A stretch of DNA of 64,000 nt from an uncultured SAR86 cluster bacterium (GTDB taxonomy: Bacteria; Pseudomonadota; Gammaproteobacteria; Magnimaribacterales; D2472). The notes under the pieces were generated by a model. That model did not search any database. It saw only the letters and a list, made by a program, of their open reading frames with translations, and was not told the origin of the DNA. Shown here piece after piece: positions 1-64,000 of this stretch. The stretch lies in the NCBI GenBank assembly GCA_902594515.1, contig CACJML010000001.1, forward strand, positions 1-64,000, read 5' to 3'. Made by a program: the position numbers and the translations under genes. Position 1 is the stretch's first letter. Every line of letters starts with the position of its first letter.

Positions 1-563
1 GCAATTATTGCTGGCTTAACTAAAGGCAATATGACTTTAAATATTGTCTTAACATTTGAATTGCCTAATGACTTTGATGCTAAAAAAACACTAAAGGAAA
101 TATTGCTTAACCTAGATTTTGTAAATAAGTAGATATATGGATAAACACACAAACTAAAAATAATCGCTCCACTTAATATATTTCTAGGTGAACCTATTTC
201 TATATCAAAAGATCTTACCCATGTTGCAATACCCCCGCTGTATTCAAGACCTCCTACAAATATGAATGCATATACATAGAGCGGAAATGCAATCGGAAGA
301 ACAAGTGCGACCGATATTATTTTTTTTAGAGGAAAATCATAATATGTTGTTAGTACTGCAAAAAAAGTACCAAATAAAATTGATAAGAATGAAGTGAAAA
401 GACCTAAAGTTATCGTATTGATACTCACACTTATTATTCTCTGATATTCTAAAGTCAGACTAGATTCTGCAAAAGCAATCAGAGCGATAAAGCTAAGAAA
501 GAAAATATTTATTGCAATAACTACTGGTAATGCGATCTGAAACCATGGTTTTAAATGCTCCAT
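1..563 (-). CDS. Iron(III)-type ABC transporter permease, 3' end cut by window edge
   Basis: Inner-membrane permease of a binding-protein-dependent ABC importer, most like the ferric-iron FbpB/FutB/SfuB group. The reading frame is open from ATG at 563 to the window edge (187 complete codons) with no stop. The protein opens with a hydrophobic segment at about residues 9-31 and has further ones near 45-75, 82-105 and 130-150. The stretch LPIAFPLYVYAF at about 89-100 is typical of iron permeases. The last 25 residues form an EAA-type loop (ASKSLG then FKVILPLVKPAI), which contacts the ATPase. The start lies two bases after the rmuC stop, so the two are probably co-transcribed. These permeases usually have about 500 residues and two repeats, so well over half is missing here. 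The iron substrate is inferred from resemblance only. Confidence 0.8.
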   Translation of the reverse strand, partial: MEHLKPWFQIALPVVIAINIFFLSFIALIAFAESSLTLEYQRIISVSINTITLGLFTSFLSILFGTFFAVLTTYYDFPLKKIISVALVLPIAFPLYVYAFIFVGGLEYSGGIATWVRSFDIEIGSPRNILSGAIIFSLCVYPYIYLFTKSRLSNISFSVFLASKSLGNSNVKTIFKVILPLVKPAII

Positions 564-565
564 CT

Positions 566-1648
566 TTATTTCTTTGAAATAAGTTTCTTTGATTTTGCTC
601 CAAGAGCTTCAAGTTCTTTAATCTGATCGAAGAGGTTCCCTTTGCCGCTTGAGAGTTTGTTATCAGCAGCATCAAATGCCTTGCCTGCCAAATTTAAGTA
701 TTTACCAATATTTACTAAGTCATCATTTAAGCCTGAAAATTTATCAATGAGATGTCCAGCTCTTTTAGCAATATTAGATGCGTTTTCATTTTGTGCATCT
801 AATTTCCATAGGCTCTCAGCCATTCTTAAAATTGCTATTAGGTTTGTTGGTGTTACAAAAGCAATTTGATTTTGCATTGCTAGTCTTTGAAGGTCCCAAT
901 CACTTGTAAGAGCAAGTGATAGAGCAGACTCTAAAGGTACAAAGATTAGTATGTAATCAGGCGGATTTAACTTTTCAATATGGTTATAGCCTTTTGAATT
1001 AAGATTTTTTATGTGGTCCTTTAAAGACGTAATATGATTTTTAAGCGCTTCATCTTTCTTTATTTCATCATCCGAATCAATATATGCCTTATAGCTCTTC
1101 AAGCTAACTTTTGAGTCAATAATAATATTTCTTTCACCTGGTAAATAAATCACAGCATCAGGTATGAGAAGTTCCCCTTTTGTATTCCTAAAACTTTGTT
1201 GCAGTTGATAATCTTTTCCAAGCCTTAGACCAGACTCTTCTAAGGTTTTCTCGAGAACCATTTCTCCCCAACTGCCTTGTTTTTTGGAATCACCCTTCAA
1301 TGCAGTTGTTAAGTTTTCTGCATCAATACTAATCTTTGATGTTTGCTCAATGACTTTTGAGACCTCATTTTTAAAAGACTCCTTTGCAACAGCCTGTTCT
1401 TTTTTTAAATCGCTAATTTGATTATTGAGTTCTTTTATTTGTTCTTTGAATGGCTCAAGAACTACATTTACTCTTTCAATATTTTCTTTAGTAAGAGAGG
1501 AGTTTTTCTCTTCTAATACTTGCGAGGCAATTACCTTGAATGCATTTTCAATATTCTCTGTTTTGTTATTCTTAAAGTAAAAGATTATTAATAGCCCCAG
1601 AGATAGAACCATAAAAACCATTATTAGTACTAAAGTTATATTCTCCAT
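566..1648 (-). CDS. rmuC: DNA recombination protein RmuC homologue
   Basis: RmuC-family protein, 360 residues, thought to limit inversions and rearrangements at short inverted repeats and related to restriction-type nucleases. It has one N-terminal membrane segment (about residues 4-25), then a charged coiled coil (about 35-110), then the conserved RmuC domain with GSWGEM at 125-130 and IIIDSKVSL near 175-183. The D178 and K180 of that motif fit a PD-(D/E)xK-like core. It is shorter than the E. coli protein (about 475), mainly in the coiled coil. The permease gene follows two bases downstream. Its start codon lies only 17 bases from the divergent aminotransferase start, so its promoter must lie in that gap or in coding sequence. 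Confidence 0.93.
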   Translation of the reverse strand: MENITLVLIMVFMVLSLGLLIIFYFKNNKTENIENAFKVIASQVLEEKNSSLTKENIERVNVVLEPFKEQIKELNNQISDLKKEQAVAKESFKNEVSKVIEQTSKISIDAENLTTALKGDSKKQGSWGEMVLEKTLEESGLRLGKDYQLQQSFRNTKGELLIPDAVIYLPGERNIIIDSKVSLKSYKAYIDSDDEIKKDEALKNHITSLKDHIKNLNSKGYNHIEKLNPPDYILIFVPLESALSLALTSDWDLQRLAMQNQIAFVTPTNLIAILRMAESLWKLDAQNENASNIAKRAGHLIDKFSGLNDDLVNIGKYLNLAGKAFDAADNKLSSGKGNLFDQIKELEALGAKSKKLISKK

Positions 1649-1665
1649 AACAAAATTGTTTTAAT

Positions 1666-2898
1666 ATGAACGCAATTGATTTCTATCATACTATGGATGA
1701 ACATCTTCAATCTAAATTTGAATTATTAAAATCAAAATCATTGAATATTGATTTAACGAGAGGGAAACCAGGGGCCGATCAGCTCGATTTGTCCAATGAA
1801 TTACTTTCAATCAATCTTCCTTCTCATGATGACAATGGAGTAGATTTAAGAAATTACGGTGAGCCATTAGGGATTCGATCAGCAAGAAAGCTTGCCTCAG
1901 AACTACTGTCATCACCTATTGAACTGACCGCAGTAGCAGAACAATCAAGCTTGCTTGTGACTTATCAAACTTGCTTGGCACTTTACCTAAAAGGTTTAGA
2001 AAAGCCATTGAAGGATGTATCAAATCCTAAATTTATTTGCCCAGTTCCAGGTTTTGATAGGCATTTTAGGATGCTCGAAGAATTAGGAATTGAAATTATT
2101 ACTGTCCCATTAACCGGAAAGGGCATTGATCTGAATGTGCTTAGGGGAGTTTTAGATAAAACGGATAATATAATGGGAGCAATCATTGTGCCAAGACATT
2201 CAAACCCATCTGGTGATGTTTATTCTGATGAGAATCTCATCTACACCCTTGAAATGTTTAAAAATTATTCCACTGAACTGGTTTGCATCTTTGACCACGC
2301 ATATCTACTTCATGATTTTGATAAAACCACACATCAATCTGCTACTTGGAAATTAATTGAGGAGGCAGAGATGGCTAATCAAGCAATTGTTATCAGCTCA
2401 TTTTCAAAAGTAACTTTTGGGGCAGGGGGTATTTCTTTCTTTGCAGCTGGCAAAGAGCTATTTGATCTAGTCAATGATCAAAGAGGATCAATGATTGTTG
2501 CTCCTGATAAGGTTAATCAAATGCGTCATGCATTATTTTTTAAATCCGTAGAGGATGTTAAAAAGCATATGCAAGAACATGCAAAACTTGTTAAGCCAAA
2601 GTTCGATTTAGTCATTGATAAACTTAAATCTCTGGATGATGAATGCGGAAGCTTTACCATTCCTACTGGAGGATATTTTATTTCCTTTAATGCTCCAAAG
2701 GGTAAAGCAAAAAAGATAATTAGTATTTGTAAGGATTTGGGAGTATCTCTTACGCCCGCTGGCTCAACCTATCCAGGCATGCATGATCCTGATGATTCAA
2801 ATATTAGATTAGCACCAACATTTATTTCCATAGAACAATTGGAGGACGCAATTGATGTTTTTGTGGTGGCTGTGAAAATAGCCTGCTCAGAAAAATAG
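1666..2898 (+). CDS. Class I aminotransferase, AspT (Aminotran_MocR, type Ic) family
   Basis: PLP-dependent aminotransferase of 410 residues in the bacterial type Ic aspartate aminotransferase group, which exchanges amino groups between aspartate or similar substrates and 2-oxoglutarate. The family hallmark LTRGKP followed by QLDLS lies near residues 30-43. HSNPSG is at 178-183 and the PLP lysine is K248 in SSFSKVTFGAGG. The C-terminus has the substrate-arginine region NIRLAPTF. No clear Shine-Dalgarno precedes ATG 1666; an in-frame ATG at 1693 is an alternative start. It is divergent from rmuC with a 17-base gap and convergent with hspQ, whose stop directly abuts. Aspartate as the actual substrate is inferred from the subfamily. 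Confidence 0.9.
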   Translation: MNAIDFYHTMDEHLQSKFELLKSKSLNIDLTRGKPGADQLDLSNELLSINLPSHDDNGVDLRNYGEPLGIRSARKLASELLSSPIELTAVAEQSSLLVTYQTCLALYLKGLEKPLKDVSNPKFICPVPGFDRHFRMLEELGIEIITVPLTGKGIDLNVLRGVLDKTDNIMGAIIVPRHSNPSGDVYSDENLIYTLEMFKNYSTELVCIFDHAYLLHDFDKTTHQSATWKLIEEAEMANQAIVISSFSKVTFGAGGISFFAAGKELFDLVNDQRGSMIVAPDKVNQMRHALFFKSVEDVKKHMQEHAKLVKPKFDLVIDKLKSLDDECGSFTIPTGGYFISFNAPKGKAKKIISICKDLGVSLTPAGSTYPGMHDPDDSNIRLAPTFISIEQLEDAIDVFVVAVKIACSEK

Positions 2899-3237
2899 CT
2901 AATTGACCCTTTGCTTGTTGAGTTGATACCTTTTTCCATCAAACTCTGCAAAATAAAAACTGATGTCAGGATGATTGACCTGTTTTGGTGATTGTTCAAC
3001 AACAAGGTTTTGCTCGGAAACGTAAGCGTTATAAAACGTGTTTCCATTATCAGCTAGTAGATGATAAAAAGGTTGATCTTTTCTTGGCCTAAAATCTTTT
3101 GGAATAGCAAGATACCATTCTTCTGTATTATTGAATGATGGATCAATATCAAAGATCACTCCTCTAAATGCTAAGAACTTGTGTTGGACAAGTTCACCAA
3201 TAGCGAACTTTGTTTCTATGTGCGTTTCATTTATCAT
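2899..3237 (-). CDS. hspQ: Heat shock protein HspQ (YccV-like hemimethylated-DNA-binding family)
   Basis: Small cytoplasmic protein of the HspQ/YccV family. In enterobacteria HspQ promotes degradation of selected proteins and acts as a specificity factor for Lon; the family also includes a hemimethylated-DNA-binding domain. The 112 residues carry the family signature FAIGELVQHKFLAFRGVIFDIDP near the N-terminus, then the WYLAIPKD and RKDQPFYHLL blocks and NAYVSEQNLV. Length is normal for the family. The gene ends directly against the aminotransferase stop and is divergent from the UPF0145 gene with 21 bases between start codons. Confidence 0.93.
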   Translation of the reverse strand: MINETHIETKFAIGELVQHKFLAFRGVIFDIDPSFNNTEEWYLAIPKDFRPRKDQPFYHLLADNGNTFYNAYVSEQNLVVEQSPKQVNHPDISFYFAEFDGKRYQLNKQRVN

Positions 3238-3258
3238 GAGTTCAAAAAATAGATCATT

Positions 3259-3576
3259 ATGTTAATTGTAAGCACACCAAATCTTGAAAATCAAAATATA
3301 AAAGAATATTTAGGTATTGTGACTGGCAGCACTGTAAGAGCTAGAAATGTTGGCAGTGATATTTTGGCAAATCTTAAGAATCTCGTTGGGGGAGAGTTAA
3401 TCAGTTATTCACGCTTGCTTGAAGGCGCTCGAGAAGAGGCTCTATCAAGAATGGTTGAGACAGCAACTTCTATGGGAGCCAATGCAGTGGTTAATTTTAG
3501 ATATCAAACCTCTACCATCACCCCAGGCGCATCAGAGGTTATTGCTTACGGAACGGCTGTTAAATTAGAAGATTGA
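3259..3576 (+). CDS. UPF0145 (YbjQ) family protein
   Basis: Protein of 105 residues of the YbjQ/UPF0145 family, sometimes called a heavy-metal-binding domain although no enzymatic role is established. Recognised by the opening strand, the VTGSTVRARNVGSD block (about residues 22-35), GGELISYSRLLEGAREEA (about 44-61), and the GANAVVNFRYQT strand. Such proteins form small oligomeric beta-alpha assemblies. The last bases overlap the TTG start of the next gene (TTGA), which suggests co-translation with the sulfotransferase-like protein. Confidence 0.9.
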   Translation: MLIVSTPNLENQNIKEYLGIVTGSTVRARNVGSDILANLKNLVGGELISYSRLLEGAREEALSRMVETATSMGANAVVNFRYQTSTITPGASEVIAYGTAVKLED

Positions 3577-4199
3577 TAGTCCAAAGTTTTAAAATTTTCG
3601 GAGAAAGACATACCGGAACCAATGCCTTAAGCTCATTTATTATTGAAAACTTCAATATTAAATTTTTATATTATGATTATCTAGGTTGGAAACATCGACT
3701 TGCCCCCAATGAGACTGAAATTCAAAAATTTGCTACGCAAGAAACTATTTTCCTCTTCACATTTAGAAATCCATACAGCTGGTTAAAGGCAATGCACCGT
3801 GATCCATATTATTATCATTACCCAAAAATTACCGAACTCAACTTCTTTGAATTTGTTCAATTTCAAATTGAGGATTATGAAAACTTAATCATGCTGTGGA
3901 ATCAAAAAAACTTGAGTTACTTAGAAATGATCAATAAGGTGCCAATCAGCATGTTAGTAAAAGTAGAGGATTTTCATAATGATCAGCAAAGCTACTTCGA
4001 TAAGATATCTTCAAAAATAGAATTTAATGGTAATTTCATTCCGATGGAAAGGTATTTAAATGGTAGGGGACAAAGTAGTGATAAAAGTGTTACAGAGTCA
4101 TTAAGCATACCTAGTCTTTCGCGTGAAGAAATCGAAGTTATTAATCATTATTTAGACAAAGACTTAATGAAGGAATTAAATTACAATTTGCTTCCTTAA
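3573..4199 (+). CDS. Sulfotransferase-like P-loop protein
   Basis: Protein of 208 residues whose closest recognisable fold is the PAPS-dependent sulfotransferase / P-loop superfamily. A phosphosulfate-binding-like loop, GERHTGTN, lies at residues 10-17. A second motif, FRNPYSWLKAMHR near residue 65, resembles the RDPxxW segment that binds the 3'-phosphate of PAPS. The substrate cannot be told. It is small for a sulfotransferase (usually 250-300). The start is a TTG that overlaps the preceding stop, and a small membrane protein gene follows six bases later. Translation is assumed to be coupled to the UPF0145 gene. Confidence 0.6.
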   Translation: MIVQSFKIFGERHTGTNALSSFIIENFNIKFLYYDYLGWKHRLAPNETEIQKFATQETIFLFTFRNPYSWLKAMHRDPYYYHYPKITELNFFEFVQFQIEDYENLIMLWNQKNLSYLEMINKVPISMLVKVEDFHNDQQSYFDKISSKIEFNGNFIPMERYLNGRGQSSDKSVTESLSIPSLSREEIEVINHYLDKDLMKELNYNLLP

Positions 4200-4205
4200 A
4201 AAAGC

Positions 4206-4439
4206 ATGAATCAAACAGAAAAAACTGCATTTAGAGAAAGTATTATTGTTGTTTTAATGGGGTTGGTAATTAATTTTCCCCTTCAAACATTTCTTTTGTG
4301 GCTCACCATAGATATTTGGGATTGGCGAAACACCATTATGATTTCAATTTTTACTCAGCTAATAATTACATTTGTAGCTTTAATAAGAGTTTATTCAATC
4401 AGAATGCGTTTTGTTAGAGGTACAAAAAAGAAGAGTTAG
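4206..4439 (+). CDS. Small two-helix membrane protein, function unknown
   Basis: Predicted inner-membrane protein of 77 residues with two hydrophobic helices (about 12-32 and 43-63) and a strongly basic tail ending RGTKKKS. I do not recognise a characterised family; short two-helix proteins of this kind are also seen in marine phages, but that is only a general resemblance. It follows the sulfotransferase-like gene by six bases and its stop converges on the thiD stop with a short overlap, so it is probably the last gene of the UPF0145 operon. Confidence 0.65.
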   Translation: MNQTEKTAFRESIIVVLMGLVINFPLQTFLLWLTIDIWDWRNTIMISIFTQLIITFVALIRVYSIRMRFVRGTKKKS

Positions 4440-5215
4440 GTTAGTTTAATACAATGAACTAAAGGCCCATTACCTGATCCGACTTTTGGTGATACTTCTA
4501 GTAGCTGAACCACATAATTTATTGATTCTTCAACAGCAACTTTCATTTTTTTATTTTGTGCTATTTTTGCTGCAATAGAGCTTGCAAGTGTGCAGCCTGT
4601 GCCATGATTATTTTCAGTATCAACTCTTTCGTGCTGAAAGATTTTTTCATCAGTTTTAGATATCAATACATCAGTTATTAAATTATCATTTTTATGACCA
4701 CCCTTTAATAATACGTATTTTGGACCATACTCAAGAAGCGCTCTTGCTGCACTCAATTGACTTTCTACACCATCAATTTTTGAATTGGATAATATCTCTG
4801 CTTCTGGGATATTTGGAGTGATAATTTCTGCATTAGCAAACAATGAGTTTTTTATAGAATTCATCACTTTCTCAGAAACAAGAATGTCACCTGAAGTTGA
4901 AACCATCACAGGATCTATTACTAGTTTTTTATTTACAAATGTTTTTAGGATATATTCAATTACATCAATATTATTCATCATTCCAATCTTAACGACTTCG
5001 ATATCAAGATCTGAGATCACTGAGTCAATTTGGGACGAAATAACATTTTTTGGAAGATCAAAAATATCTTGGACACCGAGTGTATTCTGAGAAGTGATTG
5101 ATGTAATGACGCTCGAGGCATAAGCACCATGTGCGGTAATTGTTTTAATATCTGCTTGTATACCTGCTCCACCGGAGGAGTCCGAGCCACCAATCACCAA
5201 AACTAATTCTTTCAT
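4436..5215 (-). CDS. thiD: Hydroxymethylpyrimidine/phosphomethylpyrimidine kinase ThiD
   Basis: Cytoplasmic kinase of thiamine biosynthesis that phosphorylates HMP and then HMP-P to HMP-PP, the pyrimidine donor for thiamine phosphate synthase. The ribokinase-fold signature GGSDSSGGAGIQAD is at residues 9-22, DPVM at 101-104, and the anion-hole/catalytic motif HGTGC at 204-208. Length (259) is normal. It stands alone among non-thiamine genes, and no TPP riboswitch was recognised upstream. The C-terminal end overlaps the preceding convergent gene by four bases. Confidence 0.95.
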   Translation of the reverse strand: MKELVLVIGGSDSSGGAGIQADIKTITAHGAYASSVITSITSQNTLGVQDIFDLPKNVISSQIDSVISDLDIEVVKIGMMNNIDVIEYILKTFVNKKLVIDPVMVSTSGDILVSEKVMNSIKNSLFANAEIITPNIPEAEILSNSKIDGVESQLSAARALLEYGPKYVLLKGGHKNDNLITDVLISKTDEKIFQHERVDTENNHGTGCTLASSIAAKIAQNKKMKVAVEESINYVVQLLEVSPKVGSGNGPLVHCIKLT

Positions 5216-5309
5216 AAAATTATTCTAATTAATCAAACCTTTTAAATCTCAATTCTAAATAATACCCAGAGTTATTGTTCTCCAACATATCAAGGTTTAA
5301 AGTTAATGA

Positions 5310-6101
5310 ATGGACTTACCAATTTTTCAAGTTGACGCATTTACTAACACTCAGTTTAAAGGAAACCCTGCTGCAGTTGTTATTTTAGAAAAAAATATCA
5401 CAGCTAAGTTGATGCAAGAAATCGCATTTGAAAATAATTTATCTGAAACCGCATTTGTAGATATTTCTAAAACTCCATTTGAGATTAGATGGTTCACGCC
5501 AACCATTGAAGTTGATTTATGTGGGCATGCAACCCTTGCATCTGCAAAGGTGTTGTTTGAATACTATCCCCAAATTATTGATGAGGAAATTGAGTTTAAT
5601 TGTTTGGAGCACGGAGCTTTAATTGCAAAAAAAACTAATGATAAAATTTTTCTCGATTTTCCTGCAGACATTGCGACCCCAACTAATTTATCTGAAGAAA
5701 TTTCAAAGGCAATAAGAGCAGAAGTGAAAGAATGTTTGGTGGGAGAGACTAAATTAATGGTCGTGGTCGATAATGAGAAAATAGTCAAAGGGTTAAAACC
5801 GAACTTTTCTGCTGTTGCTAAGCTTGACGCGATGGGCCTGATAGTAACCGCACAATCATCAACTTATGATTTCGTTTCAAGATGTTTTTTTCCTCAGACA
5901 GGTGTCAATGAGGATCCAGTTACTGGCTCAGCTCATTGTGTTACAGCGCCTTACTGGGCAAAAAAACTTAACAAGAAAAAGCTTCTTGCTGCGCAATTAT
6001 CTAATAGAGGAGGTGAGCTAACTTGCATCATTGAAAACAAGAGGGTCTTGATTGGCGGTAGTGCAGTGCTTTATTTGAAAGGAAAGATTTTTATTGGCTA
6101 G
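5310..6101 (+). CDS. PhzF family isomerase-like protein
   Basis: Member of the PhzF / diaminopimelate-epimerase-like fold, 263 residues. Conserved blocks include GNPAAVV (18-24), NNLSETAFV with the catalytic glutamate at E46, CGHATLASA near 71-79, and the C-terminal GVNEDPVTGSAHC block. PhzF itself isomerises a phenazine precursor, but most homologues in bacteria without phenazine genes have no assigned substrate, and no phenazine genes are present here. The 3' end overlaps the convergent iminopeptidase gene by 11 bases. Confidence 0.9.
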   Translation: MDLPIFQVDAFTNTQFKGNPAAVVILEKNITAKLMQEIAFENNLSETAFVDISKTPFEIRWFTPTIEVDLCGHATLASAKVLFEYYPQIIDEEIEFNCLEHGALIAKKTNDKIFLDFPADIATPTNLSEEISKAIRAEVKECLVGETKLMVVVDNEKIVKGLKPNFSAVAKLDAMGLIVTAQSSTYDFVSRCFFPQTGVNEDPVTGSAHCVTAPYWAKKLNKKKLLAAQLSNRGGELTCIIENKRVLIGGSAVLYLKGKIFIG

Positions 6102-7035
6102 CAAACTTATCGGTTGCATTAACTAAATGGTGAGTAATTTCTTTTTCAAATGCGCTGTGTCCAGAGTTTTCAGCAACAATAAATTCAGCTTCAGGCCATG
6201 CTTGATGAAGTTCCCAAGCGGTATTCATAGGACAAACAATGTCATACCTGCCTTGTACAATTACTGATGGGATAGACCTTATTAAATCTATATTATTGAT
6301 AAGCTGATTCTCATTTTCAAAAAAACCACCGTTAACAAAATAATGATTTTCTATAGTTGCAAATGCAATCGCAAAATCAATATTTGAAAAACCTTCTATC
6401 CTAGCTTTATTGATTATGACGCTACTGGTTGCAGCCTCCCATTGCGACCAGGCTACAGCTGCTTTTTCCTTCTTCTGTTTATCAGAACCTTTAAAGATTT
6501 GATGATAAGCGTCCATGAGGTTATGTCTTTTATTTGGTTCAATAACTTTGATAAACGCTTTCCAGCTATCTGGAAAAATCTTGCTCGCACCTTCTTGATA
6601 AAACCAATCAAGCTCCTTTTTTCTTAAGAGAAAAATCCCTCTTAATACCATTTCAGTGATCCTCTCAGGGTGGGTTTGAGCATAAGTCAGGGCTAATGTG
6701 CTTCCCCAAGAACCACCAAAAACCATCCACCTATCAATGTTTAATTTTTCACGAATGGCTTCAATATCCTCAACTAAGTGCCAAGTCGTATTTTCTTCAA
6801 GCAGTCCGTGTGGCTTACTGCGTCCGCACCCTCGTTGATCAAAGTTAACAATTCGGTAAACCTCAGGATTAAAAAAACGTCTGACATTTTTATCTCCGCC
6901 ACCTCCAGGTCCTCCATGCAGAAAAACTACGGGTTTACCATTTGGATTTCCTGATTCCTCAAAATAAATTTTATGAGAGCCCTTGATAAGGAAATCAGAA
7001 TTAAAAGGAGAAATATCTGGATAAAGTGTTTTCAT
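6091..7035 (-). CDS. pip: Proline iminopeptidase
   Basis: Alpha/beta-hydrolase (peptidase family S33) that removes N-terminal proline from peptides in the cytoplasm. The oxyanion motif HGGPGGG is at 40-46, the nucleophile elbow GGSWGS places the serine at S109, and the acid (GRYD near 265) and histidine (NSGHSAFE near 293) follow in the expected order. DQRGCGRS at 66-73 is characteristic of this family. Length 314 is normal. The PhyH-family gene lies immediately upstream on the same strand, 15 bases away, so they may share a transcript. Confidence 0.94.
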   Translation of the reverse strand: MKTLYPDISPFNSDFLIKGSHKIYFEESGNPNGKPVVFLHGGPGGGGDKNVRRFFNPEVYRIVNFDQRGCGRSKPHGLLEENTTWHLVEDIEAIREKLNIDRWMVFGGSWGSTLALTYAQTHPERITEMVLRGIFLLRKKELDWFYQEGASKIFPDSWKAFIKVIEPNKRHNLMDAYHQIFKGSDKQKKEKAAVAWSQWEAATSSVIINKARIEGFSNIDFAIAFATIENHYFVNGGFFENENQLINNIDLIRSIPSVIVQGRYDIVCPMNTAWELHQAWPEAEFIVAENSGHSAFEKEITHHLVNATDKFASQ

Positions 7036-7050
7036 TTGGTAAATAAAAAA

Positions 7051-7950
7051 CTATATTCCTTTTTTTAAGGACTCTTTTACCAATTCACTCGCACTTTCAA
7101 TTCTTGAGTACTCATCTCTTTGATCATTAAACAGCCTTGAGGGAGAGACGGACTCAAGCTCACCCGATTCGTCTTTTGGGTCTGTATAAAAACCAAGTAC
7201 ATACCCACCTTTTGAATAACCAATAAGCTTTCTTAACTCAGGTGAAAAATCTTTGGCTATTTCTGGAGGACATGAGAGGTATTGATTTTCTTCCTGTCTT
7301 AGCCAGCTCGGAGCATAATGCAAAAATACTCCCAGTCTTGATTCTTTTGAATTATTTTCTCCCCCTCCATGTAAAACTGAACCTGTGTAAATTAGTACAG
7401 ACTTAGCTTTCATTTCGGCATAAGCAATTTCGTCAGGTTTGGGCTCCCTGTCTTTATCCCATTTATGGGAACCTGGAACAATTTGTGTGGCACCATTTTC
7501 AAAAGTAAAATCTGTAACTGCCCATATTGCACTAAACTGAGTCTCAATTTTTCTTGGGACATATCCGCCCCATACCCCTCGATCTCTATGTAAAATCTGT
7601 GGCGTTTCTCCAGGGCCAATATTAATTGCCGAAGTGAAGTGAAGCTGATAATTATCACAATGATGCTCTAGAAATTTTTCAGCCATCTCATTGATCATTG
7701 GATTAAGAGCTAAATCTCTTGAAGTTTTAGATCTAGCAATCAGGGCTCCAACCCTTTTAGTCTTAAAACCCGTAAAATTATCTTGTCCACATGAAGTTCT
7801 TTTTAGAAATGGATCAAGCTCCATTTTAATATTGAGTAATTGTTTATCACTCATAACATCATCAATAATAATGCCAGCATCATCATTTAAGGCTTCCAGC
7901 ATTGAATCAATTGAGTCATCGCACTTAAAGTGCTTAATTAGGTTCTTCAT
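7051..7950 (-). CDS. Phytanoyl-CoA dioxygenase (PhyH) family protein
   Basis: Fe(II)/2-oxoglutarate-dependent oxygenase of the PhyH superfamily, 299 residues. The iron-binding facial triad can be seen as H121 and D123 (HRDRG) and distal H194 (VLHGGGEN), with a probable 2-oxoglutarate arginine at R205 (SKESRLG). The substrate is unknown; family members hydroxylate fatty acyl chains, halogenated or small organic molecules. The C-terminal LHYAPSWLRQEENQYL block is shared with many marine PhyH paralogues. It lies upstream of the iminopeptidase gene and is divergent from the Nramp-type transporter. A second, unrelated 2-oxoglutarate dioxygenase (TauD type) lies 1.4 kb away. Confidence 0.9.
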   Translation of the reverse strand: MKNLIKHFKCDDSIDSMLEALNDDAGIIIDDVMSDKQLLNIKMELDPFLKRTSCGQDNFTGFKTKRVGALIARSKTSRDLALNPMINEMAEKFLEHHCDNYQLHFTSAINIGPGETPQILHRDRGVWGGYVPRKIETQFSAIWAVTDFTFENGATQIVPGSHKWDKDREPKPDEIAYAEMKAKSVLIYTGSVLHGGGENNSKESRLGVFLHYAPSWLRQEENQYLSCPPEIAKDFSPELRKLIGYSKGGYVLGFYTDPKDESGELESVSPSRLFNDQRDEYSRIESASELVKESLKKGI

Positions 7951-7999
7951 TCAAGATAAGATTATCAGAAAGTAATTAATACATAAAAATATTTTAAAA

Positions 8000-9304
8000 A
8001 TGAAAGCCGCACCAAATAATTTAAAACAAAGATTACTGTTTTTAGGGCCAAGTGTAATTGTCACTGGAAGTATTGTTGGCAGTGGCTCTATAGCTCTATC
8101 ACCCTTATTAGGGGCTGCCGCAGGTTTTTCATTATTGTGGTGGATTTTATTAAGCTTGTGGAGCAAACCTTTGATACAAGCGGAGATTAGTCGTTATGTT
8201 GTAGTAACGAAAAAGACCTTTCTTGAATCATTTGCCGAAATGCCTGGTCCAAAGACTAACTTGAATAATAAGCAGGCTTCATGGTTGGTATGGTTTATGT
8301 TCATTGGAGTCATTCCATCAGTAGCTGGAATGGGCGGATTAATCGGTGCGGTAGCCGAATCCGGATACTTGATGATTTCAATTATCAGTATCGAGACCTG
8401 GGTATTTATCCTGTGTCTTATAACTTGGCTGATTTTGTATATCGGAGGTTACCAGTCCCTTGAAAAAATTTTATTGGCTATGGTTTTTATTTTTTCCGTT
8501 GTCACATTAATCATTGCAATTGCCATGCAATCTACGACTTTCTCGATTCAAGCGGAGGATATCCTTAGAGGCCTAAGTTTTAAGTTTCCAACCGAGCATA
8601 CAGCATTAGCGCTTGCGGTTTTTGGATTCACAGGAATTAGTTACGGCGAAATTATGGCGTATACATACTGGTGCAAAGAAAAAGGATATTCAAACCATGA
8701 CGGTGATCCAAGACAAGTTAGAAATTGGATCAAGACTATGCAAACCGATGTTTGGATAACAGTTTTTTTGGTTACTATTGGCACCATTCCATTTTTTTTG
8801 TTGGGGGCATCGATTTTAAATTCGCAGGGCCTTTACCCACCTCCTAACGGAGATATTATCCAAACACTTTTAGTGATGTTCACTAGCATTTTAGGAGAAT
8901 GGGCAAGATGGTTCTTCATCCCACTAACATTCTTTGTTTTATTTTCAACTTTTCTTTCTGGCACTGCTGCTTTTACTAGAACCATCACAGATTACTTTAT
9001 TTCAATGGGGCTAATTATTGAGAGAGGGAATACACGGCAGGAGCTTGTTCATTTAATAGCATTTTTAATCCCAGCATTTTCTTGTATAGCATACTTCATT
9101 CTTCCCAATCCAGTTTTATTATTAATGATCGCTGGGATTTGGGCAGCATTAGGATTACCGATTGTGAATATTGGAGCACTATATCTTGTAAATAAACTTG
9201 ATAAAGAATTCCAACCAAGCAACCTCACAAAAAAAATACTCACTATTACTCTAATTCTTCAATTATCAATAGCTGGGCTTTTAGTAATTAGCCAGATAAG
9301 CTGA
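8000..9304 (+). CDS. Divergent Nramp-family transporter
   Basis: Integral membrane protein of 434 residues with about 11 hydrophobic segments, related to the Nramp/MntH metal transporters. The first helix reads GPSVIVTGSIVGSGSIALSP, so the canonical metal-binding DPGN is absent. The sixth-helix MPH motif is also replaced (GFTGISYGEIMAY). Both changes are seen in a divergent bacterial branch of the family whose substrate is not established. A cytoplasmic loop (CKEKGYS near 225) is shared with that branch. The gene stands alone, divergent from the PhyH gene and convergent with the TauD gene. Transport of Mn or Fe should not be assumed. Confidence 0.8.
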   Translation: MKAAPNNLKQRLLFLGPSVIVTGSIVGSGSIALSPLLGAAAGFSLLWWILLSLWSKPLIQAEISRYVVVTKKTFLESFAEMPGPKTNLNNKQASWLVWFMFIGVIPSVAGMGGLIGAVAESGYLMISIISIETWVFILCLITWLILYIGGYQSLEKILLAMVFIFSVVTLIIAIAMQSTTFSIQAEDILRGLSFKFPTEHTALALAVFGFTGISYGEIMAYTYWCKEKGYSNHDGDPRQVRNWIKTMQTDVWITVFLVTIGTIPFFLLGASILNSQGLYPPPNGDIIQTLLVMFTSILGEWARWFFIPLTFFVLFSTFLSGTAAFTRTITDYFISMGLIIERGNTRQELVHLIAFLIPAFSCIAYFILPNPVLLLMIAGIWAALGLPIVNIGALYLVNKLDKEFQPSNLTKKILTITLILQLSIAGLLVISQIS

Positions 9305-9319
9305 GACTTTCTGTTTAAA

Positions 9320-10168
9320 TTAAAATTGAGTATCGGCTATTGTAGTTCTGTGCAACAAACGCTGATATCCATCATACCCACCAGTCGCTGCATGCAAAAG
9401 AGATCTATTATCCCAAATAATAAGCATTTTCTCTGACCATCGATGTGAATATATTAATTCCTCTCTTGTTTGCCATTCGTATAACTCAATGAGCAAGCTA
9501 TCACTTTCATCTTTTTCAAGACCCTCAAACCCCTGAATATAAGCAGCTGATGAGTACAGTGCTTTTTCACCTGTTTCGTGATGCGTCCTTACAAACGGAT
9601 GTGAATATTTCTTCCTTGCCTCCTCGCTTGGAATTATGTTCATTGATCTACCATTTTTTTTATCTTCATCGCCGTATGCTCCAGTTGGGGCATATCCAAG
9701 TTCGGCTGAATGAATTGCTATTAGCGATTCAACTTTGTTTCTAAGACTGGAGGGCAGACTTTCGTATGCTCTCACTTGGTTAGCAAATAAGGTGTTGCCA
9801 CCAATTGGCGGAATAGTAATTCCGTAAAGACAAGTTCCGGCAGGAGGAATATCTAAAAAACTCCAATCAGTGTGAAATACCTCAGCAAAGATAGAAGTTG
9901 TTTCATTTGGATCTCTTCGAATTGCTGCAATATTTTCATGACCTTCTATATGTCCAAAAAAAGGATCATCTCCAAATTCACCAAAAGCAAGCGTAAAATT
10001 TTCTAAATCATGATTTGATAAGTTTTGTTCAGGGAAAATTAAAACCTTATGTTTTAACCAATAATCTCGCAGCTTGCCACTTAGATCATTTGAAATTTTT
10101 TGGGTTAGGTCTATGCCTGTTACAAAAGCACCGCATGCTGAATTAGTTTCTTTAACCTGTAAACCCAT
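9320..10168 (-). CDS. TauD/TfdA family Fe(II)/2-oxoglutarate dioxygenase
   Basis: Dioxygenase of 282 residues in the TauD/TfdA family. Iron ligands are H99 and D101 in VFHTDWSF and distal H259 in SLLHAATGGY, with the 2-oxoglutarate-anchoring arginine R274 in LLHRTTI. All catalytic residues are intact. Family members open taurine, 2,4-D, alpha-ketoglutarate-like and other substrates; the sequence alone does not choose between them. No sulfonate transporter is adjacent, so a taurine role is not supported by context. Length is normal and it is probably monocistronic. Confidence 0.92.
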   Translation of the reverse strand: MGLQVKETNSACGAFVTGIDLTQKISNDLSGKLRDYWLKHKVLIFPEQNLSNHDLENFTLAFGEFGDDPFFGHIEGHENIAAIRRDPNETTSIFAEVFHTDWSFLDIPPAGTCLYGITIPPIGGNTLFANQVRAYESLPSSLRNKVESLIAIHSAELGYAPTGAYGDEDKKNGRSMNIIPSEEARKKYSHPFVRTHHETGEKALYSSAAYIQGFEGLEKDESDSLLIELYEWQTREELIYSHRWSEKMLIIWDNRSLLHAATGGYDGYQRLLHRTTIADTQF

Positions 10169-10262
10169 CCAACAATTATGCGATACGCCAAATTTACATT
10201 CAAACTCAAAAGCTTGTAATTATTTTTTTTGTCCATATTTATATAGAACAATCGTTGTTTTG

Positions 10263-10309
10263 CCTAAGTCTTGTTTTAAATGGGCACATTTAAACCTTAC
10301 ATACTTAGG
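10263..10309 (+). repeat. Nested inverted repeat in 5' region of the Gly-rich protein gene
   Basis: Two nearly concentric inverted repeats. The inner one pairs TTTAAATG (10275-10282) with CATTTAAA (10287-10294) around a 4-base loop; the outer one pairs CCTAAGT (10263-10269) with ACTTAGG (10303-10309). Together they could fold as one 47-nt hairpin with an internal loop, or act as a dyad operator. The gene start is 34 bases downstream. Function is inference. Confidence 0.5.
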
Positions 10310-10342
10310 ACGCCCAGCAAATTTTAAATTTAGGAGATAAAT

Positions 10343-10717
10343 ATGAGATATATATTATTATTATCCATTGCCTTGATATCCCCTTTTAATTTTGCCGATT
10401 ATCACACTGGTGGAGGCGGCGGAAGCGGTGGAGGATCTAGTGATACTTCTTATGGAGGAAGCTCAGGTGGTGGTTATGGTGGTGGCAGTAGTGCTGCTGG
10501 TGGATTATTGTTACTGGGTGGAATTTATTACTTTTTCATTAGGGATAACGGTGAAGATGAGGCTGATGCCTTTAGTTCAAAGTTAACTAATGAAAGTAGG
10601 TTTGAAATAAATTTTCATGATAGTGAAATTAATTATGAAAATTCAAATTTTAGCGCTCAAAACTTTTCATTTCCTCAAAATACATTTCAACTAAATATTA
10701 AATATAAGTTAAATTAA
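10343..10717 (+). CDS. Secreted or membrane Gly-rich protein, function unknown
   Basis: Unrecognised 124-residue protein. A signal peptide is likely at residues 1-18 (hydrophobic core, cleavage near NFA-DY). It is followed by a low-complexity Gly/Ser region with GGGGGSGGG-type runs (about 23-54), a short hydrophobic segment (GGLLLLGGIYYFF, about 54-66), then an acidic and Asn/Phe-rich tail with alternating aromatics and a final FQLNIKYKLN that would suit a beta strand. A good ribosome site (AGGAG) lies before ATG 10343. A strong hairpin follows the stop, so the gene is probably expressed as a single-gene transcript. An envelope role is a guess from the signal peptide and composition. Confidence 0.7.
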   Translation: MRYILLLSIALISPFNFADYHTGGGGGSGGGSSDTSYGGSSGGGYGGGSSAAGGLLLLGGIYYFFIRDNGEDEADAFSSKLTNESRFEINFHDSEINYENSNFSAQNFSFPQNTFQLNIKYKLN

Positions 10718-10724
10718 TGTAGTC

Positions 10725-10745
10725 GGGGCTTGCTAATCAAGCCCC
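10725..10745 (+). terminator. Hairpin after the Gly-rich protein gene
   Basis: Perfect 8-bp stem GGGGCTTG / CAAGCCCC with a 5-base loop, seven bases after the stop codon. The following tract is AAATTT rather than a long T run, so intrinsic termination may be moderate. Confidence 0.65.
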
Positions 10746-10772
10746 AAATTTAAAAACATTTGCACTGTATTT

Positions 10773-10789
10773 GTGTTATATTATATCAC
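10773..10789 (+). promoter_or_regulatory. Candidate Zur (zinc uptake regulator) operator
   Basis: The 17-bp near-palindrome GTGTTATATTATATCAC has one mismatch between half-sites and closely matches the gammaproteobacterial Zur consensus core GTTATANTATAAC. It overlaps a possible promoter (TTGCAC at 10760-10765, 16-bp gap, TATATC at 10782-10787), so bound Zur would block it. It lies just before a small His/Cys protein and a His-rich TonB receptor, as expected for a zinc-repressed uptake locus. The match is seen directly; Zur control is inferred. Confidence 0.7.
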
Positions 10790-10794
10790 TTAAT

Positions 10795-11073
10795 ATGAGT
10801 GCTAGTTTTTTCAAATCAAAGCAAGTTTTTCTTTATTCAGCGATTTTGTTTGCTGCTCTAACCTCTGCTGATCCATTTTTGCATCATGAGGTTCCTGAGG
10901 AAGGTCATGTATTAGAGTGCCAACTTTGCAGCAATGATTTTGCTGAAACTAGAATCCAAACTAGCCATCGAAAAAATTCTAAGTACGAGCTTGTTGTAAG
11001 CATCAAAACTGAAAGTTTAGTCAGCTTAATTCATTCAACAAGCTATATATCAAGAGCACCTCCAAGAATCTAA
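10795..11073 (+). CDS. Small exported His/Cys-containing protein of the zinc-receptor locus
   Basis: Protein of 92 residues from ATG 10795 (MSASFFKSKQ). An upstream in-frame TTG at 10771 lies inside the Zur-like operator and is rejected. It has an N-terminal hydrophobic segment (about 10-27, signal peptide or anchor) followed by the metal-ligand-like cluster HHEVPEEGHVLECQLC, i.e. paired His, a further His and a CxxC. The rest is unremarkable and basic at the C-terminus. Small CxxC/His proteins often sit beside TonB metal receptors. A metal-sensing or metal-handling role is inferred from ligands and context, not from a recognised family. No Shine-Dalgarno is visible, so the message may be almost leaderless. 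Confidence 0.7.
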   Translation: MSASFFKSKQVFLYSAILFAALTSADPFLHHEVPEEGHVLECQLCSNDFAETRIQTSHRKNSKYELVVSIKTESLVSLIHSTSYISRAPPRI

Positions 11074-11112
11074 GATTTCTTTTTTCTTAAATTTTTCTTC
11101 AAGGAGGTACAT

Positions 11113-13374
11113 ATGAAGAACAAAATTCAAGCATTTTTGGTTATAGGTGCACTTTCAGTATTAAATATAACCGCACAGGAAACAGAAGAAATTTTGGTTA
11201 CAGCCTCATTTGTTTCTTCTGAAGTAAATGGTGCATTGCATGTGGTGGATGGTGATGAAATCGATACTGCTGCAAATTCAAGTTTAGGTGAAGCAATCGA
11301 CGATTTGCTGGGAGTTTCCTCAGCTGATTTTGGGTCTGCCATTGGCCAACCAATAATAAGGGGTATGTCAGGTACAAGGGTGAAAGTTCTTGATAATGGA
11401 GTGGTTAACAGGGATGTCTCCGCATTGGGTCCAGATCATCCAAATGACACAGATTTAAATAATATCCAACAGATAGAAGTGATCAAAGGGCCTGCATCAC
11501 TTTTATACGCTAATGGAAGCATTGGCGGGATTATCAATATTGTTGATAATACCATTTCAAAAGTAGACTTTGACAAGCCAAGCTTTCAACTTGGTCTTGA
11601 GTCTCAGTCTGTTAATGATGGTGAGTCTCAAAATTTTTCTTATACAGATAATGTTGGTGGTCTAAATATAGTCCTTTCTCATAAAAGTTCTGAATTTGGA
11701 AATTTTGACATTCCCTCAGGTGCCATCATGCATGAAGAAGAAGAGCACCATGATGAAGAAGAAGAGCATCATGATGAGGAAGAAGAGCACCATGATGATG
11801 CCGGTTTTTTAGCAAACTCAGATTATGAGTTAGAGTCAACTAGTATTGGTATTTCAAAAACTGGAGATTGGGGATACTTTGGTATTTCTGCCAAGTCATT
11901 AGAAAATATGCATGGAATTCCATTTCATGGTGATGGACACGGTCATGATGAGCATGGTGATGAGCATGGTGATGAGGAAGAGCATGGTGAAGAAGAAGAG
12001 CATGAAGGTGAAAGAATCTTTGCTGTTACTGATTCTGATAAACTTGATCTCAGGGGTTCCCTAAATATTGATGGTTCCATTTTTAGTTCAGTTGATTATT
12101 TTATTAGAGATACCGACTATGAATTAGTTGAGCAACATGCTGAAGAAGAGGAACATCATGATGAAGATGAAGAGCATGATGAGCACGGACATGAAGAAGG
12201 CCCTACAACATTTGCTAACGAAGCAACGGAATTTGGCTATACTTTCAATCTAGCTGATACCTCACTGTTTTCACAAAAGCTTGCTTTTAATTTTGCTGAA
12301 GAGGAGTCATCAGTCATTGGAAGCGAATCTTTTATGAATCCTGCAACTTCTGAGGAAGCAACTGTCGGGTACTATATTTCCGGAGATTATGGTTTATTCA
12401 AATTAGATGCTGGACTTAGGATAGATAATATAGATCGAAAAGGTTCCATTACTACTCATGAAGAGCATCATGATGAAGATGAGCATCACGATGAAGAGGA
12501 AGAGCATCACGATGAGGAAGAAGAGCATCATGATGAGGAAGAGACTGAGACAGTAAACCACAAAAAGGATTTTGATAATCGAAGTTTTGCTATTGCTTTA
12601 TCAAGGGACCTTAACGAATCTTTATCTTTAGAGATCGGAACATCTGTTGTGGAAAGAGCACCATCTGTCAGTGAGTTATTCATGAACGGACCTCACTTGG
12701 TAACGCAAAGGTTTGAGGTGGGCAACCCCAATCTCAATGTTGAAACGGCTAGAAATGTTGAATTTACACTGAGATATGCTAACGAAGGAGTTTATGCATC
12801 ATTCACTGCTTTCCAAAATGATATAGATGACTATATTTATTTGCAGGATGAATCTGAAGAAGAACATGCTGATCATGATGAGGAGCATGAAGAGGGCCAT
12901 GATGATCATGAAGGCCTGATTCTTGCTAATTTTCTTCAAGAAAGCGCAGAGTTTAGAGGCTATGAGCTAGAAATCGGCAGAGTATACGACCTTGGGTCTG
13001 GTTTGCTAGACATTAGATATGCTAGGGATGAACTCACCGCATCCTTTAATGATGGACATGATGTTCCAAGAATTACTCCTGCAAGGAATCTATATTCACT
13101 TTCTTACTCAAAAGGCAGTATGTTATTTAAACTTCTGCTGAAAGATGTTGATAAGCAAGATGAGATTGGTGAGGGGGAAACTTCTACCGATGGCTACCAG
13201 ATGCTTAATGCAAGATTAACTAAAACATTTGATTTAGGTAACTCAAATTTAAGTGTTTCTATATTTGGAAATAACTTGCTTGATGAAGTAGCCAGAAATC
13301 ATTCGTCGTATGTTAAATCTCAAGTTCCATTGCCCGGTAAAAATTATGGAGTGAAATTTAACCTTAATTTCTAA
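11113..13374 (+). CDS. TonB-dependent outer-membrane receptor with five His/Glu/Asp tracts, ZnuD-like
   Basis: Outer-membrane receptor of 753 residues with a signal peptide (about 1-21, ending ITA-QE). It has a TonB-box-like EEILVTAS, a plug domain (GQPIIRGMSGTRVKVLDNG, then VEVIKGPASLLYANGSIGGIINI in shortened form) and a beta-barrel ending in NFNLNF-like aromatic strands. Five acidic, His-rich loops lie at about residues 206-229, 272-300, 339-363, 448-478 and 580-601, built from units such as HHDEEEE. Neisserial ZnuD captures zinc with similar His-rich loops. A strong AAGGAGGT site precedes ATG 11113, and a Zur-like box lies upstream of the preceding gene. Substrate zinc is a strong inference; copper or nickel are alternatives. 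Confidence 0.9.
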   Translation: MKNKIQAFLVIGALSVLNITAQETEEILVTASFVSSEVNGALHVVDGDEIDTAANSSLGEAIDDLLGVSSADFGSAIGQPIIRGMSGTRVKVLDNGVVNRDVSALGPDHPNDTDLNNIQQIEVIKGPASLLYANGSIGGIINIVDNTISKVDFDKPSFQLGLESQSVNDGESQNFSYTDNVGGLNIVLSHKSSEFGNFDIPSGAIMHEEEEHHDEEEEHHDEEEEHHDDAGFLANSDYELESTSIGISKTGDWGYFGISAKSLENMHGIPFHGDGHGHDEHGDEHGDEEEHGEEEEHEGERIFAVTDSDKLDLRGSLNIDGSIFSSVDYFIRDTDYELVEQHAEEEEHHDEDEEHDEHGHEEGPTTFANEATEFGYTFNLADTSLFSQKLAFNFAEEESSVIGSESFMNPATSEEATVGYYISGDYGLFKLDAGLRIDNIDRKGSITTHEEHHDEDEHHDEEEEHHDEEEEHHDEEETETVNHKKDFDNRSFAIALSRDLNESLSLEIGTSVVERAPSVSELFMNGPHLVTQRFEVGNPNLNVETARNVEFTLRYANEGVYASFTAFQNDIDDYIYLQDESEEEHADHDEEHEEGHDDHEGLILANFLQESAEFRGYELEIGRVYDLGSGLLDIRYARDELTASFNDGHDVPRITPARNLYSLSYSKGSMLFKLLLKDVDKQDEIGEGETSTDGYQMLNARLTKTFDLGNSNLSVSIFGNNLLDEVARNHSSYVKSQVPLPGKNYGVKFNLNF
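11740..11806 (+). repeat. Tandem 21-bp coding repeat in TonB receptor, first tract
   Basis: About three copies of a 21-bp unit encoding HHDEEEE in an extracellular loop. Copies differ mostly at synonymous third positions (CAC/CAT, GAA/GAG), so the peptide repeat is better conserved than the DNA. Confidence 0.8.
12457..12545 (+). repeat. Tandem 21-bp coding repeat in TonB receptor, fourth tract
   Basis: Repeats of the same HHDEEEE-type unit as in the first tract (HHDEDE, then HHDEEEE copies). They lie in a different barrel loop, which suggests internal duplication or convergent selection for metal-binding charge. Confidence 0.8.
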
Positions 13375-13389
13375 TTAAGAACTATAGTC

Positions 13390-13425
13390 TTGTGCCTTAG
13401 CGTCCCCTTGTTAGTTAAGGCACAA
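13390..13425 (+). terminator. Hairpin after TonB receptor gene
   Basis: Perfect 10-bp stem TTGTGCCTTA / TAAGGCACAA with a 16-base loop, 15 bases after the receptor stop. No clear T run follows, so rho-independent function is only probable. Confidence 0.55.
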
Positions 13426-13519
13426 AGGGCTTCAAAAGTGACCTGATAATTTCCTCGTGTTAATAAAATAATTACTTTTTTTATTTGGAGTATTTACAAA
13501 TAATATTTTTTTTAATTTA

Positions 13520-13555
13520 ATAGGTTTGTCGTGATTTGATCCTATTGCCGCGACA
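13520..13555 (+). promoter_or_regulatory. Possible operator dyads upstream of alkB
   Basis: Within the 244-base gap before alkB are two interleaved dyads: ATAGG (13520) with CCTAT (13541), and TGTCGTG (13527) with CGCGACA (13549), the latter with one mismatch. The rest of the gap is very AT-rich, and I see no gene in it. Regulatory function is speculative. Confidence 0.3.
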
Positions 13556-13618
13556 TAAAAGAAGGAGCTAAAACGGAATTTATTCCCAGGATTTAATTTA
13601 ACGAAATGGAGTTTTTCT

Positions 13619-14728
13619 ATGAAAACGCTATATGTAAATGCTCGTTATTTAATTGTTCCTGTTATGACAGTGATAACAATTATCGGGCTGTATTTTGGGG
13701 GTATTTATGCTTGGATAGGGGCTTCTCTATTTGTCATAAATACTATTATTGACACCCTTACAAAGGATATACATTTAAGAGCTGACTTTGATAATGAGGG
13801 TAATTCTTACGGAATAAAAGCATTTCAATATTCAGTAATGTATTTGATGTTACCAACGTTTGTTGTTCTTCAGGTGTTGCTTGCCTACAACCTTTATCAA
13901 TTTGTCACGCTTGGGACAATCTCATCTGTGGAGCTTATTGGAGCAACTTTATCCTGTGGATTATGGGCTGGATTAGGAATTATCTACGGTCATGAGTTGT
14001 CTCATAATAAGAAAGAAGGATTTAGAGTTTCAAGAGCAATAATGGCTCTAAGTGGTGCCGCACATTTTACTTACGCGCATGTATACAATCATCACCTTGA
14101 TCTAGCTCATGAAGATGATCCAGCTACTGCTCCCAGAGGTAGGAATGTTTACGCACATGCTTGGTTGTCTCATGTAGGACAATCAAAGTTTTCTTATGAT
14201 CTTGAAGCTGAAAAATTAAAGAAACTTGGCAAATCTTTTTTTTCATTTGATAACAAATGGTTACTAGGTTACCTTTATAGCCTTCCTTCAATTGTTCTCT
14301 TCGTTTGGGCTGGTGGGATTATTGGTATCTTTGCCCTAGTTACTGTTTGGATCATTTCTAACTTTTTATTGGAGGCCTTAAACTTTATGGGGCACTATGG
14401 GCTTATTCGGGAGCACGGAAAACCTGTAGAACATAGGCACTCTTGGGACAACGACAACTTATTTACCAGTTGGTTTTTTATTGAGATTGGAAGGCAATGC
14501 GACCATCACGTTAGAGGTGAGACTTATTTTTGGGAATTGGATGACGTTAAAGGGCCAAATTATGGCATTGGTTATTTCTCATTATTTGTTTTAACTCTAA
14601 TCCCAAGTCTTTTTAGAAGATTTGTTCAAAAACATCTTGATCATTGGGATGCACATTATGCTTCGCAGGAAGAAAAGAATATTGTTAATGCTTTGTATCC
14701 AGCCTTAGCCATCAAGGAGGCATCATGA
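13619..14728 (+). CDS. alkB: AlkB-like membrane non-heme diiron hydroxylase (alkane 1-monooxygenase family)
   Basis: Integral-membrane diiron hydroxylase of 369 residues with about six hydrophobic helices. The His clusters expected for the AlkB/XylM family are present: HELSH (H125, H129), HVYNHHLDLAH (H154, H158, H159, H164), NFMGHYGL (H259) with EHRHS (H272, H274), and CDHH (H296, H297). The second box differs from the usual EHxxGHH and the last reads RQCDHH instead of LQRHSDHH, so it is a divergent member. The next gene is a 2Fe-2S ferredoxin overlapping by four bases, so that is the likely electron donor rather than a fused rubredoxin. Substrate could be alkanes, fatty acids or terpenoid/aromatic methyl groups; the sequence does not decide. 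Confidence 0.85.
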   Translation: MKTLYVNARYLIVPVMTVITIIGLYFGGIYAWIGASLFVINTIIDTLTKDIHLRADFDNEGNSYGIKAFQYSVMYLMLPTFVVLQVLLAYNLYQFVTLGTISSVELIGATLSCGLWAGLGIIYGHELSHNKKEGFRVSRAIMALSGAAHFTYAHVYNHHLDLAHEDDPATAPRGRNVYAHAWLSHVGQSKFSYDLEAEKLKKLGKSFFSFDNKWLLGYLYSLPSIVLFVWAGGIIGIFALVTVWIISNFLLEALNFMGHYGLIREHGKPVEHRHSWDNDNLFTSWFFIEIGRQCDHHVRGETYFWELDDVKGPNYGIGYFSLFVLTLIPSLFRRFVQKHLDHWDAHYASQEEKNIVNALYPALAIKEAS

Positions 14729-15048
14729 TATTTGCAGGTCTAGCAAAGAAAAAAGATTACAAAGCAAATATTTTTCCTGAGGAACAGGAAATAATAATCA
14801 ATAAAGGTGAGACTCTGTTATCTGGAGCATTACGTTCAGGTTTGGCATGGCCACATAAATGTCAGGTTGGAAGTTGCGGGACTTGTCGATGCAAAATCAT
14901 TGAGGGTTCAATTCGACCAGAAATTGATTTTAATTATGTGCTTGATCCAGTAGATGTTGCATCGGGTTACGTATTGGCATGTCAGTCAACACTTAAGACA
15001 GATATCAAGGTCTCTGTAAAACTAAATAAACAAGGAAACATATCATGA
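14725..15048 (+). CDS. 2Fe-2S plant-type ferredoxin
   Basis: Ferredoxin of 107 residues with the plant-type/XylA-like cluster pattern C46, C51, C54 and C86 (CQVGSCGTC then LACQS). It starts within the alkB stop region (ATGA overlap) and overlaps the next gene the same way, so it should be translated together with the hydroxylase and feed electrons to its diiron site. No ferredoxin reductase gene is adjacent; reductase must come from elsewhere. AlkB enzymes are usually served by rubredoxin; a plant-type ferredoxin is more typical of XylM-type hydroxylases. Confidence 0.9.
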   Translation: MIFAGLAKKKDYKANIFPEEQEIIINKGETLLSGALRSGLAWPHKCQVGSCGTCRCKIIEGSIRPEIDFNYVLDPVDVASGYVLACQSTLKTDIKVSVKLNKQGNIS

Positions 15049-15254
15049 AGAATATTTTGGGATTAATAGCGATATTGTTATGGACAGCTTCAGCTGGAGC
15101 ACTTATATACTTTTCAGGAATATTAAGCTTGCACCAGCATATAGGTTGGTCACTTCTTATTGGTTTCATCCTTTTAGGGATTCACGTAATCAATCTTATT
15201 TTATATTTTAAGATTACAGGAAACGAACCCTATAAGTGGAAAACAAGAAGCTGA
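15045..15254 (+). CDS. Small membrane protein of the AlkB operon
   Basis: Protein of 69 residues with two hydrophobic helices (about 5-25 and 35-55) and a basic end (YKWKTRS). I recognise no family. Its ATG overlaps the ferredoxin stop by four bases, and a hairpin follows the stop, so it is the last gene of the hydroxylase operon. It may help anchor or stabilise the hydroxylase-ferredoxin pair; that is inference from position only. Confidence 0.7.
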   Translation: MKNILGLIAILLWTASAGALIYFSGILSLHQHIGWSLLIGFILLGIHVINLILYFKITGNEPYKWKTRS

Positions 15255-15262
15255 TTAGTATC

Positions 15263-15289
15263 TTAGGGCACTAAGAAATTAGTGCCTAA
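15263..15289 (+). terminator. Hairpin ending the alkB operon
   Basis: Stem TTAGGGCACTA / TAGTGCCTAA with one bulged G and a 6-base loop, eight bases after the last stop of the operon. The following T content is weak. Confidence 0.5.
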
Positions 15290-15352
15290 TCTCTATCCGT
15301 TAATCAGTTAAAGGAAGGCATCAGAGTAGAATTCAGTAATCAACAAAAAATT

Positions 15353-16522
15353 TTATTCTGTGTTCAAATCAGCATCTAAATATTTAGCCAAATGAAGATG
15401 AAAATTTACTATTGCCTTCTCAAAGTAACCAAAGGTTAAGTGATCGTTAGCTTTAGTGCCTAATGTTTGTTGGATAGCTCTGGCCGCTTCACGATCTTCA
15501 TCTTGCCCGGTATTCCCAACAAATTTTGCATCTCTCATGGCATCTTTCTTTGACAATTTTTCTTTCTTATTACTTTTATTGATCAAGGTATAAATAACCC
15601 ATTTTGATCGAGTGGGACTGATAGGCTCCAAAATTACAAGGTTTGTGTGCTTTGACAGCACTGAGATGCTCACATTTGGAAATAAGCTATATACTGAGGT
15701 AATGGTCCCATCAATCACTCTTTTGGATGGCTCAATATCTCTTAATTTTTCAATACGCTTAAATGGAAAGATGACACGTGAATTCTGACCATAGTTCTCT
15801 ACAACGTTAATATTGTCTAATCCATAGGGATAAAAAGTATCCTTGTGTAGAGATTTAATGTGATACCCCTCAAGCAGTGTTTCGTGAAGTATCTTCCAGT
15901 TAGCCTCATCTTCAATTGCAGATTGATTAATCAAAACTTGATCTTCAGTGAAATAGTCTAGAGTTTCATCTAGAAATTTTTTATCGATATCACTATCTTG
16001 ACATACATAGACAATTCCACCTTTCTCAACAGCATTAACTTGCTTAAGTCCATGCTCACGGGGGTCAATGCCAGGAAAACCATCAGCGCCTGGAATATGT
16101 CTATTCTCTCCCTTTAATCCATAGGTCCAACCATGATAGGGACAAACAAAAGATTTTTTACATCCGCTGCCTGAAGCTACTTGCATGCCTCGATGTCTGC
16201 AAGCATTTATAAAAGCATTTATGTTATTTTCATCATCTCTAGTTATAAGAATCGGAGTTCCAGCTGCAATTCTTGATACGTATGAACCTTTTTCTGGCAG
16301 AGCACTTGAGGGACAGAAGGGTACTGGCAGGGATCTCAGCAATTTAATTTCATTATCAAAACGCTCTTGATTTATATAATTTTTAACAGGCTCTTTCCAA
16401 ACCTCATCGCCTAAATCAGTTGTTTTGTTATCAATGTGAGAAAAAACACGCTCAATAATTTGACCATCATCCAAAAGCAATGAGGTTGGATTGGCAAGTG
16501 AGTAATGATTTGATTTGCTCAT
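15353..16522 (-). CDS. Rieske non-heme iron ring-hydroxylating oxygenase, alpha-subunit type
   Basis: Oxygenase of 389 residues. The N-terminal Rieske 2Fe-2S site is C108-x-H110 and C127-x2-H130 (CRHRG, CPYHGWTYG). The catalytic mononuclear iron site shows E218-x2-H221-x4-H226 (EGYHIKSLH). The overall form matches the aromatic-ring dioxygenase / choline monooxygenase-like group, in which the alpha subunit alone often suffices. No beta subunit or reductase is adjacent; the ferredoxin of the alkB operon is convergent nearby but need not be its partner. Substrate unknown. The start at 16522 lies 40 bases from the att site of the integrated element. Confidence 0.9.
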   Translation of the reverse strand: MSKSNHYSLANPTSLLLDDGQIIERVFSHIDNKTTDLGDEVWKEPVKNYINQERFDNEIKLLRSLPVPFCPSSALPEKGSYVSRIAAGTPILITRDDENNINAFINACRHRGMQVASGSGCKKSFVCPYHGWTYGLKGENRHIPGADGFPGIDPREHGLKQVNAVEKGGIVYVCQDSDIDKKFLDETLDYFTEDQVLINQSAIEDEANWKILHETLLEGYHIKSLHKDTFYPYGLDNINVVENYGQNSRVIFPFKRIEKLRDIEPSKRVIDGTITSVYSLFPNVSISVLSKHTNLVILEPISPTRSKWVIYTLINKSNKKEKLSKKDAMRDAKFVGNTGQDEDREAARAIQQTLGTKANDHLTFGYFEKAIVNFHLHLAKYLDADLNTE

Positions 16523-16563
16523 TTAAGATAATTATTACATATAAGATATTTGATTTTTAGAAA

Positions 16564-16613
16564 TGGTGCCCAGAGGTGGAATCGAACCACCGACACAAGG
16601 ATTTTCAGTCCTT
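16564..16613 (-). repeat. Partial tRNA-Phe copy: distal attachment site of integrated element
   Basis: Fifty bases identical to 17555-17604, i.e. the 3' part of tRNA-Phe from anticodon stem to CCA. There is no 5' half, so it is not a tRNA gene. At 16591-16619 the arms CGACACAAGGA and TCCTTGTGTCG flank the 7-base TTTTCAG (anticodon loop) as a perfect 11-bp inverted repeat, which has the form of a tyrosine-recombinase core site. Confidence 0.9.
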
Positions 16614-16658
16614 GTGTCGAAGTCGTAAACCCATATAAATATTGCGCTTAAGTGCATA

Positions 16659-16722
16659 GTGTTCATAACAGTGTTCATATTTTCATATGAAAACTAATTA
16701 AAAATTTAACACCAGTGAACAC
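16659..16722 (+). repeat. Left set of GTGTTCAT sites (arm-type-like)
   Basis: GTGTTCAT at 16659-16666 and 16671-16678, plus an inverted near-copy GTGAACAC at 16715-16722. Together with the right set (two direct and one inverted copy in mirror order) this looks like integrase arm-type or excisionase binding sites. Confidence 0.6.
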
Positions 16723-16725
16723 AAG

Positions 16726-16941
16726 TTATGACCAATCCGATTTAAAAAAATTATAGTATTTTGGTGAAGATGCACCTGCATAACTTCTTCTTTGACTGTA
16801 TTTAAGTCTTCCTTTTTCATACCTATAAACATAAGCACCTAAAGGACCCCATGCTCTAAGACATACCTCAAAGGTTCCATCCCCATAGTCATGAACCCAA
16901 AGGTTTTCATTTACTTCAGTAGTTTTTCTATTATTTTTCAT
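16726..16941 (-). CDS. Unknown 71-residue protein of the tRNA-Phe element
   Basis: Not a recognised family. The 71 residues are basic and rich in Tyr, Arg, Gly and Trp, with a central WGPLGAYVYRYEKGRLKYS and no membrane segment or signal peptide. There is no helix-turn-helix pattern that would mark it as an excisionase or AlpA-like regulator. The upstream sequence GGAGTAAT gives a ribosome site a few bases before ATG 16941. It is divergent from the other element gene, with a 237-base region between them that contains a hairpin. Its ORF length is modest, so it is supported mainly by the ribosome site and the composition. Confidence 0.55.
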   Translation of the reverse strand: MKNNRKTTEVNENLWVHDYGDGTFEVCLRAWGPLGAYVYRYEKGRLKYSQRRSYAGASSPKYYNFFKSDWS

Positions 16942-16980
16942 TATTACTCCTTTACTTGTTGATTAACCTCATCATTTTTT

Positions 16981-17006
16981 CCACCTTGCCGGAGTTGGCA
17001 GGTTGG
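16981..17006. repeat. Hairpin in the central region of the tRNA-Phe element
   Basis: CCACCTTGCC and GGCAGGTTGG form a 10-bp stem with one mismatch and one wobble around a 6-base loop. It lies between the two divergent element genes, in a spot that is GC-richer than its surroundings. It could be an operator, a small RNA end, or a replication or transfer structure; no basis to choose. Confidence 0.4.
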
Positions 17007-17178
17007 AGGAGAACTTAATCCCACTCTTGATGTGCAATTATTATAACAATTTTCAGATTGAAATTTGTGAAAAAACCCCCATATAAATAAGTGTAAAGAA
17101 AGAAATATCTTCTTATTTCAAATTCCATTACTCACATTTACATACCCAATTCCGGGTGTGTTTCTTATGGAGAAAAAT

Positions 17179-17481
17179 ATGCAAGTATTTAAATGCGAAT
17201 ACGAACTTCCCCAAGGGAAGATTAATCATAATGTTCATGTTGATTGGGATGATAAAGGCAACTTACATTTTGCTGAGCAAGATCTTGGTGATGGGGTAAG
17301 GCAATTTTGGGGAACCGAAGAGTATGAATACTTTATGATGATTCATCAAAAACATGTAGCAAAATTTATTCTTTGTTGCTTTTGGAAGGGTTTTACCTTT
17401 GAAGAAAGATTTACTGTTGCTGATTTGAGGGAATTGTGTGACAAGTATGAGATTGAATATTCAACAGATAACTGGTTTTGA
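17179..17481 (+). CDS. Unknown acidic 100-residue protein of the tRNA-Phe element
   Basis: Not a recognised family. I prefer ATG 17179 because GGAG lies six bases before it; ATG 17167 and GTG 17158 extend the frame by four and seven residues but have no ribosome site. The product is acidic and aromatic, with an N-terminal beta-like part (QVFKCEYELPQGK), HVDWDDKGNL, a central KFILCCFWKGF and a helical end (VADLRELCDKYEIEY). It has no signal peptide. As one of only two genes in an integrase-less element it is a candidate cargo (defence, immunity or regulatory) gene, but nothing in the sequence proves a function. Confidence 0.65.
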   Translation: MQVFKCEYELPQGKINHNVHVDWDDKGNLHFAEQDLGDGVRQFWGTEEYEYFMMIHQKHVAKFILCCFWKGFTFEERFTVADLRELCDKYEIEYSTDNWF

Positions 17482-17490
17482 TTAGTTTTT

Positions 17491-17524
17491 ATGAACACTA
17501 AGATCAGTGTTCATAAGTGTTCAT
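17491..17524 (+). repeat. Right set of GTGTTCAT sites (arm-type-like)
   Basis: ATGAACAC (inverted) at 17491-17498, then GTGTTCAT at 17507-17514 and 17517-17524. It has the same unit and count as the left set, with the inverted copy facing the element interior at both ends. Confidence 0.6.
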
Positions 17525-17554
17525 AAAACCAAGATTTGAGAAATGCTTTAAAAG

Positions 17555-17630
17555 TGGTGCCCAGAGGTGGAATCGAACCACCGACACAAGGATTTTCAGT
17601 CCTTTGCTCTACCGACTGAGCTATCTGGGC
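17555..17630 (-). tRNA. tRNA-Phe (GAA), CCA encoded
   Basis: Complete 76-base tRNA on the minus strand: acceptor GCCCAGA / TCTGGGC, D arm AGCTCAGTCGGTAGAGC, anticodon loop CTGAAAA giving anticodon GAA, T loop GTTCGATTCC, discriminator A and encoded CCA at 17555-17557. It serves as the attachment site of the element to its left; the part from the anticodon stem to CCA is element-borne after integration. Confidence 0.97.
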
Positions 17631-17647
17631 ATTGATTGAAGACCGAA

Positions 17648-17653
17648 ATTATA
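17648..17653 (-). promoter_or_regulatory. -10 box of tRNA-Phe promoter
   Basis: A perfect TATAAT on the minus strand, about 18 bases upstream of the tRNA 5' end, leaving a leader of roughly ten bases. A -35 box at normal spacing is weak. Confidence 0.55.
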
Positions 17654-17715
17654 ACCGAACTGTACCAACCGTAGAATACTTCTATAAAATAATAAATTAA
17701 TTCAAAAAATCAATT

Positions 17716-18480
17716 ATGAAAAAAGTTTGTCTAGTTTTAGGAGCCGGAAGAGGAATAGGTGCAACCGTCGCAGAAAAGTTTGCCATGGAAGGACTTCATT
17801 CACATCTGTGCAGAAGGAGTGATGGTGATGCACTGCAAGAATCCTTAGATCAGATTCAAGCCAAAGGTGGTGAGGCAACAGGAGAATTAATCAATGCAAT
17901 TCATGACGGTGTAATTGAGAAAACAATTGAATCAGTTGAAAAGGATATTGGTCCCATTGAGGTTTTGATATACAACCTTGGCGCCCAATCAGGGATGAAG
18001 CTATTGGATGAGACTTCTTATAAAGAGTTTGAATGGGGTTGGAAAATGGCAAGCTTTGGTTTATTTAGAGTGGCAAAAACTTTATGTCCGCTTATGATTA
18101 AGAGAGGCAGCGGAACAATTATTGCAACCTCTGCTACAGCTGCAATGCGTGGAAATAAAACACAACATTCTCATGCCGCTGCCATGGGCAGCAGGCGGAT
18201 GCTTTGTCAGACTCTAAATGATGAGTTTGCGGAGAAGGGTATTCATGTTGCACATGTTGTTGTTGATGGCATGGTTGATGCGCCTGATACTTTGGGCAAA
18301 ATGCTAGGCGATGATTTATTTAATCAACTTCGAGAAACTCGTGGCAAAGAAGATGGCATTGTGCTTCCTGAGAAAGTTGCAGAAGCCTATTATTACCTTT
18401 ACTCTCAGCATCGATCGACTTGGACGCATGAGTTAGATTTAAGATCCTATACAGACACTTCTTGGTGGAATCACTCTTAA
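17716..18480 (+). CDS. SDR-family protein lacking the catalytic Tyr/Lys
   Basis: Short-chain dehydrogenase/reductase fold, 254 residues, with the nucleotide-binding GAGRGIG at 9-15 and a NAG-like NLGA at 87-90. The active-site YxxxK is replaced: the equivalent positions are H153 and M157 (HSHAAAMGSRR), while S139 remains. Normal SDR chemistry needs that Tyr and Lys, so it may use another mechanism, bind without catalysis, or act as a partner subunit. The rest of the protein, including the end SWWNHS, is intact with no sign of decay. It is monocistronic next to tRNA-Phe. Confidence 0.85.
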   Translation: MKKVCLVLGAGRGIGATVAEKFAMEGLHSHLCRRSDGDALQESLDQIQAKGGEATGELINAIHDGVIEKTIESVEKDIGPIEVLIYNLGAQSGMKLLDETSYKEFEWGWKMASFGLFRVAKTLCPLMIKRGSGTIIATSATAAMRGNKTQHSHAAAMGSRRMLCQTLNDEFAEKGIHVAHVVVDGMVDAPDTLGKMLGDDLFNQLRETRGKEDGIVLPEKVAEAYYYLYSQHRSTWTHELDLRSYTDTSWWNHS

Positions 18481-18483
18481 TAT

Positions 18484-18753
18484 TTAGTCGAGTTCTTTGA
18501 ATCCAGCAGCCTGTTCAACTTCTTCGTTATTAAAAAATTTCTCCATTTGACCAAAAAGCCATTGCCTATCTTCAGCATTAGATGAATCTAAATGTTTCTC
18601 ATTAATAAGCATTGTCTGATGAGTTTTCCATAACTCCCAAGCTTCTGATGAAATAGTTTCCATAATTTCAATCCCTTTTGGACCGGGCATAGGCGGCCGG
18701 TCAAGTGCGGGCAGTTTTTTATTTAGTTTTTTACAAAAAATTTTTTTTTCCAT
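18484..18753 (-). CDS. yggX: Fe(2+)-trafficking protein YggX
   Basis: Small cytoplasmic protein (89 residues) that protects Fe-S enzymes from oxidative damage and is linked to iron trafficking. Conserved features are the N-terminal IFCKKL (the reactive Cys), LDRPPMPGPKG at about 18-28, and the helical WELWKTHQTMLINEKHL. It overlaps the end of mutY by 23 bases, as in the enterobacterial mutY-yggX pair; MutY itself carries a 4Fe-4S cluster. Confidence 0.95.
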   Translation of the reverse strand: MEKKIFCKKLNKKLPALDRPPMPGPKGIEIMETISSEAWELWKTHQTMLINEKHLDSSNAEDRQWLFGQMEKFFNNEEVEQAAGFKELD

Positions 18754-19756
18754 AATTTTTTATTATTTTTTTTATAGGTTTTGGTAAAGCAATATTTTCA
18801 ACATCATTTACTTTAACCCATTGATATTGAAAATTATTTTTAGGGATAAACTTTTTAGTAACTTTTTTTAAATTAATATCAATCTCCAAAATTCTATGAC
18901 TAAGCCTATGTTTAATTTTCTCAATATTATAGGACCTAACTTTTAAAGAAGATTCATTAGTGTGAGGAAGTGACCATAAACCCCTCCATATCTCTTGATC
19001 ATCAATTTTTCTCAAAAGCACTTCTTGATCTGCTACAAAAAAACTAAGTTCTATTTTTAGGGTCTTTAGATCAATTGTTTTTTTACTTTTTATAGCTTCT
19101 ACCTGTAAAAATGCTGAGTTGCAATTAGCATTTAAGGGGCACTGTGAACATTCTGGATTCTGAGGAGTGCATAAAGTTGCACCAATATCCATGATCCCTT
19201 GTGTGTAGAAATTTGAGTTAGTTGCATTCGAAACGCTTAAAGATAAATCCCATAACTCTTTTTCGCTTAAAATATTTTTGCCATCAGAGAAATATCTCTG
19301 AAGGATCCTTTTGACATTTCCATCTAAAATGGGAGTAGGTATTTGATGTGCAATCGACATGATTGCACCGGCTGTTGATTTACCAATTCCAGGCAGCTTA
19401 ATGATTTCTTCAAAAGTTTTTGGAAAGCGTCCCTTATGTTCTGAATGGATAATTTCTTTGGTTTGAAATATATTTCTTGCCCTTTTATAAAATCCTAAAC
19501 CTGACCATAGGGCAAGAATCTCATCTTCTGAAGCATCTTGAATAGATTTGAGGGTTGGGTATTTTTTTATAAATTTTTTAAAATAGGGTTTAACTGTAAC
19601 AACTTGAGTTTGTTGCAACATAATTTCAGAGATCCATATCCGATATGGGGTAATTGCCTTTCTCCATTGCAAATCATGACGACCGTGCAATTCATACCAC
19701 TTAATGACTTTTTCTGAAAAACTATTGGTTACCAAAAAGCTCTTCTTTGTTTTCAA
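18731..19756 (-). CDS. mutY: A/G-specific adenine DNA glycosylase MutY
   Basis: Base-excision repair enzyme that removes adenine mispaired with 8-oxoguanine. It has the helix-hairpin-helix GPD fold with a conserved glutamate ([11 protein letters not shown]44), [10 protein letters not shown] at 121-130 and catalytic D145 (PILDGNVKR). The 4Fe-4S cluster is C196-x6-C203-x2-C206-x5-C212. A NUDIX-like C-terminal domain that recognises 8-oxoG follows. Length 341 is normal. The start overlaps gpmA by 35 bases; an ATG further in is possible, but MutY proteins typically need the segment around [13 protein letters not shown], so the real start is close to this one. Confidence 0.96.
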
Positions 19757-20351
19757 TTAACCCACCTCGAAAGGAATAAATAATTGGAGCACCTGTTGGA
19801 ATTTCCAGCTTTACAATCTCATCATCACTGAGATTATCAAGCTCCTTAATAAGAGACCGCAGCGAATTACCATGAGCCGCAATCAAAATATTTTTTCCTT
19901 CTGCTATGAGGGGTTTAATTTTATTCTCAAAGTATGGAAGTACTCTTTCCCCAGTATTCTTTAGGCTCTCACCCCCGGGTGGAGGTACATCGTATGATCT
20001 TCTCCAAATATGAACCTGATCTTCTCCCCACTTCTTTCTTGCATCATCTTTATTGAGGCCAGCAAGATCACCATAATTCCTCTCGTTTAACGATTGATCC
20101 CTTGTGGTTGGCAATGATTCAATGCCTAACTGATCTAAAATTATATTCCCAGTATTAATTGCCCTAATTAAAACTGAGGTAAAGAGTTCGTCTAAATCAA
20201 TTTTCTTCTCGAGCAGAAGCTTGCCAGCTTTTTCTGCTTCATTTCTTCCTTGATCAGTTAGATCTGGGTCTTTCCATCCAGTGAATAGGTTTTTTGCGTT
20301 CCATTCACTTTGTCCATGACGCACTAAGATTAAGTAATTCAAATCTTCCAT
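19722..20351 (-). CDS. gpmA: 2,3-bisphosphoglycerate-dependent phosphoglycerate mutase
   Basis: Glycolytic enzyme interconverting 3- and 2-phosphoglycerate. It has the phosphohistidine motif [10 protein letters not shown] (H12), the LNERNYG block (E90), [14 protein letters not shown] near 116-129 and the second histidine H160 in [19 protein letters not shown] near the C-terminus is typical of GpmA. At 209 residues it is the short bacterial form (E. coli has 250). It is divergent from the rhodanese gene and immediately upstream of mutY with overlapping ends. Confidence 0.94.
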
Positions 20352-20392
20352 TATCTCCTCACATTAAATCTATTTTAAGCGATAATACGCTA

Positions 20393-20809
20393 ATGATTGA
20401 GTTCAATTTATTTTTAATCGACCACTGGTACTATTCGTTACCCTTATTTTTGTTTTTAGTTCTTTGGTGGAGAACTGAATCTCGAAGAGGTGGTAAAAGA
20501 ATCTCTACAAGCGAACTTACAACCATGGTAAACAAAGAAAACGCAAAAATACTGGATGTAAGACCTAAGGATGAATTTGAAAAAGGAACCATTACAAACT
20601 CAATTAACATCCCTTATCAGGATATAGATTCTCGTTACGAGGAACTCCTTGCATTTAAGGAGACTCCAATTGTTTTAGTATGCGCACTTGGAAGAAATGC
20701 AGGGCTGACAGGAGAAAAGCTTTCGAAGAAAGGTTTTACGAATTTAACGGTACTGAAAGGGGGAATCTCAAGTTGGCAACAGGATAATATGCCTCTAGTA
20801 AAACCATGA
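20393..20809 (+). CDS. Membrane-anchored rhodanese-domain protein (YibN-like)
   Basis: Protein of 138 residues from ATG 20393; an open frame extends upstream to 20294, but that would run into gpmA. It has one N-terminal membrane helix (about 12-27) followed by a rhodanese domain. The active-site cysteine C97 lies in LVCALGRNAG, so sulfur transfer is possible. It precedes grxC with a four-base overlap, the same yibN-grxC pairing seen in E. coli and relatives (where secB follows). The role is sulfur or redox handling at the membrane, not exactly known. Confidence 0.85.
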   Translation: MIEFNLFLIDHWYYSLPLFLFLVLWWRTESRRGGKRISTSELTTMVNKENAKILDVRPKDEFEKGTITNSINIPYQDIDSRYEELLAFKETPIVLVCALGRNAGLTGEKLSKKGFTNLTVLKGGISSWQQDNMPLVKP

Positions 20810-21060
20810 AAAATGTAACTATTTACACTACGATGACGTGCCCATATTGCTACAGGGCTAAATCTTTACTAAAAAAATTAAGTGTTCCTTATAAAGAAAT
20901 CGGTGTTGATTTCAAGCCCTCGTTGAGAGCTGATATGGCTGAAAAAGCTGGTAAAACCTCAGTTCCTCAGATTTGGATTGATGACAAGCATATTGGAGGT
21001 TGTGATGACTTGTATGCCTTGTATGGAGAGGGCAGCCTTGAGAAGTTGCTTAGCGACTAA
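20806..21060 (+). CDS. grxC: Glutaredoxin 3
   Basis: Dithiol glutaredoxin of 84 residues with the active site C12-P-Y-C15 and the TSVPQIWIDDKHIGGCDDL glutathione-binding region near the end (cis-proline in SVPQ). It reduces protein and ribonucleotide-reductase disulfides with glutathione. It follows the rhodanese gene with a four-base overlap and is convergent with ntrC, the 3' ends overlapping by 11 bases. Confidence 0.95.
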   Translation: MKNVTIYTTMTCPYCYRAKSLLKKLSVPYKEIGVDFKPSLRADMAEKAGKTSVPQIWIDDKHIGGCDDLYALYGEGSLEKLLSD

Positions 21061-22423
21061 GTTCTTTAATCTTTTTTGCTAATGTATTTCTTCCCAAGCC
21101 TAGTAATTTTGCAGCTTCTTGCTTTTTCCCACTAGTTTTATCCAGAGCGAATTCGATCAATAGCCTATCTATTTCTGGTTCAATTGATTCCAATAAGTTT
21201 TCACGAGTTGTTTCATGCAACCCATCAATCCAAGCCTTGAATCCACCGCGCCAGTCATCGCTGCTTGGATTAAGAACTTTTCCGTCCAAAATATCCTGCG
21301 GTAAATCACTTGGTTGAATATCTTTACTTGGTGCCATTAAAGCAAGCCAGTAGCATGTATTTTCTAGCTGCCTCACATTACCAGGCCATGAATACTCAGA
21401 TAATTTTTTCAAGGCTTCTTTAGACAGAACCTTAACGGGCTCAACGAGATCATCAGCATGACTCTTAAGAAAAGCAGAACTAAGATCAGCTATATCTTCA
21501 ATTCTTTTTCGCAGAGGTGGAACATCTATCCTGATAACGTTTAATCTATAAAAAAGATCTTCTCTAAAAGTTGCAGACGAAACTAGGTTCTCAAGGTCTT
21601 GATGTGTTGCAGCAAGAATTCTCACATCAACTTTGATTGGCTTGTCTCCACCAACTCTATAAAACTCTTTATTTGATAAGACTCTAAGAAGTCTGGTTTG
21701 AGTTTCCAGAGGCATATCCCCAATCTCATCAAGAAATAAAGTCCCTCCATTGGCTTGTTCAAACCTTCCAATTCTTTGTTCAACTGCGCCAGTAAATGAA
21801 CCTTTCTCATGTCCAAACAGTTCACTCTCAATAAGTTCTTTAGGGATATCAGCCATGTTAAGTGCAATGAATGGCATATCATTCCTTGGACTATTTTTAT
21901 GAAGTGATTTGGCTATTAATTCTTTTCCGGTACCTGACTCACCCTGAATAAGAACAGTTGCGGTGGTGTTTGAAAGTTTGCCGATGGATCTAAATACATT
22001 TTGCATTGAGGGAGCTGATCCAATAATTTCAGTCTTAGTAATCTTTTTAGGTTTTTCAATATCAGTTTTCTCTAATGCTCTCTTAACGATTGATGATGCT
22101 TCTTCTAAATCAAACGGTTTAGGAAGATATTCGAATGCGCCTCCACCATATGCATCTACGGCAGCTTGCATATCGGTAAACGCAGTCATGATAATAACAG
22201 GAACATCTTCGTAATTATTATTTAGATGTTTTAAAAGATCATAGCCATTGACTCCCGGCATTTTTATGTCAGAAATTACAAGATCAGGAACGTCTTTGTC
22301 TAGTTCGTTCAGTAATAACTCACCGTCGCTAAAGGAAGAAACATCTAATCCATCAGATTTTAGATGCTCATCAAGAATCATTCTGATAGCATCGTCATCA
22401 TCAGCTATCCAAACTTTAGGCAT
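21050..22423 (-). CDS. ntrC: Nitrogen regulator NtrC (sigma-54 activator)
   Basis: Response regulator of 457 residues: receiver domain with phospho-acceptor D52 and K104; AAA+ sigma-54 interaction domain with Walker A GESGTGKE (161-168) and the sigma-54-contacting loop as GSFTGA (208-213) in place of the usual GAFTGA; and a Fis-type helix-turn-helix at the C-terminus ([22 protein letters not shown]). It pairs with NtrB just upstream and probably activates the GSII gene, which has matching sites. The Gly-Ser variant in the loop occurs in natural activators and is not by itself inactivating. Confidence 0.95.
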
Positions 22424-23543
22424 TTACTTGCTCTGCTAATAATTGACTTTCAATTGGCACAACTACCGAGAAAATGGTGCTGCCTTCTTTTCGTTCATGA
22501 CTTATTGTACCCCCATGCATTCTCACGATATCCTGAGCAATTGATAATCCAAGACCTGATCCTGATTCTTTCGTTGAAATCATCGGAAAAAAGATTTGAT
22601 CTCTGATCATATCATCGATTCCTGGTCCATTATCTGCAATTTTAATGGTTGCAAGTGTTGAAAAAATCTTCCCGTTAATTGGTTGGCGAAATGTTACGCC
22701 TGTAGAAATTTCTATAAAAGCATCTTTACTTTCATCAATAGCATGAATTGCGTTTTGGGTTATGTTTAGTAGTGCCTGAATAAATAAATTTTTATCGCCA
22801 TAGATTTCTGGAATGCTTGGGTCATAATTTTTTCTAATCTCAATTTTGTCAATATTGTCAGCACCTGCTAATGTCAGAACTCTTTCAACTGCTTCATGAA
22901 TATTAAAGAAATCTAAATCAGGTTTTTTTGCAGGAGTAAGAATCCTATTGACTATGTCATTCAACCTGTCAGTCTCATCAACAATAATTTTTAGGAATTT
23001 TTTGGAAAAGTCATCAGAGTATTTCTTTTCTAAAATTTGAGCGCTGCCTTTAATTCCCGAAAGAGGATTTTTGACTTCATGAGCAAGTGATCGCGCTAAA
23101 CCAGCAGCAATTTTTTGAGAAGCAAATGTTCTTGTTGAGTCAATAATTTTATTTAGGTTATCGACATTAGAAATTTCTAAAATATATACTTCAAATTCTT
23201 CCGATAAGGACACAGTCAAATCTATAGTTCTCTTCTGACCATTTTTAAATTTAATTGATAGATCTCTTTTTGTTGTGGCAGAAGAGTTTTGTTGAGTGTG
23301 TTCAAGTGCCTCTTTAAGATTTTCAAAAGATTCATCATCAATCAAAGAATCAAGAGAAGGCAATTCTGATTTATTTATTTTTGACTTACTGATTACCCTT
23401 TCAAGAGCTTTTGAGTGATTCAGACTATCTGATTTCCAGCCATTTGAAGCGGCTGATTCATTCATTGTGATGATATGAAAATCTAAATCCGTAATTATGA
23501 TTTCTGTAGATAGCTGATTGAATGCTTGAAACAGAATATTCAT
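22416..23543 (-). CDS. ntrB: Nitrogen-regulation histidine kinase NtrB
   Basis: Soluble two-component kinase/phosphatase (375 residues) that phosphorylates NtrC when nitrogen is low. A PAS-like sensor occupies about residues 5-125. The phospho-acceptor is H155 (SLAHEVKNPLSG), and the N box (ALLNITQNAIHAI) and G boxes (DNGPGID, GSGLGLSI) follow. It overlaps ntrC by eight bases. No transmembrane helices are present, as expected. A terminator separates it from the GSII gene, so ntrBC expression must come from read-through or from its own promoter. Confidence 0.95.
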   Translation of the reverse strand: MNILFQAFNQLSTEIIITDLDFHIITMNESAASNGWKSDSLNHSKALERVISKSKINKSELPSLDSLIDDESFENLKEALEHTQQNSSATTKRDLSIKFKNGQKRTIDLTVSLSEEFEVYILEISNVDNLNKIIDSTRTFASQKIAAGLARSLAHEVKNPLSGIKGSAQILEKKYSDDFSKKFLKIIVDETDRLNDIVNRILTPAKKPDLDFFNIHEAVERVLTLAGADNIDKIEIRKNYDPSIPEIYGDKNLFIQALLNITQNAIHAIDESKDAFIEISTGVTFRQPINGKIFSTLATIKIADNGPGIDDMIRDQIFFPMISTKESGSGLGLSIAQDIVRMHGGTISHERKEGSTIFSVVVPIESQLLAEQVNA

Positions 23544-23548
23544 ATTTT

Positions 23549-23579
23549 AAAAAAAAAGCAGCCTCAAAAAGAGGCTGCT
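23549..23579 (-). terminator. Rho-independent terminator after the GSII gene
   Basis: Perfect 9-bp stem AGCAGCCTC / GAGGCTGCT with a 5-base loop and, read on the minus strand, a following run of Ts. It sits between the glutamine synthetase stop and the ntrB start. Confidence 0.9.
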
Positions 23580-23588
23580 CTCATAACG

Positions 23589-24560
23589 TTACTTAGTTAA
23601 AGTTCCTACTATATGAGCTAATATTTTGTATGGATCGGCATTTGATGCTGGTCTTCTATCTTCAAGATAACCATTCCAATCGTGTTCCACAGTGTATACA
23701 GGGATCCTAATACTTGCCCCTCTATCACTAACACCATACGAAAATTTATCAATACTTTGAGTTTCATGTAGTCCTGTTAATCTCATATCATTATCAGAAC
23801 CATATGAGGCAATACCTTCTTCATGAACCTCGCCAAGTTTGTCACACATTCCATTGAATAAAGCTTCAGATCCACTTGATCTCATCTCTTCATTCGAAAA
23901 ATTGGTATGCATTCCTGATCCATTCCAATCACCTGTTTTTGGTTTTGGATGAATGTTTACTCCCACTCCAAATTCTTCAGCAATTTTGAAAAGCATGTAT
24001 CTGCTTACCCATAAATCATCTGCAGCCTTAATCCCTTTCCCAAAACACTGATACTCCCATTGTCCTAGGGCAACCTCAGCGTTGGTTCCTGTTAAAGTGA
24101 TTCCAAGATCAAGACAAGCATGTAAATGAGCGTCCGAAATTTCTCTACCAACAACATTACCAGCACCTACGCCACAGTAATACTCACCTTGTTCTTTGGG
24201 AGTTCCGTCTTCCCAGCCTAAAGGTTCTCCTGTATTTGGATCAGTAAAGAAAAATTCTTGTTCGAATCCAAACCACCACTCATCTGTAACCACCTCCGCA
24301 GCTGCAGCTCTGAAATTAGATGGGTGAGTAGTATGATCTGCCGCCTGAACCTGCGTCAATACTAAGTCATGCCCATTGGGGTTTTCATAAGTTTGAACAG
24401 GTAAGAGAAGACAATCTGAACTTCCTCCTTCTGCTTGTTGAGTTGACGAACCATCAAAAGACCAATCTGGAGCTGTATCCTCATCAGTAGCTTTTACTTT
24501 ACTTCGCATATTTGCTTCAGGAGTGTATCCATCTAGCCAAATATATTCATATGTTTTCAT
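23589..24560 (-). CDS. glnII: Type II (eukaryote-like) glutamine synthetase
   Basis: ATP-dependent ammonia assimilation: glutamate plus NH3 to glutamine. At 323 residues it is the short GSII form, not the 470-residue GlnA. Signatures are DGSSTQQAEGGSSDC (about 35-49), EQEFFF (metal site), NAEVALGQWEYQ, HPKPKTGDWNGSGMHTNFS, and the C-terminal EDRRPASNADPY. GSII lacks the adenylylation loop, so GlnE control does not apply. It lies next to ntrBC, and its upstream region has a sigma-54 promoter plus NtrC-type boxes. GSII is scattered among bacteria, so lateral acquisition is plausible but untested. Start ATG 24560 has the AGGAGAAT ribosome site. Confidence 0.95.
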   Translation of the reverse strand: MKTYEYIWLDGYTPEANMRSKVKATDEDTAPDWSFDGSSTQQAEGGSSDCLLLPVQTYENPNGHDLVLTQVQAADHTTHPSNFRAAAAEVVTDEWWFGFEQEFFFTDPNTGEPLGWEDGTPKEQGEYYCGVGAGNVVGREISDAHLHACLDLGITLTGTNAEVALGQWEYQCFGKGIKAADDLWVSRYMLFKIAEEFGVGVNIHPKPKTGDWNGSGMHTNFSNEEMRSSGSEALFNGMCDKLGEVHEEGIASYGSDNDMRLTGLHETQSIDKFSYGVSDRGASIRIPVYTVEHDWNGYLEDRRPASNADPYKILAHIVGTLTK

Positions 24561-24603
24561 AATATTCTCCTTATAGAATTAACTAAATAACTAATAAATA
24601 TTA

Positions 24604-24619
24604 TGCAATCTATATGCCA
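24604..24619 (-). promoter_or_regulatory. Sigma-54 promoter of the GSII gene
   Basis: On the minus strand TGGCATATAGATTGCA: the GG and GC dinucleotides are separated by ten bases, exactly the -24/-12 spacing, with TTGCA at -12. It ends 43 bases before the start codon, leaving room for a short leader and a Shine-Dalgarno sequence. Confidence 0.8.
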
Positions 24620-24648
24620 TACATTTTGCACTAAAATTGCACATTAAG

Positions 24649-24665
24649 TGCCATATATTTGTGCA
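24649..24665 (-). promoter_or_regulatory. NtrC-type box 2 (imperfect)
   Basis: TGCCATATATTTGTGCA has the TGCAC-N7-GTGCA spacing with one intact half-site (GTGCA) and one altered half (TGCCA). It lies 14 bases from box 1 and about 30 bases upstream of the -24 element. Confidence 0.55.
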
Positions 24666-24678
24666 TTATAAATTAAAT

Positions 24679-24695
24679 TGCACTATTTTAGTGCA
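24679..24695 (-). promoter_or_regulatory. NtrC-type box 1 (perfect dyad)
   Basis: TGCACTATTTTAGTGCA is an exact match to the NtrC consensus TGCAC-N7-GTGCA, about 60 bases upstream of the sigma-54 promoter. It overlaps the 3' end of the upstream esterase gene. A further half-site region (TGCAC at 24627-24631) is nearer the promoter. Confidence 0.8.
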
Positions 24696-25264
24696 AAAAT
24701 AATGAATTTTAATATTAAATCTAGATAATTACTGAAACTATCTAACGAATGACTGCCACCAGAAATAATTTTAATATGTGCGCCTGAATAGAAACTAACT
24801 GCCTCTTTGTAATTAAGGACTTCATCACCTGATTCTAATAAGACCATTGTTCTATCATTAATATGGTTATTTTTTTTTATCTTCTTTTCCATAAATTTAA
24901 GGTGCTCTATTTCATCATTTTTCATTATGAATTCTTCACCCGTAGCATAGTTATTATTTTTTCCAAGATAACTTTTCATGCCTTCTGCCGGCAAAACAGC
25001 AGGATTTAAAAGAACGTCCATAGCGCCTAACTTTCTTGCATAGAAAGTTGAATAGAATCCACCCATTGAGCTACCAATAAAAGCGACAGGATTGTGCTTT
25101 TCACATAATTCCTCAATAAGGTTTGACCAGCCTATTAGATTATTTGGAAGATCTGGGGTTAGAACATTGAGATTTTTATGTGAGTTAACGAATTCTTTGA
25201 AAAGCTTAGCTTTTGTGGAATCAGACGAAGATGCAAATCCATGTAGGTATAAGATATTCTTCAT
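24683..25264 (-). CDS. yqiA: YqiA-type alpha/beta-hydrolase esterase
   Basis: Small cytoplasmic esterase of the UPF0227/YqiA group, 193 residues. LYLHGFASSSDSTKAK opens the protein, the nucleophile elbow GSSMGG gives S66, and a histidine is available in GGSHSLDSF near 171. E. coli YqiA hydrolyses palmitoyl-CoA and p-nitrophenyl esters; the natural role is unclear. It overlaps yqiB by four bases, matching the enterobacterial neighbourhood in which yqiA and yqiB lie close together near parE. Its 3' end holds the NtrC box for the next gene. Confidence 0.9.
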   Translation of the reverse strand: MKNILYLHGFASSSDSTKAKLFKEFVNSHKNLNVLTPDLPNNLIGWSNLIEELCEKHNPVAFIGSSMGGFYSTFYARKLGAMDVLLNPAVLPAEGMKSYLGKNNNYATGEEFIMKNDEIEHLKFMEKKIKKNNHINDRTMVLLESGDEVLNYKEAVSFYSGAHIKIISGGSHSLDSFSNYLDLILKFIIFALK

Positions 25265-25671
25265 GGAAGAAAATCAGATTTAACTCTCCCTTTAAGCAGA
25301 ATAAATTCCAGCCACTCACATAGCATACGGTTCTGTTGATATTTCTCGTCCAATGATTGAGATCGGGGCTTGCTTACATAGAATGGAACTGGCTTTTCAT
25401 TTTGATATGAAACAACCTCTGCAAGTCTTGCATCCAAAAAGATTTGCAATCTAAATTTAAACTCCATTATTGAGTTACAGGTAGACTGAGTCGCTTCAAT
25501 TAAAAGTGTATGATTTTGCTTATCAATAATTTTAAAGCTTGCAGTCAGATCTGTTTCGTCAAGCAAAAATTTATATTCTTTTTCAGTAAAATTTGTAAGA
25601 ATTTTTTTTATTCTTCGATAGTTGGCTGAGCAAACACTTAGATGATGCGATGTTTTACTCAGTTTATTCAT
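25261..25671 (-). CDS. yqiB: DUF1249 (YqiB) family protein
   Basis: Protein of 136 residues of the DUF1249 family, function unknown. The N-terminal block CSANYRRIKKIL and the central FRLQIFLDARLAEVVSYQ followed by a C-terminal KYQQNRMLCEWLEFIL are diagnostic. It is linked to yqiA by a four-base overlap and to the FemAB-like gene upstream by abutting stop and start. Conserved location next to yqiA in gammaproteobacteria supports the call but adds no function. Confidence 0.9.
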   Translation of the reverse strand: MNKLSKTSHHLSVCSANYRRIKKILTNFTEKEYKFLLDETDLTASFKIIDKQNHTLLIEATQSTCNSIMEFKFRLQIFLDARLAEVVSYQNEKPVPFYVSKPRSQSLDEKYQQNRMLCEWLEFILLKGRVKSDFLP

Positions 25672-26789
25672 TACTCAATTCTATAATCAATACTAAAAGG
25701 AGTATAGGCTTTGCAAGATTCTATATACCTATCAATTTCATTTTCTTCATCTTTGCAAAAAGAAGCTATAGCATCTTTAAAATCTTTGTTAGAAATCATA
25801 TGCATTGAAACTTTTTTTGAAACCTCAAACCCTCTTCTTAGTTTATGTTCACCTTGTATACCAGGGTCAAAGTATGAGATGCCATTATTGATGCAGTATT
25901 CAATTCCTTGATAGAAGCAGGCTTCGAAGTGTAAGTTTTTTAACAAAATATTTGAGCCCCAATGTCTTCCATACAAGGTATCGCTTCCCTCAAAGCATAA
26001 TGAAGCTCCAACAAAATCATCTTTGTACTTCGCAAAAAAAATAACTGGCTTTATTTCTTTTTTATCAGCAATCATCTTGAAAAATTTTAGATTTAAATAA
26101 GGTCTTTGACCTCTATCAAAATAAGTTTGACAGTAAAAGCTATACAGTTTTTGCCATGCATCTTCATTGATTGAGCTCCCCGACATAATCTCAAACTCAA
26201 TTTTTTCGTCTTTGATACTTTTTCTTTCTTTAAGAATATTTTTTCTTTGTCGAGATTTAAACCTCTTTAGATAATCTGAAAATGATTGATAGTCATAATT
26301 CTTCCAAATATACCGATAGCCAAATCTTTTAATAAATCCATGATTCTCTAGTTTGAGCAAGTCATCATCAGATGGAAATAAGATATGCCAAGATTGAATG
26401 CCCTCTGATGACATAAAGTTTTCTACTTCTGTAATAGCATCCTCAAGCAATTCGGTATTTCCAATTAATTTTGAGCTATGACAGGGAGTAAAAGGTACTG
26501 ATGAAACTAGTTTTGGATAGTATTCAATGCCGTATCTAGCAAAGGCATTCGCCCAGGAGTAATCAAAAATAAATTCCCCATAGCTATTAGTTTTCTTATA
26601 AATAGGAATAATTAAATTTCCATTAACAGAAGTTTGTAAGTTATGGTTTGGTTGCCATCCAGAATTCTCAGATGCGCATCCGCTGTTCTCAAGACATTGG
26701 TAATATTCATATGTTTCAAATGGGTTCTTTGGTGCGTAATCCTTTAATTCTTTTTTCAGTTGATCTGAAAATCCGTCTATAAAACTCAT
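25671..26789 (-). CDS. FemAB-like N-acyltransferase (PF04339 type)
   Basis: Protein of 372 residues in the FemAB-like / peptidogalycan biosynthesis family, a GNAT-fold acyltransferase with no proven substrate in gammaproteobacteria. Family blocks include NPFETYEYYQCLENSG (near 22), SRQRKNILKERK (near 178), CQTYFDRGQRPYL (near 213) and the end-region YFDPGIQGEHKLRRGFE, which is nearly invariant in the family. It lies in an overlapping minus-strand run ubiC-ubiA-this gene-yqiB-yqiA, so it is co-transcribed with ubiquinone genes. Confidence 0.85.
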   Translation of the reverse strand: MSFIDGFSDQLKKELKDYAPKNPFETYEYYQCLENSGCASENSGWQPNHNLQTSVNGNLIIPIYKKTNSYGEFIFDYSWANAFARYGIEYYPKLVSSVPFTPCHSSKLIGNTELLEDAITEVENFMSSEGIQSWHILFPSDDDLLKLENHGFIKRFGYRYIWKNYDYQSFSDYLKRFKSRQRKNILKERKSIKDEKIEFEIMSGSSINEDAWQKLYSFYCQTYFDRGQRPYLNLKFFKMIADKKEIKPVIFFAKYKDDFVGASLCFEGSDTLYGRHWGSNILLKNLHFEACFYQGIEYCINNGISYFDPGIQGEHKLRRGFEVSKKVSMHMISNKDFKDAIASFCKDEENEIDRYIESCKAYTPFSIDYRIE

Positions 26790-27631
26790 TGGATGAAATA
26801 AATTTCAAATAATAAAAACAGGCATAAGATCATGCCAACTAAGTTATTGTTTTTAAATGCGGAAAGGTACTCATTATTTTTTGCAAGATGCGATTGATAA
26901 ACAAAAAATAAACTAATTACCATAAGAGCAAAGATCCAATAGCTTGAGAAGGCATAAAAATTCCCTACAAAATAAAGGGACACTACAAACAGGAATTGGA
27001 ATCCAAAAATCAAGTTTTGAGTTCTGGCTTTCCACCAAATAGGAGTGGAGTTAATACCTAATTTTTTATCATCCTCAATGTCACATAAACCATAGTAAGT
27101 ATCGTAAGCGACAACCCAACAGAAGATTGCAAAGAAGAATATAAAAGATCCCAAAGTTATTGATTCAGTTATGGCGTGCACTATAAAAATGGGATTAAAG
27201 GTAATCCCTAAGAATAATTGAGGACCAAGAAAAAAACGCTTCATCAAGGGATATAGAATAATCATGCATCCAAAAATGGAACTGACAATAACGGTTTGAA
27301 GGTTTGTTTGGATCAATAAGGCTATGATGCATATGGCTAGGATTGAAAAGATAATCCATCCTTCTAGAGTTGTTAGCTGACCAGATGCAAGGGGCCTAGA
27401 TTTTGTTCTTTCAACTTTGTTATCAATGTCTTTGTCAAAGATATCGTTTATTACACAACCAATTGACCTTACTAAAATGCTTCCAATCAAAATAATTGCC
27501 AGAACATCAAGGTTTGAAATTACGTCGGTTGAGATCACTGCTGCTGCCAGTGCAGGCCAAAAAATAAGATAAATTCCAATAGGCTTATCAAGCCTGCAAA
27601 GAGCTATTGAGCCTTTTACAAAATTAATCAA
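26786..27631 (-). CDS. ubiA: 4-hydroxybenzoate polyprenyltransferase UbiA
   Basis: Inner-membrane prenyltransferase attaching the isoprenoid tail to 4-hydroxybenzoate, the second step of ubiquinone synthesis. Of 281 residues, most form about eight to nine helices. The prenyl-diphosphate/Mg motif NDIFDKDID is at 62-70 and the second aspartate motif DIEDDKKLG lies near 185. It overlaps ubiC by eight bases upstream and the FemAB-like gene by four downstream, forming an operon in the order ubiC-ubiA. Confidence 0.96.
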   Translation of the reverse strand: MINFVKGSIALCRLDKPIGIYLIFWPALAAAVISTDVISNLDVLAIILIGSILVRSIGCVINDIFDKDIDNKVERTKSRPLASGQLTTLEGWIIFSILAICIIALLIQTNLQTVIVSSIFGCMIILYPLMKRFFLGPQLFLGITFNPIFIVHAITESITLGSFIFFFAIFCWVVAYDTYYGLCDIEDDKKLGINSTPIWWKARTQNLIFGFQFLFVVSLYFVGNFYAFSSYWIFALMVISLFFVYQSHLAKNNEYLSAFKNNNLVGMILCLFLLFEIYFIQ

Positions 27632-28112
27632 TTATAAAAATCTCCTTAATTGACATTGGATAACCATTAACCCTGAAAACAGTTATTCTTCCCCAGTATT
27701 TTTTATTATTAAATTCAAATTTTGCGAATAAGACTCGCATTCTCTTAAATTTCTTGCTGGTAAAAATTAGATCACCTAATGGTTTAGAGCCAAGGTTTTT
27801 AAGTCCAGCAAAGCCATGCTCTTTTGTTTCCTGAGGGATAATGCTCTCACCAAAAACTAATTCTTTTCCATCCCCAAAGAGTTTAACTCTTCGAACCGTC
27901 GACTCATTTTGCGCAATGCCAACAATCCTTTTATCCAGATGATCTAATTCCTCGATGTGCTCACTAACTAGCTCAAGCTTAAATGAATGATCGCGTTTGA
28001 TTCGTTCGGTTATTGAATTGGGTTCAAAGAGCCAAGCTCTTTGAATATTATTGCTACCCATAAAATAAACAAAAGGCTTAACTACCCATTTTGAGATTCG
28101 TTTAGGATGCAT
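27624..28112 (-). CDS. ubiC: Chorismate--pyruvate lyase UbiC
   Basis: Converts chorismate to 4-hydroxybenzoate plus pyruvate, the first committed step to ubiquinone. The 162-residue length fits; the central STVRRVKLFGDGKELVFGESIIP block contains the substrate-binding arginine and the family pattern. It is followed by ubiA with overlap. It is divergent from the rubredoxin gene with 63 bases between, which presumably hold both promoters. Confidence 0.9.
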   Translation of the reverse strand: MHPKRISKWVVKPFVYFMGSNNIQRAWLFEPNSITERIKRDHSFKLELVSEHIEELDHLDKRIVGIAQNESTVRRVKLFGDGKELVFGESIIPQETKEHGFAGLKNLGSKPLGDLIFTSKKFKRMRVLFAKFEFNNKKYWGRITVFRVNGYPMSIKEIFIID

Positions 28113-28175
28113 GAATTCATTCAGTTAAACTGATATTATAGCCTGCTTATTTTTTCAAATACTTAAGGATCGACT

Positions 28176-28346
28176 ATGGAATTTAAAAAATGGGAATGCA
28201 TTGTTTGTGGCTTAATTTATGACGAAGAGCAGGGCTGGCCAGACGATGGGATTGAACCAGGCACAAGATGGGAGGATGTTCCTTCTGATTGGCTTTGCCC
28301 AGATTGCGGTGTAGGTAAAGAAGATTTTGAAATGGTTGAAATATGA
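28176..28346 (+). CDS. Rubredoxin
   Basis: Electron carrier of 56 residues with a single Fe(SCys)4 site: CIVCG (C8, C11) and CPDCG (C41, C44), plus the conserved aromatic and acidic core ([24 protein letters not shown]). The length and spacing are those of a classical rubredoxin. A ribosome site (AAGGA) precedes ATG 28176. Its TGA overlaps the ATG of the symporter gene by four bases. AlkB-type hydroxylases often use rubredoxin; the alkB-like gene is about 13 kb away, so a link is possible but not shown. Confidence 0.95.
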
Positions 28347-29599
28347 TTGAAACTCCAAAAAACCTAACCAGAAATATTCTTTTGGGGTTGCTGTTTGGTT
28401 TTTTGGTTGCTAGTTTTTTTTATTATTCTTCTTTTATACCCGAAGAGTTAAAGAATTTTGTTGCCCAATACATTTTTAATTTAGGCGGAGACATTTTTCT
28501 AAATCTATTAAAGCTCTTGGTAGTGCCATTGGTTTTTTTCTCACTTGTCTCTGGCATTTCATCACTCTCAGATACCAGCACACTCGGTCCAATATCTTTA
28601 AAAACTATCGGACTTTATTTGTTGACTACAGCTATAGCTGTAAGCACAGCATTAATGGTCGGAGCAATTTTTCAACCTGGTGCCGGTTATGCTGCTGCAA
28701 TGCCAACAAGCATTGAATCTCTTCCGGGAGGCCAGTCACTTTATGACACAATCGTAGGCATATTTCCAAAGAACATTTTTCAAGCCTTTGTCGAAAATCA
28801 AATGCTGGCAATAGTCTTTTTTAGTATTTTATTTGGCATAGCATTAAATAAGACCAATCATCTGACCGGCAATCTAAGCAGTGCTTTTGAAAAGCTTAAC
28901 ACCGTATTTATGCAGCTGGTCATCATGATTATGTCTTTTGCACCAATAGGCGTTTTTTGTTTGATTGGAAGATTTGTAATTACTGATGGTCTAGATATTT
29001 TTCAAGATGTATTTGTTTATGTTGCTCTTTTGATCTCATTACTAATTTTTCACGCACTATTTACTTACTCTTTATTTCTTAAGTATTTAGCAAAAATAAA
29101 TCCCATTGCTTTCTTTAAGAAAATGAAGGAGCCAATTTTGTTTGCTTTTTCCACATCATCAAGTGCTGCCACCATTCCAGTTACATTAAAAACAGTTTCA
29201 CAGGATTTGGGTGTGGATAAGAATGTAGCATCATTTGTTGTTCCTGTTGGAGCAACTATAAATATGGACGGTACTGCTATCATGCAAGGACTAGCAACGG
29301 TATTTATTGCACAAATCTCTGGGATTGACTTAACTTTATTTCAATACATTCAAATTGTCTTATTAGCTGTAGCCACTTCAATAGGTACTGCAGCTGTTCC
29401 ATCAGCTGGCATTATCACATTAGTAATCATTCTCCAGCAGTTCAATCTTCCTTTAGAAGCTATTGGAATTATTCTTGCTGTTGATAGAGTCTTGGATATG
29501 ATCAGAACGGCAGTAAATATTTCGGGTGACGCAACCGTTGCTTGTATCGTTGCAAGGTCAGAAAATAAACTTAATGAGAAAGCAATTCTCCAAAACTAA
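28343..29599 (+). CDS. Dicarboxylate/amino acid:cation symporter (GltP/DctA family)
   Basis: Inner-membrane symporter of 418 residues of the DAACS family (glutamate/aspartate or C4-dicarboxylates with H+ or Na+). It has about eight helices plus two re-entrant hairpins: the serine-rich HP1 [19 protein letters not shown] in TM7, and TM8 [16 protein letters not shown] with the substrate-contacting D, R and N. The substrate arginine position holds R in DMIRT, as in glutamate/aspartate carriers; choice of substrate is uncertain. It overlaps rubredoxin by four bases, an unusual pairing. Confidence 0.93.
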
Positions 29600-29655
29600 T
29601 TAACCTTTTTAAGGGATATTTTGTTAAAATTTGCCACTTTTAGGGAGAACCAATC

Positions 29656-31632
29656 ATGAATACATTAATACCTCCAGTGCTTGGAATCGTTGGTCTTATA
29701 GCAGCCTTCGTCGTATACCTTTTAGTAATGCAGTATCCGGATGGAGAGAAAAAAGTTAAAAAAATTGGAGATCAAATCCACTCAGGTGCCCTAGCATTCA
29801 TGAAGACTGAATATAAATATTTACTTATCTTCATTGTGATCCTTGTTGGCTTAGTATGGCTTGGACTTGGAATGTATTCTGCAATCGCTGTAATAGTTGG
29901 CGCCGCATGTTCTTCACTTGCTGGTTTTATAGGTATGTACGCGGCCACTAAAGCAAATGTTAGAACAGCCACAGCTGCCAAAAAAGAAGGAGCAGCTGCC
30001 GCATTATCAGTATCTTTTTATGGGGGCTCAGTGATGGGTTTATGTGTAGCATCCTTAGGCTTGATTGGTCTTGGTGCCCTTTATTACTTTTTTGTTCCCG
30101 CAAATCATGTTCACGCACTAGAAGGCTTTGGTATGGGTGCATCAGTGGTCGCATTATTTTCTCGGGTCGGCGGCGGAATCTTCACTAAGAGCGCTGATGT
30201 GGGTGCAGATTTAGTGGGTAAAATTGAAGCAGGGATACCTGAGGATGATCCAAGAAACCCTGGTGTTATTGCTGACAATGTTGGTGATAACGTGGGTGAT
30301 GTTGCCGGAATGGGATCTGATATTTTTGAATCTTATTGTGGTTCCATGATTGCCTCTATAGCAATAGCTTATACCCTTGGTTCAAAAGATATGATGATGT
30401 TGCCATTGGCTTTGGCATCATCTGGACTGATCGCTTCAATTATTGGAATTTTTATCGTTAAGCTTCAATCTGCCAAAGCACCAGCTAGTGCGCTTAGATC
30501 TGGAACCTTATTGGCTCCAGTAATTTTTGTTGCCATGGCTTATTTTTTAATAGATTCATTTCCTGGTGTAGATATGAATGTTTGGTGGTGTGTTATCGCT
30601 GGAGCCGTAGGCGGAGTATTGATCGGTTTAATTACTGAGTACTATACTGGCGGAAAGCCAGTTGAAAAGATAGCTGAATCAGGAGAGACTGGATCAGCAA
30701 CAGTCATGATTTCAGGTCTTTCAGTGGGCATGCAGTCAGTTGTAATCCCGATCGCAATTCTTGCTACTATTATATTTGTATCTACCAGTCTTGCTGATGT
30801 TTATGGTGTTGGTATTGCCGCAGTTGGCATGCTAGCAACTGTTGGTATTACCATGGCAATTGATGCTTATGGACCTGTTGCGGACAATGCCGGTGGAATC
30901 GCTGAAATGTCAGGTATGGGTAAAAAAGTAAGAGATATCACTGATTCATTGGATGAATTAGGTAATACGACTGCTGCTATTGGAAAAGGATTTGCAATTG
31001 GAGCAGCTGCGCTAGCAGCTCTTGCAATTATTTCAGCTTTTTCAGCTGTTGTAACTGTAAATAATCCTGAATTCTCACTTTCACTTTCTGATCCAATTGT
31101 CCTTGTCGGTATGTTCATTGGTGCATGCATTCCCTTCTTGGTCTCTTCAATTACCATGACTGCAGTGGGTGACGCCGCATTTGAAATGATCAATGAGATA
31201 AGAAGACAATTCAAAGAAATAAAAGGATTGATGGAAGGCAAAGCAGACCCTGATTCTGAAAAATGTGTTGAAATTGCGACCACAGCAGCTCTTAAGAAAA
31301 TGATGCTTCCAGGCGTCATTGCTGTTTCTATGCCAGCAATAGTAGGATTTGGCCTCGGAGCACAAGCCTTGGGTGGAATGTTGGCTGGAGGTTTGCTGGG
31401 TTGTGTTTCCTTGGCATTAATGATGGCTAATGCCGGAGGTGCTTGGGATAATGCGAAGAAATTTGTTGAAAAGGGAAACTTCGGTGGAAAAGGATCTGAT
31501 ACTCACGCAGCTGCAGTTGTTGGCGACACTGTAGGAGATCCTTTCAAGGATACCTCAGGTCCATCAATGAATATTCTTATTAATGTAATGGCAATTGTCA
31601 GCTTAGTTATTGCTCCATTACTAAGCATTTAG
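29656..31632 (+). CDS. hppA: Membrane-bound pyrophosphatase (ion-pumping), HppA
   Basis: Integral membrane PPase of 658 residues with about 16 helices that couples pyrophosphate hydrolysis to H+ or Na+ export. Active-site blocks [28 protein letters not shown] (split here) and [10 protein letters not shown] near the end are intact. The K+-dependence site reads GNTTAA, with alanine rather than lysine, which in this family marks potassium-dependent enzymes. Whether it pumps H+ or Na+ cannot be read with confidence. It is useful for saving energy from biosynthetic PPi in oligotrophic cells. A strong bidirectional hairpin follows. Confidence 0.95.
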
Positions 31633-31653
31633 AGGAAGCCAAAAAAATTTAAG

Positions 31654-31679
31654 ATCCCAGCTTTTGCTGGGATTTTTTA
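31654..31679. terminator. Bidirectional terminator between hppA and recG
   Basis: Perfect 8-bp stem ATCCCAGC / GCTGGGAT with a TTTT loop. The plus strand continues with a T6 run and the minus strand with an AT-rich, T-heavy run. The recG stop lies inside the hairpin's right flank. Confidence 0.85.
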
Positions 31680-33737
31680 TGCATCAGCATAGGCCATTGA
31701 TCCAGAAACCCATCTTTTGATTAACTTGTTTGCAAGCTGCCTATCCTCATTAAAGATTTTTTCAGCAATTAACTTTGTTTCCTCAAGATACCTGCTATCT
31801 CTGATTAGATTGGCATATTTAAAGGGAACTATTCCGGTTTGTTGTGCACCCATAATTTCACCTGGCCCCCTGATTTCAAGATCTTTTTCTGCAATCTTAA
31901 AACCATCCTGTGTTTGGCAAAGTACATCTAACCTCTCTGAGGAAACCTCATTAAGTTTATCTTTATGCAACAAAATGCAATAACTTTGCTTTGACCCTCT
32001 ACCAACTCTTCCTCTAAGCTGATGCAACTGGGCAAGACCGAACCGCTCTGCATTCTCAATGATCATTATGTCAGCATCAGGAACGTCAACCCCGACTTCA
32101 ATCACTGTTGTTGAGACAAGAATTTTTGTTTTTCCATCTCTAAATTTATCGATCTCTTCATTTTTTGAATCTTTTGAAAGCTTGCCGTGCACTAAACCAA
32201 CTTTATCCTCACCGAATTCATCGCATAAGATTTCATGGGTTTGAGTCACTGAACTTAAGTCCAATGTTTCAGATTCTTCAACCAGAGGACATATCCAATA
32301 AATCAGACTATTTTTAGAGATTGCCTCCCTCGTTCTAGATATAAGATTTTCCTTAGATTGCATTGACAACATCGAAGTAATGATTGGTTGTCTGCCTGGC
32401 GGCATTTCATCAATAACTGAAACATCCATGTTGGCATAAATGCTCATTGATAAAGTTCTTGGTATAGGGGTTGCGGTTAAGGTAAGTTGATGGGGATGGA
32501 TATTTTGATTTTCTGTTTTTTTAATCAGAGCAAGTCTCTGGTTAACACCAAAACGATGCTGCTCATCAATTATTGCCAATGCAAGATTGCAATACTCAAC
32601 ATCTGCCTGAAAAATTGCATGCGTGCCAACAATAAACTTAATTTTTCCTGCTTTAATTTTCTCAAGGATTTTTTTTCTGATGCTCTTAGTAAGACCGCTC
32701 GTCAGCAGTTCAATTTCATCGATATGATTTGGAAAAAAATTTTTTATATTTTCGAAGTGTTGTTGGGCAAGCAGAGTGGTTGGCGCCATAAATGCAGCTT
32801 GAAAATTTGAATCTAACGCTTTTGTTGCTGCAAGAACTGCAACCGCAGTTTTTCCTGAGCCAACATCACCTTGCACCAATCTCATCATGGGCTCAGATTT
32901 AATAAGATCTTTATTTATTTCGCTTTCAACCCTGGACTGAGCAGTAGTTAACTCATATGGAAACATCGAAAGAAAGTCCTCGCGCCAACTCCCATTTTCA
33001 ATGCAGGGCTCTGCTTTACTTGTTTTCATTTTTGATCTTAAAGAAACCATTCCAGTTTGAAATGCAATTAATTCTTCTTTAAGCAATTTAACTCTTGCAG
33101 GATGCGTTCCTCCTGGAATTAGATCATCGATAGGAATATCAGCACTTGGATTATGAATGATTTCTAAGGCATCCTTTATGGACAAGGCGTTATCATCACC
33201 ATAATGGTTCAAATTAATTGCTTCATCTTCAAAGTTGTAAACCTTAATTGCTTCTTGGATAAATTTTTTTATTTTATTCTGACTTATCCCTTTGCATATT
33301 CGGTATGTTGGATTGAGTGTTTTTTGAAGCGGCGGCAATTTTTGATTTATTTCATAATCGGGATGAATCATTTCTAAACCATATTTACTTAATGAGGTTT
33401 TGCCATAACATCTAATGCTTAAGCCTTTCTGAAATTGACGTGTTTGATTTGGATGAAAATAAAATAACCTTAGATTGAGATAAGAATAACCATCACTAAT
33501 TTTTGCAACCAACATTTTTCTAGGCCGATATATTGCTTGCACCGAAACAACTTCTCCTTCTATTAGTGCTTCCTCTCCAACATCTAGATTTGAAATAGGC
33601 GTAACCTTTGTCTTATTTTGATATGTGTTTGGCAAATGGAAACATAGGTCTTGAATTGTGAAAAGGCCTAAACTATTAAGCTGAGAAATCGTTGCAGCAC
33701 CAACACCATTTAGCTTTTGTAACTCTGAATTAGCCAC
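31677..33737 (-). CDS. recG: ATP-dependent DNA helicase RecG
   Basis: Superfamily 2 helicase of 686 residues that regresses stalled forks and processes Holliday junctions. It has an N-terminal OB-type wedge domain, Walker A GDVGSGKT, the DEQH box (DEQHRFGVNQR), TATPIPRTL, the motif V/VI region STTVIEVGVDVPDA and QLRGRVGRG, and the RecG-specific C-terminal QTGIVPFKYANL region. Full length for the family. In E. coli recG closes the spoT operon; here it is on the opposite strand, about 2.6 kb upstream of spoT. The start is close to the divergent SDR-fold gene. Confidence 0.97.
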   Translation of the reverse strand: MANSELQKLNGVGAATISQLNSLGLFTIQDLCFHLPNTYQNKTKVTPISNLDVGEEALIEGEVVSVQAIYRPRKMLVAKISDGYSYLNLRLFYFHPNQTRQFQKGLSIRCYGKTSLSKYGLEMIHPDYEINQKLPPLQKTLNPTYRICKGISQNKIKKFIQEAIKVYNFEDEAINLNHYGDDNALSIKDALEIIHNPSADIPIDDLIPGGTHPARVKLLKEELIAFQTGMVSLRSKMKTSKAEPCIENGSWREDFLSMFPYELTTAQSRVESEINKDLIKSEPMMRLVQGDVGSGKTAVAVLAATKALDSNFQAAFMAPTTLLAQQHFENIKNFFPNHIDEIELLTSGLTKSIRKKILEKIKAGKIKFIVGTHAIFQADVEYCNLALAIIDEQHRFGVNQRLALIKKTENQNIHPHQLTLTATPIPRTLSMSIYANMDVSVIDEMPPGRQPIITSMLSMQSKENLISRTREAISKNSLIYWICPLVEESETLDLSSVTQTHEILCDEFGEDKVGLVHGKLSKDSKNEEIDKFRDGKTKILVSTTVIEVGVDVPDADIMIIENAERFGLAQLHQLRGRVGRGSKQSYCILLHKDKLNEVSSERLDVLCQTQDGFKIAEKDLEIRGPGEIMGAQQTGIVPFKYANLIRDSRYLEETKLIAEKIFNEDRQLANKLIKRWVSGSMAYADA

Positions 33738-33774
33738 AACTGGATAATACTTTTAATATAAGCACTTTAAAAGA

Positions 33775-34554
33775 ATGAAAAAGAATATTTTATTTATTGG
33801 GTATGGAGATCTGGGTTCTCGTCTAGCTTCGATTGGTAATGACGATCTTGTGATAACTGGGATTTCTCGATCACTTAAACCCAGAATTATCCCTGATCAA
33901 TACCACTCTTTAGATTGGTTTAAAAATTCTGCTCAAAAAGTTGACCTTCTTAAAAACTATGACTGTCTCATCATCACGTTAACCCCAACATCATTTGATG
34001 AGGCGGGCTATAAAAAAGGTTATGAGGAGGGCATGAAGCTCATCTCTAAGTTAGTAAAAAATATATCATTTAAAAAGTCATTATTAATTTCATCCACACG
34101 AGTTTACAAAGACTCAGAAGAGCCAATTAATGAGCTTAGCAATATCAATTCAGAAGATTTTAGAGCCAAAAGCCTTTTAGAGAGCGAAGCAATCTATTCA
34201 AAAGAAATCAATTCATCGCAAAAGACAATCTTTAGATTATCTGGTTTATATGATCCCGAAATGAAGGATAAAATTTTTTATAAACAAGTGGATGAGTTTC
34301 AGAACAAGCTAATTCCAATAAGTGCAAATCTTAATCGGCTGAGTAGGGATCAGGCAGGTAGGATAATTATGAATTTTTGTATCAACAAAACAGATTTATT
34401 GCTGCTTAATGTAAGCGAACCAACGGTGCTTGCTCAAGAACGATTTAAAATGCTCTTCCCTGAAAAAAACTTCGATGATTTTTTTCGTATAGATAATCCT
34501 GGCAGGCAATTAGACATATCAAATTTATTAAAGAGTAAATTGCTTGATGGATAA
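33775..34554 (+). CDS. NAD(P)-binding epimerase/YeeZ-like protein
   Basis: Rossmann-fold protein of 259 residues opening with ILFIGYGDLGSRLA (GxGxxG variant), related to the extended SDR/NAD-dependent epimerase group that includes E. coli YeeZ. A STRVYKD segment (about 106-112) lies where the catalytic serine region of such proteins occurs, but the active-site YxxxK is not evident. YeeZ homologues have no firm function. It is upstream of yicC with a 19-base gap and probably co-transcribed. Confidence 0.75.
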   Translation: MKKNILFIGYGDLGSRLASIGNDDLVITGISRSLKPRIIPDQYHSLDWFKNSAQKVDLLKNYDCLIITLTPTSFDEAGYKKGYEEGMKLISKLVKNISFKKSLLISSTRVYKDSEEPINELSNINSEDFRAKSLLESEAIYSKEINSSQKTIFRLSGLYDPEMKDKIFYKQVDEFQNKLIPISANLNRLSRDQAGRIIMNFCINKTDLLLLNVSEPTVLAQERFKMLFPEKNFDDFFRIDNPGRQLDISNLLKSKLLDG

Positions 34555-34573
34555 AAATATATAATATCAATCT

Positions 34574-35422
34574 ATGATACAGAGCATGACCGGCTTCGGT
34601 TTTTCAAAACTTAGCAATAAAAATTTTGAAATATCTTGTGAGATAAAATCTGTCAACAGCAAATTTATTGATATTCATTTCAAGTCAGCTCAACAATCCT
34701 TTTCAGTAGAAGAGCATCTCAATCAAAAACTTAAATCTATTTTTAGGAGAGGACAATTTGATGTTAGGTTAAATGTGCTTGGGGGAAGTAGCCCAAAGCT
34801 TTCTATAAATAATGATGTGCTAGCGCAGCTTAACAAGGAAATTCAAAAGTCAAAGAATCTTGAGAATGTGACCCTTAAATTTAGTGATATTAAAAATTTT
34901 CCTGGCGCTGTTTCATTGTCTGAAGATTCTGCCATTAGTGACGCGCACTTAACAAAAATTATAAATAAGGCCATAGATGACTTAAAACGCTCAAGGTTGA
35001 GCGAAGGAAATAAAATATTAAAAGTTTTGAATATTAAAATTAAAAATATTCTTTCAATAGAAGCCTCACTCCGAAAAATGATTCCCTCAATAAATAAACA
35101 AAGAAAGAAAAATGTTAAAGAAAGACTTAATTATTTTTTAGATAATCCTAGTGAGGAAATTGAAAAAGAGATTGCTTTGCAGATTATGAAACAAGATGTT
35201 TCTGAGGAGTTAGACAGAATTGGTTTTCATATTAAAGAAATAAATAAGATTCTTAAATCAAATGGCCCTCATGGAAAAAAAATTGATTTTATGCTGCAAG
35301 AATTATTCAGAGAAGCAAATACCTTATCAGTTAAGCTTGATAATTCTAAAGCTAAGAAGCTTGCAATAAATCTAAAAATTCTTGTTGAGGAATTAAGAGA
35401 ACAATCACAAAACATTCAATGA
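34574..35422 (+). CDS. yicC: YicC-family endoribonuclease
   Basis: Protein of 282 residues that opens with the family-defining MIQSMTGFGFSK. It contains the N-terminal YicC domain and the C-terminal DUF1732 part (HGKKIDFMLQELFREANTLSVK). E. coli YicC is reported as an endoribonuclease acting on small RNAs such as RyhB. It overlaps gmk by four bases, and rpoZ-spoT follow, a widely conserved neighbourhood. Confidence 0.94.
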   Translation: MIQSMTGFGFSKLSNKNFEISCEIKSVNSKFIDIHFKSAQQSFSVEEHLNQKLKSIFRRGQFDVRLNVLGGSSPKLSINNDVLAQLNKEIQKSKNLENVTLKFSDIKNFPGAVSLSEDSAISDAHLTKIINKAIDDLKRSRLSEGNKILKVLNIKIKNILSIEASLRKMIPSINKQRKKNVKERLNYFLDNPSEEIEKEIALQIMKQDVSEELDRIGFHIKEINKILKSNGPHGKKIDFMLQELFREANTLSVKLDNSKAKKLAINLKILVEELREQSQNIQ

Positions 35423-36033
35423 AAGCCAAACTTTTTCTTATATCTGCAGCCTCGGGAACAGGGAAGTCTTCACTGATAAATGCAGTCTTGGATAATCTAA
35501 ATTCTAAAAATTTCAATGTAGAACTTTCAATCTCCCATACAACTCGAAAAAAAAGGGGCGGCAGTAAAGATTATTATATTTTTACCAGCGAAGATGATTT
35601 TAAAAATAAAGTAAGTAATGATTTCTTTTTAGAGCACGCATTAGTACATGGTAATTTTTATGGCACCTCGAAAGATTTCGTTGAAACAAAGATTGCTGAG
35701 GGGATAAATATCATCCTGGAGATAGATGTCCAAGGTGTTCAGCAAATTAAATCAACTAACTTTGCTCACGAATCTATTTTTTTGTTGCCGCCAAGTATTG
35801 ACTCGCTAACTGAAAGGCTGAATGAGAGAGGTACAAATTCTAAGGAAAGCATTGAGCTTAGACTTTCAAATGCAATGAAAGAAATACCCAGTTGCAAAGA
35901 CTATGATCATATCTTGGTCAATGATGTTTTTGAGGATTGTTGTAATGATCTTGCAAGAATAATCACTGGGGAAGACAGTTTTCCAATGAATTCAAAAAAA
36001 GAATTGTTTTTAACCAAACTATTGAATTCATAA
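35419..36033 (+). CDS. gmk: Guanylate kinase
   Basis: Phosphorylates GMP to GDP. It has the P-loop SAASGTGKSS (residues 8-17), the GMP-binding arginine and tyrosine region SHTTRKKRGG followed by YYIF, and the HGNFYGTS block. Length 204 is normal. It overlaps the yicC stop by four bases and precedes rpoZ by 36 bases, the usual gmk-rpoZ-spoT order; both GMP kinase and SpoT feed the guanine nucleotide pool. Confidence 0.96.
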   Translation: MKAKLFLISAASGTGKSSLINAVLDNLNSKNFNVELSISHTTRKKRGGSKDYYIFTSEDDFKNKVSNDFFLEHALVHGNFYGTSKDFVETKIAEGINIILEIDVQGVQQIKSTNFAHESIFLLPPSIDSLTERLNERGTNSKESIELRLSNAMKEIPSCKDYDHILVNDVFEDCCNDLARIITGEDSFPMNSKKELFLTKLLNS

Positions 36034-36069
36034 ACATAAAAACACTAAAATACGCCTCCGAGGTTAATT

Positions 36070-36342
36070 ATGGCTAGAATTACAGTTGAAGGATGTTTAG
36101 ACAAAGTACACAGTAGATTTGAATTAATTCTATTGGCTTCTGGTCGTGCAAGACAACTCTCAACAACCAGTCGAGAACCTCTGGTCGAGTGGGAAGATGA
36201 TAAACCTACTATCGTCGCTTTAAGAGAAATCGAAGAAGGGTTAATCAATAACGAAATCTTAGAAAAAACTCTTGAAGAAGATATGCTGCTTGATGAATTC
36301 TCTTTAGACAGGCAGAAACCAAAGGATGATATAGTGGGGTAA
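36070..36342 (+). CDS. rpoZ: RNA polymerase omega subunit
   Basis: Small core RNA-polymerase subunit (90 residues) that helps beta-prime folding and forms part of one ppGpp site. The characteristic N-terminus [29 protein letters not shown] is present in shortened quotation here: [15 protein letters not shown] and RARQL, then [15 protein letters not shown]. The length is family-typical. It is between gmk and spoT, the classic arrangement. Confidence 0.96.
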
Positions 36343-36365
36343 TGAAAAAACCCTCGGAGTATTAA

Positions 36366-38579
36366 TTGAGCGATCAATTAGCAGCCACCAACCTTTCAGT
36401 TCTTAATAATCCAGATCAATCAAATCTAGTAAGACTTCCGCAGGATATATTTAAAAAAGCTTCTGCATATTTTGATAAAAAAGAAGTTAAAAAAATCAAT
36501 TTAGCCTATTGTGTTGCGCTCGAGGCGCATGAAGGCCAGCTTAGAAGAGACGGATCTCCTTATATTTCTCATCCTGTTGAAGTAGCTTCTATCTTGCTCG
36601 ATCTAAAAGTTGATCTTGATTCCGTATGTGCAGGCTTCATGCATGATGTTTTAGAAGATTGCGATGTTCAAAAAACCACTCTAGAAAAAATGTTTGGCAA
36701 GGATGTAGTCAGCATTATCGACGGCGTCAGCAAACTTAATAAAATGGATTTTAAAAATATTGCTGAGAGGAATGCAGGCAGTTTTCAAAAAATGGCATTA
36801 GCTATGTCTAAAGACATACGTGTAATCTTAGTTAAGTTATGCGATCGATTGCATAACATGAGAACAATTGATTTTCTGCCAAGAGATAAGCAAATTCAAA
36901 AATGCATCGAGACGCTAGATGTTTATGGACCCATAGCCATACGAATAGGAATGCAAAATCTTAGAGAAGAGCTCGAAGATAGAGCTTTTAAATGCTTGCA
37001 TCCAATGAGAGCAAGACTCCTTAAATCAGCAATCAAAAATGCAAAAAGAGGCCGCGAAAGAATTGTTTACAAACTTAAAAAGGAAATTAAGAAAAACTTA
37101 AAAGATAATGGAGTGCAGGCAACGGTAAAAGGAAGACAAAAAAGTCTTTTTAGTCTCTACAGAAAAATTAAATATCGCAAACGACCGTTTAATGAAATTT
37201 TAGATGTTTTTGCCTTTCGAATAATTGTTAATTCTGTTGATGATGCTTACAGGAGTTTGGGCATTGTTCATAATTTTTATAAACCCATTGAAAACCGTTT
37301 TAAAGATTATGTTGCCATTCCAAAAAGTAATGGGTATCAGGCATTACATACAACTCTTATTGCCCTTGAGGGCATTCCAATTGAAGTTCAGATCCAAACA
37401 AAAAATATGGTTGAGATTGCAGAAAATGGCGTTGCTGCACATTGGGCATATAAAACAGAGAAATCCGATGCCTCAGAGGGTCTCGGAGCTCGTAAATGGC
37501 TCAAAAGCATAATTGATTATGATAAAGAAGCCAAAAACTCAAATGAGTTTTTTGAAACAATAAAATCTGATCTCTTTAATAATGAAGTATATGTATTTAC
37601 CCCAGATGGAGATATTCTTAATCTAAAAAATGGCGCAACTCCAATTGACTTTGCCTATGAGCTCCACACAGATATTGGTAATAAAACTGTTGGATGTAAA
37701 GTTAACAGAAAATATGCTCCGTTGAACATTCAATTAGAAAGCGGGCAGAGCATAGAGATTGAGGTTTCTGAAGATGCTGAGCCAAGTCCGGCATGGCTTA
37801 ACTTTGTTACCACAAGCAAAGCCAGAAGTGCCATTCGATCGAGTTTGAGGCAGCAAAAAATATCTCAAGCAAGGAAAGCCGGTAAAGTAATGCTTGAATC
37901 TGAACTTGCAAGAAGCGGACTAAGTCTTGAAGACTATCGTGGCAGCAGATTACAAGGAGTCCTTAAGCTGCTTGGCGTTGACTCATTAAATAATCTTTTA
38001 ACTGATCTTGGATTGGGAAGAAAAACAGGCGCAATAGTTGCTGAGAAATTTTTTGAAGAGGTTCAGGCTAAGGGCTCAAAAAACAAAGTTTCTGGGTCAT
38101 TAATACTTGAAGATCACAATATTGAGGGCGTTACCGTTGTTTATGCTAAGTGTTGCATGCCCGTATATGGAGATCCTATTAAAGCTCATACAGATACTGA
38201 CAGGGGAATTGTGATTCATCATTCAAGATGCAGACAGCTTTCAAAGAATCGAGATGACGCCTCAAGGTTCTTTTCAGCTATTTGGGGAGACAACCGGCAA
38301 GAGAGGTATTATCGAGCACATATCAAGATAGTTGGTGAAGATCGTCCTGGTAGCTTGGCGGATTTAGCTTCAGTCTTTGCAAAAATGAATATCAACATAT
38401 CCAATGCCAGAACTAGGGATCTCGATACTAAATTTACTGAGTTCATGTTTGAGGGTGATGTTCTCAATTTACAGCATCTTCAGGCTTTGATGAAAAAAAT
38501 TAGATCAAAGAAATTTGTTAATAGTTGTGTGAGGATCATCAACGATGCAAAGAGCAAAAATGAAAAAACAAATTATTAA
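36366..38579 (+). CDS. spoT: Bifunctional (p)ppGpp synthase/hydrolase SpoT
   Basis: Stringent-response enzyme of 737 residues. The hydrolase HD domain is intact (H69 in SHPVEVA, H93-D94 in HDVLED), so it can degrade ppGpp, unlike RelA. The synthetase domain shows RKIKYRKRPFNEILDVFAFR in part, and KDYVAIPKSNGYQALHT. A TGS domain (VFTPDGDILNLKNGATPIDFAYELH in part) and a C-terminal ACT domain (GEDRPGSLADLASVFAKMNI in part) follow. The start is TTG at 36366, 24 bases after rpoZ. No separate relA is visible in the window. Confidence 0.95.
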   Translation: MSDQLAATNLSVLNNPDQSNLVRLPQDIFKKASAYFDKKEVKKINLAYCVALEAHEGQLRRDGSPYISHPVEVASILLDLKVDLDSVCAGFMHDVLEDCDVQKTTLEKMFGKDVVSIIDGVSKLNKMDFKNIAERNAGSFQKMALAMSKDIRVILVKLCDRLHNMRTIDFLPRDKQIQKCIETLDVYGPIAIRIGMQNLREELEDRAFKCLHPMRARLLKSAIKNAKRGRERIVYKLKKEIKKNLKDNGVQATVKGRQKSLFSLYRKIKYRKRPFNEILDVFAFRIIVNSVDDAYRSLGIVHNFYKPIENRFKDYVAIPKSNGYQALHTTLIALEGIPIEVQIQTKNMVEIAENGVAAHWAYKTEKSDASEGLGARKWLKSIIDYDKEAKNSNEFFETIKSDLFNNEVYVFTPDGDILNLKNGATPIDFAYELHTDIGNKTVGCKVNRKYAPLNIQLESGQSIEIEVSEDAEPSPAWLNFVTTSKARSAIRSSLRQQKISQARKAGKVMLESELARSGLSLEDYRGSRLQGVLKLLGVDSLNNLLTDLGLGRKTGAIVAEKFFEEVQAKGSKNKVSGSLILEDHNIEGVTVVYAKCCMPVYGDPIKAHTDTDRGIVIHHSRCRQLSKNRDDASRFFSAIWGDNRQERYYRAHIKIVGEDRPGSLADLASVFAKMNINISNARTRDLDTKFTEFMFEGDVLNLQHLQALMKKIRSKKFVNSCVRIINDAKSKNEKTNY

Positions 38580-38946
38580 AACAAAAAATGCACCTACTGC
38601 AATTGGGCCATACAATCAAGCTGTAAAAGCAGGGAATACAGTTTACATCTCTGGACAAATCCCTCTTGATCATGTCTCTGGAAAATTAGTTGATTCATCA
38701 TTTCCAGATCAAGTTAATAAAGTATTCGATAACCTAACAGCAATCGCTGCGGCAGCGGATTCAGATCTCAATGACGCAGTTAAACTAACAATTTACTTAT
38801 CAGACTTATCAAAATTTGGTGAGGTAAATTCGATTATGGAAGCTAGGATGAATGCACCATATCCTGCTCGAGTAACCATTCAGGCTGCAAAACTACCTCT
38901 AGATGCAGAAATAGAAATCGATGCCATTTTAGTAATACCTAATTAA
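38560..38946 (+). CDS. ridA: Reactive intermediate/imine deaminase RidA
   Basis: Protein of 128 residues that hydrolyses reactive enamine/imine intermediates from PLP enzymes, protecting other enzymes. I choose ATG 38560 (MKKQIIKTKNAP) because homologues begin there; ATG 38545 lies within spoT. Family marks are NAPTAIGPYNQAVKAG, the YISGQIPLD block and the substrate arginine in APYPARVTIQAAKLP. It overlaps the 3' end of spoT and is followed by pyrB one base after the stop region. Confidence 0.93.
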   Translation: MKKQIIKTKNAPTAIGPYNQAVKAGNTVYISGQIPLDHVSGKLVDSSFPDQVNKVFDNLTAIAAAADSDLNDAVKLTIYLSDLSKFGEVNSIMEARMNAPYPARVTIQAAKLPLDAEIEIDAILVIPN

Positions 38947-38947
38947 T

Positions 38948-39853
38948 ATGAATTTAATCGATATTGAGTCTTTAAATATAAAAGAGATAGAAGATATTGT
39001 TTCGCTTGCTTCCCAATTTAGATCAGACATAGGTGGATTCAACCAAGAACCTATATATGGTGATAAGAAAGTAGGAATTCTTTTTTTTGAACCTAGCACA
39101 AGGACAAAATCCTCTTTTGAGATTGCATTATTAAATTTAGGCACACAATATATTGATATTCATCCAGATTCCTCTTCAATAACTAAAGGTGAATCGTTAG
39201 AGAACACCATCGAAACCCTTGCATTAATGGGTATAGAGCTTTTTATTATCAGGCATCCTGACAATGTAATTTATGACCTTGCTTCAAAGTTTCCAAATCT
39301 AAGTTTTATCAATGCTGGAGCAGGCATTACTTCGCATCCAACTCAAGCACTCTCAGATTTACTTACCGTTAAAGAATTTAAAAAAGATTTATCAAAACTA
39401 AATATTTCAATCATTGGTGACCTTGATCACTCAAGGGTTGCTCGCTCATTTATTGAGCTTACTAAAAAAATAGGTTGTGCCAGTTTAAGATTTTCAGGTT
39501 TGCCTGAACTTTGTTCTAATTTCTTAGAGACAGATTATGGCAGCTTCCATGAAGATCTAGACTCTGCAATTGAGGATGCTGATTTAATTATGGGTTTAAG
39601 GATACAAAGAGAAAGAATTCAGGAAGCCCTTAGCATTGAACATTCTGAGTATTTAAAAAGATATCAACTCACCGAATCAAGATTAGCATTAGCAGCCAAG
39701 GACTATATGGTTTTTCATCCGGGACCAGTTAATTATGGAATCGAGTTTGAAAAAGAAATTGCTGACTTGGAAAATTGCAAAGTGTCTCATCAAGTTGCAA
39801 ATGGTGTTGGTCTTAGAATGGCAGTTTTAGCTAAACTTTTTTCTGAGCAATAA
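38948..39853 (+). CDS. pyrB: Aspartate carbamoyltransferase, catalytic subunit
   Basis: First committed pyrimidine step: carbamoyl phosphate plus aspartate to carbamoyl aspartate. The carbamoyl-phosphate loop FEPSTRTKSSFE (S50-T53) and HPTQALSDLLT near 131, and FHPGPVNYGIEF with the aspartate-binding region near 255, are intact. Length 301 is normal. No regulatory subunit PyrI or PyrC is adjacent; pyrE lies 600 bases away on the opposite strand. Its 3' end overlaps ribE convergently by 23 bases. Confidence 0.95.
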   Translation: MNLIDIESLNIKEIEDIVSLASQFRSDIGGFNQEPIYGDKKVGILFFEPSTRTKSSFEIALLNLGTQYIDIHPDSSSITKGESLENTIETLALMGIELFIIRHPDNVIYDLASKFPNLSFINAGAGITSHPTQALSDLLTVKEFKKDLSKLNISIIGDLDHSRVARSFIELTKKIGCASLRFSGLPELCSNFLETDYGSFHEDLDSAIEDADLIMGLRIQRERIQEALSIEHSEYLKRYQLTESRLALAAKDYMVFHPGPVNYGIEFEKEIADLENCKVSHQVANGVGLRMAVLAKLFSEQ

Positions 39854-40445
39854 TTTTTTCAACGCTTTCAACCGTAATCAAAGTACTCTGCTCGATCTCA
39901 ATATTAACTTTTGATTTTTCTGATAATTCGTCTAGGTTTGTAATTTTTAATGTTTCTGGAATCAAGTGAATGAAAAATGAATTTTTATTCACTTTTCCAA
40001 TGGTTAAGCTGCATCCATTGATGCCAATGTACCCTTTGTAAAAAATATATTTCATCATCTTGGACGGAAGGGTGATTAACATGTCTTTAGTTTGATTCGA
40101 AACTTTAGTTACTTTTGATACTGTTCCCTCACAATGAATATGGCCTGACAATAAGTGGCCACCAATTTCAGTTTTTACAGTCATTGAGCGTTCTAAATTA
40201 ACCTTTGTACCCTTTTTAATCTGCTTAAGGTTTGTTAAGGACAGAGTTTCGTCAATTACATCAAACTGGAGCATCTCAGAACTACCTTTTTTTGAAGTCA
40301 GACAAACTCCATTGACCGCAACACTGGCTCCTTTCTTTAACCCTTTTAGAAATTTTTTTGAACATTTAATTGAAATTGAACTATAGCCCTTATTAGATTT
40401 AACAGACGAAACAACACCTTGTTCAGTTACGATCCCTGTGAACAT
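39831..40445 (-). CDS. ribE: Riboflavin synthase alpha chain
   Basis: Dismutation of two 6,7-dimethyl-8-ribityllumazines to riboflavin. The start MFTGIVTEQGVV, VNGVCLT and DVIDETLSLTNL (first lumazine-binding repeat) and the second repeat (IGGHLLSGHIHCEGTV, INGCSLTIGKV, HLIPETLKITNL) show both tandem domains. Length 204 is normal. pyrE lies immediately upstream with no gap and rph beyond it, an operon otherwise unrelated to riboflavin. Confidence 0.95.
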   Translation of the reverse strand: MFTGIVTEQGVVSSVKSNKGYSSISIKCSKKFLKGLKKGASVAVNGVCLTSKKGSSEMLQFDVIDETLSLTNLKQIKKGTKVNLERSMTVKTEIGGHLLSGHIHCEGTVSKVTKVSNQTKDMLITLPSKMMKYIFYKGYIGINGCSLTIGKVNKNSFFIHLIPETLKITNLDELSEKSKVNIEIEQSTLITVESVEKIIAQKKV

Positions 40446-41090
40446 CTAGGCTCCCCACTCATCCCGATAGCTTTCCATGCTATTAATAAATTCTGCTTGA
40501 TCACTTTGCTTGAGAAATCTTATTAAATCATCAAGACAAATTACAGAGAGAACTTTAAGGTTGTAGGTTTGTTCTAGCTCAAAGCTTGCAGATTGAGCTG
40601 ATGCACCTTTTTCCTGTCTATTTAACCCAACCAAGATACCAGACGGTGTTGCATCATTTTCTAAAATTAAATCAATAGATTCCTTGGCGGCAGTTCCTGC
40701 TGAAAGTACATCGTCAACTATCACAACATTCCCAGAGGGACTTTGACCAATAAACATCCCACCTTCACCATGATCTTTAACTTCTTTTCTATTAAAACAA
40801 AGTGATAATGAAGGGTTGGTTTTTTTGAGATGCATACCCAACATGCTTCCAAAAATAGTGCCTTTGTAGGCAGGCCCAAACAATTGGTTGATGTCCGAAC
40901 CAAATTCTAAAAACTTATGAGCAAACCCTTCGATGATGATGTTTATATCTGCATCAAAAAGTAATTTTGATGCGTTAAAAAAATATGGACTTTGTCTGCC
41001 AGATTTTAGGGTGAAGGTTCCAAATTCTAATGCGCCTACACGCATGGCTTCATTAATAAAGTTAATTTGATAATCTTTTAATTGAGACAT
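40446..41090 (-). CDS. pyrE: Orotate phosphoribosyltransferase
   Basis: Transfers the PRPP ribosyl phosphate to orotate to give OMP. The PRPP-binding motif [17 protein letters not shown] lies near residues 118-134, and [11 protein letters not shown] near 65. Length 214 is normal. The order rph-pyrE matches many gammaproteobacteria, with pyrE overlapping rph by 13 bases, so they should be coupled. Confidence 0.96.
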
Positions 41091-41791
41091 TTTTTCTGAA
41101 GCTCAATCAAATGGCTAATGCCTTTTTTCCCAATATCCAACATCTGCTCAAGTTGCTCATTTGAAAATGGTTTTTCTTCTGCAGTGCCTTGTATTTCAAT
41201 GATGCCATTATCTTCATCCATGACTAGATTAAGATCAGTTTCAGCTGAAGAGTCCTCTGTATAGTCAAGATCTAAAATAGGCTGATCGTTAAGGAGGCCA
41301 ATGGAAATGGCAGCCACATGTTTTTTTATAGCCCTATGATCCTTTAATTTATTTTGAATTGCAGAAAATAAAGCAATACAGCCTCCGGTAATTGAGGCAG
41401 TGCGGGTTCCCCCATCAGCTTGAATCACATCACAGTCTATTGTGATGGTGTGATCTTTTAAATATTCCAAGTTCACACTTTGTCGAAGAGATCTACCGAT
41501 AAGTCTCTGAATTTCTTGTGTTCTGCCGCTTTGTTTTCCTCGGGCAGCCTCTCTTCCCATTCTCTCATGAGTTGATCTTGGAAGCATTCCATACTCAGCT
41601 GTGATCCATCCCTCATTGCTATTTTTCATCCACCTGGGTACAGAATTTTCAATTGACGCCGTGCAAATCACATGAGTATTTCCAAACCTAATTAATGCAG
41701 ATCCTTCGGCATTACTAATGATGCCTGTTTCAACATTGACGTCTCTAAGCTGGTCAAAAGCTCTGTCGTTTGATCTTTTCATGAGAAGCAT
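41078..41791 (-). CDS. rph: Ribonuclease PH
   Basis: Phosphorolytic 3'-5' exoribonuclease that trims tRNA precursors. Family blocks are [43 protein letters not shown] (quoted in parts: [32 protein letters not shown]) and the [19 protein letters not shown] active-site loop. Length 237 is normal. The more usual start is the internal ATG giving [13 protein letters not shown] (41782); the three extra residues MLL are probably not translated. It is followed by pyrE with overlap. Confidence 0.95.
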
Positions 41792-41835
41792 TATATCCTT
41801 TATAATTCTTTAATCATTCATTGGAATTAATTAGT

Positions 41836-43272
41836 ATGAAAAATCATTTATTTTTAGCCTTCTCTATGCTTCTAATTTACTCATGCTCAGAGGGCATTGA
41901 AGTATCTCAATCCAGCACGGTTGATGCTGCAGTTAAATCTACTTCATTTGATAGGGATCCGTTTGAATCTAATTACAAGCCACTTGCATCGGAGAGAACA
42001 TTAATTAAGTCTGTGAATCTTTATGATGGTCTCGGTAATGAGTTTTCAAACTTTGATGTGCTTTTTGATAATGGGATTATTGAAGAGATAGGGAAAGATA
42101 TTGTAGATGGCAATGCAACGATTATTGATGCTAAGGGCAAATGGTTAACACCAGGTATTATCGATATTCATTCTCACATGGGGGTTTATCCTGCTCCAGG
42201 CGTAAGAACAAGCTCAGATGGTAATGAGGCAACCAGCCCAATAACAGCAGAGGTATGGGCCGAGCACTCTGTTTGGACACAAGATCCTCAATTTTCTCTT
42301 GCCTTAAAAGGCGGCGTTACAGCTTTTCATGTTCTTCCAGGTTCGGCTAACCTGATGGGTGGAAGAGGAGCAACGTTTAAGAACATACCAAGAAATACAA
42401 TTCATGACATGAAATTCCCGGGTGCACCTCACTCTTTAAAAATGGCTTGTGGTGAGAATCCAAAGAGAGTTTATGGTAATCGAGGGTCAGCACCTTCAAC
42501 CAGAATGGGAAATATGGCAGGTTATAGAAAAGCTTGGATCAATGCGTCTGACTATCAAAGACGAAAAAATGAATACACCTCTAAATCAGATGAAGCTAAG
42601 GAGCTTATCGATCCGCCTAAAAGAAACTTAGAGCTGGATACTCTTGCTGGTGTACTTGATGGAGAAATATTGGTTCAAAATCATTGTTACAGAGCTGATG
42701 AGATGGCAATGATGATAGAAATGTCGAAAGAGTTTGATTATAAAATTACTGCATTTCATCATGCTGTTGAGGCATATAAGATTGCTGATCTGCTAGCAGA
42801 TGAGGGTATTTGTGGGGCTTTATGGGCTGATTGGTGGGGATTCAAACATGAGGCCTACGACATGGTTCCAGCCAATATTGCTATTGTAGATCAAGCAAGA
42901 GGTGGCAAAGGATGTGCCATCGTACATTCAGATGATGAGGTTGGTATTCAGCATCTCAATCAAGAGGCTGCAAAAGCTTTATCTGCTGGATTAAGAGCTG
43001 GCTATGAAATCAGCAAGGCTCGTGCAATTAAATGGATTACAAGCAATCCAGCAAAAGCAGCCGGAATTTTGGATCAAACAGGCACTATTGAGATTGGGAA
43101 AGATGCCGATTTAGTTATTTGGAGCAAAAATCCATTTAGTGTTTATGCGTTGGCGGAATATGTATTTATTGATGGGGCTGAAGCTTTTGTTAGAGGAGAA
43201 AAGCAAACACAGCCAGTTACTGATTTTGACTTAGGTATTATCAATCCATCTGATGAGAGGGCATCATTATGA
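41836..43272 (+). CDS. Amidohydrolase-family lipoprotein, metal site intact
   Basis: Amidohydrolase of 478 residues from ATG 41836 (an in-frame TTG at 41821 is less likely). The N-terminus is a lipoprotein signal (MKNHLFLAFSMLLIYSC) with the lipobox cysteine near residue 17, so it should be anchored in the envelope, facing the periplasm or outside. The metal motif HSHMG follows TPGIIDI; further His residues occur in NHCYRAD and FHHAVEA, and an Asp in HSDDEVG. It resembles imidazolonepropionase-like/dipeptidase-like enzymes. The next gene, also amidohydrolase-like, overlaps by four bases, so the two form a pair. Substrate unknown. Confidence 0.85.
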   Translation: MKNHLFLAFSMLLIYSCSEGIEVSQSSTVDAAVKSTSFDRDPFESNYKPLASERTLIKSVNLYDGLGNEFSNFDVLFDNGIIEEIGKDIVDGNATIIDAKGKWLTPGIIDIHSHMGVYPAPGVRTSSDGNEATSPITAEVWAEHSVWTQDPQFSLALKGGVTAFHVLPGSANLMGGRGATFKNIPRNTIHDMKFPGAPHSLKMACGENPKRVYGNRGSAPSTRMGNMAGYRKAWINASDYQRRKNEYTSKSDEAKELIDPPKRNLELDTLAGVLDGEILVQNHCYRADEMAMMIEMSKEFDYKITAFHHAVEAYKIADLLADEGICGALWADWWGFKHEAYDMVPANIAIVDQARGGKGCAIVHSDDEVGIQHLNQEAAKALSAGLRAGYEISKARAIKWITSNPAKAAGILDQTGTIEIGKDADLVIWSKNPFSVYALAEYVFIDGAEAFVRGEKQTQPVTDFDLGIINPSDERASL

Positions 43273-44501
43273 AGCGATTAATCTTATTTGTAGTATTTTT
43301 ATCTTTTAATTTAACTGCTAACTCAATTTTGATTAAGTCCGGTCAAATCCATGATGGACAAGGCGATAGTTTCATAGGCGATATTTTAATTACTGATAAT
43401 AAAATAGTAGAAGTTGGTAAGTTTTTAAATTCATCATCGGCTAAAGTCATAGAAGCAAGAGGGAAGCCAGTTACTCCAGGACTTATTTCGCCCATAAGTA
43501 ACTTGGGGGTAGTAGAGATTAATGCCTTAGATGTTACTAATGATGATGAACCAGATTTTTTTGGACCAGGCTTCAGTGTCTTCAATGCCTTCAATCCTCA
43601 CTCCACACTGATTCCATGGAATAGAAGTAATGGTGTTACATCTTCGATTTCCACCCCCGGATATTCAAGCCACATTTTTAAGGGAATGGGATCTTTCTTC
43701 TTACTTGATGGGAATTTAGAAATCACAGGAGATCCGGATGTAGCAATGTATTCAAGAATTGGCGCAACAGGCGGCTCAAGAGCTGAAACTATTCAGATCA
43801 TGGAGTCAATGTTTGAATTAGCAAAAAATAAAGATGGGGTTGAGTTAGAAGATTTGCTGGAAACTACATTTGCAAGCTCTTTAGATATGCAGCTACAAGA
43901 TATTGAAGCTCTAGCAAGAGTGGTTAATAAAGAAATACCTTTGGTTCTAGAGGTGAATCGAGCATCAGACATACTTCAGGCATTGCGTCTTAAAAAAGAA
44001 TTTGATCTTGATTTAGTTTTAATGAGTGTTGAAGAAGCACCATTGGTTTTAGATCAGATTCTGGCATCAGGGGTCTCAGTAATTATTGATCCTATGGATA
44101 ATATTCCGGATTCATTTGATGAGTTAGCTTCAAATATTAAGTTGGGTGGAATTTTAAGTAATGCTGGCATCAAGGTCATGTTTAGTACCCAAAGGAGCCA
44201 CAACTATCATTTAATGAGGCAAGGAGCTGGGAATGCGGTGGCACATGGCATGACTTATCAAGCAGGTATTTCTGGAATGACTAGCATTGTTGCTGATGTT
44301 TTTAATATTCAGGATAGAGGCTCCATTAAAGAAGGTTACTTTGCAGATATAGTAATTTGGAACGAAGATCCCTTAGAGCCCTCAGCTTATCCAACAACAG
44401 TGATAATAAATGGATCTGAAATCAGTTTGGAAACACGTGCTTCAAGATTAACCGAAAGGTATACAGACAAAAGGGATATACCCTCATCCTATAAGCACTA
44501 A
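43269..44501 (+). CDS. Amidohydrolase-like secreted protein without metal ligands
   Basis: Protein of 410 residues with a signal peptide (about 1-18, MKRLILFVVFLSFNLTAN). It keeps the amidohydrolase frame (IKSGQIHDGQGDSFIGDIL, ARGKPVTPGLI, and the final FADIVIWNEDPLE) but where the HxH metal pair should stand it has SPISNLGV, and later His ligands are not evident. It is probably catalytically dead or uses no metal. It overlaps the active-looking amidohydrolase gene upstream by four bases, which suggests a heteromeric pair with one catalytic and one structural subunit. It converges on yqeY with a four-base overlap. Confidence 0.8.
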   Translation: MKRLILFVVFLSFNLTANSILIKSGQIHDGQGDSFIGDILITDNKIVEVGKFLNSSSAKVIEARGKPVTPGLISPISNLGVVEINALDVTNDDEPDFFGPGFSVFNAFNPHSTLIPWNRSNGVTSSISTPGYSSHIFKGMGSFFLLDGNLEITGDPDVAMYSRIGATGGSRAETIQIMESMFELAKNKDGVELEDLLETTFASSLDMQLQDIEALARVVNKEIPLVLEVNRASDILQALRLKKEFDLDLVLMSVEEAPLVLDQILASGVSVIIDPMDNIPDSFDELASNIKLGGILSNAGIKVMFSTQRSHNYHLMRQGAGNAVAHGMTYQAGISGMTSIVADVFNIQDRGSIKEGYFADIVIWNEDPLEPSAYPTTVIINGSEISLETRASRLTERYTDKRDIPSSYKH

Positions 44502-44944
44502 TTGGATAGGGATGATTTAACAATTTGACTTACAAGACCCATATCAGCTTTGCCTTGTAATTCAGATTTGATGGCACCCATAACTTTACCCATATCTTGC
44601 ATGGAGGATGCTTGGGTTGAGTTAACAGCAGCTTCAACAATTTCGCGAATTTTATCTTCAGAAAGCTGCTCTGGTAGGTACTGCTTGATGACCTCTAGTT
44701 GATCTTTCTCTTTAGAAGCCAAGTCATCCCGACCGCCCTTTGTAAATTGTTCTATAGAGTCTTTTCGCTGTTTGACCATCTTGTTAATAATAGTCAGGAC
44801 GACCTCATCGGTTGCTTCGGCTTTTTCATCAATTTGATAGCGCTTAATTTCAGCAAGTAGCATTCTGAGTGTATCTCTTTCAAGCGCGCGCTTTTCAAGC
44901 ATTGCACTTTTAATGTCTTGATTGATTTGATCTAGTAGGGACAA
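44498..44944 (-). CDS. YqeY / GatB-tail domain protein
   Basis: Protein of 148 residues of the YqeY family, related to the C-terminal tRNA-binding tail of GatB. Recognised by the opening INQDIKSAMLEKRALERDTLRML (in parts), VKQRKDSIEQFTKGGRDDL, and the ending GKVMGAIKSELQGKADMGLVS. Function is uncertain; a role with tRNA-dependent amidation is inferred from the homology. It directly follows rpsU, a common arrangement in Pseudomonas-type genomes where dnaG and rpoD come next, but here they do not. Confidence 0.92.
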   Translation of the reverse strand: MSLLDQINQDIKSAMLEKRALERDTLRMLLAEIKRYQIDEKAEATDEVVLTIINKMVKQRKDSIEQFTKGGRDDLASKEKDQLEVIKQYLPEQLSEDKIREIVEAAVNSTQASSMQDMGKVMGAIKSELQGKADMGLVSQIVKSSLSN

Positions 44945-45163
44945 TTATCTGTAGGACCTTTGACGTGAAAAAGAAAATTTTCTATTTGATTTATGGGCAC
45001 GTTTCTTTGCTGCAGCCATTTTTCTTTTTCTCATCTCAGTTGGTTTTTCATAAAATTCACGTTTACGAATTTCAGGAACAATTCCTGCTTTTTCGCAAGC
45101 ACGTTTAAATTTTCGAAGACCAACGTCAAAGTATTCTGTGTCTTTTATTTTGATTGAAGGCAT
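44945..45163 (-). CDS. rpsU: 30S ribosomal protein S21
   Basis: Small basic ribosomal protein (72 residues) needed for initiation on some mRNAs. Family pattern [29 protein letters not shown] and the Lys/Arg-rich tail. It is followed by yqeY with no gap and is divergent from tsaD with about 50 bases between the start codons, the conserved rpsU/tsaD junction of gammaproteobacteria. Confidence 0.96.
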
Positions 45164-45215
45164 AATTAAGATGCGTAGTTTATGCTTTTTGGCATACTAT
45201 TGCAAAGAAAAAATT

Positions 45216-46226
45216 ATGGTTACCTTAGGTATTGAAACTTCATGTGATGAGACGGCTATTGCTCTTTATGACAGCAATTCTTCACAAATAATTGCTGAAA
45301 AAGTTTATTCTCAAATTGATTTGCATGCAGCTTATGGAGGCGTTGTACCTGAACTTGCATCTCGTGATCACTGTGCCAAGATCATCAACGTTTTGGATCA
45401 GTGCATGGCAGAGTTTGATTTAAAAAATATCGATCAAATTGCATATACTGCTGGACCAGGACTTATTGGCGCACTTTTAATCGGTGAGAATTTGGCACAC
45501 GGTCTCTCAGTCAGTCTTAATAAACCGGTTGTGCCTATTAATCACTTAGAGGCTCATTTACATGCTCCAAAAATTGATCAAAACATTCATTTGGATTTCC
45601 CATTTATCACTCTATTGGTTTCAGGTGGTCATAGCATGATTATTAAAGTCAATCAGCTTGGTGATTATGAATTATTAGGTGACACAAGAGATGATGCAGT
45701 AGGTGAGGCGTTTGATAAGGTTGCTAAGTTGTTAAATCTTGGTTATCCAGGAGGACCAATTCTTGAGAAAATTGCTATGCAAGGAGATTGCTCATCTTTT
45801 TCTTTTCCACAACCGATGGCTCACTCTAATGATTGCGATATGAGTTTTAGTGGTTTGAAGACAGCCGTTTTATATGCCGTTGAGAAGTTATCCACCATTA
45901 CTGATCAGCATCAGGCAGACATCGCTGCATCTTTTCAAGAGTCAGCAACTGAAATTCTGGTTAAAAAGATTGACTTCGCTTTATCAAAAAATCCTGTCAA
46001 AGATATTGTCTTGGCTGGAGGGGTCGCAGCTAACAAACTACTAAGATCAAAAATGGATTCTCTTGCTGATAAAAAAAATATTAATTTGCACTATCCGCCC
46101 CTTCGACATTGCACAGATAATGCGGCAATGGTTGCTTATCTAGGCTCATTATATTCTGAGATTTCATCATATAATTTAGTCTCATCGGTTAGACCTAGAT
46201 GGCCACTGCATGAGTTAAAGCTATGA
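45216..46226 (+). CDS. tsaD: tRNA N6-threonylcarbamoyladenosine synthase subunit TsaD
   Basis: Transfers threonylcarbamoyl to A37 of ANN-decoding tRNAs with TsaB and TsaE. I choose ATG 45216, which gives the canonical start MVTLGIETSCDETAIALY and 336 residues; the frame extends upstream to 45138, but that would overlap rpsU. The metal-binding HLEAHLHAP (two His), the VSGGHS nucleotide loop and DDAVGEAFDKVAKLL are intact. It precedes folB and folK with four-base overlaps, so it is co-expressed with folate genes. Confidence 0.96.
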   Translation: MVTLGIETSCDETAIALYDSNSSQIIAEKVYSQIDLHAAYGGVVPELASRDHCAKIINVLDQCMAEFDLKNIDQIAYTAGPGLIGALLIGENLAHGLSVSLNKPVVPINHLEAHLHAPKIDQNIHLDFPFITLLVSGGHSMIIKVNQLGDYELLGDTRDDAVGEAFDKVAKLLNLGYPGGPILEKIAMQGDCSSFSFPQPMAHSNDCDMSFSGLKTAVLYAVEKLSTITDQHQADIAASFQESATEILVKKIDFALSKNPVKDIVLAGGVAANKLLRSKMDSLADKKNINLHYPPLRHCTDNAAMVAYLGSLYSEISSYNLVSSVRPRWPLHELKL

Positions 46227-46570
46227 AAGACACTATATACATTAGAGATCTAAGAGTTGAAACCATCATTGGAATCTTTGGCTGGGAAAGAGAGGTTAGG
46301 CAGCAAATCAGCATGGATCTAGATTTTGAATTTGATGTCTCAGTACCTGGTAAAAGTGATTCAATTGACGATACTTTGGATTACAAAAAAATAACCAAGT
46401 CTTTAATTGCCTTTATTGAGAGCTCCGACTATAAATTAATTGAAGCCTTGGGTGAGGGCATAGTGGATCATTTAAAATCTAAATTCGGTATTAAAAAAGT
46501 TAAGCTTAGGCTCTCGAAACCAGGAGCATTAAGGTTTTCTAAAGATGTCGGTATTATGATCGAAAGATGA
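46223..46570 (+). CDS. folB: Dihydroneopterin aldolase FolB
   Basis: Folate synthesis: cleaves dihydroneopterin to 6-hydroxymethyl-dihydropterin. Family blocks: LRVETIIGIFGWEREVRQ, SIDDTLDYKKI, and the active lysine region KLRLSKPGALRFSKDVGI. Length 115 is normal. It overlaps tsaD and folK by four bases each, so the tsaD-folB-folK trio is likely one transcript. Confidence 0.94.
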   Translation: MKDTIYIRDLRVETIIGIFGWEREVRQQISMDLDFEFDVSVPGKSDSIDDTLDYKKITKSLIAFIESSDYKLIEALGEGIVDHLKSKFGIKKVKLRLSKPGALRFSKDVGIMIER

Positions 46571-47013
46571 AATCTTTTTTTCTTTCTTTGGGTAGCAACA
46601 TAGATCCAATTTCTAACCTGAATTCAGCAATTAATCATTTAAAAAATATTGGCATAGAAATTAGCTGTTCAAACTTTTACAAATCACCCTCTGAAGGATT
46701 TGAGGGAGAGGACTTTATTAACTGCGCTTTAGGTATGAAAAGCAAACTAGACTTCGATGATTTAAATAAAGAATTAAAAAAAATAGAAAATCTTCTTAAA
46801 CGCGACAGATCCCAGCCAAAATTTAGTTCTAGGACAATAGATATTGATATCATTTTAGTTGTTGCAGATGAAGATATTCAATTTGTTAGTGATGAGCTCG
46901 AAAAATATAATTTTGTTGGAATTCCGATTAATGAAATTATTTCACCTAATTTATCGGATAAGCTCAGCATCAATCAAGATGACTCCAACTTAGAAAAAGT
47001 AACTTCAGACTGA
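46567..47013 (+). CDS. folK: HPPK, 2-amino-4-hydroxy-6-hydroxymethyldihydropteridine diphosphokinase
   Basis: Adds pyrophosphate from ATP to the FolB product, giving the substrate of dihydropteroate synthase. Signatures: FLSLGSNID at the start, KRDRSQPKFSSRTIDIDIIL in parts (RDRS, the Mg aspartates in DIDII). Length 148 is slightly short but complete. Its stop abuts the phosphotransferase stop on the other strand with no gap. Confidence 0.93.
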   Translation: MKSFFLSLGSNIDPISNLNSAINHLKNIGIEISCSNFYKSPSEGFEGEDFINCALGMKSKLDFDDLNKELKKIENLLKRDRSQPKFSSRTIDIDIILVVADEDIQFVSDELEKYNFVGIPINEIISPNLSDKLSINQDDSNLEKVTSD

Positions 47014-48057
47014 TTAACCGTACTCTTTAAGTACATTATTCCAGGCTGCCTCAGAGAGAGGGTAGACTTGCATACCTCTCTCTTCTGCATGTTTGCTTGT
47101 GGCTGTGCCATCTCTAACTCTACCTAGGATACCTTGCAGGATAGCGGCGATTTTAAATATATTAAAGATAATGTAAAACTCCCAGTGCTTATTAAGATCC
47201 TTTCCAGTTCTCATGGCATACATATCCATGTACTCCTTCTCTGATGGAATTCCAGACTCTTTACAGTAGTTTTCATCTTGGAGTTGTGGGAGGGTTCTCC
47301 AATTAAGACAATGATAATTAAAATCTGCTATGGGATGTCCAAGAGTTGATAACTCCCAATCAAGAACGCCAATCACTTCGTGATTATCATTGAAGATCAT
47401 GTTATCTAAACGGTAGTCCCCATGAACAATAGACGTTTCATCATCATCAGGAATATTTTTTGGTAACCATTCTATTAAATTGTTCATAGCCTCTATATCA
47501 TCGGTTTGTGATGCAAGATATTGCTTTGTCCAAGTCGAAACTTGACGAGCAACATAGTTGCCATGTTTGCCATAATCACTGAGACCAATGTATTCAAAAT
47601 TTACTTGATGCAATGCACTAATAACTTTATTTTTACTATCATAAATTGCTCTTCTGATTTTTGGATTAAAGTCCTCAAGCAATAAATCCCAATAAATATT
47701 TCCATCCAAAAATTCCATAACAAAGAATGATGTACCAATAATTTTTTCATCTTCACAGAGACCAAATGTCCTAGGAACTGGCACGTCAGTAGAATTTAAT
47801 GCAGTTATAACCTTATATTCTCGATCTACCGCATGGGCAGAAGGTAATAATTTTCCGGGTGGCTTTCTTCTGAGAACAAACTTTTTATTAGCAGTTGTAA
47901 TTTTGTAAGTGGGATTGGATTGGCCACCTTTAAATTGTTCAATTTTCTCAATGGAGCCAAATTCAGAAAGATTTTTAGAAAACCATTCATGCAAACCCTG
48001 CTCGTCAAATCTTAGCTTTTGATCTACAGCTTTAGTACCTGAAAATAAATCATCCAT
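47014..48057 (-). CDS. APH-type phosphotransferase, ACAD10/11-like
   Basis: Protein of 347 residues with an aminoglycoside-phosphotransferase-like kinase fold: the nucleotide segment FVLRRKPPGKLLPSAHAVDRE, the catalytic loop HGDYRLDN and the metal aspartate in VLDWELSTLGHPIADF. This set matches the kinase domain of mammalian ACAD10/ACAD11, which phosphorylates 4-hydroxy fatty acids. A comparable bacterial role is plausible, but no acyl-CoA dehydrogenase is adjacent. It starts one base from the pteridine reductase-like gene on the same strand and is convergent with folK. Confidence 0.88.
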   Translation of the reverse strand: MDDLFSGTKAVDQKLRFDEQGLHEWFSKNLSEFGSIEKIEQFKGGQSNPTYKITTANKKFVLRRKPPGKLLPSAHAVDREYKVITALNSTDVPVPRTFGLCEDEKIIGTSFFVMEFLDGNIYWDLLLEDFNPKIRRAIYDSKNKVISALHQVNFEYIGLSDYGKHGNYVARQVSTWTKQYLASQTDDIEAMNNLIEWLPKNIPDDDETSIVHGDYRLDNMIFNDNHEVIGVLDWELSTLGHPIADFNYHCLNWRTLPQLQDENYCKESGIPSEKEYMDMYAMRTGKDLNKHWEFYIIFNIFKIAAILQGILGRVRDGTATSKHAEERGMQVYPLSEAAWNNVLKEYG

Positions 48058-48785
48058 CAGCCAATTGATCTCCCACCATCTACATTGATTGTTTGACCTG
48101 TAATATAAGGCGAATTAATTAAAAATAAAACCGCCTCAGCTATATCTTTTTCATTTCCCATTCTGTTAAGCGGGATTTTTCTAAGTATTTTCTTTTTTAC
48201 ATCCTCAGACCATTCAACACCTGGTGGCTCTAATATTGCGCCCGGTGCTACAGCATTTACTTTTATGGCAGGAGCAAGATCTCTTGCAAATACTTTGGTA
48301 ATAGCCTCAAGACCAGCTTTAGCAGCAATGTAAATGGCATGATTAGGCAAACCTTTTTCAATATTCATATCAGTAATATTAATAATATTGCCATGATTTT
48401 TCTTGAGCTCATCAGCCAAGCCATCAATTAAAAAAAGCGGCGCTTTTAGATTACTATTAATTAATTTTTCCCAATTGTTTTCATTTATTTCCCCAAGCGG
48501 GGTAGGGAAGAATGTTGAGGCATTATTGATAAGAGCATCAACTCTTGAATGCCATTTGATGGTCTCTACTATCAGCCTTTTTACATCTTCTGCATTATCA
48601 AGATCCGCTTGAATTAATTGAACTGAATTTTCTCTTTGCTCATTCATTTCATTTGCAAACAGTTCAGCCTCAGGCTGGGAGGAGCGATAATGGATAATTA
48701 AATCCCAATCCTCACTCCATAGGAGTTTAGCAATTTCCAAGCCAATTCTCTTGGCACCGCCAGTGATCAGCGCAACTTTATTCAT
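48057..48785 (-). CDS. folM: Pteridine reductase-like SDR (FolM type)
   Basis: Short-chain reductase of 242 residues with the GGAKRIG nucleotide motif (arginine after the glycine loop is typical of NADPH-using pteridine reductases), NNAST near 90, and catalytic Y154 and K158-type YIAAK. It is near folB-folK, which supports dihydrofolate/dihydromonapterin or pteridine reduction. Genes beside it (cca upstream, phosphotransferase downstream) overlap or abut. The call FolM is by motif and context; other SDR substrates are possible. Confidence 0.75.
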   Translation of the reverse strand: MNKVALITGGAKRIGLEIAKLLWSEDWDLIIHYRSSQPEAELFANEMNEQRENSVQLIQADLDNAEDVKRLIVETIKWHSRVDALINNASTFFPTPLGEINENNWEKLINSNLKAPLFLIDGLADELKKNHGNIINITDMNIEKGLPNHAIYIAAKAGLEAITKVFARDLAPAIKVNAVAPGAILEPPGVEWSEDVKKKILRKIPLNRMGNEKDIAEAVLFLINSPYITGQTINVDGGRSIG

Positions 48786-49789
48786 AACTTACCCACCAAG
48801 TCCTTTATTAACTTAATTTTTTCGTTTTTTCTCTCACTCGGATCTAATTTTTCAAGCTCTGCAAAATTAATATCCTTATATAAATACACAATCTTCGTGA
48901 TTAGTTTTTGATCCATGCATTCTAGTCCTAAGGATACAATCCTCATAATATATTCTTCATTTCTTAGGATTCTAAGAGAGTCAATATTATCGATAAGAAT
49001 ATTATCGATCTTTATATTAGCAAGTTGTCTGGCTAGACTTATAAGTTTTTTAATCTTGCTCGGCAGTGGGATTTGATTAAAATCATTGAAATGATTTAGG
49101 CACGACAGCTCCACCCATCTAAGATCTGAACTCGTAGCACTAAAACTATCAATTGAGTTGATATCTTTTAGCCATGGCTTATCAAGTTTATTCTCAACCA
49201 CAAAATTAAAAAATTTTTCAGGGAAATGGTTTTGCATTGCTTTATCTATTTCAGCAAATACTCTGTCACCTGAAAGATAGTTTAATTCCCCAGAGTCTAA
49301 GATTTTCTTAACAATGGCTTTAAGTTGTGGAGTTATTGAAAAATCTGAAATGTGTTTATAACTAAGAAACCTTCCGAGTCTTATAGCTCTTAGCGGGTCT
49401 TCACAAAACGCATCGGAAACATTTCTAAGTTTTTTATTGAACAAATCGTCCTGACCATTAAAGGGATCAATAAGTTTGCCCTGACTATCTTTAGCAATAG
49501 CATTGATTGTAAGATCTCTTCTTAGCAAATCATCTTCAAGTGTTACTGAGGGATCATAGTAAAACTTAAACCCATGATAGCCCTTGCCAGATTTTCTTTC
49601 AGTTCTTGCAAGTGCGTATTCTTCTTTTGTATCCGGATGAAGAAAAACAGGAAAGTCCTTACCAATTGGTTTAAATCCAGCCTCGATCATTTCTTCTGGA
49701 GAAGAACCAACAACAACCCAATCTTTGTCATGAGGCTCCACTCCAAGTAGCTCATCTCTGACGCTTCCACCAACCTGATAAGTCTTCAT
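48782..49789 (-). CDS. cca: CCA-adding tRNA nucleotidyltransferase, without HD domain
   Basis: Adds or repairs the 3'-CCA end of tRNAs. The polymerase head shows GGSVRDELLG and the catalytic aspartates DKDWVVVG, followed by RRDLTINAIAKD and RFLSYKH. At 335 residues it is shorter than E. coli Cca (412), and I see no C-terminal HD hydrolase motif, so the protein may lack the phosphatase activities of the longer form. It overlaps apaH by four bases and the FolM-like gene by four. Confidence 0.93.
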   Translation of the reverse strand: MKTYQVGGSVRDELLGVEPHDKDWVVVGSSPEEMIEAGFKPIGKDFPVFLHPDTKEEYALARTERKSGKGYHGFKFYYDPSVTLEDDLLRRDLTINAIAKDSQGKLIDPFNGQDDLFNKKLRNVSDAFCEDPLRAIRLGRFLSYKHISDFSITPQLKAIVKKILDSGELNYLSGDRVFAEIDKAMQNHFPEKFFNFVVENKLDKPWLKDINSIDSFSATSSDLRWVELSCLNHFNDFNQIPLPSKIKKLISLARQLANIKIDNILIDNIDSLRILRNEEYIMRIVSLGLECMDQKLITKIVYLYKDINFAELEKLDPSERKNEKIKLIKDLVGKL

Positions 49790-50578
49790 GTTTTTTTTAC
49801 TTGGAAGAATGTTTCATCGTCTAGCCTAAAAGCTGTTAGCTTTCCGCCCCAAACACATGCAGTATCAAGACCGATGAATTGCTTATTTAGAGTCTTGCCA
49901 TTCAATGCAGCCCAATGACCAAAGATAATTCTTTTATTTTCATCAAGATTCCAATGTTGGAACCATTTCTTGAATTTCATTTTACTAAAAAGACCATTTG
50001 ATTCTAAATCCATCCTGCCAGAGGCATTACAAAACCTCATTCTTGTGAGGTAGTTTAATGTAACTCTATCAAGCTCCTCATCATTAAGTTTGTTATTCCA
50101 AGTATTGGGTTTATTTCCCCAAGCATGTTGTACGAATTGCTCAGGATTATTTTTAAGATTTTTGCTAAGTCTTTTAGCAAAAACTTTAGTATCTTTAATT
50201 GACCAAGAAGGTGGAATTCCAGCGTGAACAATAATGAACTCTTTACCATTCAGTTTTTTTGAAATTAGAAAAGGCTTCTTAACAAGCCATTGTAAAAATT
50301 TTTTATTATTTTTATGTGCGCAAATATTCTTTAAACGTTTGGGTGATTTTTTTCCTAATAAGCTTTTTATTAAAAAAACATCATGATTTCCCAGAACAGT
50401 ATCAATTGATTTTTCCTTCATGCAAAACTCTAAAACTTCAAGAGATTGATTACCACGGTTGACCAAATCTCCAGTAAAAAATAATTGAATCTTTTGAAGG
50501 ATTAAATGAAATTTTTTTTAATAATTTTTTGAGTTCGTCAAAGCAACCATGAACGTCGCCAATCACATAAGTACTCAT
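49786..50578 (-). CDS. apaH: Diadenosine tetraphosphatase ApaH, frameshifted as shown
   Basis: Hydrolyses Ap4A to two ADP (symmetrical). ATG 50578 gives MSTYVIGDVHGCFDEL with the metallophosphatase GDxHG motif, but the frame breaks near 50476-50481, an A6 run on the plus strand. Removing one base there restores DSIIFTGDLVNRG and joins the remaining 226-residue open frame (from 50466), giving 263 residues, the family length (about 270). The downstream part has GNHD, HAGIPPSW and FGHWAALNG. The ATG overlaps the ksgA stop (ATGA), as in the conserved operon. Either a sequencing error, a true mutation or a slippage site; see findings. Confidence 0.85.
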
Positions 50579-51339
50579 TTGATCATTTTAAATAATTCTT
50601 TGTATTGATCGAGTGTTATTTCTTCAGGTCTTTTCTTGAAATGCTCCAAACCGAAGTCAGCGTCAAGCAATAGATCCTTTAAATTATTTTTTAGACTTTT
50701 TCTTTTAGATTGAAAACAAACATCAATAAATTTTGAGAAACTATGAAAATCTGCTTTCTTAACAATGGGATTCTTCAAAGGCGTCATTCTAATAAATGAA
50801 GACATAACTTTTGGCTTTATATCAAAAGCACTTGGATCAATTTCGAAAAGTGATTCATTAAAAAAAAGCACTTGTGACTTAATGGATATCTTGCTCCATG
50901 ATTTATCTCCTGGTTTTGCGCATAGCCTATCTGCAAATTCTTTTTGAACCATAAAATGTAAATCTTTGGGATTAACCTTGCTGGTTAAGATTTTGATGAT
51001 AATTTGTGATGCAATGTTATATGGGAGGTTGCCAATAACTTTTACGTTCTCTGGCAGGCTCTCGAAATCAAATCTTAATATATCTTGGGAAATCAGGTTA
51101 ATTTGTTGACTTCCATATTTCTTTAAAAGAAATTCTATATTTTCGTTATCAATTTCTACTGCACTGTAATTATTGATTGCCTCTACAAAGCCATCGGTTA
51201 TAGCGCCATGACCAGGACCAATTTCAAGATAAGGAAGCTGATGATCCAAGCCAATGCTTTTGATAATTTTATGAATGGTAACCGGATCAATTAAGTAGTT
51301 TTGACCAAATTTTTTACGTTTCTTTCTATCAATCATCAA
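50575..51339 (-). CDS. rsmA: 16S rRNA dimethyladenosine transferase (KsgA/RsmA)
   Basis: Dimethylates two adjacent adenosines near the 3' end of 16S rRNA (A1518/A1519 in E. coli). Motifs: KKFGQNYLIDP at the start, SAM loop IGPGHGAITDG, catalytic NLPYNIAS and MVQKEFADR. Length 254 is normal for the family. It overlaps pdxA upstream and apaH downstream by four bases each. Confidence 0.96.
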   Translation of the reverse strand: MMIDRKKRKKFGQNYLIDPVTIHKIIKSIGLDHQLPYLEIGPGHGAITDGFVEAINNYSAVEIDNENIEFLLKKYGSQQINLISQDILRFDFESLPENVKVIGNLPYNIASQIIIKILTSKVNPKDLHFMVQKEFADRLCAKPGDKSWSKISIKSQVLFFNESLFEIDPSAFDIKPKVMSSFIRMTPLKNPIVKKADFHSFSKFIDVCFQSKRKSLKNNLKDLLLDADFGLEHFKKRPEEITLDQYKELFKMIK

Positions 51340-52316
51340 AGCATCTGATCGGCTTGTTGGAGAGCAACAGACAAAGATTTTGTACTAACATTATTCGTGC
51401 CAGCCAATTCCAGAGCCGTTCCATGATCAACCGAGGTTCTTATAATTGGAGTTCCAAGAGTAATGTTAACGGCATCACCAAAACTTAAGGCTTTGAGTAC
51501 GGGTAAACCTTGATCATGATACATCGACAAATATGCATCGGTTCGTTTCAGTATTTCTTTATTAAATGCAGTATCTGCAGCAAGTGGCCCATTCACGTTA
51601 ATACCTTTTTTCTTTGCTTCCTTGATTGCTGGTTGAATATATTTAATTTCTTCAGTACCCAAATGACCGCTTTCACCCGCATGCGGATTTAGGCCTAGAA
51701 CTGTGATGTATGGGTTTTTTATTTTTAATTGTGATTTTAATGAGGAATCGAGAATCATTATTTTTTTAAGCAGCCTAGATTTTTTAATTTCTTTATAAAC
51801 TTCTTTAAGTGGTAAATGTGTAGTAGCTAGTGCAACCCTTAACTTTTCAGATGCCAACATCATTAAAACGTCTGAACTGCCAGTCTTTTTTTTGATCCAT
51901 TCGGTATGTCCAGTGAAATTATAACCAGCATCAATTATGTTGCTTTTTTGTATAGGCCCAGTCACCAAAGCTGTCTTTTCATATGCTTTGCAGTATTTAA
52001 TTCCAAAATCTAAGTGATCCAAGATATATTTAGCATTTATGGGGTTGGGTTTGCATGGAGAGATGTCTTCACAACTTTTTACTTTAAAAACTTGAAGGAT
52101 GCCTTTCTTATTTTTTTTTAGTTTGTTTAAAGATTCAACCTCATGAATTTTTATTTTTTGCTCTAAAAGATTAGACCTTTTAAGAAAAAACTCACTGTCT
52201 CCTAGACATACAATCTTAGAATCAATTGATTCCCAGATTCTAGAATTAACTAATTTAATTATTAAGTCCGGACCAATACCAGCTGGCTCGCCAGGTGAAA
52301 ATAAAATTGTTTTCAA
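51336..52316 (-). CDS. pdxA: 4-hydroxythreonine-4-phosphate dehydrogenase PdxA
   Basis: Pyridoxal phosphate synthesis (DXP-dependent route): oxidises 4-phosphohydroxy-threonine. Metal ligands appear in TGHTEWI, NPHAGESGHLG and YHDQGLPVLKAL; the end region VDHGTALELAGTN is conserved. Length 326 is normal. Within the lptD-surA-pdxA-ksgA-apaH operon, with four-base overlaps on both sides. Confidence 0.96.
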   Translation of the reverse strand: MKTILFSPGEPAGIGPDLIIKLVNSRIWESIDSKIVCLGDSEFFLKRSNLLEQKIKIHEVESLNKLKKNKKGILQVFKVKSCEDISPCKPNPINAKYILDHLDFGIKYCKAYEKTALVTGPIQKSNIIDAGYNFTGHTEWIKKKTGSSDVLMMLASEKLRVALATTHLPLKEVYKEIKKSRLLKKIMILDSSLKSQLKIKNPYITVLGLNPHAGESGHLGTEEIKYIQPAIKEAKKKGINVNGPLAADTAFNKEILKRTDAYLSMYHDQGLPVLKALSFGDAVNITLGTPIIRTSVDHGTALELAGTNNVSTKSLSVALQQADQML

Positions 52317-53560
52317 TCTAGATCTTTAATTTCGACAAAGGCCTCTGCTCTCATTGTACGTATTGAGTTCTCAAGCTCTTCATCAAATTTTCTTGAGAAC
52401 AATGCTCCATAAGCTCTGTCTTCAATATTTTCCTGAGTTTTATCATAGTTTCTTTTATCAAGAACTTCTAGGAAGTGGAAACCAAACTGTGATTCAAAGA
52501 CTTCTGAGACAGTACCAATTGGAGTTTTAAGCATCATCGCTTCAAATGCTGGAGCAGTTGCACCCAATGGCTGCCAATCTATTTCACCACCATTATTTGC
52601 TGAACCAGGATCTTCTGAAAACTCTTTTGCAAGAAGAGAAAAATCTTCACCATCCATGAGTCTTACCCTTACATTCTCAAGCTCTTCCCTTGTGAAATCA
52701 CTGTCTCTAAGAGCAGTAGGAGACATTAATATATGTCTGACTTTCCACTGATCTTGGAATTCAACATTGATACCTCTTTTATCAGTTAGTCTCAATACAT
52801 GATAGCCAGCTCCACTTTTAAGTGGCTCGGAAATAAAATTGATAGGTTGTGAGTTAATTGCATTAAAAAAAAGATCTGGTAAATCACCTGCTTTTCTCCA
52901 ACCCAAACTGCCTCCATTCGAAGCATTACCAGCAATAGAGTAAGATTTTGCTAAATCTTCAAAAGACTCTGCATTTAATAGCTTCTCCCTTATATCTTCA
53001 GCTTCATTAAGGTCTCGGACTAAGATTTGATGTAATTCAAATTCAGGCAGTAGCTGTGTTTTAGCCTCTTCTGTATCAATAAAAGCTGCAAGCTCTTGCT
53101 CAGTGATAACAATCTGACCACCCACCTTGCCGCGCTGTACTCTCTGGATAATGAGCTCTTTTCTTAGTTGTTCTCTAAAATCTGAATAAGATTCACCTTG
53201 CGAAGCAAGATTATTAATAAAACCATCAACTGAAAGATTATTTTGATTTGCAATATTTGCAACATACTCATTTAACTCTGAATCGCTTATTCTAACTCCC
53301 GCCCTTCTTCCTGTCTGAAGCTGCAGTTCTTCAACAATCAATCGCTCTCTAATTTGTTCTAGTAGTAAATCTTCTGGTGGGATAGCAGTATTCATCTCAG
53401 TCGCTCTTTTCTTGAATGTGTTCATCACTGAATTCACTTGTGATTCAAGGACAACTCCGTCGTCAACAATAATAGCTACTCTATCAAGCATTTGCTGCTC
53501 TGCACTTAATTCGATTGAAACAAAGAAAGCTATTAAGACTAGTAAATTAGTTTTTTTCAT
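52313..53560 (-). CDS. surA: Periplasmic chaperone/peptidyl-prolyl isomerase SurA
   Basis: Escorts outer-membrane proteins, including LptD, through the periplasm. A signal peptide occupies about residues 1-20 (NLLVLIAFFVSIELSA). The N-terminal chaperone region precedes two parvulin domains: the first from about FELHQILVRDL (about 175) and the second from WKVRHILMSP (about 285) with SEDPGSANNGGEIDW. Length 415 matches E. coli (428). Placed directly after lptD, 17 bases away, and before pdxA with a four-base overlap. Confidence 0.96.
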   Translation of the reverse strand: MKKTNLLVLIAFFVSIELSAEQQMLDRVAIIVDDGVVLESQVNSVMNTFKKRATEMNTAIPPEDLLLEQIRERLIVEELQLQTGRRAGVRISDSELNEYVANIANQNNLSVDGFINNLASQGESYSDFREQLRKELIIQRVQRGKVGGQIVITEQELAAFIDTEEAKTQLLPEFELHQILVRDLNEAEDIREKLLNAESFEDLAKSYSIAGNASNGGSLGWRKAGDLPDLFFNAINSQPINFISEPLKSGAGYHVLRLTDKRGINVEFQDQWKVRHILMSPTALRDSDFTREELENVRVRLMDGEDFSLLAKEFSEDPGSANNGGEIDWQPLGATAPAFEAMMLKTPIGTVSEVFESQFGFHFLEVLDKRNYDKTQENIEDRAYGALFSRKFDEELENSIRTMRAEAFVEIKDLD

Positions 53561-53577
53561 GTTTTTAATTTTAAAAA

Positions 53578-55836
53578 TTATTTTCTAAAGAAGCGAGTAA
53601 GTTTATTTTTTTTACTGCTTAATCCTTTTAATTCAAATTCAAAGGTGATTCTACTTTTGTTTTCAAGAGAAATCATTTCTTTCCATGCATAAATCTCATT
53701 TTCATTGAGTTGACTAACGTCAAATAGGGTATTTGTATCAATCAATCTTTTATCTGATACATAGAGCCTAAGACCCAAACAACAGCTCTCATAGCCAAGG
53801 CCAAAAAAAGCATCAATATTCTTTTTCATGCTTTGATCCCGCTTGAAACCAGAAATAACTTTCCAAGAACTTGTAAATTCTCTTTCAAATCCAAATTCAT
53901 AATAATTTAGGTTTTGAAGGTTAAGAGTGCTATATCCACGTAAAAACTTTTTAGCCAATAAAAGCTTTGATTTTTCATTTGCAAACTCTAATGCAAGTTC
54001 GCTTCTCTCCAATCTACTATTATCTTGATCGTAGGTTGCTCCAACATCAAAGGACAAATTATTTTTTGTGTGAAAGGAAGAATTAAACGTTGCGATGTCT
54101 CTTTCAGAATCTGAGCCATAAATTTTGTTAAGAACTTTACTTGGCTCAAGCCTTTCTTTTATTCCAAAGTTAGTTTTGATTCTATAGTTTTTAGTATCTA
54201 GAAGATGCTTGAGTCCTATGAAAAGATATTTCTCATCAACTATTCTATCAAGCCCAAGAAACCTTGAGTTTGAAAAAAGAGCATGGCTACTTCCGAAAAG
54301 AAATTGTGAATCGAAAATAGGCAAGCTGGATTGATCTCTATAATTTGTGTACCCAAATCCACTTAATAATTCAATATTGTTTTGCTTTAAGTTATCTCTC
54401 TTCGAGAAATACTTTCTGAAAGTGACCTTTGATTTGATAAAGGAATCGTCATAATTTTTTCCAATATCTTGATCATAATTTTTATAGATTAATTCATTTT
54501 CAATTTCTGCAATATAAGATCTATTGTTGAGTACTGTTTTCGTTTTTAAAGTAGCAAAATTTCTTTTTCCAGTATCAAATTTATCTAAAAGCCCATTTGC
54601 GTTAGTAAGAGCGTTATAAAATTTCAGCGGTATCTTGTCGATGGAAAATTCACTACTATCAAGATTAAGTGAGTAGCTAGTGGATCCAAAAATCCTGTCT
54701 ATTGAAAGGTTTGCTGCTGGAGATTTATTGAGTTCATAGGGGAATAGTGGATTAACGATCTGATAACTTTCTTTATGGATTTTAAATTTACCTCCAATAA
54801 ATGGAAATTCAACAGCTACCTTCTGTGGTAAAAAATGAGCTCTTCGATCGATGGTTTTATTAAAGTTTGTTTCAATATCATTTAAAACTAAAGGATCAGA
54901 AGTTTTAGACCATTCAATCTGCATATTTAATTTGCCAAGATTATATTTATGATCAATCGCAAATGCCCAACGATCTTTGTTAGAGGCTTTAGAAATTTGC
55001 TTATCATTATTTATCTTAATTACATCAATATTATTTTGATTAAATCCAGAAAGGTTTCTTAGATTTAGTTCAAATCCATTCCCTCGATCATTTATGGTTC
55101 TGGGGGCAAAGGTAAGGTCAGTTTTTTCTGAGGTAACAATATAAATTGGGAGGTAGGCATCCCATCCATCACTTGAGAATGCTATTTCCGGCTCTAAAAA
55201 ACCACTTGTTCTTTTATCTGTAGCTGTAAATGGAATAACAGGAAAACCAAAAACTGTTCTATTAAATAACTTAACCTTTAAGTTCTTTAAAATTCCTCTT
55301 CCAGATTCGTCATTCAGCTGGACTTCATCAGCTGTAACCTCCCAGCCTTTTTGTGTATCTGCGCAGGATGTGAAAGAAGTATTGATGATCTTAAATTTAT
55401 CTTGGCTACTTTCTTTTAGCTCTTTAAATCCAAATTTAATGTTTCGATTTCTAAATAAAACCTCACCAGACTCTAGAATCGCCTCGCTAGTAAGAGGATT
55501 AATTGAGCCTTTTTCAAATTTAGATACATAGTTTTGACTCGAGATAAAACCATTAAGGATCTCATTTATGGAATTCTTATTTTCATTAAAAACTGCTTCA
55601 TCTCCATTAACATGCAAATTTTCGAGTTTTATTTCGAATCCATTTTTAAGCTCAAGTGTTTCGTCATTTTGAACTTGAATAGATCCAGCATTAACAGTGG
55701 TTTGATTATTCAAAGATGGAATCTCATCCATTAGGTCATGATTGATGAGGCATTCATCATTTGCTTGTATTGGATAAACAACACAAACAGCCAGCAGATA
55801 AACTGAACACACAAAAGACCTAACCATAATCTTCAT
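53578..55836 (-). CDS. lptD: LPS-assembly protein LptD
   Basis: Outer-membrane translocon that inserts LPS into the outer leaflet with LptE. It has a signal peptide (about 1-25), a periplasmic OstA-like jellyroll (about 40-180), then a large barrel. Cysteines C29, C158 and the pair C685-C686 match the four disulfide-forming cysteines of E. coli LptD (C31, C173, C724, C725), so the oxidation-controlled folding is probably conserved. Length 752 is near E. coli's 784. First gene of the operon with surA, pdxA, ksgA and apaH. Confidence 0.95.
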   Translation of the reverse strand: MKIMVRSFVCSVYLLAVCVVYPIQANDECLINHDLMDEIPSLNNQTTVNAGSIQVQNDETLELKNGFEIKLENLHVNGDEAVFNENKNSINEILNGFISSQNYVSKFEKGSINPLTSEAILESGEVLFRNRNIKFGFKELKESSQDKFKIINTSFTSCADTQKGWEVTADEVQLNDESGRGILKNLKVKLFNRTVFGFPVIPFTATDKRTSGFLEPEIAFSSDGWDAYLPIYIVTSEKTDLTFAPRTINDRGNGFELNLRNLSGFNQNNIDVIKINNDKQISKASNKDRWAFAIDHKYNLGKLNMQIEWSKTSDPLVLNDIETNFNKTIDRRAHFLPQKVAVEFPFIGGKFKIHKESYQIVNPLFPYELNKSPAANLSIDRIFGSTSYSLNLDSSEFSIDKIPLKFYNALTNANGLLDKFDTGKRNFATLKTKTVLNNRSYIAEIENELIYKNYDQDIGKNYDDSFIKSKVTFRKYFSKRDNLKQNNIELLSGFGYTNYRDQSSLPIFDSQFLFGSSHALFSNSRFLGLDRIVDEKYLFIGLKHLLDTKNYRIKTNFGIKERLEPSKVLNKIYGSDSERDIATFNSSFHTKNNLSFDVGATYDQDNSRLERSELALEFANEKSKLLLAKKFLRGYSTLNLQNLNYYEFGFEREFTSSWKVISGFKRDQSMKKNIDAFFGLGYESCCLGLRLYVSDKRLIDTNTLFDVSQLNENEIYAWKEMISLENKSRITFEFELKGLSSKKNKLTRFFRK

Positions 55837-55881
55837 CTATAAATAGATTAGAAAGCTTTTTATCCAAATAGTTTTATAACC

Positions 55882-56472
55882 TTATAAAAAATCTGGGATT
55901 TCTCTGAGAGCTTCTTTTCCAAAAAATACCTCTTCATTTAATATAAAAGTAGGCACTCCAAAAACACCTGCATCAACTGCTTTTTGTGTATTCTCGATAA
56001 GTTGCTGTTTGATCTGATCGTCACTTGTTAGCTCGAGAATATCTTTTCCAGGGAGATTTTTTTTAGTTAAAAACTCTTCTAAGATTTCTTTATCTCCAAG
56101 ATTGACCTCTTCTTCCCACATACCTTTAGCAACTACATCAATGTACTCTTTTTCACAATCCAGCTTTTTTGCTGCCAGAAGACCTCTTTGAATAGTCACA
56201 GTATTAATTGGGAAATGAGGATTAAGCTTAAATTCTGAAATTTTATGGAACCTCATGAACCTGTCCATCTCAATATTCATGTAACCCGATTTGTTTGTTA
56301 TTTCAGCAAATGCCATCCATGGAGGCTGATTATTAGTGAGTTTAAATATGCCGCCTAACAAGCAAGGCAGGTATTCAATTTCTACATTATGCTTTTTTTC
56401 AAACTCAGGAATAACTCTATGACACAGGTATGCATTGGGACTGGCAATATCGTAAATAAAAGTAATTTTCAT
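55882..56472 (-). CDS. DsbA-fold 2-hydroxychromene-2-carboxylate isomerase-type protein
   Basis: Thioredoxin/DsbA-fold protein of 196 residues, with the N-terminal YDIASPNAYLC segment typical of HCCA isomerase (NahD) and kappa-type GST relatives. The helical middle (AKKLDCEKEYIDVVAKGMWEEE) and FGVPTFILNEEVFFGKE with a cis-proline VP follow. These enzymes use glutathione on aromatic or ring substrates; the real substrate is unknown. It is divergent from the SDR, with a 25-bp palindrome in the 61-base gap, so both are probably controlled by one repressor. Confidence 0.85.
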   Translation of the reverse strand: MKITFIYDIASPNAYLCHRVIPEFEKKHNVEIEYLPCLLGGIFKLTNNQPPWMAFAEITNKSGYMNIEMDRFMRFHKISEFKLNPHFPINTVTIQRGLLAAKKLDCEKEYIDVVAKGMWEEEVNLGDKEILEEFLTKKNLPGKDILELTSDDQIKQQLIENTQKAVDAGVFGVPTFILNEEVFFGKEALREIPDFL

Positions 56473-56482
56473 TATGGTTACA

Positions 56483-56507
56483 GATTATGATTGTTATAAT
56501 CATAATC
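56483..56507. promoter_or_regulatory. Perfect 25-bp palindrome in divergent promoter region
   Basis: GATTATGATT and AATCATAATC are exact reverse complements around a 5-base centre, in the 61-base gap between two divergent genes. A consensus TATAAT (56495-56500) lies inside it, so a bound regulator would block the promoter of the SDR gene and perhaps the other one. The regulator is not encoded in this window, as far as I can see. Confidence 0.75.
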
Positions 56508-56533
56508 GATTTAAACATAAATGAGGAACGTAA

Positions 56534-57391
56534 ATGAGTTTAGCCAATAAAGTCATATTTATTACTGGGGGCAGCAGAGGCATCGGTCTTGAGATCGGGA
56601 AGAGAGCTGCTAGAGACGGAGCAAAGGTTGTTTTAGCTGCAAAAACAGCTGAACCTCATCCAAAACTTCCTGGAACTATATTTACGGCAGCTGAAGAAAT
56701 TATTGAAGCAGGAGGAGAAGCATTACCACTAATTCTAGATGTTCGAGACGAAGAAAATGTTCTCAAGGCAGTTGAAGAAACGGTCTCTCATTTTGGAGGG
56801 ATTGATATTTGTGTAAACAATGCTTCTGCTATTTCACTAACTAAAACGCCAGATACGGATATGAAACGATATGATTTGATGCATCAAATCAATGGAAGAG
56901 GAACCTACTTGGTTAGCAAATACTGTATTCCTCATCTGAAGAAATCCTTAAACCCCCATATTCTTAATTTAGCTCCACCTTTGGATATGAAAGCAAAATG
57001 GTTTGGACCTCACTTGGCTTACACCATGGCAAAATTTACGATGAGTATGTGTGTGCTTGGTATGGCTGAAGAATTAAAGGCTGACGGGATTGCAGTAAAT
57101 GGATTATGGCCTAGAACCGCTATTGCAACTGCCGCAGTAAAAAATGTTTTAGGCGGTGAGGAATTGATGAACATTTCAAGAAAGCCTGAGATTATGGCAG
57201 ATGCTGCTTATAAAATTTTTATCAAAGACTCGAAAGAGTTTACAGGTAACTTTTGCATTGATGACTTAGTGCTGCATGAATCAGGTGTTAAAGATTTTAC
57301 AAAGTATGCTGACGTAAGTTTTGACAAGTTAGCTCCTGATTTCTTTGTACCTGATGACACGCCTTTGCCAGAGGAAATTAAAAATAGCTGA
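56534..57391 (+). CDS. SDR oxidoreductase, HSDL2-like
   Basis: Short-chain dehydrogenase of 285 residues with GGSRGIG (11-17), NNAS near 96, and intact catalytic Y173/K177-like YTMAK. The C-terminal VNGLWPRTAIATAAV segment is shared with hydroxysteroid-dehydrogenase-like protein 2 and bacterial relatives, many of which act in lipid or sterol-like metabolism. Substrate unknown. It is preceded by a GAGGAACG ribosome site and by the palindrome. The amgK-like frame begins inside its 3' end. Confidence 0.88.
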   Translation: MSLANKVIFITGGSRGIGLEIGKRAARDGAKVVLAAKTAEPHPKLPGTIFTAAEEIIEAGGEALPLILDVRDEENVLKAVEETVSHFGGIDICVNNASAISLTKTPDTDMKRYDLMHQINGRGTYLVSKYCIPHLKKSLNPHILNLAPPLDMKAKWFGPHLAYTMAKFTMSMCVLGMAEELKADGIAVNGLWPRTAIATAAVKNVLGGEELMNISRKPEIMADAAYKIFIKDSKEFTGNFCIDDLVLHESGVKDFTKYADVSFDKLAPDFFVPDDTPLPEEIKNS

Positions 57392-58352
57392 TAACTTAGA
57401 AAGCAGAGCTCTCAGTTTTGCAAAGTCATTTCATGAGGACATAAGATCAATACAACCTCTCACTGAGGAGGCAAGTGGCAGAAAATATTTTAGAGCCAGT
57501 CATGATCAAGGTACATTTGTAGTGTGTTTTGATCCATCTACTATTAATGGCCACCCAACATTTATTCAAAGAGCAAAAGAATTAAAGAATGCCAATGTAA
57601 GGGTTCCAGAAATTTTGAAATATGATGATGACTCAAACCTCACTGCTTTAGAGGATATAGGGGATTATAACTTGTTGGATGTCCCAGATTTTTATCAAAA
57701 AAATGAAATCGTAGAAAAAGTTCTTTTACTTCTGAATGATATGCAGTCGGCAAATCTAGTTAACTTAGATACAACATTTGAAATGGGCCTTGAGTCACAT
57801 GCAAAAAAGTTTTCAAAAATTCTTTGTAAAGAGTTTCTAAATCTTGATATGTATTCTGGGTACAAAGACTTATACAAGAGAATGATTCCCAAATTATTAG
57901 ATCAAAAGTGGGCAAACTGCCATTATGATTTTGAGAGAAGAAATTTGCACATGGGCGCAGATGGAGAAATTATTTTATTGGACTTCCAAGATTTAGGTTT
58001 TGGACCAATTGGGATTGATCTGGCGGGAATCTTGATTGATCACTATTATGAAACTAATTTAGAGTTAGTAAGTTTATATTCAAATAAATTTGCTCAATTA
58101 TCAAAGTTTGATTTATCCGGAGACGAGGTTTACGAATATGCTTTATGGGGAGCGTTGCAAAGAAATCTCAGAATAATGGGAACGCTAACTAGTTTATATA
58201 TTCATAAGAATAAAAAATTTAGAATTATCGATTTACCACGAATTATTTCTAATTCAGCAACCGTTGCTGATGAAATTGGTGAGAGTGAACTTTCTAATTT
58301 TTTATCAAACACAGTACTGCCAGAATTTAATGAAAGGATTAAAGTCTTATGA
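57354..58352 (+). CDS. amgK: N-acetylmuramate/N-acetylglucosamine kinase AmgK
   Basis: Kinase of the anhMurNAc recycling route, which phosphorylates MurNAc (and GlcNAc) at the anomeric position, feeding MurU. APH-type fold: the ADP segment ALEDIGDYNLLD, catalytic NCHYDFERRNLHM (near 195) and metal LLDFQDLGFGPIGIDL. The start is uncertain: the frame is open upstream to ATG 57345, overlapping the SDR gene; ATG 57354 is used here, giving 332 residues. It is followed by murU with a four-base overlap, which confirms the pathway. Confidence 0.88.
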   Translation: MTRLCQRKLKIADNLESRALSFAKSFHEDIRSIQPLTEEASGRKYFRASHDQGTFVVCFDPSTINGHPTFIQRAKELKNANVRVPEILKYDDDSNLTALEDIGDYNLLDVPDFYQKNEIVEKVLLLLNDMQSANLVNLDTTFEMGLESHAKKFSKILCKEFLNLDMYSGYKDLYKRMIPKLLDQKWANCHYDFERRNLHMGADGEIILLDFQDLGFGPIGIDLAGILIDHYYETNLELVSLYSNKFAQLSKFDLSGDEVYEYALWGALQRNLRIMGTLTSLYIHKNKKFRIIDLPRIISNSATVADEIGESELSNFLSNTVLPEFNERIKVL

Positions 58353-59014
58353 GGGCCATGATACTTGCTGCAGGTCAGGGCAAAAGACTACGTCCGCTGA
58401 CAAATAAAATACCAAAGCCGTTGATTGAGGTTACTAACCAACCAATTATTCTAGATGTCATTGGAAGACTAAGAGATTTTGGGATCGATGAGATATTAAT
58501 AAATGTTTCTTATTTAGGAGATCAAATTATTTCATGTGTTGAAACATCTGGCATAAAAAATGTTCACTTCATTAAGGAACCATTTCCATACGGTACCGGT
58601 GGAGCACTTATCAATGCTTTTTCAAGACTAGGCAATAATCCTTTCATATTGTGCAATGCTGACATTCATGCTGAGATTGACTTCAATTTGCTCCCAGATG
58701 TTACTGATGCAGCACACATTATTGGAGTTGAGAATCCATCACACAACATCTCAGGAGATTTTTGTCTCTCTGATGGTATTGTCACATTGAATTCGGTTAA
58801 TGAACTAACTTGGTCCGGCATCTCACTTATTCATCCACAAATCTTAGAACCTTTTTTAAATAACAAAATTCCTTTTGATATTTGGAATGTTATTTTTAAA
58901 CCATATATTAAAAAAAAATTATTAACAGGCTCGACAAGTACTGATTTATGGGTAGATATAGGAACTCCTGAAACTCTTGAGCTTGCAAGGAAGCTGGTAA
59001 AAGAAGAGAATTAA
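58349..59014 (+). CDS. murU: N-acetylmuramate-1-phosphate uridylyltransferase MurU
   Basis: Converts MurNAc-1-P to UDP-MurNAc, the step after AmgK, bypassing MurA/MurB during recycling and giving partial tolerance to fosfomycin in species that use it. Nucleotidyltransferase signature AMILAAGQGKRLRPLTNKIPKPLIEV in parts (AAGQGKRLRP, KPKPL-type K), and the metal-binding NADIHAEI. Length 221 is normal. Translationally linked to amgK (ATGA). Confidence 0.92.
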   Translation: MRAMILAAGQGKRLRPLTNKIPKPLIEVTNQPIILDVIGRLRDFGIDEILINVSYLGDQIISCVETSGIKNVHFIKEPFPYGTGGALINAFSRLGNNPFILCNADIHAEIDFNLLPDVTDAAHIIGVENPSHNISGDFCLSDGIVTLNSVNELTWSGISLIHPQILEPFLNNKIPFDIWNVIFKPYIKKKLLTGSTSTDLWVDIGTPETLELARKLVKEEN

Positions 59015-59017
59015 AAT

Positions 59018-59677
59018 ATGAAAACTATAATAGCTCCTTCGATACTTTCTGCTAATTTTTCAAGGCTAGGAGAAGAAGTCCGCTCAGTAATGAGTGCGGG
59101 TGCTGATTGGATTCATTTTGATGTCATGGATAATCACTATGTGCCTAATCTAACAATTGGACCATTGGTCTGTAAATCCTTGCGTGATGATGGAATTAAA
59201 GATTTTATTGATGTGCATTTAATGATAGAGCCAGTGGACGATCTGGCAAAATCTTTTGCAAACGCTGGTGCAGACCTAATCAGTTTTCATCCCGAAGCAT
59301 CAAAGCATGTCTCAAGAACAATCAGCCTGATTAAAGATGCTGGATGTAAGGCAGGTCTAGCGCTTAATCCCGCTACACCTGTCAGTGTGCTTGAAAATAT
59401 TATTGATGAATTAGACTTGGTATTGCTTATGAGTGTAAATCCTGGCTTTGGCGGGCAAAAATTTATTTCTCATACACTTAATAAGATTAAAACCGTTCGT
59501 GACTTAATTAATGCATCAGGAAAGGATATTGATTTGGAAGTTGACGGCGGAATCAATCTTGACACAATAGCAGATGTTTATAATGCAGGGGCTAATGTTT
59601 TTGTTGCAGGCTCAGCAATATTTGGATCTGAAAACTATGAGGAAACAATCAACGATTTTAGAGATCAAATCTCTTAG
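59018..59677 (+). CDS. rpe: Ribulose-phosphate 3-epimerase
   Basis: Interconverts ribulose-5-P and xylulose-5-P in the pentose phosphate pathway. TIM barrel with APSILSANFSRLGEEV, HFDVMDNHYVPNLTIGP in parts, HLMIEP, MSVNPGFGGQ and EVDGGI. Length 219 is normal. Located before trpE, as rpe often is (the usual gph between them is missing). Confidence 0.96.
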   Translation: MKTIIAPSILSANFSRLGEEVRSVMSAGADWIHFDVMDNHYVPNLTIGPLVCKSLRDDGIKDFIDVHLMIEPVDDLAKSFANAGADLISFHPEASKHVSRTISLIKDAGCKAGLALNPATPVSVLENIIDELDLVLLMSVNPGFGGQKFISHTLNKIKTVRDLINASGKDIDLEVDGGINLDTIADVYNAGANVFVAGSAIFGSENYEETINDFRDQIS

Positions 59678-60068
59678 CTTATTGATTCTGCTGTTTGGAA
59701 GCTTACCTCTTTTAGCTGTCGAAGCAGTTTTTGTTGATACCAAAATTAACTTAGACCTTGAAATTGCTAATACAGACAGTAAAAGAAAACGAGGGTTAAT
59801 GTTCCGGGATCAACTGGACCAAAATCAAGGCATGATATTCATTTGGTCTGATTCTGATACAAGATGTATGTGGATGAAAAATACCAGTATCCCACTAAGC
59901 GTTGCTTATCTCTCAAAGAGTGGGCATATCTTAGAAATTCATGACCTTAAGCCTTTTTCAGAGAAATCTGTTTGCTCAAATCAAAAGGCAAGAATGGCCC
60001 TAGAGATGAAAAAAGGATGGTTTCAAGATAATAAAATAGGTGTGGGACGGCAACTTAAAATCAACTAA
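59637..60068 (+). CDS. DUF192 family exported protein
   Basis: Protein of 143 residues from ATG 59637; the frame is open upstream to 59574, but that lies in rpe and would add residues before the signal peptide. The N-terminus (KSLSLLILLFGSLPLLAVEA) looks like a signal peptide with cleavage around residue 31. The DUF192 core shows KRGLMFRDQLDQNQGMIFIW, MWMKNTSIPLSVAYLS and the QKARMALEMKKGW end. Function of the family is unknown. It sits inside the rpe-trp block with overlap of 41 bases into rpe. Confidence 0.88.
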   Translation: MRKQSTILEIKSLSLLILLFGSLPLLAVEAVFVDTKINLDLEIANTDSKRKRGLMFRDQLDQNQGMIFIWSDSDTRCMWMKNTSIPLSVAYLSKSGHILEIHDLKPFSEKSVCSNQKARMALEMKKGWFQDNKIGVGRQLKIN

Positions 60069-60073
60069 CGATA

Positions 60074-61540
60074 ATGATGGATAAGGAAAAATTCAGTGAG
60101 CTAGCTGTAGAGGGTTATACAGTTGTCCCTTTGAAGCAAAAAATTCAAACTCAATACCAAGATCCTGTCAGCCTCTTTAAAAAAGTAAGAAGCATTAAGG
60201 ATAGCTTTTTGCTTGAATCCGTCGAGGGTGGAGATCAATGGGCTCAATATTCAATCATTGGGTTTGATTGCAGTGATTCCATTCAGGTTCACCATGATGA
60301 AGTTAAGATAATTGAGGGGGGCCGAACAAAAAAAGTCACCTCATCTAAACCGCTTGATGTAATTGCTGATCAGATAAAAAAACAAAAGGCGCTGAAAGAA
60401 AAAGATATGCCTAGATTTTATGGCGGCTACGTAGGATTTTTTGCTTATGAAAGTTCAAAGTATGCCGAGAAAAAGATATTTGATCTTTCAGATAAACCAT
60501 CGAAATTTGATGAACACATGCCTGAAATTTATCTGATTAAAGCTGAAAAATTAATCGTTTTTAATAATTTCAGTAAAACTGTAGAAGTCATTGTCAATGT
60601 AAATCCTCAACAAAAAAAATATGAAGATGCATTAAAGGATCTTGAGCAATTAACTGACTTGTTAAATGAAGATGATCAACAAAGTTTTAAAGAGTTAAAA
60701 GAAGTTAAAAATAACTTTGCATTCAGTTCAAATTTTACTAAGGAAGATTATTTAAGTTCTGTAGAAAAAATTAAGTCGTATATAAAGGCTGGAGATGTGA
60801 TGCAAGTTGTTTTGGCCCAAGACTTTTTTGCAGAATTTAAGCATGATCCTTTGGAATTGTATCGAGCAATTCGTAAACTTAATCCATCCCCGTATATGTA
60901 TTATCTTAATTTTGGGGACTGTAATATTGTTGGTGCCTCTCCAGAAATATTGGTTAGATTGCAAGACGAGGAGGTTACCGTTAGACCAATCGCAGGGACC
61001 ATTAAAAGGGGTAGTTCTGAGGAAGAAGATAAAATCTTGGCTGAAAAACTTATTAATGACCCCAAAGAAATAGCAGAACATTTGATGTTAATTGACTTAG
61101 GAAGGAATGATGTTGGCAAGGTAGCGCAATTTGGGTCCGTCAAAGTTACAGAAAAAATGATCATTGAGAAGTTCTCCCATGTAATGCACATAACTTCAAA
61201 TGTTGTAGGCAGATTAAAAGATGAGCTTACTTATTTGGATGCGATGAAGGCTTCGCTCCCAGCCGGAACTCTTTCTGGTGCTCCAAAGATAAGAGCCATG
61301 GAAATAATTCATGAGCTTGAACCCAGCTCGCGTGGTATTTATGGGGGGGCTGTTGGTTATATTTCTTGGGATGGCAATATGGATACAGCTATTGCTATAA
61401 GAACCGCAGTAATTAAGGATGGGCTTATTCATGTTGGTGCCGGGGCAGGTGTTGTAGCAGACTCTGTTCCAGAAAATGAGTGGCAAGAGTGTGTTCAAAA
61501 ATCAAAAGTTTTTGCTGATGCTATGGAGATGCTAGATTGA
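60074..61540 (+). CDS. trpE: Anthranilate synthase component I
   Basis: Makes anthranilate from chorismate and ammonia (from TrpG), the first step of tryptophan synthesis. A potential tryptophan-feedback segment with LLESVEGG near 55 is seen, and the catalytic core shows PSPYMYYLNFGD, RPIAGTIKRG, LPAGTLSGAPKIRAMEII in parts, and GAVGYISWDGNMDTAIAIRT. Length 488 is normal. An in-frame ATG three bases on (60077) is equally possible. It overlaps trpG by four bases. No leader peptide with Trp codons was recognised in the six bases before it. Confidence 0.96.
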   Translation: MMDKEKFSELAVEGYTVVPLKQKIQTQYQDPVSLFKKVRSIKDSFLLESVEGGDQWAQYSIIGFDCSDSIQVHHDEVKIIEGGRTKKVTSSKPLDVIADQIKKQKALKEKDMPRFYGGYVGFFAYESSKYAEKKIFDLSDKPSKFDEHMPEIYLIKAEKLIVFNNFSKTVEVIVNVNPQQKKYEDALKDLEQLTDLLNEDDQQSFKELKEVKNNFAFSSNFTKEDYLSSVEKIKSYIKAGDVMQVVLAQDFFAEFKHDPLELYRAIRKLNPSPYMYYLNFGDCNIVGASPEILVRLQDEEVTVRPIAGTIKRGSSEEEDKILAEKLINDPKEIAEHLMLIDLGRNDVGKVAQFGSVKVTEKMIIEKFSHVMHITSNVVGRLKDELTYLDAMKASLPAGTLSGAPKIRAMEIIHELEPSSRGIYGGAVGYISWDGNMDTAIAIRTAVIKDGLIHVGAGAGVVADSVPENEWQECVQKSKVFADAMEMLD

Positions 61541-62100
61541 TTTTAGTCATTGATAATTACGACTCATTTACTTTTAACCTTGTTCACTACATTAGTAACT
61601 TTGACAAGAACATAAAGGTCATTAGGAATGATGAAATGGATGCAGGTGAAGCCCTTGATCTCAATCCCACAAAGATAGTTATCTCTCCTGGTCCATGTAC
61701 TCCAAGCGAAGCTGGTATTTCAGTAGAGGTCATAAGACAGTCTGATGTACCTTTGTTAGGTGTATGTTTAGGGCATCAATCAATTGGATCAGCTTTTGGT
61801 GGGAACATTGTAGAAGCCCCTGAAATTTTCCATGGGAAAAAGTCTTTGGTTGACCATAATGAGAGCAAATTATTTTCTGGCATTAAAAATAGTTTCGAGG
61901 TTGTGAGATACCATAGTTTGATTATTGAGCATGATACTTTGCCAAGTGAATTACAAATTACATCATGGGTTGAGGGTCATGAAGATTTAATTATGAGTGT
62001 GGAACATAAATCAAGACCAATCTTTGGCATCCAATTTCATCCTGAGTCTATTGAAACAGATCAGGGAATTGATTTGATCCAAAACTTTATGGACATTTAA
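61537..62100 (+). CDS. trpG: Anthranilate synthase component II (glutamine amidotransferase)
   Basis: Supplies ammonia from glutamine to TrpE. Class I amidotransferase of 187 residues: NYDSFTFNLVHY, the nucleophile cysteine in GVCLGHQSIG (about 78-87), and the His/Glu pair in FHPESIET near 168. The start is TTG within the trpE stop (TTGA overlap). It is followed by trpD one base overlapping. Could also serve as PabA-like glutaminase, as single-copy TrpG often does. Confidence 0.94.
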   Translation: MILVIDNYDSFTFNLVHYISNFDKNIKVIRNDEMDAGEALDLNPTKIVISPGPCTPSEAGISVEVIRQSDVPLLGVCLGHQSIGSAFGGNIVEAPEIFHGKKSLVDHNESKLFSGIKNSFEVVRYHSLIIEHDTLPSELQITSWVEGHEDLIMSVEHKSRPIFGIQFHPESIETDQGIDLIQNFMDI

Positions 62101-63110
62101 TGAGAGAAATTATAAAAAAACTTGAAGAGCGCATTGATCTTGATAATCAAATTATGACTGATGCTGTAAATCAAATCATGAGTGGCGAAGTTGAGGATCC
62201 CATGATTGAGGATTTTCTAATTAAGCTTAATGCAAAGGGTATAACTGAAAACGAGATAAGTTCAGCGGCTCAAGTAATGCGAAGCAAGTCTCTTTCAATC
62301 GATTTAGGCAACGGGGCTCATGTTGATACATGCGGCACCGGAGGGACAGGCCTAAATATTTTTAATTGTTCAACTGCTGCATCTTTCGTAGCAGCTGCTG
62401 GCGGAGCTCAAATTACTAAGCACGGCAACAAAGCAGTTTCAAGCAAGTCAGGTAGCGCAGATTTATTAATGATTGCTGGAGCTAACATCAATCACGATCG
62501 TAATCATTTAAAAGAAATTCTTAATGAAGTAGGGTTTATATTTTTATTCGCTCCACTACATCATCAAGCAATGAAATTCGTTATGCCAGCCAGGCAACGT
62601 ATTGGTAAGAAAACCATCTTCAACTTATTAGGTCCTCACACCAATCCTTGCAATGCTAAAAGGCAAATACTAGGTGTTTATGATAAAGGGCTTTTAAAAA
62701 CTTTTGGCAATGTTTCAAATTTACTGAAGATGCATCACGTGTTAGTAGTCCATGGGAATGACGGTTTGGATGAAATATCCATTACCGATAAGACATTCGT
62801 AACTGAACTTAAGGACGGAAATCTTAATCAATTTGAGATTCAGCCAGAAGACTTTGGAATGAGTAGGGCAAACATAACAGCCCTTAAAGCAGAGACACCC
62901 GAGGAAAGCTTGGAATTAATTAATGCTGCTTTTGAAGGCAAAGAATCACCTGTTCAGGACATGATATCTCTAAACGCAGGAGCATCTTTGTATCTAAGTT
63001 CAGCATCAAGCTCAATAAAAGATGGTGTCAATCTTGCCAAAGAGCTATTAAATAATGGTAAGGCGAAACAAACCTTTAGTTCGTATATTGAAATGACAAA
63101 TTCGCTATGA
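62100..63110 (+). CDS. trpD: Anthranilate phosphoribosyltransferase
   Basis: Joins anthranilate and PRPP. Motifs: the PRPP-binding VDTCGTGGTGLNIFNCST region, KHGNKAVSSKSGSADLL in parts, and FNLLGPHTNPCNAKRQILGVY in parts. Length 336 is normal, with no fused TrpG. It starts on the last base of trpG and overlaps trpC by four bases. Confidence 0.96.
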   Translation: MREIIKKLEERIDLDNQIMTDAVNQIMSGEVEDPMIEDFLIKLNAKGITENEISSAAQVMRSKSLSIDLGNGAHVDTCGTGGTGLNIFNCSTAASFVAAAGGAQITKHGNKAVSSKSGSADLLMIAGANINHDRNHLKEILNEVGFIFLFAPLHHQAMKFVMPARQRIGKKTIFNLLGPHTNPCNAKRQILGVYDKGLLKTFGNVSNLLKMHHVLVVHGNDGLDEISITDKTFVTELKDGNLNQFEIQPEDFGMSRANITALKAETPEESLELINAAFEGKESPVQDMISLNAGASLYLSSASSSIKDGVNLAKELLNNGKAKQTFSSYIEMTNSL

Positions 63111-63859
63111 ATATTTTAGATAAAATAGTAAATGCAAAAAAATTGCGCCTAGATGAATTAAAAAAGACTTTTTCCCTTGACGAAATAAAACAAAAAGCAA
63201 CCAGCCTTGAAAATAAACCTTCTTCATTCAGAGATTCATTACTGTCATCAAATCAATCGATCATAGCTGAAATTAAGCAAGCTTCACCAAGCGCAGGGAT
63301 TATAGATAATAATTTTGATCCGGAAAGACAAGCTATTCATTATGAGAATATTGGTGCCACTGCAATTTCTGTTTTAACTGAGGAAGACTTTTTCTTAGGT
63401 TCAGCAGAACATTTGCAGAAAGTTAAACAAAAATCGAGTCTGCCAATACTGAGAAAAGATTTTATTATTCATGAGTATCAAATTTATGAAGCCAGAATCC
63501 TGAATGCGGATTGTATTTTATTAATTGCTTCAATCTTAAATGATGATCAGATTGGTCATTTTGTCGATGTTGCTAGATCTCTTAACTTAGATTGCCTCAT
63601 GGAGGTTCATGATCAAGATGAGCTCAACAGGATTGAATCAATTAAGGATGTAATCATTGGAGTCAATAATAGAAACTTGAAAACATTTGAGGTAGACATC
63701 AGCTTATCAGTAAAACTTAAAAATTCTTATCGGGGCGACAATCCATTTGTTGCTGAATCAGGAATTAAGTCACAAGAAGATTTAGATTATCTTATGAACA
63801 ACGGGATAAATAATTTCTTAATCGGTGAAAGCCTTATGAGAAAAAATCTTCAAATATGA
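63107..63859 (+). CDS. trpC: Indole-3-glycerol phosphate synthase
   Basis: Ring closure step of tryptophan synthesis. Stand-alone 250-residue TIM barrel (not fused with TrpF): IAEIKQASPSAGII with the catalytic lysine near 54, LRKDFIIHEYQIYEAR near 118, GVNNRNLKTFEVD near 185 and AESGIKSQEDL near 215. It closes the trpEGDC run; trpF, trpB and trpA are not in the window. The end overlaps the coq7 stop on the other strand by ten bases. Confidence 0.95.
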   Translation: MNILDKIVNAKKLRLDELKKTFSLDEIKQKATSLENKPSSFRDSLLSSNQSIIAEIKQASPSAGIIDNNFDPERQAIHYENIGATAISVLTEEDFFLGSAEHLQKVKQKSSLPILRKDFIIHEYQIYEARILNADCILLIASILNDDQIGHFVDVARSLNLDCLMEVHDQDELNRIESIKDVIIGVNNRNLKTFEVDISLSVKLKNSYRGDNPFVAESGIKSQEDLDYLMNNGINNFLIGESLMRKNLQI

Positions 63860-64000
63860 GCGCTTGTTGAGGTCATGACCTTGGCAGTCATGCTCATGAA
63901 TTTTTTTGTATAGTCTTTAAGTTCCTCACCACCACTCTCGGAAGCCTCATTCGCATGTTGATCTTCATCAGCTCTCATTGTTTCAAGAATTTTAATAGTT
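63850..64000 (-). CDS. coq7: COQ7-type demethoxyubiquinone hydroxylase, 5' end cut by window edge
   Basis: C-terminal fifty residues only, with stop at 63850-63852. They contain ETMRADEDQHANEAS, the last iron-binding E-x6-H diiron motif of COQ7/UbiF-type enzymes, and the typical ending KFMSMTAKVMTSTSAHI. COQ7 performs the last ring hydroxylation in ubiquinone synthesis, complementing the ubiC-ubiA pair in this window. It overlaps trpC by ten bases, convergent. The 5' part lies past the edge. Confidence 0.88.
   Translation of the reverse strand, partial: TIKILETMRADEDQHANEASESGGEELKDYTKKFMSMTAKVMTSTSAHI

Follow-up and report, generated by a model that had tools for sequence, protein, structure and literature searches.

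That a tRNA anticodon stem-loop resembles an att core is established knowledge (PMC8371274), and anticodon-centred sites account for 2083 of 3919 Islander islands (PMC4383910). In such tRNA islands (Williams, 2002), the target tRNA is restored, its 3' fragment is displaced, and the crossover falls in the anticodon loop within a symmetric core. Small variable cassettes bounded by direct repeats of part of a tRNA gene are described in streamlined aquatic bacteria as additive flexible genomic islands, in Ca. Actinomarinales (PMC7771536) and Ca. Methylopumilus (PMC10872708); islands down to 330 bp and exchange between genera are reported, and the latter account also treats tycheposons, tRNA-associated cargo elements of marine bacteria. 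Also relevant are CIMEs, which retain attL and attR but lack recombinase and transfer genes and form tandem arrays, and the hitcher elements, MITEs and CALINs, which are non-autonomous and depend on an enzyme acting in trans.

The locus considered here lies in 64,000 nucleotides of an uncultured SAR86 cluster bacterium (contig CACJML010000001.1, positions 1 to 64,000; hereafter the window) and shares the Islander features listed above. The SAR86 lineage is abundant in the surface ocean and has small genomes. The inverted repeat at 16591-16619 is probably the attL core of a 991-bp non-autonomous integrative element in tRNA-Phe (Table 1), integrated in trans by a tyrosine integrase of the lambda/P4 type.

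Table 1. Features of the tRNA-Phe locus, in window coordinates.
Feature	Position	Strand	Basis
Displaced tRNA-Phe 3' part with flank	16556..16613	-	Repeats 17547-17604 directly over 58 bp
Core of the distal junction, a perfect 11-7-11 inverted repeat with its left arm from the host and its right arm from the element	16591..16619	.	Sequence scan
7-bp overlap TTTTCAG, equal to the anticodon loop; inferred strand-exchange region, distal junction	16602..16608	.	Sequence; nearly all tRNA-Phe elements identical up to here
Integrated element without integrase, 991 bp	16602..17592	.	Direct repeat; interval census; integrase HMM; empty sites G004, G006
Putative arm-type site TGTTCATA, left pair, copy 1	16660..16667	+	Motif comparison among elements
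Putative arm-type site TGTTCATA, left pair, copy 2, 12-bp spacing	16672..16679	+	Motif comparison among elements
ORF P0002, 71 aa	16726..16941	-	Purifying selection; no family assigned
SAM-I/IV riboswitch RF01725, directly upstream of P0002	16942..17038	-	74 bits, gathering 41.1
Promoter-like/leader region of P0001, conserved, with covarying hairpin (17141-17147 pairs with 17154-17160)	17073..17178	+	Leader alignment
ORF P0001, about 100-107 aa, likely ATG 17167 or 17179	17158..17481	+	Purifying selection; no family assigned
Putative arm-type site, right end, inverted copy	17490..17497	-	Motif comparison among elements
Putative arm-type site TGTTCATA, right end	17508..17515	+	Motif comparison among elements
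Putative arm-type site TGTTCATA, right end	17518..17525	+	Motif comparison among elements
Restored tRNA-Phe(GAA) gene	17555..17630	-	ARAGORN
Junction core on the tRNA side: left arm from the element, overlap 17593-17599, right arm TCCTTTGCTCT from the host	17582..17610	.	Sequence; relatives

The inverted repeat and the two junctions

A scan of the whole window for exact 11-bp arms around a 7-bp spacer returned a single perfect inverted repeat, composed of CGACACAAGGA (16591-16601), TTTTCAG (16602-16608) and TCCTTGTGTCG (16609-16619); the exact reverse-complement arms that the original prediction had placed around TTTTCAG are confirmed to the base, as is the imperfect right arm, TCCTTTGCTCT, that it had read in the core of the real tRNA (17582-17610). 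The anticodon stem of the tRNA supplies the inner 5 bp of both arms (AAGGA/TCCTT) and the anticodon loop the spacer, leaving only the outer 6 bp of each arm as symmetry beyond the tRNA stem; the attB core alone already matches at 7 of 11 arm positions. A mere hairpin (a terminator or other RNA structure) or chance symmetry might be argued from the capacity of inverted repeats to fold and from the tRNA stem that makes up about half of this one, but such a reading is scarcely credible for a repeat that is unique in the window, lies exactly at the junction and has counterparts across elements, where symmetric cores recur together with arm pairs.

The one tRNA gene found by ARAGORN is tRNA-Phe(GAA), on the minus strand at 17555-17630. 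A 58-bp direct repeat of 97% identity pairs 16556-16613 with 17547-17604, the copies being 991 bp apart, and the element between them accordingly has the layout of a tRNA island, bounded on one side by the intact tRNA and on the other by its 3' fragment. The site is empty in two relatives from the same genus, G004 and G006: the left flank, that of a Rieske-type gene, runs directly into an uninterrupted tRNA whose right arm is TCCTTTGCTCT. These relatives carry the attB that had been foretold for empty sites, and the contrary arm, TCCTTGTGTCG, was seen in neither.

The empty sites also allow the two halves of each junction to be assigned. In G004 and G006, GATTTTTAGAAA, which lies left of the distal fragment, is native host sequence, and the stretch left of the window's tRNA (ATGCTTTAA...) matches the right ends of other elements; therefore 16564-16601 is displaced host tRNA, and the working tRNA has its 3' half from the element. 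The distal junction owes its perfect symmetry to the pairing of a left arm of displaced host tRNA with a right arm from the element, and from this assignment we infer the attP core CGACACAAGGA-TTTTCAG-TCCTTGTGTCG. The proposal that attP is perfect and attB imperfect is supported: attB is observed in the empty sites and the host and element halves are assigned, the perfect attP is deduced, and a perfect core is not a rule among relatives. Of the suggestion to reconstruct attP and look for it in phage sequences, the reconstruction could be carried through, and a scan of IMG/VR with the core pattern and a free spacer found no free attP.

On the preferred reading, an integrase with core-binding and arm-binding functions, of the lambda/P4 type, would recombine this attP with attB, the anticodon stem-loop, with strand exchange taking place inside the 7 bp of the loop. 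The tRNA would be restored by the element's own copy of the 3' half, the host 3' half would be displaced to 16564, and arm sites, two on the left and three on the right, would flank the cargo. A 7-bp overlap between inverted core sites is the arrangement of islands that tyrosine integrases insert into tRNA genes, the cleavage positions here being presumptive. Integration in trans, by an enzyme that a phage or another integrative element may supply, is proposed because the element has no integrase: no recombinase was found inside the 991 bp, where an island would be expected to hold its integrase gene. The reading likewise presumes that the element can excise and that some vehicle carries it between cells.

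A whole-genome search of the window's genome (G000) found only two tyrosine recombinases, both Xer-like and of 307 aa each, which lends some weight to integration by the host's XerC/XerD, as for IMEX-type elements, and dif sites are 11-nt inverted repeats (PMC8371274). However, the dif spacer is 6 nt, whereas the locus has 7 bp, placed in a tRNA anticodon loop, and thus differs from the 11-6-11 layout of dif. Arm repeats, moreover, are not a known feature of Xer sites, and Xer-mediated integration appears very improbable.

Genes, leader region and putative arm-type repeats

Ratios of dN/dS are 0.03-0.09 for P0001, where defined, and 0.05-0.06 for P0002, and both ORFs are therefore maintained by selection. 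Structure models of the two proteins are confident (pLDDT 90 for P0001 and 86 for P0002) and gave no significant fold matches. By family, P0001 had no match in Pfam, PADLOC or NCBIfam and a single, non-significant one in PHROGs, P0002 had none in PADLOC or NCBIfam, and P0001 was not found in IMG/VR or phage records. P0001 was considered as a recombinase or directionality factor and set aside, being without family or fold support and missing from most elements.

A SAM-I/IV riboswitch precedes a small ORF in related elements as well (L081 9263-9358, L083 8239-8334 and L095 5552-5647), and a similar riboswitch is present in the G006 genome (L037 4369-4465). The leader of P0001, aligned with 26 related leaders, is conserved even where protein identity is about 35%; its hairpin shows covariation, with 20 cells holding double changes and a score reached by 0 of 500 shuffles. 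By these alignments the leader is a candidate cis-regulatory RNA.

The element also carries short, lambda-like repeats at both ends. At the right end, an inverted copy is followed after 10 bp by a direct copy, after a further 2 bp by a second direct copy, and shortly thereafter by the tRNA. A left pair of direct 8-mers, about 58 bp from the loop and spaced by 11-12 bp, occurs in 17 of 18 elements with a symmetric core (at least 7 of 11 matches) versus 1 of 15 other elements (Fisher p = 2.6e-7), and left and right arm motifs agree more within than between elements (permutation p = 0.00125, n = 10), both p values being weakened by the relatedness of elements with common ends, which leaves the units of the tests not fully independent. 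The motif itself differs among elements (TGTTCATA, TGTGCATA, TGTTCAAA, TGTTCACC and others), and in some elements such repeats are confined to one end. The integrase-bearing element L032 served as a positive control: the five copies of its own motif TGATGACTT within 17 kb all lie beside one or other of its two ends. A motif repeated on both sides of the core at fixed spacing is the layout of a lambda-type attP, in which these sites would putatively bind the integrase. Among GTDB contigs the arm pattern was found in only seven, all of them SAR86 at tRNA-Phe, and in IMG/VR it was not found.

In a second group of small elements (L106, L107, L111 and L116), a TGTGTTAA repeat set is confined to the right end, the left arm pair is missing and the core is not symmetric.

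A family of elements at tRNA-Phe in SAR86

The tRNA-Phe sequence was sought in 107 genomes of the family, all incomplete SAGs or MAGs; 93 gave a match, and about 29 of these carry one or more tRNA-Phe 3' fragments, with tandem pairs in several genomes. From this census and two further SAR86 records found by pattern (L201 and L206), 33 intervals were delimited, spanning 698-9533 bp (median 2130), of which two, in G043 (L119), are doubtful, with metabolic genes inside and one poor fragment. In all intervals bar that poor fragment, tRNA identity runs through TTTTCAG and is followed by immediate divergence, as expected for a crossover in the loop. Core symmetry among these relatives ranges from 2 to 11 of 11, the perfect core of the window being the extreme. 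Each small variable cassette is bounded by a direct repeat of part of the tRNA, as in the additive cassettes of other lineages, and the cargo includes C5 DNA methyltransferases, restriction enzymes (among them a type I system) and small exported-looking proteins, with restriction-modification genes on many of the elements.

In G005, AAGAA/TTCTT replaces AAGGA/TCCTT in the distal fragment (L031 5080-5129), a joint change on the two sides of the stem. In L119, the tRNA-Phe fragments flank amidohydrolase-like and dioxygenase-like ORFs, unlike the other intervals.

The recurrence of one anticodon-loop breakpoint bears on a purely homologous origin. Direct repeats at tRNA ends can serve as recombination substrates, and homologous recombination or segmental duplication might have copied the tRNA 3' half with no site-specific event. 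Such copying is nonetheless a most implausible source of one breakpoint seen across dozens of differing cargo contexts, in which the arm repeats keep fixed positions.

A more substantial rival, albeit still an unlikely one, is that the element is a decayed relic resembling a CIME, whose own integrase and transfer genes were deleted after integration, leaving attL, attR and some cargo. Such loss defines CIMEs, which are found arrayed in tandem with other elements (PMC5704250), and one 9.5-kb element at the same tRNA (L032 4366-13899, in G003) retains its integrase, adjoining the left core, alongside a SRAP-family gene and many small ORFs. However, the integrase HMM, which recovered this element and the phage control L177 (both among its seed sequences), detected no trace of an integrase in the remaining 32 of the 33 intervals. 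Furthermore, the small elements have compact, intact genes, under purifying selection in the two tested (P0001 and P0002), and their arm sites are intact; very similar genes reside on integrase-less elements of different genera, which makes spread in this form seem likely.

The gene comparisons behind this last point are as follows. P0001 of the window and that of AG-447-O04 (L206) share 92% DNA and 94% protein identity, whereas the neighbouring host MutY proteins of the same two genomes share only 40%; the dS of P0001 is 0.41 to AG-447-O04 and 0.75 to G005, a member of the same genus. A methyltransferase is 94% identical between the elements of G005 and G093, which belong to different genera. 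Judged from these identities, genes on integrase-less elements have crossed between genera, and since the genes compared all lie on integrase-less elements, the integrase-less form itself seems to spread; the comparison argues for this in general, while decay of an autonomous parent may still account for any single case.

Beyond the single locus, it is proposed, tentatively and at somewhat less than even confidence, that SAR86 hosts a population of miniature integrase-less elements that would be the tyrosine-recombinase counterpart of MITEs: each would possess a complete attP of core and arms, its arm motif tuned to one of several helper integrases, and the elements would spread between genera at tRNA-Phe, delivering restriction-modification or riboswitch-controlled genes.

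Neither a helper integrase nor any circular form or excised attP turned up in searches for the partners of such elements. In IMG/VR, the core, the arms, the core of a relative (TTTTCAGTTCTTGACTCG) and the G003 integrase all went without a match, this integrase having no close relative in IMG/VR or the SAR86 family, and SAR86 in the survey has almost no integrases beyond XerC/XerD. The tRNA-Phe 3' half occurs in 56 IMG/VR contigs, almost all of them with full tRNA genes and another acceptor sequence, and a DNA search of phages gave tRNA similarity only.

One marine podovirus-like contig (L177, IMGVR_UViG_3300020336_000469) encodes a T7-like RNA polymerase; its tyrosine integrase, of 288 aa, lies next to a tRNA-Phe 3' half whose core, TCCCTGTATCG, is symmetric at 9 of 11 positions. 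It was rejected as a helper on account of a tRNA acceptor sequence that differs from that of SAR86; as an analogue, it shows that a tRNA-Phe half, a symmetric core and an own integrase form a design that phages can use.

Comparison with described systems

If small integrase-less elements are SAR86's main site-specific route to restriction-modification genes, this flow will escape island finders that depend on the presence of an integrase. The arm motifs, each of which predicts an arm-binding specificity, offer a handle on helper integrases, and natural core variants from 2/11 to 11/11 at one tRNA allow the need for core symmetry to be tested.

Against the systems outlined at the outset, the differences are specific. 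Unlike Islander islands, the SAR86 element has no integrase, which the Islander search requires, so that it would miss such a class (PMC4383910). The additive cassettes use another target tRNA in other lineages, and paired arm sites, symmetric cores and left-right motif matching are not described in the available parts of those accounts (PMC7771536; PMC10872708). Tycheposons are described as measuring 4-200 kb and having their own tyrosine recombinase (PMC10872708), which the 991-bp element does not. CIMEs share with this element the retention of attL and attR and the absence of recombinase and transfer genes, but are by definition what remains after decay of an ICE or IME (PMC5704250), whereas in SAR86 the integrase-less form is dominant and compact, with genes common across genera; no ICE or IME remnants were seen in the SAR86 elements, and the sharing across genera argues against an origin by decay. 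MITEs and CALINs rely on transposases or integron integrases (PMC11389934), in contrast to the tRNA-targeting tyrosine integrase proposed here.

No description of lineage-wide integrase-less elements with complete, end-matched arms at one tRNA in SAR86 was found in open-access full text. The crossover itself follows the textbook mechanism, and tRNA cassettes have precedents elsewhere; what appears new is the integrase-less attP anatomy in SAR86.

Follow-up and report, generated by a model that had tools for sequence, protein, structure and literature searches.

In divergent promoters, the operators of TetR-family repressors are 15-28 bases long and cover the -10/-35 region of divergent genes. 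In the genome of a gammaproteobacterium placed by its relatives in the SAR86 cluster, a perfect 25-base palindrome, GATTATGATT-GTTAT-AATCATAATC, with 10-base arms and a 5-base centre, was found in the gap between two divergent genes, one isomerase-like and one encoding an SDR oxidoreductase. Positions given without a contig refer to the window, which was the whole stretch of 64,000 nucleotides analysed. The palindrome resembled the TetR-family operators of divergent promoters (tetO, AcrR/QacR type) in being a near-perfect inverted repeat with an odd centre, whereas it differed from them in having no adjacent TetR gene, no counterpart at the TetR genes of its own genome and only one copy. It was like the MarR-family operators in being AT-rich and in lying over a promoter, and unlike them in that no matching site was found upstream of one MarR-type gene of the genome (MarR2) and no inverted repeat of at least 7 upstream of the other (MarR1). 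The GAT/ATC repeats and the AT-richness were shared with the Fur box (GATAATGATAATCATTATC), but the spacing and the letters did not fit, and the Fur-like palindromes of the own genome were found to be TGAGAATGATTATCATTCTCA. A Fur or LexA site was rejected because the Fur-like and LexA-like palindromes of this genome carry different letters, and a Rho-independent terminator was rejected on account of the low GC content, the divergent location and the absence of a GC-rich stem followed by a T run. An inverted repeat of a length suitable for a TetR/MarR-type operator was found to overlap a promoter, and neither an adjacent regulator gene nor a site at a regulator's own promoter was found with it. 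The palindrome is a common and ordinary kind of feature. The features of the locus were as follows.

55882-56472, minus strand: GST-kappa / 2-hydroxychromene-2-carboxylate-isomerase-like gene, 196 aa, DSBA-like thioredoxin fold (Pfam DSBA, 1.3e-26)
56473-56533, no strand: divergent gap of 61 bases, invariant in five species of the genus
56483-56507, no strand: proposed operator, the palindrome GATTATGATT-GTTAT-AATCATAATC, exact in G000, G001, G002, G004 and G006 only
56491-56501, plus strand: core TTGTTATAATC, holding the extended -10 promoter TGNTATAAT for the SDR gene
56524-56527, plus strand: GAGG, likely ribosome-binding site of the SDR gene
56534-57391, plus strand: SDR oxidoreductase of the PRK08278 / HSDL2-like subfamily, 285 aa (NF006133, 444 bits against a cut-off of 250 bits)

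The isomerase-like protein was found to have GST kappa (1r4w, 4e-9), which is mitochondrial, and HCCA isomerase (2imd, 3e-7) as its best solved relatives, both of them distant, and no match to it was found in NCBIfam. The SDR protein matched the HSDL2 structure 3kvo at 1.1e-96, and its gene clearly belongs to the PRK08278 / HSDL2-like subfamily. A role of the pair in degrading an aromatic or lipid-like compound, which had been proposed in the preliminary description, was found to be unsupported and a mere guess from distant homology. In the literature on SAR86 regulators and on the isomerase-like/SDR gene pair nothing relevant was found.

The 61 bases of the gap were exactly the distance between the two start codons. 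The palindrome within it and the TATAAT were both found as originally described, the latter at 56495-56500, where it overlaps the palindrome. Upstream of the TATAAT stood TG, at the spacing of an extended -10 (TGTTATAAT, 56492-56500), and the sequence upstream of the SDR gene was found to contain at these positions an extended -10 sigma-70 promoter, TGNTATAAT, with a weak -35. The opposite strand of the core contained TATAAC, a possible -10 of the isomerase-like gene. In the own genome TATAAT was enriched 11.8-fold upstream of genes.

At up to 3 mismatches, the palindrome was the sole match in the window (shuffles expect 0), and its exact form was found once in the own genome of 1.36 Mb, where the 3-mismatch matches elsewhere numbered 2, as with the reversed-pattern control, both in coding sequence. 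Of inverted repeats whose arms reach 10 or more and whose centre is no longer than 8, the window contained 6, compared with 0-2 for ten Markov shuffles. Also observed in the window were CGACACAAGGATTTTCAGTCCTTGTGTCG and TTATGAACACTAAGATCAGTGTTCATAA, perfect inverted repeats with arms of 11 bases, at 16591-16619 and 17489-17516, and a perfect 20-base palindrome, TGATTTGATGCATCAAATCA, was observed inside the SDR coding sequence at 56872-56891, probably by chance under coding constraint. Such a palindrome as that of the gap was expected in 0.28% of random 61-base gaps of the same composition, and over the 162 divergent gaps of the genome 0.7 were expected and 3 were counted; the count excludes the one at 56483-56507, since the SDR gene was absent from the underlying gene call. 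The palindrome was therefore improbable in its own gap, though across the genome it did not greatly exceed chance; it is notable for that gap, yet weak evidence taken alone.

Seven genomes of the genus, one per species, were compared. The exact palindrome was found in five of them, always at the gap of the isomerase-like/SDR pair. Conservation gave support independent of the chance estimates: none of the 61 gap columns varied among these five species, whereas nearby third codon positions varied at 28%, so that the gap is constrained; the 3 kb around the gap contained 283 variable columns. The sequence of G001 contains Ns, so that its divergence is underestimated. Short gaps of this genome were conserved in general, with 12 of 182 columns varying in three neighbouring gaps in the five-species comparison. 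Since the entire gap was invariant and not the arms specifically, the conservation may reflect the promoters alone, and the palindrome, being without sequence variation, does not allow paired changes of the arms to be assessed. In G005 the SDR gene was not detected and the isomerase-like gene was found with distant relatives only, which makes this genome uninformative on the palindrome. In G003 (L106, equivalent to L012) the two genes were again found to diverge, across 61 bases that aligned without gaps, the palindrome being absent. The core TTG-N-TATAATC was kept in register in this gap (11/12 identical, shuffle p ~0.001). The retention of the core and not of the palindrome indicates that the SDR promoter core is old and the palindrome a lineage-specific addition; from these sequences, the palindrome is judged to be young and local to its lineage.

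In the sister lineages L005-L011, the gap was found to be 103-126 bases long and to contain, in place of the palindrome, a common inverted repeat TTGCAT-N14-ATGCAA with a varying centre. An extra gene on the SDR strand was found between the isomerase-like and SDR genes in L013-L028, L040 and L078. The short gap beside the isomerase-like gene contained a GTAAAG element in the L013-L028 group and L040 (L021 and L022 having TATAAAG/TTAAAG instead); in L078 it contained the inverted pair GTAAAGTT/AACTTTAC, which resembles the recurrent palindrome ATGTAAAGT-NN-ACTTTACAT; likewise, the GTAAAGT element of L013-L028 and L078 resembles half of this recurrent SAR86 palindrome. Conservation at orthologous pairs, on which the preliminary description had made its reading depend, was thus partial: the palindrome was identical in five species of the genus and absent in G003/L012 and L005-L011.

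No second intergenic copy with up to 2 mismatches was found in 107 family genomes. The 2-mismatch matches in the family were three, all inside genes, namely glycosyltransferase-like genes (L207, L208) and another long gene (L209). As a yardstick, the palindrome ATGTAAAGT-NN-ACTTTACAT of the own genome was found to recur in 20 of 106 family genomes with 0 for a control pattern, so that a recurrent operator would not have been missed. The regulon that had been suggested is therefore unsupported, there being a single site per genome and none intergenic elsewhere, and the scan of the own genome for further copies gave none beyond chance. Perfect copies of ATGTAAAGT-NN-ACTTTACAT were observed at three places (G000:C2:174383-174402, C2:107757-107776 and C4:32189-32208), one of them lying close upstream of a membrane-protein gene, after which comes a 64-aa HTH_3 (Cro/CI-type) regulator, likely the cognate repressor.

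The absence of a regulator from the neighbourhood of the palindrome was confirmed. The survey of regulators covered the TetR and MarR families, and the own genome was found to contain two genes of the MarR type and, of TetR matches, three genes above the cut-off and two weak ones. No GATTATGATT-like site was found in the upstream regions of TetR1-5 and MarR1-2, the best matches for the TetR genes and MarR2 reaching only 11-13 of 20 positions, and all seven were rejected as site-linked regulators for want of a matching upstream site. TetR3 and the weak TetR match C2:236505 were found to have upstream palindromes of their own with other letters. Before the weak-TetR gene, by about 10 bases and in a divergent gap, the palindrome ACTATTGACA-N7-TGTCAATAGT was observed at G000:C2:236391-236417 and is a likely autoregulatory operator. 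Overlapping ATGTTTACAGCGTAAACAT and TGTTTACAGTGTCAACA repeats were observed in G000:C1 upstream of a TetR gene at 133278-133415 and are likely an autoregulatory double operator.

The palindrome has an even chance of being a single-copy, lineage-specific operator over the promoter region of the two divergent genes, bound by an unlinked dimeric repressor. A homodimer, its gene lying at another place in the genome, would bind both GATTATGATT arms and cover the SDR extended -10 TGTTATAAT together with the -10 of the isomerase-like gene that overlaps it, and both genes would be off until an effector releases the repressor. The operator would overlie the SDR promoter and probably also the isomerase promoter. 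An operator is supported by the chance of only about 0.3% that such a gap contains perfect 10-base arms, by the 61 invariant columns and by the rejection of a terminator; the arms also flank and overlap the core TTG-N-TATAATC, and the other intergenic palindromes of the own genome were recognisable operators (LexA-like, Fur-like, and one beside the weak TetR C2:236505). Counted against it are the single site per genome with none near any regulator gene, its absence in G003/L012 and L005-L011, the 0.7 such palindromes that chance would give over the divergent gaps, and the invariance of the whole gap in a genome whose short gaps are conserved in general. Control of both genes by a dimeric repressor, as proposed at the outset, is still the most likely reading, the palindrome lying over an extended -10 in a gap invariant in five species; its assignment to TetR or MarR is less secure, no related site having been found upstream of any gene of either family in this genome.

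The main rival, somewhat doubtful but substantial, is that no dedicated repressor exists and that two divergent promoters overlap, with -10 elements formed by almost identical base pairs (TATAAT on the plus strand, TATAAC/TATGAT on the minus strand), the symmetry being accidental in an AT-rich gap. The gap would then be conserved because all of it is promoter, and RNA polymerase at either gene may shut out the other. This would agree with the core, and not the arms, being common to G003/L012, with the roughly 0.7 palindromes that chance would give over all divergent gaps, and with a single copy free of any regulator association. The arms, however, run far beyond any -10 element, a perfect palindrome becomes no more probable when the TATAATC core is kept fixed (0.23%), and the 61 invariant columns out of 61 exceed the neighbouring gaps.

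A role of the palindrome as nucleic acid, either as a DNA cruciform or, if the isomerase-like gene has its promoter at 56508-56533, as a hairpin in the 5' leader of that gene's transcript, is very improbable. The strand gave a folding energy of -8.6 kcal/mol, better than the -2.9 kcal/mol of shuffles (z -3.75), but since any perfect palindrome must fold, this z-score does not count as separate evidence; the AT-rich stem is weak, with -6.4 kcal/mol on its own, no U-run terminator follows, and SDR transcription from the TATAAT at 56495 would start beyond the palindrome. As to the unlinked repressor of the operator reading, a specific candidate is TetR1 (G000:C5:97873-98472), present in the better-assembled carriers G000, G001, G004 and G006, absent from the palindrome-free, one-contig G003, and lying in a gene run with a thioesterase-like gene and an MFS-type transporter (read from the sequences) that is compatible with small-molecule metabolism. 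It is nevertheless improbable: no GATTATGATT-like site lies upstream of TetR1 or its gene run, and TetR1 also occurs in G005, a genome in which no SDR gene was detected. Its absence from the carrier G002 is uninformative at 59% completeness, and the presence/absence pattern rests on one informative contrast. The same-strand run at G000:C5:96275-101374 was observed to contain thioesterase-like, lipase-like, MFS-type transporter, TetR1, small-protein and MATE-type transporter genes.

Seen across the SAR86 lineages, a wider reading, which is unlikely, is that the promoter of an old divergent pair was repeatedly re-wired with a different symmetric element each time, namely the palindrome in one genus, TTGCAT-N14-ATGCAA in L005-L011 and GTAAAGT in L013-L028 and L078, the regulator being swapped several times. 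If true, this would mean repeated replacement of a regulator in a regulator-poor genome. The gain from the present locus is small, consisting of one candidate operator without its regulator, together with a useful comparison in which a promoter core outlasts a palindrome and the same gap holds different elements across lineages. SAR86 bacteria, though abundant in surface seawater, are difficult to culture, and operator predictions are for this reason among the few handles on their few regulators.
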